A DNA stretch of 22,364 bases from a virus, in the IMG/VR virus record IMGVR_UViG_3300023313_000203, positions 1 to 22,364 of that record; one strand, 5' to 3'. Every line of letters begins with the position of its first letter. Position 1 is the first letter of the stretch. Positions 1 through 22,364 of this stretch are shown here, one piece after another. The position numbers were made by a program, and so were the translations under genes. The notes under the pieces are model-generated. The model ran no database searches, was not told the DNA's origin, and saw nothing but the letters and a program-made list of their open reading frames with translations.

Positions 1-240
1 AGATTTTGTACTAACCTAGGATTTTTTAAAAAAAATAAATTTATTTTTTCTTATTAATCTTTGCTAATATTTTAATTAAACTTCTTGAATTTAATTGTTT
101 TCTTACTTATATTTATATATTATTAATCTAACTATTATTTAAATAATTAAATTAAAAATACATAAAGATTTTGTACTAACCTAGGATTTTTAAAATCTTT
201 GCTAATATTTTAATTAAATTCTTGATTTAATTGTTTTCTT
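1..240 (-). repeat. left copies of the operon-boundary repeat, inverted relative to the right end
   Basis: Two copies of a roughly 110-bp element lie here. Copy A is about 1-112. Copy B is about 159-240 and lacks a T/A-rich internal piece. The best conserved part contains the palindrome CCTAGG (15-20 and 180-185) followed by an A/T palindrome and the segment TTTGCTAATATTTTAATTAA. The same element occurs twice at 21848-22093 on the opposite strand. In both places it sits 3' of an operon in the same orientation relative to transcription. Function is inferred: terminator, processing site or promoter for the next operon. No gene is visible in 1-403. Confidence 0.85.
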
Positions 241-372
241 CTATATATTTATATATTATTTACTTACTAAACTAGTATATACTAAAATTACTTAATAATC
301 TAGTTTTCTTCTATATATTTATATATTATTTACTTACTAAACTATTATATTCTAAAATTACTTAATAATCTA
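233..372. repeat. 70-bp tandem repeat, two copies
   Basis: Units 233-302 and 303-372 are nearly identical. Each begins GTTTTCTTCTATATATTT and ends with AATAATCTAG, and they differ at a few positions around 284-291 and 354-361. The second copy's end forms half of the hairpin placed just after the minus-strand operon. The unit carries no open frame. A related sequence (TTAAGTAATTTTA near 21804) lies at the same relative place 3' of the plus-strand operon, so it is part of the boundary module. Confidence 0.85.
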
Positions 373-391
373 GTTGAATATTAAGTAATTT
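355..391 (-). terminator. 13-bp hairpin after the minus-strand operon
   Basis: AAATTACTTAATA (355-367) pairs perfectly with TATTAAGTAATTT (379-391) across an 11-nt loop. It lies 13 bp beyond the stop of the primase-helicase gene, where a transcript of the minus-strand operon would end. The stem has few G/C pairs and only a short U run follows. It is therefore a candidate terminator or 3'-end stabiliser, not a textbook intrinsic terminator. Confidence 0.45.
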
Positions 392-403
392 AATTTCTTA
401 TAT

Positions 404-3079
404 TTATTCAATAAAATACTTTGCTTCGCCTTTTATAAAACCCATTTTTTGAATAAATTTTAAAAACTTTTTTGAATTCATTTTTTTATTTATTTCTCTT
501 ATTTCTTTATTTGAATATCTATCTTTAAGAGATTTTATTTTTAATTTAAACTCAATTCCAAATCTTAAAAAATCAATAAAACTTTTATTTTGAAGTGAAC
601 TTATATCACTTGAAATAACTTTAGAAAGTAAATAATCTCCATAAAAACTATTTTTAATTATTTTATTCATTATATTATATCTATTTAATTTATTTATATA
701 TTGTTTATCAATAATTTGTTTTTTTGCTATTTTAATATATTCATCTTCTGTTTTATTTAAAAACTTATTTTTAATTTCATTAACTATTAATTTAACTTTT
801 TCATTATCTGTTAAATTAATTGTTTTATTTTTTATTTCATCTATATTAATATTTATATCTTTATAATCATTTAAAATTTCTAATAATTCTTTATTTTCAC
901 TTTCTTTTATTTCTTTTTGAATTTCTTTAATATTTATTTTATAATTTAATTCTTTAAAACTTTCTGTAACTATTTTAGTTTTAAACTGAAAAGGAAGTAA
1001 AACAGTAAAAGCATTTGTATGATTATTTTTTATTAAATTATAAAATGCTTCAATCTGATTAATATATTTAGCTAATCTTGTTAAATTTAATTTTCCAGTT
1101 TCATAATTTACTTCTACTAAAAGTGTTGAATCCTTTTTATTATAAAAAGAATTTATATTTTTTTCTGCTGTTGAATTAATACTTCTTACATCAATATCAT
1201 TATAAAATTGTCTTTCTTCGAGATAAATATGTATATTTTTTGTATTTCTACTTCTTTTTATCATTTGTAAACTTGAAATAACATCAGTACTCATTCCCGT
1301 ATCATAATGAAAGTGATTATCTATATTATTTAAATTACTAACTCCAACAGTTAGAGTAGGTGAATATAAAATAACATCAAAAGCATTATGTTCAAAACTT
1401 TTAAATTTTTTATAAATTATTTCTCTTGTATATTCAGAAGTTTCTGAATTTAGAATAATTACTTTTATATTATTTTCTTTTAATAAATTATATGTTACTT
1501 TTAAAATATTATTACTTGTAAATGAGCAAGAAATAACTTTATTTTTTTCTTTAGTTTTTGAATATTTAATTATATTGGATATAAATTTTTCTTTACTTTT
1601 ATATTCAAATAAATTTATATTATCTCTATAATTATTCTCAATATTAAATATTTCTCTATTTTTAAAAAATATATCTTCATATCCAGTTAAAAAAGCATCA
1701 GCAACAACTATTTTTTTTGTTTCCATAAATATTTTAAATTTAATAACATTAATATTATGATTATTAGTTAAATTACTTCTGTGATGAAATAAAAGTGAAA
1801 TAAATTCGTCAAGAATAACAATATCAAAATTTTCAATATCAAATTTATGTAAAGAGTCAAATTGAACAACAACCGATTGATTTTGCTTCCAAGCATTTCT
1901 ATCTTTATATAATAAAATATTATATTTTTCAGCAAAATCAATAGCAACAGAAACTCTATTTGAAATTAAAATAACTTTTAAGTTTTTTTTATGTGCTTCA
2001 TCAATAATTAATTTTATTCCATTTGACTTTGCTGTTCCCATAGCAGATTTAATTTTTAAAACATCATTTTTAGTTTTAATCCATTTATTAATTAATTCTT
2101 TTTTATTTTCCTTTTTAAAATCTAAATATCTTTCATTTATTATTAATTGATTTTTATAATTTTTATTTATTATTAATTTATTTTCTTGTTCTTTTTTTGT
2201 TTTTTCTTTTAACCATTTTTTTCCTATTTCTGTTTCTTTTAATAAATTAAAAATACTAATAGTTCTTGATTTATTATGGTGATTCATAATTAAAGGAGAT
2301 GAAGAAAACCAAAAAAATCCACCTTTTGTTTTTCTTTCGCTTAAATGATAAAAGTTAATTGCTTTATCACTTCTTTTATCTCCTTTTATAGGAGAATAAC
2401 CAAGACTTTTAAATATACTTAAACATTCAATTATTATTTTATTTTCAAAATCAAAATCAATATTATAATTATTATTTATTATTGTTTTTATATTTTCAAT
2501 TTGAGTTTCTGAATCAGTTAATATTTTACCATTTTCTTTATGATAAATAATCTGATTTGAATTTGTTGGTGCTTGATAAGAAATAAAATTTCCAACTGTT
2601 AAATCAACCTTACAATTTAATAAAAGTTCAGTTTGTAATTTTAAAAGAATTGACTTTATAATTTCTTCTTTATTTTCTATTGAACATCTAATAATTCCTT
2701 TTATATTAAAATTATCTTTTCCATCCCAACTTCTTGACTTTCCTAATATACAACTATATTTTTTATTTTCAAAATATTTAATAATAAATAAATAATTTTC
2801 TTTTGTTTTAATTTTATCAAGATCAATTATTATATTTGTTATTTTTTTATATTTAAACTTATTTAAATTTTCTTTATCTCTTTTTAAAAAAGTTGGTTCT
2901 TTAATATTTAAAGGTTGAGATAAAGTAAAATTTGTTGACATTATTTTAAATGCTTCTAATAATGTTGATTTATTAATATTGATAAAAATATGATTTTTAT
3001 CAAAAGTTTTTGAAAAAGCAACTTTTGGCTCTTTATTTATTTCAATAGCATTAAAAATTGTTAATTGAATATCAGACAT
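404..3079 (-). CDS. primase/helicase of the origin-binding-protein (Herpes_ori_bp-like) type
   Basis: An 891-residue replication protein. The C-terminal two thirds is a superfamily 2 helicase. It has Walker A at residues 345-353 (SAMGTAKSN), a following strand with SNR, a DE box at 424-425 (VILDEF), a motif III-like VVADAFLT, motif V at 573-581 (SPTLTVGVS) and motif VI near 605-611 (QMIKRSR). This pattern fits viral origin-binding-protein helicases. The N-terminus looks like an archaeo-eukaryotic primase core: D-x-D at 86-88 (IIIDLDKI), a GKSRSWDG segment at 113-120 and a later D159 in KVDLTV. The primase assignment is inference from motif order; the helicase call is firmer. It is the last gene of the operon and its ATG overlaps the previous stop (TAATG). 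It probably unwinds and/or primes phage DNA. The central palindrome at 8326-8802 would be a natural candidate target. Confidence 0.75.
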   Translation of the reverse strand: MSDIQLTIFNAIEINKEPKVAFSKTFDKNHIFININKSTLLEAFKIMSTNFTLSQPLNIKEPTFLKRDKENLNKFKYKKITNIIIDLDKIKTKENYLFIIKYFENKKYSCILGKSRSWDGKDNFNIKGIIRCSIENKEEIIKSILLKLQTELLLNCKVDLTVGNFISYQAPTNSNQIIYHKENGKILTDSETQIENIKTIINNNYNIDFDFENKIIIECLSIFKSLGYSPIKGDKRSDKAINFYHLSERKTKGGFFWFSSSPLIMNHHNKSRTISIFNLLKETEIGKKWLKEKTKKEQENKLIINKNYKNQLIINERYLDFKKENKKELINKWIKTKNDVLKIKSAMGTAKSNGIKLIIDEAHKKNLKVILISNRVSVAIDFAEKYNILLYKDRNAWKQNQSVVVQFDSLHKFDIENFDIVILDEFISLLFHHRSNLTNNHNINVIKFKIFMETKKIVVADAFLTGYEDIFFKNREIFNIENNYRDNINLFEYKSKEKFISNIIKYSKTKEKNKVISCSFTSNNILKVTYNLLKENNIKVIILNSETSEYTREIIYKKFKSFEHNAFDVILYSPTLTVGVSNLNNIDNHFHYDTGMSTDVISSLQMIKRSRNTKNIHIYLEERQFYNDIDVRSINSTAEKNINSFYNKKDSTLLVEVNYETGKLNLTRLAKYINQIEAFYNLIKNNHTNAFTVLLPFQFKTKIVTESFKELNYKINIKEIQKEIKESENKELLEILNDYKDININIDEIKNKTINLTDNEKVKLIVNEIKNKFLNKTEDEYIKIAKKQIIDKQYINKLNRYNIMNKIIKNSFYGDYLLSKVISSDISSLQNKSFIDFLRFGIEFKLKIKSLKDRYSNKEIREINKKMNSKKFLKFIQKMGFIKGEAKYFIE

Positions 3080-3429
3080 TATTCAATCCAATTATCTATA
3101 AGATTTATTTTTGATAAATCTATATTTTTAGTTTTAAAATAAGTATATACATTTTTAAAACCTTTTATTTTTATTTTTTCCCTTTTATATAAAAAAGGAA
3201 CTCCTTCAAATTCATCAAGATTTAAAATTTCTGATTTTTCTATTTTCCAAATTTCTCCTTTTATAAAATAACCTTTATTTTTTATATTTTCAAGATAAGG
3301 AAAATCATCTCCATTTTCATACATAGGAAATTTATAAAAAGTTTTTGCTTCGGAAATAAATATTCCTTTTAATCTTGAATTATTTCTATAATTTCTTTTT
3401 AAGGTTCCATAAATAAATATATATTCCAT
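3079..3429 (-). CDS. gamma-glutamylcyclotransferase-like (AIG2/GGCT fold) protein
   Basis: A 116-residue protein starting MEYIFIYGTLKR. The YGTL motif at residues 7-10 is the substrate-binding loop of the GGCT/AIG2-like family. The LDEFEG segment at 71-76 carries the Glu expected to be catalytic, and it is followed by the usual hydrophobic Y-x-R-E strand. Length and motif spacing fit single-domain GGCT-like proteins, which release 5-oxoproline from gamma-glutamyl amines or peptides. The substrate here is unknown. It is tightly coupled between the Dda-like helicase (1-nt gap) and the primase-helicase (1-nt overlap), so it is translated from the same mRNA. A role in phage takeover, or in modifying gamma-glutamyl conjugates, is only a guess. 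Confidence 0.8.
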   Translation of the reverse strand: MEYIFIYGTLKRNYRNNSRLKGIFISEAKTFYKFPMYENGDDFPYLENIKNKGYFIKGEIWKIEKSEILNLDEFEGVPFLYKREKIKIKGFKNVYTYFKTKNIDLSKINLIDNWIE

Positions 3430-3430
3430 A

Positions 3431-4726
3431 TTAAAACATCAAGTGAACTGTATTTTTTGATCTTGTACAAGCAACATAAAATAATCTTAATAATAAATCA
3501 TCTTCAATAAATGAAATATTTGAAAGATCTATATAAATATTTTCAAAAGAAGTTCCTTGTAATTTATGAACTGTACTAACATAATGATATTTAACTTCAA
3601 GAAACATTTGTTTAACTTTAAAATAGTCTTTCCAGTCTTTTGTTTCTATTGACTTTAATCTTAATTTTTCAAGAAATTCATTATACTCCTCTTTACTGCT
3701 TTCTTTAATTTTAAAGAAAAAAGTGTTTTTCTTTGTTAAACAACGAAAACTTTTAAAGGATTTTTTTAAATAGTGTTTATTTACTTCAACAACTTCCTTT
3801 AATTCAACAACTTCGGAATTCTGAAAATAATCATTTGATTCTTGAATAACAAATTTATCTGTTGGATATATTTCTGGAACTTCTCCATTTAATAGTTTAC
3901 CTACATAATAATCTCTTATTTTTTGATTTAACAAATTTACTTTTTCATTTGTAAAAGTAGCAAGAATATCATCATTATTATCTATTCTTTCCTTTTCAAG
4001 AAATTTTAATATAAGTGACTTTCTTGAATCATAAAACTTAATTTTATTATGACTTTTTAATTTTTCATTTACTAAAAAAGTCATAAGATGTTTTTTATTT
4101 TTTTTATTTTTTATCATTTCTCTAATATTATTAACAAAATCTAATACTTCCATATCTGGGTTTCTAATTATTTCTGTTAATTCATAATCATTAATCATAT
4201 TATTTTCATAAATTACATGACTTTTATTTTCAATTGGTCTTAATTGAAATTGATCTCCTATAAATAATAAACATTTAATTCTATTTGAATTAAATAAACT
4301 CTCTTTTAAGTGTTTAAAAAGTTCGGTATCAATCATTGAACTTTCGTCAACTATACAGACATCAAAATTTTCTTGATATTTTCTTGATAATTTAAATTTT
4401 GATTTTCCATTTTCATCACGGCCATTAAATGTTAGTCCAAGAAAAGAATGTAAAGTTGAAAATTTTAAGTTTCCATCTTTTATTTTTACTGTTTCTCTTA
4501 AAACATTAACAGCAGAATGAGTAAAGGAAACCATAATAATTTTTTTTCTTTGTTTTAATAAATCTTTAACAATAAATTTTGTTGTTGTTGTTTTTCCTGT
4601 TCCAGCCGGTCCCTTTAAACTAATAAATGAATTTTCATTAAAAGTATCGTTTCCGTTTATTACAAATTTTATTTTTCCTAAAACATTGGAAATAATTTTA
4701 CTTTGGTCTTTAGTTGGTTTAAACAT
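3431..4726 (-). CDS. dda: Dda-like SF1B DNA helicase
   Basis: A 431-residue helicase, almost the same length as T4 Dda (439). Motifs appear in order: Walker A GPAGTGKT (39-46), a motif Ia-like VSFTHSAVNVL (66-76), DESS (127-130, motif II), GDQFQLRPI (157-165, motif III), the RecD/Dda-type VSTVHKLQGTSF (383-394, motif V), and RLFYVACTRSK (414-424, motif VI). Dda is a 5'-to-3' helicase that removes proteins from DNA and helps start replication and recombination; this one should act the same way in the infected cell. An AAAAGGA ribosome-binding site lies upstream in the 35-bp gap after the neck gene. The gene sits with a second helicase in an operon headed by structural genes. Confidence 0.9.
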   Translation of the reverse strand: MFKPTKDQSKIISNVLGKIKFVINGNDTFNENSFISLKGPAGTGKTTTTKFIVKDLLKQRKKIIMVSFTHSAVNVLRETVKIKDGNLKFSTLHSFLGLTFNGRDENGKSKFKLSRKYQENFDVCIVDESSMIDTELFKHLKESLFNSNRIKCLLFIGDQFQLRPIENKSHVIYENNMINDYELTEIIRNPDMEVLDFVNNIREMIKNKKNKKHLMTFLVNEKLKSHNKIKFYDSRKSLILKFLEKERIDNNDDILATFTNEKVNLLNQKIRDYYVGKLLNGEVPEIYPTDKFVIQESNDYFQNSEVVELKEVVEVNKHYLKKSFKSFRCLTKKNTFFFKIKESSKEEYNEFLEKLRLKSIETKDWKDYFKVKQMFLEVKYHYVSTVHKLQGTSFENIYIDLSNISFIEDDLLLRLFYVACTRSKNTVHLMF

Positions 4727-4761
4727 AAATATCCTTTTTATTTATTATATCTTTGTTTTAC

Positions 4762-5502
4762 TTAAAAAACATAAATTCCTAATGGTTCCATATTATTTAA
4801 AATCTCTTCTTTTACTTCTTCAAGCATTTGTAATCCCCTTTCTCTCATATCATTATAAGCAAGTGAACTTCCATTTAATAAAACAGCACTTTCGTATTTT
4901 CCATATATTGTTGATTGTTGAATCCAAGCTAATCCCTCTGAATATTTTTTAACAAATTTATTATTATAAATTCCATCATTTTCTGGATTTGGCTCATATT
5001 CAATTCCAATTTCTAATAAAGCAGTATTACTTTGAGGAGTTTCATGAAATCTTAAAAGATTTTTATTTGAATTAAAGGAAAAGTTTATTTTAACATCAAA
5101 TAAACTCTGAATCATTGAAAGACTTGACATTTTTTGAACAATTTCAGTAACATCAACATTTGAATTAATATTTATATTTGAAGTAGCTAAAACCGAAGGA
5201 TTAATATCAAGAACATATCCAGTTGGAATTCTTGTAAAAGCATCAAAAGTTGATGATGCTTGAATTCCTGTTATTGAAATAATATTATCAGGAAGAATAT
5301 AATCTAATTTTCCTTTTTCTAATTTTATTATTAAACTTCCTTCTAAAACTCCATCATAAATATAATGTGTTACTTCTTGAATTGACTGGTCAATAATATC
5401 TTGAAATTGTTCATCAAGTAAATCAATTTTTAATTGTGGATAACCTAATTTTCTTTTTAGAAATTCAATAAGATCAATTTCTTTTTTAATTTTTCTTGCC
5501 AT
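4762..5502 (-). CDS. gp13-like neck (head completion) protein
   Basis: A 246-residue protein resembling T4-superfamily gp13, which sits at the head-tail joint once DNA is packaged. The N-terminus reads LIEFLKRKLGYPQLKIDLLD with Q-x-x-D-I-I-D and HYIYDG soon after. This matches the family pattern of LGxP, then Q-x-x-D-x-I-D-E-A, then H-x-DG. The C-terminus has a charged helix ending in a hydrophobic tail (EEVKEEILNNMEPLGIYVF), also as in gp13 proteins. A WIQQSTIYGKY segment near residue 193 fits the conserved core. The start overlaps the end of the preceding small gene by 17 bp and has only a weak AGAG ribosome-binding site, which suggests translational coupling. Placement just after the sheath supports a structural role. 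Homology is judged by eye. Confidence 0.65.
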   Translation of the reverse strand: MARKIKKEIDLIEFLKRKLGYPQLKIDLLDEQFQDIIDQSIQEVTHYIYDGVLEGSLIIKLEKGKLDYILPDNIISITGIQASSTFDAFTRIPTGYVLDINPSVLATSNININSNVDVTEIVQKMSSLSMIQSLFDVKINFSFNSNKNLLRFHETPQSNTALLEIGIEYEPNPENDGIYNNKFVKKYSEGLAWIQQSTIYGKYESAVLLNGSSLAYNDMRERGLQMLEEVKEEILNNMEPLGIYVF

Positions 5503-5776
5503 AATTCATCTCTATTTTTGGTTCACTTAATTTTGATAATTCTTCTAATTTTACTTGTTTTACTGTTTTTTTAATTAATTTTTCTTCTTTCTTAAAAAAA
5601 GGTTTTGAAAGAAAAGATTTAATTCCTTTTACTTCTCCAATTTCTCTAAAAAAATCTGGATATGTTTTTGTATAAATATTTTCATTTACAATCTCAAATT
5701 TCTTAAAAAGTTTTTCTCTATTCATTATTGATAATACTATATTTGGTTCATTTATAATTGTTTTATATTGTTTCAT
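5486..5776 (-). CDS. small protein of unknown function
   Basis: A 96-residue basic protein starting MKQYKTIINEP. An upstream ATG at 5803 would add nine residues, but an AAGGAG ribosome-binding site lies six bases before the ATG at 5776, so that start is chosen. Residues around KTYPDFFREIGEVKG resemble the KKFPEYFEPAK segment of the small protein at 10233-10466. Both are short, lysine-rich, and placed beside head/tail genes, so they may be distant relatives. The C-terminal half is charged and probably helical. No known domain is recognised. It lies between the sheath and neck genes and its last 17 bp overlap the neck gene. Confidence 0.7.
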   Translation of the reverse strand: MKQYKTIINEPNIVLSIMNREKLFKKFEIVNENIYTKTYPDFFREIGEVKGIKSFLSKPFFKKEEKLIKKTVKQVKLEELSKLSEPKIEMNYGKKN

Positions 5777-5792
5777 ATTTTTCTCCTTTTTT

Positions 5793-5824
5793 AATAAATA
5801 CATATATTAAAATATGTATTTATT
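5793..5824. other. 13-bp intergenic hairpin between sheath gene and next gene
   Basis: AATAAATACATAT (5793-5805) pairs perfectly with ATATGTATTTATT (5812-5824) around a 6-nt loop. Read along the minus strand, the hairpin is followed by an A-rich stretch and the ribosome-binding site of the next gene, not by U residues. An RNA-processing, stability or attenuation role is therefore likelier than simple termination for the operon. Read along the plus strand, it is followed by a T-rich run and could stop antisense transcripts. Confidence 0.5.
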
Positions 5825-5831
5825 TTTTATT

Positions 5832-8141
5832 TTAAGCAAAAACTTCAGAAAAGTCAACGCCAGTTCCAACAGCAATAAAATTTAAAGTAATAAATTCACT
5901 TACTCTTGTTGGTTTAATAGCAATATCAGCTATAAATTGATTTGAGTCAATAACAGCTGAATTATTATTACTTTCATCACATCTAACATAAAAGTCATAA
6001 ACTCCTCTTCCTGCTTTTACACTTTCAAGAAAGGGTTTGATAGTTCCAATAAATCTATTTCTTGTAATTTCATCATTCATTTCAAATAAATAATATCTTG
6101 CCATTCTCGAAATAGCTCTTTCAAGAGTATTAAATAAACCTCTAACATTTATTCTTGAAAATGAACTTGGTTTACTTTCGAGTGTTTTTTGACCCCAGAC
6201 TAAAGCATTTCCTTGACCCGGAAAAGAAACAATTGGATTTACTTTATTTTTATATAATAAATCAAGTTGACCTCTATTTGGATTAAATGCTATTTTTAAG
6301 GCATTTTTAATTTTTCCTCTTTCAAGTCCAGCACTTGCAAACCAAGTATCTCTTTTTGTATTTGTATCAGCTCTTAGTCCAGATACATCTCCTGCTATTG
6401 AAACCCATCTAATTTTATCATTATATTTATCATATTGCTGTTTATAATTACCAAAATAAGCATTATAAGAATTTGCAATATCAGATGAATTTAATTCTCC
6501 TGAATTTACATCCATTATTAAATTTTCAACTATTTGTGTTGATGAAATTCCAACAATATCTTCAAATCTTGAACCGTGAAAAGCAATACAATCACCTCTT
6601 TCATTTGCTAATCTTGCACCTGAAATTCTTGATCTTTCGTTTGAAATAACAATATCAATATCAATTTCCTCTTTATTTCCGAAAATTGAGTTATTTGCTA
6701 CATTTCCATAAGCATTATCAATATCAGCACTATTAATAAAACCATCTTCTCCATTTGAAAGATAAAGAATTTTATTTGAAATTTCTGAAATAGTTGTTCC
6801 TGTAACTTGATCAATAATTTCAGGAGTATAAAGTCTACTATCTGGCATTTCAGAAAATCTTGTATTATTTTTTAAATAAATAATTTTACTATATTTATTT
6901 ATAATATCTTCAATATAATTTGATTTATTTTTATAATCTTTTGAATCGGGAATTAATGAACCAATATAAACTTCACTTACCTTATTATCCTTTTTAATAA
7001 GAATTGCTATTTCTTTTTTTGCTTCACTTGGTGTTACTTCAAAAAAGTCATTTAATAAAAGTCCTTTAAAAGCTGTTTGAGTTCCAGTAATAAAGTCTGA
7101 CTCTCTTGCTATTGTAATTTCAATTCCATTTTGTAAAGAACCCGAATCCCTTGCTATAAATTTAAGTTTTGTATCTCCAAATAATGGAATACTTTCTTTA
7201 CTTATATCAAAATCAAGTTGATTTGTTAAAAATATTGTTTCAAGTTTTAATTCAGAAGCAGTTTTTGCTGTTTTTCCTTCAATTGGTGCTGTAACAATTG
7301 AATTTAATGCTGAATTTTTTGAATAAATACTTTCATCAATAATAGCACCACTTATAACATTTCCAGACTCATTAATAGCTGAAAAATCAACTGTCTGTCC
7401 AGCAACCTTATCAAAAACAAGTTGATATGATTTACCAGCAACTGATGCAGTTTTAGTTGATACTCTCATTATTCCTACAACTGGATTGTTTGACATCGGC
7501 ACTCCTGCTGTTGTTGCTGTTACAGTTATAATATTACCTGTTACCGAAATATTTGTTGCTGATGTATCAAGATTTTCAAGTGCAGCACCAAGATTATTTG
7601 CTATAATACTAGTTGTATCACCGAGAATAGATGAATAAACAGCAACAGAAGTTTCTGTTTGAATTACATAATCTCCGACTTGAGCACTATCAATTGTAAT
7701 TATATCAACTTGCTTAACTGCTTCTTTTGGATATTCAATATCAATAACTTTATATTCATTTGCATTATTATATCCAAATTTAACAATTGAACCAGCTTGA
7801 ATAAATGTTGGAACTGTTTCAATTTCAACTTTTCCGAGTTCTTTTGTAGAAAGAACAACATTATTTGTATCTTTAAAAGTTCCACTTGAATCAACTGCAC
7901 GACTAATAAGTAATTTATTTGAATATTGTAAAAAATTATAACATTGATACCAATCATTATAATTTAAATCTGTCGGTTTACCAAAAACCGAAATCAACTC
8001 ATCTACATTTGTAATATTAACATATTTATCACTTGGACCTTTTGTAAATTCTCCAGCAAAACAAGCAATTGAATTTCCTAAATTTGGAACCACTATACTA
8101 AGATCAATTTCATTAACCTGTACTCCAGGACTTAACATCAT
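5832..8141 (-). CDS. contractile tail sheath protein (gp18-like)
   Basis: A 769-residue sheath subunit that polymerises around the tail tube and contracts during DNA injection. The N-terminus is diagnostic: LSPGVQVNEIDLSIVVPN, then IACFAGEFTKGP, VDELISVFGKPT, NFLQYSNKLLISRAVD. The C-terminus also fits: YDFYVRCDESNNN, then an ADIAIKPTRVSEFITLNFIA stretch and a final V-x-F-S-E. T4 gp18 has 659 residues; the extra length probably lies in a Thr/Ser/Val-rich beta segment around residues 110-300, an outer-surface insertion. The first of two adjacent ATGs is used, with AAGGAG six bases upstream. It is the first gene of the minus-strand operon, preceded by a 759-bp divergent regulatory region. Its codons are less extremely AT-rich than the repeat genes, as expected for an abundant structural protein. 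Confidence 0.93.
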   Translation of the reverse strand: MMLSPGVQVNEIDLSIVVPNLGNSIACFAGEFTKGPSDKYVNITNVDELISVFGKPTDLNYNDWYQCYNFLQYSNKLLISRAVDSSGTFKDTNNVVLSTKELGKVEIETVPTFIQAGSIVKFGYNNANEYKVIDIEYPKEAVKQVDIITIDSAQVGDYVIQTETSVAVYSSILGDTTSIIANNLGAALENLDTSATNISVTGNIITVTATTAGVPMSNNPVVGIMRVSTKTASVAGKSYQLVFDKVAGQTVDFSAINESGNVISGAIIDESIYSKNSALNSIVTAPIEGKTAKTASELKLETIFLTNQLDFDISKESIPLFGDTKLKFIARDSGSLQNGIEITIARESDFITGTQTAFKGLLLNDFFEVTPSEAKKEIAILIKKDNKVSEVYIGSLIPDSKDYKNKSNYIEDIINKYSKIIYLKNNTRFSEMPDSRLYTPEIIDQVTGTTISEISNKILYLSNGEDGFINSADIDNAYGNVANNSIFGNKEEIDIDIVISNERSRISGARLANERGDCIAFHGSRFEDIVGISSTQIVENLIMDVNSGELNSSDIANSYNAYFGNYKQQYDKYNDKIRWVSIAGDVSGLRADTNTKRDTWFASAGLERGKIKNALKIAFNPNRGQLDLLYKNKVNPIVSFPGQGNALVWGQKTLESKPSSFSRINVRGLFNTLERAISRMARYYLFEMNDEITRNRFIGTIKPFLESVKAGRGVYDFYVRCDESNNNSAVIDSNQFIADIAIKPTRVSEFITLNFIAVGTGVDFSEVFA

Positions 8142-8256
8142 ATTTTTCTCCTTATATCTTATTTTTAAAGTATGAGCATAGAGTTTTTAAGTTTAAAATA
8201 AGTAAAAAACCTTGAATTTAATAAGTCAAGTTACTCTATGTTTCCTCACCTAAATA

Positions 8257-8264
8257 TATTTATA
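8257..8264 (-). promoter_or_regulatory. TATAAATA, candidate T4-type late promoter for the sheath operon
   Basis: The minus strand carries an exact TATAAATA, the T4 late-promoter consensus, 116 bp upstream of the sheath ATG and in a non-coding stretch. Such an 8-mer also occurs by chance in DNA this AT-rich (for example inside the gene at 17654-20386). The call rests on position and on the better-placed example before the capsid gene. Confidence 0.35.
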
Positions 8265-8284
8265 AAACTTAGTAATAAGAATAA

Positions 8285-8328
8285 AAAAAGATTTATTAAA
8301 TATAGTAAAAAGATTTATTAAATATAGT
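8285..8328. repeat. 22-bp tandem repeat, two copies
   Basis: Two perfect copies of a unit beginning AAAAAGATTTATTAAATA lie at 8285-8306 and 8307-8328, abutting the outer end of the large inverted repeat. The core AAAAAGATTTAT is shared with the central hairpins of that repeat. Confidence 0.8.
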
Positions 8329-8346
8329 AAAAATAAAACCTTATAT

Positions 8347-8375
8347 AGAATACTGATTCAAATATATATGTACAA
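8347..8375 (-). promoter_or_regulatory. candidate promoter toward the sheath operon (mirror copy)
   Basis: On the minus strand TTGTAC (8370-8375) is followed after exactly 17 bases by TATTCT (8347-8352). This spacing suits a housekeeping-sigma promoter, though both boxes are imperfect (three and four matches to consensus). The same arrangement occurs twice on the plus strand at 8754-8833. It would start about 200 bp upstream of the sheath gene. Confidence 0.3.
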
Positions 8376-8525
8376 TAAGAATAATATAATCAAATACAAG
8401 GATACATCTGTAATCTAGGTTGGATAAAAAGATTTATCTTTTTATACTACCTATAATAGATTACAGATAACTAAAGATTCATCTTTAGTTCATATTATTA
8501 TTTTTCTTTATTATTCATTAAACTT

Positions 8526-8608
8526 AGTAAATATAATAATAAAGAATAATAGTAAATATAATAATAAAGAAAAATAGTAAATATAATAATAAAGAATAAT
8601 AGTAAATA
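8526..8608. repeat. 25-bp tandem repeat array at the centre of the inverted repeat
   Basis: Three intact units of 25 bp (8526-8550, 8551-8575, 8576-8600), each AGTAAATATAATAATAAAGA plus five bases, and a fourth that runs into the right arm. There are no unique spacers, so this is not a CRISPR array. The array forms the spacer between the two arms and contains no G/C pairs beyond the repeated G, so it should melt easily. Confidence 0.9.
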
Positions 8609-8753
8609 TAATGAATAATAAAGAAAAATAATAATATGAACTAAAGATGAATCTTTAGTTATCTGTAATCTATTATAGGTAGTATAAAAAGATTTATCTT
8701 TTTATACTACCTAGATTACAGATGTATCCTTGTATTTGATTATATTATTCTTA

Positions 8754-8853
8754 TTGTACATATATATTTGAATCAGTATTCTATATAAGGTTTTATTTTA
8801 CTATTTGTACATATATATTTGAATCAGTATTCTATATAAGGTTTTATTTTACT
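8754..8853 (+). promoter_or_regulatory. duplicated 48-bp element with candidate promoters toward the plus operon
   Basis: The 48-bp sequence at 8755-8802 is repeated exactly at 8806-8853. Each copy holds TTGTAC, a 17-base gap and TATTCT (boxes at 8754-8759/8777-8782 and 8805-8810/8828-8833), followed by TATATAAGG. The downstream copy would start transcription near 8840, about 60 bp before the ATG at 8901. The upstream copy belongs to the right arm of the inverted repeat and is mirrored on the left. The duplication is directly seen; promoter activity is inferred. Confidence 0.35.
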
Positions 8854-8900
8854 AAGTTTAATGAATAATATAATATAAATATAATAAAAGGATATAATAA

Positions 8901-9278
8901 ATGAAACTAAGAACAAAACTAATAAACCTATATAATAAAGAACTTTTAAATTCTGCTAATAAAACAGCTATGAATAACTTTATTGAATTTCTTGAAACTG
9001 CTTCAGATAAAGAAATATTAAAATTTCCAGTTGTTTTAGTAGAATTTCTAAGAAAACAATATATTTCTCATCATCAATTAAAATTTATACAAACTAAATA
9101 TTATTCTCTTATTAAATATAATTCACTTAAAGATAGAAAAGATAAAAATAATATTTCGCTTTTATTTGGTTTTATTAAAGAAGAAAGTAAAGGTTATTGT
9201 TTTCCTGTTTCACTTAATAGTAAATATTCTATTAATAAGCAAAATAGTAAATATACTGTTTCGGCAAAAAATAAATGA
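8901..9278 (+). CDS. hypothetical protein, probable N-terminal part of a frame-split gene
   Basis: A 125-residue lysine-rich protein beginning MKLRTKLINLYNKELLNS, with AAAAGGA upstream of the ATG. It is mainly helical in appearance (FIEFLETASDKEILKF, then VVLVEFLRKQYISHHQLKF) and ends with a degenerate NSKY repeat. Its stop (TGA 9276-9278) follows a run of six A residues (9266-9271), and the next frame (+1) is open immediately after. No ribosome-binding site serves the downstream frame. The two frames may therefore form one protein of about 440 residues joined by programmed +1 shifting, or separated by a one-base insertion or sequencing error. No domain is recognised in this part. It is the first gene after the central palindrome. 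Confidence 0.65.
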   Translation: MKLRTKLINLYNKELLNSANKTAMNNFIEFLETASDKEILKFPVVLVEFLRKQYISHHQLKFIQTKYYSLIKYNSLKDRKDKNNISLLFGFIKEESKGYCFPVSLNSKYSINKQNSKYTVSAKNK

Positions 9279-9291
9279 TTTTCTTGCTAAA

Positions 9292-10221
9292 ATGTTAAAT
9301 ATTTTTAAAGAAGAAGATAATAAAAAATTTAAAGAAAATAAAGAAAAACTTCGCGAAAGAAGTTTAAAAAAGTTTAATAATTGCGAAGTTCAGAAAATTC
9401 AATCAAAAATTGAAATTATGGATAGGTTTCATTTTCCATTTAATAAGTGGAAAAGTTTAAAGTTTTTAAGTAAAAGTGAATTTTTATTACAATTTCCTTC
9501 AAAAAATCCGAATGGAAGAGTATATAATAAATATTGGAACTCATTAAATAAAATAGAAAAAATAACTTTATGTCCTGAGTATAATTCTTATGATATTAAA
9601 GCATCAATTTATCAATTTTTAAAAGAAACAGCAATAAAATATAATTTAGATTATACATATATTAATTATTATATAGAAAATAAAGTAAAAGTAAGAAACA
9701 TATATGGAAAGAAATTTTTAAATAGTCTTCCCTATTTAGTAGAGAAAAAATCAACTATTTATGATGAATCAGATTTTATTTCTTTTTTAATTCTCGAACT
9801 TAAATTAGTAATATCAAAAATAAAAGAAAAATTATTTACTGGTTATGAAAATTGGGAAAGAAATAAAATTACTGACTTTATTAAATTAAATAATCTTACT
9901 AATTTTATTACAAATCACGATGAAATTCTTGTATATAAAACTGAAATAAATAAAGTTAAATATATTCCTGATATTTTTTCAATTCAGACAATAAGTCAAA
10001 GAGAAAGTATTATACTAAAAAATAGAAGAAATTCATATGAAATGATGAAAAGGGAAACAAAAAAACTGGAAGAAAATGAAAGATTAATATTTTTATATTC
10101 AGTTAGAAAGAGATGTAAAAAACAAAAAATGATTAATAAATATAATTTAAAGATTTTATCACTTAAGTGTTCGGGAGATGAAGACTTCCTAAAAAGAATT
10201 GGAAGTCTTGAAAATATGTGA
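9292..10221 (+). CDS. hypothetical protein with weak polymerase-palm-like motifs; probable C-terminal part of the split gene
   Basis: From the ATG at 9292 this frame gives 309 residues. The frame is open further upstream, but there it only shadows the preceding gene, and no ribosome-binding site precedes 9292. Three segments in order recall family A polymerase motifs. Residues 100-108 read YDIKASIYQ (motif A-like, D101). Residues 135-139 read RNIYG, with lysines before it (motif B-like). Residues 208-214 read NHDEILV (motif C-like; family A enzymes have HDE). The spacings are shorter than in Pol I, no exonuclease domain is seen, and the protein is small. This is thus a hint of a divergent or degenerate polymerase-like fold, not an identification. 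The C-terminus is strongly basic (KRCKKQKMINKYNLK). It converges with the small minus-strand gene, 11 bp away. Confidence 0.6.
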   Translation: MLNIFKEEDNKKFKENKEKLRERSLKKFNNCEVQKIQSKIEIMDRFHFPFNKWKSLKFLSKSEFLLQFPSKNPNGRVYNKYWNSLNKIEKITLCPEYNSYDIKASIYQFLKETAIKYNLDYTYINYYIENKVKVRNIYGKKFLNSLPYLVEKKSTIYDESDFISFLILELKLVISKIKEKLFTGYENWERNKITDFIKLNNLTNFITNHDEILVYKTEINKVKYIPDIFSIQTISQRESIILKNRRNSYEMMKRETKKLEENERLIFLYSVRKRCKKQKMINKYNLKILSLKCSGDEDFLKRIGSLENM

Positions 10222-10232
10222 ATTTGAAAGTT

Positions 10233-10466
10233 TTATTTTTTTCTTGTTCGTCTTTTAGTTGTTTTACTTTCTTGAATTGGTTCTTCACTTAGAATTTCAA
10301 TTTTAGCTGATTCAATTGGTTCTTCACTTAGAATTTCAATTTTAGCTGGTTCAAAATATTCTGGAAACTTTTTTACTAAAATTGAATCACTTGAAACTTG
10401 TCTTCCTTTTATTAATGAGATATTTTCTCCATTAAAATAAATACTTGTTGTTGTTTTAATTATCAT
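10233..10466 (-). CDS. small protein with internal duplication and basic tail
   Basis: A 77-residue protein with an AAAAGGAG ribosome-binding site before its ATG. The N-terminal half (IYFNGENISLIKGRQVSSDS, then LVKKFPEYFEPA) resembles small head-associated phage proteins of unknown role and the 96-residue protein at 5486-5776. The middle contains AKIEILSEEPI twice in tandem, and the DNA (about 10270-10348) is repeated nearly perfectly, so the duplication is recent. The tail KTTKRRTRKK is very basic and could bind nucleic acid. It lies on the strand opposite its neighbours and is divergent from the portal gene, sharing a short palindromic promoter-like region with it. No function can be assigned. 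Confidence 0.7.
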   Translation of the reverse strand: MIIKTTTSIYFNGENISLIKGRQVSSDSILVKKFPEYFEPAKIEILSEEPIESAKIEILSEEPIQESKTTKRRTRKK

Positions 10467-10487
10467 TTATTATACTCCTTTTATAGT

Positions 10488-10499
10488 TATTTATAAATA
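10488..10499. promoter_or_regulatory. palindromic TATTTATAAATA between divergent genes
   Basis: This 12-mer is its own reverse complement, so an exact TATAAATA (T4 late-promoter consensus) faces both the portal gene (plus, 10492-10499) and the small gene (minus, 10488-10495). The implied start sites fall at or inside the ribosome-binding sites on both sides, leaving leaders of only about 12-15 nt. It could be a compact two-way late promoter, or a chance AT palindrome. Confidence 0.35.
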
Positions 10500-10517
10500 A
10501 AATAAAAAGGAGAAACC

Positions 10518-12011
10518 TTGGCAAATAATTTATTTGAAAAATTAACAAATAACTTTTTTAGTTCAAATAAAACTAAAACAGATAAGTTAAATCCCGAAGA
10601 TATTGATCAGAATTTAGAAGATGAAATTCCAATTGGATTTATGGATATTGGAGGAAATGAGTTTGTTTATTCACAAAAAACAGATAGAGAAATTATTATT
10701 AAAAAGCAAGACGCACTTATTGATTCTTATAGAAATGTTGCTTTTCAGCCAGAAGTTGATGAAGCAATAAATATTATTATTGATGAAGCAATTTTTAGTC
10801 CAGGAAATTCGGAAATTCTCGGAATTGATTTTACATCAAATGAAATTCCCGATGAAATAAAAGATAAATTAAATAATGAATTAAAATTTATAATTAAAAA
10901 AATAAATTTAAAGAAAAATATTTATTCTATGTTTTCTCAATTTTATATTGATGGGCAATTAAATATTCATTGTGATTATGATGAAAGTGATATTGGAAGT
11001 GGATTAAAAAAATTAACTGTTATGAGTCCAAAAGGATTATTATTTAATTATAAAGAAAATAAATGGGAATATATTAAACTTGATGATAATTATTTAGCAA
11101 TTAATAGTGATATAAGAAAACGAGAATTTGATAGAGAGGAAGTAATAAGAATTGATAGTGGAATTTATAGTAATAATTTAATTCTTAGTAATTTACATAC
11201 TTCAATTAAAACAGCAAATATGCTTAAAACTCTTGAAGATATGGTTATTCCAATTAGATTTTCTAGATCAGTTTCAAGAAGAGTATTTAATGTTGATGTA
11301 AGTAATTTAAATAATAAAAAAGCAAAAGAATTTCTTAATGATATTCAAGCAAAATTTAAATATAAAAAGTTTTATAATCTTGAAACTGGAACTATTTCAA
11401 ATCAGCAACATGTTGCTTCACTTACAGAAGATTATTGGTTTCCAAATAGAGAGGGTCAAAAAGGAACTTCTGTTGATACAATTGATGAAACAGGAAATTT
11501 AGGTGAAATAACTGATATTGTTTATTTTAAAAGAAAATTATATTCATCTCTTAAAATCCCTGTAAGTAGAGTAAATGATGAGGGTGAACCTAGTACAGAA
11601 TTTGATTTTACAAATACAAGTATAAATAGAGAGGAATTAAAGTTTTTTAATTTTATTTCGAGACTTAGAAATTTATTTATTGAATTATTTTATGAATTAT
11701 TAAAAAGACAAGCAATATCAAAAGGAATTGCAAGTGAAGAAGAATGGGAAGAAATATCTGAAAAAATAAGAATAAAGTTTATTTCGGAAAATGCTTTTTT
11801 TGAAAAAATGGAAAGAGATAAATTAAATGAATCACTTGAATTATTTCAAAATGTTTCTGACTTAACTGGAAAATTCTTTAGTTATAATTATATTATGAAA
11901 AAAGTTTTAAAATTAACAGATTTGGAAATTAAAAATATGTCAGCTGAAATTGAAAAAGAAAAGAAAAGTAAAATATATAAAAAGTTTTATGAAGATGATG
12001 ATGATTATTAA
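10518..12011 (+). CDS. portal vertex protein (gp20-like)
   Basis: A 497-residue portal protein (T4 gp20 has 524). The dodecameric portal sits at one capsid vertex, nucleates head assembly and is the DNA channel. Conserved segments are an REIIIKKQDALIDSYRNVAF stretch followed by PEVDEAINIIIDEAI, then VSRRVFNVDVSNL and the INREELKFFNFISRLRNLF helix near the C-terminus, typical of T4-type portals. The start is TTG at 10518, five bases after a strong AAAAAGGAG; the second residue (Ala) and homologous length support it. It heads the head-gene block in the canonical order portal, core, protease, scaffold, capsid. The C-terminus ends in an acidic run (YEDDDDY). Confidence 0.93.
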   Translation: MANNLFEKLTNNFFSSNKTKTDKLNPEDIDQNLEDEIPIGFMDIGGNEFVYSQKTDREIIIKKQDALIDSYRNVAFQPEVDEAINIIIDEAIFSPGNSEILGIDFTSNEIPDEIKDKLNNELKFIIKKINLKKNIYSMFSQFYIDGQLNIHCDYDESDIGSGLKKLTVMSPKGLLFNYKENKWEYIKLDDNYLAINSDIRKREFDREEVIRIDSGIYSNNLILSNLHTSIKTANMLKTLEDMVIPIRFSRSVSRRVFNVDVSNLNNKKAKEFLNDIQAKFKYKKFYNLETGTISNQQHVASLTEDYWFPNREGQKGTSVDTIDETGNLGEITDIVYFKRKLYSSLKIPVSRVNDEGEPSTEFDFTNTSINREELKFFNFISRLRNLFIELFYELLKRQAISKGIASEEEWEEISEKIRIKFISENAFFEKMERDKLNESLELFQNVSDLTGKFFSYNYIMKKVLKLTDLEIKNMSAEIEKEKKSKIYKKFYEDDDDY

Positions 12012-12038
12012 TATAAATATTAATAAAGGAGATAAAAT

Positions 12039-12221
12039 ATGAATGAAGTATTAAGTTATGCTGAAAAAAAGGATTTTGAAAATTTTTCAAAAAAAATTAA
12101 AGAAGTTCTTGAAGATAAATTAAGAAGTAATATAAAACTAAAATCAAATAATGATAAGGTCGAAAAATATAATTCAATAATGGATACATTTAAGGAAATA
12201 TCAAAAAGGAGGAAAATATGA
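12039..12221 (+). CDS. small prohead core protein (gp67/gp68-like by position)
   Basis: A 60-residue helical, highly charged protein starting MNEVLSYAEKKDFENFSKKI. A short gene for an internal prohead core protein is expected between portal and protease in T4-like genomes. The pattern of a small N-terminal helix, an acidic/basic K-D-F segment and a following helix (KEVLEDKLRSNI) resembles those proteins. It has an AAAGGAG ribosome-binding site. Its TGA stop overlaps the protease ATG (ATGA), so the two are translationally coupled. TATAAATA at 12012-12019 lies upstream but too close to the ribosome-binding site to be a convincing promoter. Assignment rests mostly on position. Confidence 0.65.
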   Translation: MNEVLSYAEKKDFENFSKKIKEVLEDKLRSNIKLKSNNDKVEKYNSIMDTFKEISKRRKI

Positions 12222-13108
12222 AATTAATATTAGAAGAAACAAGAGAGTTAGAAAATTTAATAACCGAAGAAACTGGAACTAAAAATTATTATTTAAGTGG
12301 AATTTTTAGTTCTCCGGGAGAAAAAAATAGAAATGGAAGAGTATATCCAAGAAATATTTGGGAAGCAGAAGTAAGACGCTATCAAACCGAAATAAAAAAT
12401 AAAACTATTAATACTCTTGGAGAATATCTTCATCCCCCAAGATCAACAGTTGATCCAATGAAAGCTGTAATTAGAATTATTGAATTAAAAATTAATGAAG
12501 ATGGTAATGTCTGGGGAAAAGCAAAAGTTTTAAATGATAATAGTGAAAAAACAAATAAAATAAAAGCACTTATAGATGAAGGAATGAAAATTGGTATAAG
12601 TACTCGAGGTGTTGGAAGTGTTGGTGTAAATGGAATTGTTGAAACATATAAATTTATTACTGCTGATATTGTTGATCTTCCGTCTGATTTTAATGGAAAT
12701 TTATCTGGAATAGTTGAGGGTTTTGATGTAACAAATGGAATTTTAACAGAAAAGGAATTTAAAATTAATGATGATGGAACAATTTTAGAACAAGAAACAA
12801 TTGAAACTTCAGTAAAAAAACTTAAAAATTTTGGATTTGAAAAAACTTCCTCAAGTTTTGGTGTTGAAATATATGAAGACCAATTTGAAAATAAAGTTTT
12901 TTATAATACAAAGGAATCAAAAATTGAACTTGATATTGATAATAAAAAACTTGAAAATAAAATTAAAAAACTTTTTTCTAAAGAAACTTTTATTTCAGAA
13001 AATGAAGTAAGAGAAATTATAGATGAATCACTTGAAGATTTTAAAGCAGAAGTTTTTTCAAATATTGATAGATATTTAAATGAAATAATTAAAAAAAAGG
13101 AGGATTAA
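12218..13108 (+). CDS. prohead core protease (gp21-like, S78-type) with C-terminal extension
   Basis: A 296-residue serine protease that matures the prohead by cutting scaffold and capsid N-termini. Visible features are the N-terminal NYYLSGIFSSPGEKNRNGRVYP, catalytic His72 in GEYLHPP, Ser128 in MKIGISTRGVGSVG, and an acidic residue in ITADIVDLPSDF (150-153), the usual order for this family. T4 gp21 has about 212 residues. Here roughly 100 extra residues follow the protease domain: a charged region and a helix (EVREIIDESLEDFKAEVF). These resemble a scaffold-like tail and may anchor the enzyme in the core. An AAGGAGG ribosome-binding site lies inside the end of the previous gene. Confidence 0.88.
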   Translation: MKLILEETRELENLITEETGTKNYYLSGIFSSPGEKNRNGRVYPRNIWEAEVRRYQTEIKNKTINTLGEYLHPPRSTVDPMKAVIRIIELKINEDGNVWGKAKVLNDNSEKTNKIKALIDEGMKIGISTRGVGSVGVNGIVETYKFITADIVDLPSDFNGNLSGIVEGFDVTNGILTEKEFKINDDGTILEQETIETSVKKLKNFGFEKTSSSFGVEIYEDQFENKVFYNTKESKIELDIDNKKLENKIKKLFSKETFISENEVREIIDESLEDFKAEVFSNIDRYLNEIIKKKED

Positions 13109-13109
13109 A

Positions 13110-13739
13110 ATGAATAGAATAATTGAAAACTTAGATATAAGTGATGTTGAAAAATATGATTTAAAAAAATCATTTAAAAAAGCTGTTTTAAGTGAAGCAT
13201 TAAAACAGACAGATTTAATTAAAGAAGAATATGAAAAATATACAGAAAATCAATTAACAGAAATAAAAACTGATTTTGAAGATACAATAGATATTTATTT
13301 AGATAATGTTGTTGAAGATTTTAAAAATGAAAATAAAGAAAAATATTCAGATAAAGGTGTAAAACAAGCAAAATTAAATGCTTTATTAGAGGGTTTTGAT
13401 TCTTTATTAATTACTTCTGGAATTTCACTAAATGAAATTTCTTCAGGAGTAAAAGATAATGATTTAAATAATGAAATTGAAGAATTAAGAGAACAAAATT
13501 CGGAACTTTTAAAAACTGGAATTATTAAAGAATTAGCAGAAGATATGACTGATATTCAGAAAAATAAATTTATTAAATTAGCAAGTCATATTGATTTTGA
13601 TCAAGATTATCCAAATGAGTTTATTAATAAACTTGAAGAAATAGTTGAAACTTCAAAAGAAATTCCAAAGAAAAATAAAATAATTCAAGAAAGAAAAGAA
13701 GTAAGTCGTTCTTGGAAAAGTGCAAGACACTTATATTAG
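13110..13739 (+). CDS. prohead scaffold/core protein (gp22-like)
   Basis: A 209-residue, Glu/Lys-rich, mostly helical protein with coiled-coil character (EEIDELREQ-type heptads around residues 120-140). It begins MNRIIENLDISDVEKYDLKK, has an AAAGGAG ribosome-binding site in the end of the protease gene, and lies one base after it. Its position between protease and major capsid protein, low complexity and size identify it as the main internal scaffold, which is degraded by gp21 during maturation. Sequence similarity to T4 gp22 is weak by eye, so the call rests on gene order and composition. The C-terminus (SRSWKSARHLY) is basic and aromatic, possibly for contact with the capsid or portal. Confidence 0.8.
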   Translation: MNRIIENLDISDVEKYDLKKSFKKAVLSEALKQTDLIKEEYEKYTENQLTEIKTDFEDTIDIYLDNVVEDFKNENKEKYSDKGVKQAKLNALLEGFDSLLITSGISLNEISSGVKDNDLNNEIEELREQNSELLKTGIIKELAEDMTDIQKNKFIKLASHIDFDQDYPNEFINKLEEIVETSKEIPKKNKIIQERKEVSRSWKSARHLY

Positions 13740-13742
13740 AAA

Positions 13743-13750
13743 TATAAATA
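13743..13750 (+). promoter_or_regulatory. TATAAATA late promoter before the major capsid gene
   Basis: An exact T4 late-promoter consensus lies in the 38-bp gap between scaffold and capsid genes. The implied start near 13756 leaves a leader of about 21 nt containing AAAAGGAG (13764-13771) before the ATG. Position, spacing and target gene match the arrangement known for T4 gene 23. This is the best supported late-promoter candidate of the window. Confidence 0.6.
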
Positions 13751-13777
13751 CTTTAAATTAAACAAAAGGAGAAATAA

Positions 13778-15133
13778 ATGTTATTAACAGAAAAATACGA
13801 AGATTTAATCGAATCAAAAAAATTTAGTGAGGTTGGAGCAAGAGAAAAATCAACAATTGCACTAATTTTAGAGTCACAAGCAAAAGAAGAGCAAAGAATA
13901 CTTAGTGAGGGAACTGTTTCAAGTGATGTTGCACAATTTGTTCCACTTTTTATGCCACTTACAAGACGAGTTATGCCAGCACTTATTGCAAATGAAATTC
14001 TTGGTGTTCAACCAATGACAACACCAACTGGTTATATTTACACTCTTGCTTTTAGATATGTTGGAAGTGGAACAAATGCTGGTGATAAAACAGGAGGACG
14101 AATAAGTCCAGTAGCTGGAGGTCAAATTCTTCAAGTTAATGTAACAGGAACTGCACTTGTAAAAGGTGATACAATTAAAGTTGGAACTGATAGTGCAACA
14201 GTTATTTATGTTGAGGATACTTTTATCTTAATTGATACTAAAATTGGAACAGCAACAGCAGATTTACTTGATGCTTCTGGAGCAAAAATTGGAACAATAA
14301 CAACTACTTTTTCAAATGAACTTGGTTTTAGAAAAATATTAAGAGGTTATACTGGTTCTTTACCAACAACAGAAGCAGAATTACTTGGTTATGATATGGC
14401 AGAAGTAGGATTTGAAATTCAACAAACTCATATTGCAGCACAATCTAGAAAATTAAAAGCTGAATATACAGTTGAAATGTATCAAGATTTAAAAGCAATG
14501 CACGGATTAAATGCCGATGAAGAACTTATGAATATGATGGCAGTAGAAGTTCAAAATGAAATGGATAGAGAAATTCTTAATACAGTTAATTCTTGGGCAG
14601 CACCTGCTGGAGACTTTGTTATTGGAACTGATGGTTCAAATAGAACTGAACTTGAATCAATGACGCATCTTGGAATTAAAATTTCAAATGAATCAAGAGA
14701 AATAGCAAGATTAACTAGAAGAGGTGCTGGAAATATTCTTATTGTATCTCCAAAAGTAGCAACCGTTCTTGAAAATTTAAAAGGTTTTTATCAAGTTGAT
14801 AATAAGAAAACGACTGTTGATGCTGGTGCTGTTGGAGTTTCTGTAATTGGAACTTTTAATAAAATGAAAGTTGTTATGGACTCATTTGCATCAACTGATT
14901 ATATTACAGTTCTTTATAAAGGTGTTGATAGAAGTGATGCTATTGGTGTTTATGCTCCTTATGTTCCAGTTTCTTTTACAAGAGTTGTTAATCCAGCAAA
15001 TGGACAACCAGCAATTATACTTAGTACAAGATATGGAATTAAAGAAAATCCAATGAATAATAAAGATAATAAAGGTGGAATGTATGCTAGAACATTCTCA
15101 GTAAACTTTTCAAATTCTTTTCTAAATAAATAG
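13778..15133 (+). CDS. major capsid protein (gp23-like)
   Basis: A 451-residue shell protein (T4 gp23 has 521 before cleavage). Diagnostic segments are QFVPLFMPLTRRVMPALIAN, EILGVQPMTTPTGYIY and AFRYVG in the N-arm. Further on come AEVGFEIQQTHIAAQSRKLK with AEYTVEMYQDLKA, then ILIVSPKVATVLENL, and a C-terminal SFTRVVNPANGQPAIILSTR stretch. An LSE/G site at residues 42-45 fits the (I/L)-x-E rule for gp21 cleavage and would remove a 44-residue propeptide. Residues about 115-180 form a Thr/Gly/Val-rich insertion, probably surface exposed. Strong AAAGGAG ribosome-binding site, own late promoter upstream, two hairpins downstream: all signs of very high expression. Confidence 0.95.
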   Translation: MLLTEKYEDLIESKKFSEVGAREKSTIALILESQAKEEQRILSEGTVSSDVAQFVPLFMPLTRRVMPALIANEILGVQPMTTPTGYIYTLAFRYVGSGTNAGDKTGGRISPVAGGQILQVNVTGTALVKGDTIKVGTDSATVIYVEDTFILIDTKIGTATADLLDASGAKIGTITTTFSNELGFRKILRGYTGSLPTTEAELLGYDMAEVGFEIQQTHIAAQSRKLKAEYTVEMYQDLKAMHGLNADEELMNMMAVEVQNEMDREILNTVNSWAAPAGDFVIGTDGSNRTELESMTHLGIKISNESREIARLTRRGAGNILIVSPKVATVLENLKGFYQVDNKKTTVDAGAVGVSVIGTFNKMKVVMDSFASTDYITVLYKGVDRSDAIGVYAPYVPVSFTRVVNPANGQPAIILSTRYGIKENPMNNKDNKGGMYARTFSVNFSNSFLNK

Positions 15134-15140
15134 AGTCTGA

Positions 15141-15168
15141 TAATTTAGGGATTAATTTCTCTAAATTA
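15141..15168 (+). terminator. first hairpin after the capsid gene
   Basis: TAATTTAGGGA (15141-15151) pairs with TCTCTAAATTA (15158-15168), an 11-bp stem with one G-U pair and a 6-nt loop, starting 7 bp after the capsid stop codon. It has no long U run, so it may work with the next hairpin as a terminator or protect the mRNA 3' end. Confidence 0.5.
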
Positions 15169-15172
15169 ATAT

Positions 15173-15210
15173 ATAAAAATATAATTTCCTAATTAAAATT
15201 ATATTTTTAT
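15173..15210. terminator. second hairpin after the capsid gene, 15-bp perfect stem
   Basis: ATAAAAATATAATTT (15173-15187) is the exact reverse complement of AAATTATATTTTTAT (15196-15210), with an 8-nt loop. The right arm is T-rich. With the preceding hairpin it marks the end of the head operon, 29 bp before the next gene. Composition is all A/T, so its strength as a terminator is uncertain. Confidence 0.5.
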
Positions 15211-15239
15211 GATATAATAAATAAAAAAAGGAGAGTTTT

Positions 15240-16844
15240 ATGATAAGAGTAAAAAGTAAAAAAGAGTTAAAAGAAATAATTAAAAAAGCGGATAAATATG
15301 CCGATTTAAATCATCTTGATGTTACGGGAATTACTAATTTTCAAGAATTATTTTATTATTCAGATTTTAATGGAGATATAAGTAAATGGGATGTAAGTAA
15401 TGTTACAACTATGCACTTTATGTTTGTTGGAAGTGAATTTGAGGGAGATATTAGTAATTGGGATACGGGAAATGTTAGAGATATGGGTAATATGTTTAAT
15501 GAAAATCTTGTTTTTAAATCTGATATTAGTAAATGGGATGTTTCGAAAGTTGAAAATATGGAAGCAACCTTTGGAGGAAAATTACCTTTTAAACCAAATA
15601 TTTCAAAATGGAATGTTAGAAGTCTAAAACACGCAAATGGAATGTTTTCTGATTCAAATTTTAATGGTGATATTTCAAAATGGAATACTAGATCACTTAT
15701 AGGTATGAAACATATGTTTGAACAAGCTGATTTTAATGGAGATATTAGTAAATGGGATGTTAGTAATGTAACTGATATGGAATATACTTTTTATGCTTCT
15801 AAATTTAATAAAGATGTTAGTAAATGGGATGTTAGTAAATGTAAAGATTTTGGACTTATGTTTTCTTATTCTAAATTTAGAGGAGATATTAGTAAATGGG
15901 ATATTGATTCAAAAGCAAATATATATAAGATTTATGAAAAAGCAGGTGTTGTAAATCAAGAAACATTTAAGGCATATAAAAATAAAAATATAAACGAAAG
16001 TAATTCAGGAGAAGAAATAAAAAATTATTATGGTAGAAAAAGAAGATTAAATGAAAGTAATTATAGAGGACCAAAAAAAGAAGTTGTAAAAACAAGATCA
16101 GATCTTGAAAAAATTATTAAACATGCTGATAAAAATGAAGATTTAAATCATCTTGATGTTTCGAGAATTAAAGATATGTCTGGTTTATTTCAATATTCTA
16201 AATTTAATGGTGATATTTCAGACTGGGATGTTAGTAATGTAACTGATATGAGAGTAATGTTTGAAGAAGCAAGTTTTAATGGTGATATTAGTAAATGGGA
16301 TACTGGAAGTGTTAAACTATTTGATGGAATGTTTGAAGAAGCAAAATTTAATGGTGATATTTCAAAATGGGATGTTTCAAGTGCCGAAAAAATGGATGGA
16401 ATGTTTGCTAAAAGTGTATTTAATGGTGATATTAGTAAATGGGATGTTTCAAGAGTTGAAACAATGAATGGAATGTTTGCTTATTCAAGATTTAATAAAG
16501 ATATAGGAAGATGGGATGTTTCAAGTGTAACAAATTTTTGGCATATGTTTGTTGGTTCAAAATTTAATAAAGATATTTCAAGATGGGATGTAAGTAACGC
16601 AGAAGCAATGGATGAAATGTTTAAAGAATCAGATTTTAATAAAGATATTTCAAGATGGGATGTTAGTAAAGTTGTAAAATTTAGTGAAATGTTTCTTGAT
16701 TCAAGATTTAAAGGAGATGTTTCTGATTGGGAAATAAATCCAAATCCAAAATCATTTTTTGTTTTTTCAATGGAAGATTTTTATCCTTATGAAGATATTA
16801 ATTCATATGAAGACTTTGAAGATTATGTTGATAGAATGAGATAA
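15240..16844 (+). CDS. double DUF285/PARCEL-type repeat protein
   Basis: A 534-residue protein made of two homologous halves. Each half starts with a helical cap ([20 protein letters not shown], and [20 protein letters not shown]) and continues with eight 24-residue repeats. The repeat consensus is [16 protein letters not shown] followed by x-x-M-F-x-x-S-x. The halves are joined by a charged linker at about residues 240-285. This is the DUF285 (PF03382) repeat, also described as PARCEL repeats, seen in surface proteins of mycoplasmas and many other microbes; it forms a leucine-rich-like solenoid. No signal peptide or membrane segment is present, so it is more likely a virion or cytoplasmic protein than a secreted one. 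AAAGGAG ribosome-binding site seven bases before ATG. Position after the capsid gene suggests a head or fibre adhesin, by inference. Confidence 0.88.
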
Positions 16845-16848
16845 TTAA

Positions 16849-17652
16849 ATGATAAAAAGATTTAAACCAAGCCAACCAAATGGAATTCAAAAAGAATTTT
16901 TATTACCAAATTCCTATGTTGGTGGTCCAATTACACTTTTTGTAAATGGACAAATGGTTTATTCTGAAAATGAAATAGATAATTATTTTGGGTATATTCT
17001 AGATCAAAAAAATAAAAAAATAATTTTTTATAATCCCCCAGAAAAAACTGATTTTTTATATATTATGTATGATTCCGATGGTTTTACTGAAAATGCTTCT
17101 GATTTTTCTGGAAAGGGATTAATGAGACTAAATACTGGTTTTAATTTAATTTCATTTCAAGGTCAATCTTTATCAAATTGGAATAAAGAAAAACACGAAA
17201 TTGAATATAATAAAAATATTCTTGCTAATGTTCAAAATTTAATAATTGATCAAGTTGTAGATATTTATGGAAAAGAAATTGCTGGAGAAAATGGAGAAAA
17301 AATAATAAGAGAAATATCAACTTTTAATGCTGATATAGGAAATTATGTAACTTATAAACCAGGATTTTCTGATACTTTTTGGTTAGGAAATGGAAAACAT
17401 TCAATTATAAAAGAAATAGATATATTTTCTGGAGATTTTGATTTTTCCGAAAGAAGTGATAATAAAGTTTATTATAATCCAGATAATTTTATTTTATCAA
17501 GAACATATATAGAAAATAATAAAATTTATAGTTCAAATTCATTAAATAATCTTATTGATATTCCATCTGGAATTAGACAAGGAATTAATATTTATATTTA
17601 TCCAAAAACAGATTTAACAAAAACAGATAATGCTTTAGAAATATGGTTTTAA
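16849..17652 (+). CDS. putative virion structural protein, beta-rich
   Basis: A 267-residue protein. The N-terminal 80 residues (NGIQKEFLLPNSYVGGPITL, then FVNGQMVYSE and DFLYIMYDSDGF) resemble the small beta module found at the start of many phage fibre and baseplate-associated proteins. In that module, 'lP..y..g...l.vNGq' is followed by strands and ends near 'D.l...Y'. The rest alternates aromatic and Asn/Asp residues in a pattern typical of beta structure, with ISTFNADIGNYVTYKP in the middle. No enzyme motif is visible. It starts four bases after the repeat protein, without a clear ribosome-binding site, and ends one base before the 910-residue gene, so the three are probably co-translated. 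Function unknown; attachment or decoration is inferred from context. Confidence 0.7.
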   Translation: MIKRFKPSQPNGIQKEFLLPNSYVGGPITLFVNGQMVYSENEIDNYFGYILDQKNKKIIFYNPPEKTDFLYIMYDSDGFTENASDFSGKGLMRLNTGFNLISFQGQSLSNWNKEKHEIEYNKNILANVQNLIIDQVVDIYGKEIAGENGEKIIREISTFNADIGNYVTYKPGFSDTFWLGNGKHSIIKEIDIFSGDFDFSERSDNKVYYNPDNFILSRTYIENNKIYSSNSLNNLIDIPSGIRQGINIYIYPKTDLTKTDNALEIWF

Positions 17653-17653
17653 A

Positions 17654-20386
17654 ATGGCACTTAATTATTCAATAAAACTAAAAGTAATAGATGAAAATAA
17701 TAATATAATTGAAAATGCTAAAGTTCATTTATATTTTAAAAAAAATAATATAAATTCAGTAGATTCAAAATGGGATTCAATAAAATATACAGGAAAAACA
17801 GGAAAAGTTGATTTAAATTTAGGAAATAATGATTTTCTTGGTTCGGAGTCAGATATTTATAATAATGATGAAGTATTAATTTGTGTTTGGTATTCAAATA
17901 ATAAAATTGGCGATGATAAACAATCAAAAACAGAAAATACAATATTAAGATGTGTTAATTTTATTCATAAAATAGATTTATCAAGTAAATCTTGGACTTA
18001 TAATGTTGTTTTATTAAAAGTAAAAAGTCCAATATTAGATATAAATATTAGTAATCAAACAAAAACAAATCAAGATATTAATATAATTAATAATTCTTAT
18101 TTATTAAATTATAAAATAAATTTAAATAATATTGATTTATATCAAAGTATTAACTTTTTTAATCAAGATTTATTTATAGGACTAAATATAAAAAACTCAA
18201 TATATGATTTTAAATCTATAATTATAAAAACAAATCAAGAAAATTATAATTATAAATTTAAAAAGTCTGGAGTTTATAATAGTGAATTTAAAGTAATTAA
18301 TTATCTTGGTTTTTCTTCTGAAACTTTTAGTAAACAATTTATTATAACTTATAATAAACCAATTATAAATTTTAATTATAATAAAACAAATATTAATAAA
18401 ATAATAATTAAAAATTTATCAGAAACAAGATTTAATGATAATTGGATTGATTTAGATGTTAGTTTTAAATTTGAGATTTCTGATAAAAATCAAGATAATT
18501 CAAATAATAATAAAGAAATTATAACAAAAGATATTAATTATATAATTGAAAATTATTTTAAAAGTTCTGGAAATAAAAAAATAAAATTAATTTTAGTTTG
18601 GAATGATGGATTTAATATAAAATCTGAAATATTAGAAAAGAATATTATTATAGATTCTTATAAAATAATTCAAAAAATGGATTTAATAACACAAAAAGGT
18701 TATAAAGAAAATAATATTTTTATTCCAGTTGGAGATAATGATAATATAATAATAAATAATAATATTATTACAAGTATTCCATATAAAATAAAATGGGAAG
18801 TTTCAAATTTAAAAAATAATAATATTGAAACATTTTATAATAAAGATAAAATAAGTTTTTATATAAAATATAATCATAAAACAGTTGAAATAAAACAAAT
18901 AATTGACTTTTGGAATGGTTTTAAAAATATTACTCAAATAAAAATATTAAATACAATAACAAAAAAATATATATTAAATCAAGATTTTTATTGGAAAACA
19001 AAATTTAATGGTTTAAATAAAATTGTTATTAGTAATGATGATAATATAACATTATTTAATAATTCAGATATTAAACCTTTTAATAATATTAATAATTCGG
19101 TTATAGAATATAAATTAAATAATAAAAAAATAAATAATATATTTAATATATATTCAGTTGAAGATAATATTATTGAACAAAAAATAACTTATTATAATGG
19201 ATATGAATTTATAACAGAAAGTCAAAAAAGAAATATTTATTCAAGAGAAAATAAAATATTTCCTGATTTTAATTGGAGTTCAAGAAATGGAGAAAATAAA
19301 AATATAGTCGGAAGAGATGATATTGTTAGTTTTTCTGATTTAAGTTATTATAAGGACTTTTATAATAAAATAAAATATGATAGAAAAATAAGTATTGATT
19401 GGAAAATAGATAATAAAATCTTGAAAGGAAATTTTAATAATAATAATGAAATTTCAGATAAAGACGAAAATAATATTATTACTATTTTAAATAAAGATAT
19501 TACTTTTAAACCAAAAATAAATTTTTATTCTGAAGGAAAACAAGAAATATATTTTAGAATAAAATATAATAACGGTTTTATAATAAAATATAGTAATTGG
19601 ATAAAAAAGGAAATAAATATAATTTCATATAATAAACCGATTTTAGATGCTATTTATAATAATAATATAAATGATAGAAATATAGATTTAATAATAAAAG
19701 ATAATTCAGTATTAAATAATAGAATTATTTATATAGATTGGAATTTAGAAAATCAAAATAAATATAAAATATCAAATAATAATGAAATAAGATTCAAATT
19801 AAATAAATATAAAGATTATATTTTAAAACAAAAAGTATATTGGGATAATGGATTTAAAGAAGTTATTTTAAATAAAGAATATATAATAAATACAAAAACA
19901 AAAGATATATTTCCTGATTTTAAATATAAACAAATTTTTAATACTGGACCAGAAATTAGATTTACAAATATAACAGATAAATCTTTATATTTTGATTTAT
20001 TTATTTTTGATAAAGATAATTTTGAAAATAATAAAGATATTTCTTTTAAAAATCAAACTAAATCAATTGATTATAAATATAAAAGTTGTTCAAATTCGCC
20101 TTTTGAAAATAATAAATTTAATAAAAAAGTAGAATTAAAAGTTTATTATGATAATGGTTGGGAAATTTTAAGTAAAAGTATTATAAAATATATTTGTGTT
20201 AAACCAAATAGAATAAATCAAGATTTTATTATTAATCCAATTAGAGATATAAATGATAAAGAAATTAAAACAAATATAATAACTGGAAATAATCCTTTTG
20301 AATTTTCTGATAATTCAAAATCAGAAAGATTAAATGATATTAGTTTTATTAAAAAAGTTAAATATATTATTAAGGATATTATATAA
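17654..20386 (+). CDS. large Ig-like repeat protein, putative virion fibre or decoration protein
   Basis: A 910-residue, Asn/Lys/Ile-rich protein, the most AT-rich gene of the window. The first ~110 residues (SIKLKVIDENNNIIENAKVH, then TGKTGKVDLNLG) look like a carboxypeptidase-regulatory/Ig-like domain. Then follow several units of roughly 80-120 residues, each with a strand ending in an aromatic-Asn-Gly-aromatic turn (VWNDGF, TYYNGYEF, IKYNNGFI, VYWDNGFKE, VYYDNGWEI). This suggests tandem Ig/PKD-like domains. There is no signal peptide and no transmembrane segment. The last unit stops early (ISFIKKVKYIIKDII), so the gene may have been shortened at its 3' end by recombination with the next repeat gene, whose ATG overlaps the stop by one base. 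No catalytic motif. A surface or fibre role is inferred. Confidence 0.75.
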   Translation: MALNYSIKLKVIDENNNIIENAKVHLYFKKNNINSVDSKWDSIKYTGKTGKVDLNLGNNDFLGSESDIYNNDEVLICVWYSNNKIGDDKQSKTENTILRCVNFIHKIDLSSKSWTYNVVLLKVKSPILDINISNQTKTNQDINIINNSYLLNYKINLNNIDLYQSINFFNQDLFIGLNIKNSIYDFKSIIIKTNQENYNYKFKKSGVYNSEFKVINYLGFSSETFSKQFIITYNKPIINFNYNKTNINKIIIKNLSETRFNDNWIDLDVSFKFEISDKNQDNSNNNKEIITKDINYIIENYFKSSGNKKIKLILVWNDGFNIKSEILEKNIIIDSYKIIQKMDLITQKGYKENNIFIPVGDNDNIIINNNIITSIPYKIKWEVSNLKNNNIETFYNKDKISFYIKYNHKTVEIKQIIDFWNGFKNITQIKILNTITKKYILNQDFYWKTKFNGLNKIVISNDDNITLFNNSDIKPFNNINNSVIEYKLNNKKINNIFNIYSVEDNIIEQKITYYNGYEFITESQKRNIYSRENKIFPDFNWSSRNGENKNIVGRDDIVSFSDLSYYKDFYNKIKYDRKISIDWKIDNKILKGNFNNNNEISDKDENNIITILNKDITFKPKINFYSEGKQEIYFRIKYNNGFIIKYSNWIKKEINIISYNKPILDAIYNNNINDRNIDLIIKDNSVLNNRIIYIDWNLENQNKYKISNNNEIRFKLNKYKDYILKQKVYWDNGFKEVILNKEYIINTKTKDIFPDFKYKQIFNTGPEIRFTNITDKSLYFDLFIFDKDNFENNKDISFKNQTKSIDYKYKSCSNSPFENNKFNKKVELKVYYDNGWEILSKSIIKYICVKPNRINQDFIINPIRDINDKEIKTNIITGNNPFEFSDNSKSERLNDISFIKKVKYIIKDII

Positions 20387-20853
20387 TGATTATTGTAAAA
20401 AATAAAGATGAACTTATTAATATAATAAAAAATTCAAGTGATGATGAAGATTTAAATTATATTGATATATCTAATTTAAAAGATTTATCAAGAGTTTTTA
20501 TAAATTCAAGTTTTAATGGAGATATAAGTAAATGGGATACAAGTAATATTATTAATATGAGTTCTTTATTTAATAATTCTAAATTTAATGGAGATATTAG
20601 TAAATGGGATACTTCATCTGTAACTGATATGAGTTATATGTTTAAAAGTTCTTGGTTTAAAGATAATATATCAAATTGGGATACTTCATCTGTTATTAAT
20701 ATGAGTAATATGTTTTCCTTTAATGGTTTAGAAAAATCAATTGATATTAGAAATTGGAATACTTCTTCTGTAACTAATATGAGTTTTATGTTTTTTAGAT
20801 CAAATATAAATAATATTAATATTTCAAATTGGAATACTTCTTCTGTAACCTAA
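20386..20853 (+). CDS. DUF285 repeat protein, N-terminal half of an interrupted gene
   Basis: 155 residues: the usual cap (ELINIIKNSSDDEDLNYIDI) and four and a half 24-residue repeats ([16 protein letters not shown] and variants). The frame is cut by TAA at 20851-20853 inside repeat 5, where sister repeats read S-V-T-N-M. The downstream frame is the same and continues the repeat without a break. The intact product would have 263 residues and eight repeats, the same number as each half of the protein at 15240-16844. AAGGA lies nine bases upstream of the ATG. Either a true nonsense mutation has truncated the adhesin, or the stop is read through or is a sequence error. Confidence 0.7.
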   Translation: MIIVKNKDELINIIKNSSDDEDLNYIDISNLKDLSRVFINSSFNGDISKWDTSNIINMSSLFNNSKFNGDISKWDTSSVTDMSYMFKSSWFKDNISNWDTSSVINMSNMFSFNGLEKSIDIRNWNTSSVTNMSFMFFRSNINNINISNWNTSSVT

Positions 20854-21177
20854 ATGTGTTTTATGTTTACTTATTCAAGTTTTAACTCATTGGATATTAG
20901 TAATTGGGATACTTCATCTGTTATTAATATGAATTCAATGTTCGAAAAATCAGTTTTTAACTCATCTGATATTAGTAAATGGAATGTTTCTTCTGTAATT
21001 AATATGAGTAATATGTTTAATGGTTTAGAATTAAAACTTAAAAATATAAGTAAATGGAAATTAAATAAAGAAGTATGTCTAGATGGATTTTCAAAAAATA
21101 TTAAAACATATAGAGATTTTTTAATAAAAACAAAAGGAAAAGATAATATATCAGTATTATTTAAATATTTAAAATGA
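20854..21177 (+). pseudogene. DUF285 repeat protein, C-terminal half of the interrupted gene
   Basis: 107 residues in the same frame as the preceding half, directly after its TAA. It begins mid-repeat (MCFMFTYSS) with no ribosome-binding site, then has repeats 6-8 and a C-terminal cap (LDGFSKNIKTYRDFLIKTKG) that matches the cap of the 208-residue neighbour (IDGINCFNEFRKIKGKYLIS). The intact C-terminus with no further damage suggests a recent interruption or read-through. The ATG after the stop arises from the repeat itself and is probably not a natural start. Its TGA stop overlaps the next ATG (ATGA). Confidence 0.6.
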
Positions 21178-21800
21178 AAGTAACAATAAAAGAATTAGAA
21201 GAAATAATAAATAAAGCAAATAATGATGATGATTTAAATCACTTAGATGTTTCCGAAATTACAGATATGAGCAGTTTATTTATTTACTCAGAGTTAATAT
21301 CAATTGAAATAAGTAAATGGGATGTTAGTTCTGTAACAGATATGAATTCAATGTTTTGTAATTCAACTATTACAAATATGGATTTATCAAAATGGGATAC
21401 AAGTTCTGTAACAGATATGAGTTCAATGTTTTATGATTCTTATTTTAATTCTGATATAAGTAAATGGAATGTTAGTAATGTAACAAAAATGACAAGTATG
21501 TTTACAAATTCAAAGTTTAATTCGGATATTTCAAATTGGAATATAAGTTCTGTAAAATATATGAGTTATATGTTTGAAGACTCAATTTTTAATAAGAATA
21601 TTAATAAATGGAATATTGATAATGTAAGAGAAATGGAATATATGTTTAGTGATTCCGAATTAGAATTCAAAAATATAATAAATTGGAAAATAAATAAAAA
21701 TACACATTTGGGTTTTTTTATAGATGGAATTAATTGTTTTAACGAATTTAGAAAAATAAAAGGAAAATATTTAATATCAAATTTAAGTTATTTTCTTTAA
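21174..21800 (+). CDS. DUF285/PARCEL-type repeat protein
   Basis: 208 residues: cap ELEEIINKANNDDDLNHLDV, then about six 24-residue repeats (for example [34 protein letters not shown]) and the same C-terminal cap as its upstream neighbour. It overlaps that gene by four bases. It is a shorter paralogue of the repeat proteins at 15240 and 20386, pointing to local duplication with gain and loss of 72-bp units. No signal peptide or membrane anchor. It is the last gene of the plus-strand operon; a boundary repeat module follows. Probable surface adhesion or decoration protein, by family and context only. Confidence 0.85.
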   Translation: MKVTIKELEEIINKANNDDDLNHLDVSEITDMSSLFIYSELISIEISKWDVSSVTDMNSMFCNSTITNMDLSKWDTSSVTDMSSMFYDSYFNSDISKWNVSNVTKMTSMFTNSKFNSDISNWNISSVKYMSYMFEDSIFNKNINKWNIDNVREMEYMFSDSELEFKNIINWKINKNTHLGFFIDGINCFNEFRKIKGKYLISNLSYFL

Positions 21801-21847
21801 ATTCTTAAGTAATTTTATGTTATAATAACCTAGATTAAAAATAATAT

Positions 21848-22093
21848 GTAAGTAATAACAATTAAATCAAGAATTTAATTAAAATATTAGCAAAGATTAA
21901 TAAGAAAAAATAAATTTATTTTTTTTTTAAAATCCTAGGTTAGTACAAAATCTTTATGTATTTTTAATATATAAATATAAGTAAGTAATAACAATTAAAT
22001 CAAGAATTTAATTAAAATATTAACAAAGATTAATAAGAAAAAATAAATTTATTTTTTTTAAAAAATCCTAGGTTAGTACAAAATCTTTATGTA
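21848..22093 (+). repeat. right copies of the operon-boundary repeat
   Basis: Two direct 113-bp copies, 21848-21960 and 21981-22093, nearly identical, separated by a 20-bp AT spacer. Each runs from GTAAGTAATAACAATTAAAT through a small hairpin (AATTAAAT/ATTTAATT), the A/T palindrome AAAAAATAAATTTATTTTTT with extra T residues, and CCTAGG (21934-21939, 22067-22072) to AAAATCTTTATGTA. The reverse complement occurs twice at 1-240. The T run after the palindrome suggests transcription termination for the operon ending at 21800, though the stem has no G/C pairs. No gene is visible in 21801-22255. Confidence 0.88.
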
Positions 22094-22105
22094 AAAATCC
22101 TCCTT

Positions 22106-22209
22106 TAAATCCTATCTTTAGTAATCTATTATAACTAATCTAACAATCTTAATCAAGTAAATCCTATCTTTAGTAATCTATTATATCTAATCTTACAATC
22201 TTAATCTAA
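22106..22209. repeat. 52-bp tandem repeat, two copies
   Basis: Units 22106-22157 and 22158-22209 both begin TAAATCCTATCTTTAGTAAT and differ at a few bases; a third, partial unit (TAAATCTATATC) follows. No open frame. It lies between the boundary repeat and the window end and may be upstream control sequence for a gene outside the window. Confidence 0.8.
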
Positions 22210-22255
22210 TAAATCTATATCTGATATTCAAACTAAGAAAAAACAAAAACATGGT

Positions 22256-22363
22256 TTAGTTTGTATATAGAAGAAAATTACAAGTTTTTTGAAAATTAGA
22301 TATAAGACTACTTAGATCAGTTTTACTTTTTGACTTCTTGGTCATATTAAGATTAGTCAATCT
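22256..22363 (-). CDS. possible C-terminal end of a minus-strand gene entering from the right
   Basis: A minus-strand frame is open from the window edge to TAA at 22256-22258 and would encode 35 residues ending NFQKTCNFLLYTN. Base composition is slightly less AT-rich than the flanking repeats. An internal ATG (MTKKSKSKTDLSS) has no ribosome-binding site, so if real this is more likely the end of a longer gene. The frame is short and could be chance. Confidence 0.2.
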   Translation of the reverse strand, partial: RLTNLNMTKKSKSKTDLSSLISNFQKTCNFLLYTN

Positions 22364-22364
22364 T

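Follow-up and report, generated by a model that had tools for sequence, protein, structure and literature searches.

The palindrome and its surroundings

The window, by which we mean the whole stretch of DNA analysed in this study, comprises one entire IMG/VR record (22,364 bp) and is a fragment of a T4-like myophage genome. Its sheath, portal, head protease, scaffold and major capsid genes are T4-like, and the best matches among named phages, Va1-like phages of Vibrio and Campylobacter phages, reach no more than about 44-48%. The repeats at both window ends match four places on three contigs among 2.9 million viral contigs, and all of these belong to sample 3300023313. Because these companion contigs (28.3, 42.9 and 13.7 kb) resemble the window in base composition and in repeat-protein genes, and because their translations point to more T4-like replication and structural genes, we infer that they come from the same phage. 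The features discussed below are as follows, with positions counted from the first base of the window.

404-3079, minus strand: superfamily 2 helicase of 891 aa, resembling the herpes UL9 origin-binding protein
5780-5831: left inversion junction, where the sheath 3′ end meets the next gene's 5′ leader
5832-8141, minus strand: T4 gp18-like tail sheath gene, in the opposite orientation to that of every close relative
8142-8251, minus strand: sheath mRNA leader, a diverged copy of a covarying RNA of relatives
8257-8264, minus strand: late promoter TATAAATA serving the sheath gene; transcription is predicted to begin near 8251, beyond the palindrome
8265-8275, minus strand: TTACTAAGTTT adjoining the sheath promoter; it recurs at 8520-8530 (minus) and 8849-8859 (plus)
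8285-8333: left-flank tandem duplication, 27-bp copies (8285-8311 and 8307-8333) with a period of 22 bp
8330-8520: left arm of the large palindrome, 98% complementary to 8609-8799
8406-8468: left compound hairpin around the core AAAGATTTATCTTT; the outer stem has 12 bp, and the 18-bp inner stem contains 2 mismatches
8469-8490: left simple hairpin, AACTAAAGAT-TC-ATCTTTAGTT, 10-bp stem and 2-bp centre
8525-8612: spacer, an A/T-rich tandem array (25-bp unit, about 3.5 copies) without internal structure
8609-8799: right arm of the large palindrome, 98% complementary to 8330-8520
8639-8660: right simple hairpin, AACTAAAGAT-GA-ATCTTTAGTT, 10-bp stem and 2-bp centre
8661-8723: right compound hairpin, 12-bp outer stem and perfect 18-bp inner stem
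8754-8854: right-flank tandem duplication, 50-bp copies (8754-8803 and 8805-8854) with a period of 51
8874-8881, plus strand: late promoter TATAAATA serving the gene at 8901; transcription is predicted to begin near 8887, beyond the palindrome
8901-10221, plus strand: orphan gene of about 439 codons whose reading frame breaks within a run of six A (9266-9271)

A nested mirror-image structure of about 520 bases is present in the window. An earlier sequence-only reading had described nearly perfect reverse-complement arms around a 25-bp A/T tandem spacer, and both elements are confirmed by our measurements. Without gaps, the arms are 191 bp each and match at 187 of 191 positions; with a 1-bp gap they reach about 8324 and 8804, in agreement with the limits given by that reading (8326-8520 and 8609-8802). 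All four mismatches lie in a single hairpin, at 8421 and 8423 in the left stem and at 8434-8435 in the loop, where the two bases are inverted between the arms. The two hairpins per arm of the earlier description are also present, but the inner stem of the compound hairpin measures 18 bp and not 16, with its two mismatches on the left. Fold prediction, which had been proposed as a check, gave strong structure: the palindrome region as single-stranded DNA reaches -186.5 kcal/mol versus -40.9 ± 3.9 in shuffles (z -37), and the single arms folded separately give z values of -8 to -12.

The dyad AAAGATNNATCTTT occurs four times in the palindrome and nowhere else in the window, where 0.04 copies are expected; it is absent from 90 of the 95 loci compared, and the remaining five are slices of the window itself. 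Further local copies accompany the arms. The outer copy of the right-flank duplication forms a perfect 46-bp inverted match (8330-8375 with 8805-8850), a 23-bp inverted copy (8509-8531 with 8848-8870) lies near the right promoter, and the left tandem repeat contains the half-site-like word AAAGATTTAT. No further copy of TTACTAAGTTT was found in the four contigs (107 kb). The palindrome and its accompanying repeats far exceed chance.

The palindrome is a single copy in the approximately 107 kb of what appears to be the same phage. A search by exact patterns returned no match in 2.9 million viral contigs, and the palindrome was not found in close relatives. Alignment scores and block matches between the arms and the end repeats of the phage stay within random expectation, and in an Rfam search of the window the hairpins matched below threshold only. 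The contig was assembled across the palindrome yet broke at the end repeats, which also suggests a single copy.

The late promoter octamer of T4 is TATAAATA, with a spacing of -13 to -6, and transcription from T4-type late promoters depends on gp55 together with the gp45 clamp and gp33 (PMC1524935). The octamer is enriched in the window (26 observed versus 14 expected). As with T4 late promoters, it stands approximately 24-30 nt upstream of many start codons in the four contigs, usually with an AAAGGA-type ribosome-binding site behind it. Two such promoters, 609 bp apart, flank the palindrome and face away from it, so the location between divergent transcription units given by the sequence-only reading is correct. 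Because both predicted start sites are outside the palindrome and outward-facing, the palindrome should not be part of the late transcripts, and the structured bidirectional mRNA leader that the same reading had entertained is not supported. Early promoters may nevertheless lie inside the palindrome. A sigma-70 scan yielded fewer promoter-like sites than shuffles, and a terminator scan yielded none.

The inverted tail sheath gene

The close relatives compared for gene order (L009, L011, L014, L015, L019, L020, L040, L041, L043, L139 and L157, some of them fragmentary) have the order helicase(-), Dda(-), Ad2(-), orf105(-), sheath(+), orf77(-), portal(+) and head genes. The sheath gene is upstream of and co-directional with the portal gene in L009, L011, L014, L015, L019, L020, L040 and L041, and it is divergent from the orf105-Ad2-Dda-helicase group in L139, L157 and L043/L134. 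The window retains this gene order, but among the close relatives it alone has orf105(-) followed by sheath(-), with approximately 50 bp between the sheath stop codon and the probable start of orf105. In a search of relatives for the same arrangement, which had been suggested at the outset, the conserved genes were present, the palindrome was absent, and the sheath gene of close relatives had the opposite orientation.

In L011, L019, L040, L041, L043 and L139, the late promoters of orf105 and sheath are divergent and either overlap or lie 0-18 bp apart. The divergent late pair therefore abuts in relatives, whereas the matching interval in the window measures 609 bp and is occupied by the palindrome. 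The slot downstream of sheath holds other plus-strand genes in L010, L012, L015 and L041. At the left inversion junction (5780-5831) we found no palindrome copy and no repeat. In a distant clade (L054, L056, L058, L063, L065 and L069), the sheath and portal genes are also divergent, with gaps down to approximately 100 bp between matched segments, and no comparable palindrome was present where this clade was scanned (L063, a 154.7-kb contig). Therefore, a divergent layout does not need a palindrome.

A candidate rearrangement scar

We give roughly even chances to the explanation that the palindrome is a recent local foldback duplication between back-to-back late promoters, at the breakpoint of the sheath inversion. 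A single inversion of a block comprising the orf105 promoter, the sheath promoter, the leader and the sheath gene would produce the layout of the window. The diverged copy of the leader accompanies the sheath gene, which indicates that these two were moved together with the promoter as one unit. Transcription of the orphan gene at 8901 would now start from what used to be the orf105 promoter, and the main present role of the palindrome would be that of an untranscribed, hairpin-forming spacer separating two promoters that formerly abutted. Strand switching during recombination-dependent replication of the T4 type could account for both the inversion and the palindrome. Nearly identical arms and at least four extra local duplications, in both orientations, are expected of repeated template switching. 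On the other side, no repeat is present at the left breakpoint, so homologous recombination between palindrome copies did not cause the inversion. Within the close group, no known relative combines an inverted sheath gene with the absence of the palindrome and so shows which of the two came first. Although the four AAAGATNNATCTTT dyads are more orderly than a scar requires, the palindrome is more readily read as a recent scar left by rearrangement than as an origin of replication.

Large inverted repeats have precedent in this phage group. The Firehammervirus genomes of Campylobacter group II phages CP21, CP220 and CPt10 contain repeat regions (RR1-RR4) that are bipartite, often inverted and built around a non-repeated core, and in CP21 and CP220 these regions have been tied to the inversion of genome modules, for which the mechanism is merely conjectured (PMC4546147). 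The inverted arms of CP220 measure 184 bp at 98%. The palindrome is comparable to these regions in several respects: the phages are T4-like, AT-rich relatives, two arms (here 191 bp) enclose a core (here 88 bp, itself a short tandem array), and the structure stands at a rearranged junction, that of the sheath inversion. However, the regions of the CP220 type recur in several places and consist of repeated units, mostly 72-97 bp long, that have a core sequence in common, whereas the palindrome occupies one site in 107 kb, lacks such units, contains nested hairpins and has no significant likeness to the end repeats of its own phage. By analogy with CP21 and CP220, the genome of the phage seems to be modular, with repeat regions between modules.

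A second precedent is the related T4-like phage contig G019 (IMGVR_UViG_3300019742_000002; L104-L108), which contains three palindromic intergenic elements of approximately 420-450 bp near 22.8, 62.7 and 80.2 kb and at least four additional arm-like copies. These elements share with the palindrome an intergenic position, an AT-rich spacer and paired arms (approximately 120 bp). They differ in being multi-copy, genome-wide and away from divergent late promoters, and they have no evident sequence relation to it. If the palindrome is indeed a rearrangement scar, a genome rearrangement has been caught near the act, with the palindrome almost unmutated, and a structural gene has been inverted together with its promoter and leader in the lineage of CP21 and CP220.

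Alternative explanations

The four dyads could instead form an operator array, on which a phage or host regulator coordinates both divergent late promoters. We consider this rather unlikely. Their excess over expectation, their confinement to the region between the divergent late promoters and the half-site-like AAAGATTTAT of the left tandem repeat are what such an array would present. However, two of the four dyads are an automatic result of the inverted duplication, and the dyad was found in no other locus compared, the sample's other contigs among them. To our knowledge, there is no upstream operator at T4-type late promoters.

The sequence-only reading had put forward a phage origin as a candidate function and an origin-binding-protein-type helicase as its possible partner. 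The assignment of the helicase to this type is borne out. A profile built from the 891-aa helicase and five relatives matches the HSV OBP in the PDB (E 2.3e-6, residues 339-429), and the predicted fold has HSV-1 OBP as its best match (E 4.9e-13, TM 0.30), followed by other superfamily 2 helicases. According to the corresponding model, which resembles herpes oriL/oriS, the UL9-type helicase would bind inverted sites in the arms, melt the A/T spacer, extrude the hairpins and start replication in both directions. In HSV OriS, inverted OBP boxes flank an AT-rich spacer and a hairpin forms (PMC12543377), and the palindrome follows this plan with its arms, A/T array and hairpins, in a genome that encodes a UL9-like helicase. 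Its arms are far longer than those of HSV oriS/oriL, however, and contain only candidate binding sites. The UL9 likeness is restricted to the helicase core, and model confidence is low for the C-terminal 190 residues.

Comparison with relatives speaks against the origin. No comparable palindrome (arms of at least 40 bp at 88%) was found in the helicase neighbourhoods of 44 loci covering 686 kb, nor was a similar one found in the complete Vibrio phage Va1, which encodes a helicase homologue, or in contigs G017 and G023. CP220 also encodes a helicase homologue, and its inverted repeat regions are of a different make. The palindrome therefore does not travel with the helicase, and it is linked to a rearranged locus and not to a conserved position. 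That the UL9-like helicase is widespread in these phages, yet unaccompanied by a palindrome of this kind, is useful negative evidence. GC skew does turn at about 8.5 kb, but the turn follows gene direction, as it does in all contigs of the phage; coding-strand skew is positive for genes on either strand in all contigs, with too few fourfold sites for use. The turn is accounted for by the coding strand, and GC skew is rejected as evidence of an origin. On these grounds the proposed origin is not supported, and we regard it as unlikely. The fuller version, a herpes-like origin in a T4-like phage with the dyads bound by the helicase and firing coupled to late transcription, is very unlikely in our judgement, but an origin of this kind would link the replication starts of phages and herpesviruses.

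It is also improbable, in our estimation, that a foldback or palindromic mobile element transposed between the promoters, possibly together with the orphan gene (8901-10221). The dispersed elements and arm-like copies of G019 (L027 contig) would be compatible with such an insertion, as would the variable genes downstream of sheath in relatives and the inverted TTACTAAGTTT words at the bounds of the insert (8265-8275 and 8849-8859). A transposable foldback element should, however, occur in more than one copy or carry a target-site duplication; we found one copy in 107 kb, no convincing target-site duplication and no match of the arms in viral contigs. The orphan gene has no transposase or nuclease match. 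Searches with this gene gave no informative Pfam or PHROGs match and no match in the PDB, phages, plasmids, or viral or genome contigs, and its single-sequence structure model, with a pLDDT of 39, is uninformative. A suspected likeness between two of its short motifs and polymerase palm motifs found no support. Both pieces of the gene share the codon use of the phage, and its frame change could reflect a pseudogene, slippage or a sequence error.

Inverted repeats frequently mislead assemblers, and the window ends in repeats common to three other contigs of one sample, but it is highly improbable that assembly or amplification chimeras made the palindrome or the sheath inversion, because the arms differ at four internal positions and have perfect stretches of at most approximately 91 bp, the flanks are not mutual copies, unlike those of a foldback chimera, and both flanks are consistent with one conserved gene order.

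Other features of the phage and its relatives

The leader RNA lies between the late promoter and the sheath gene in five relatives (L040:9828-9985, L041:1716-1880, L043:9850-9980, L011:2782-2950 and L019:133-270), and L139 appears to carry it too. The diverged copy of the window spans 8142-8264 on the minus strand, with the promoter octamer within this range. In the five relatives the RNA is predicted to adopt a four-helix fold in which 15 of 23 pairs are changed on both sides, versus 8.0 in shuffles; the covariation score is 0.713 versus 0.311, and at most 0.313 when slid. These values come from only five sequences, whose alignment also served to predict the structure. A comparison with Rfam gave no family match at the gathering score. 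Judging from these sequences, the sheath leader is possibly a new cis-regulatory RNA family. Group I introns interrupt the tail sheath genes of relatives (L041:3111-3401; L015:2421-2729 and 2838-3145).

Positions 1-400 and 21800-22364 of the window carry inverted copies of repeat units that are common to L072-L075. Genes for repeat-rich proteins are numerous, in the window (15240-16844 and 20386-21800) and also in G031, G032 and G033. They contain 72-75-bp DNA repeats, resemble BspA-type surface repeats and are often located near module ends, and one of them is interrupted by an in-frame TAA (20851-20853).
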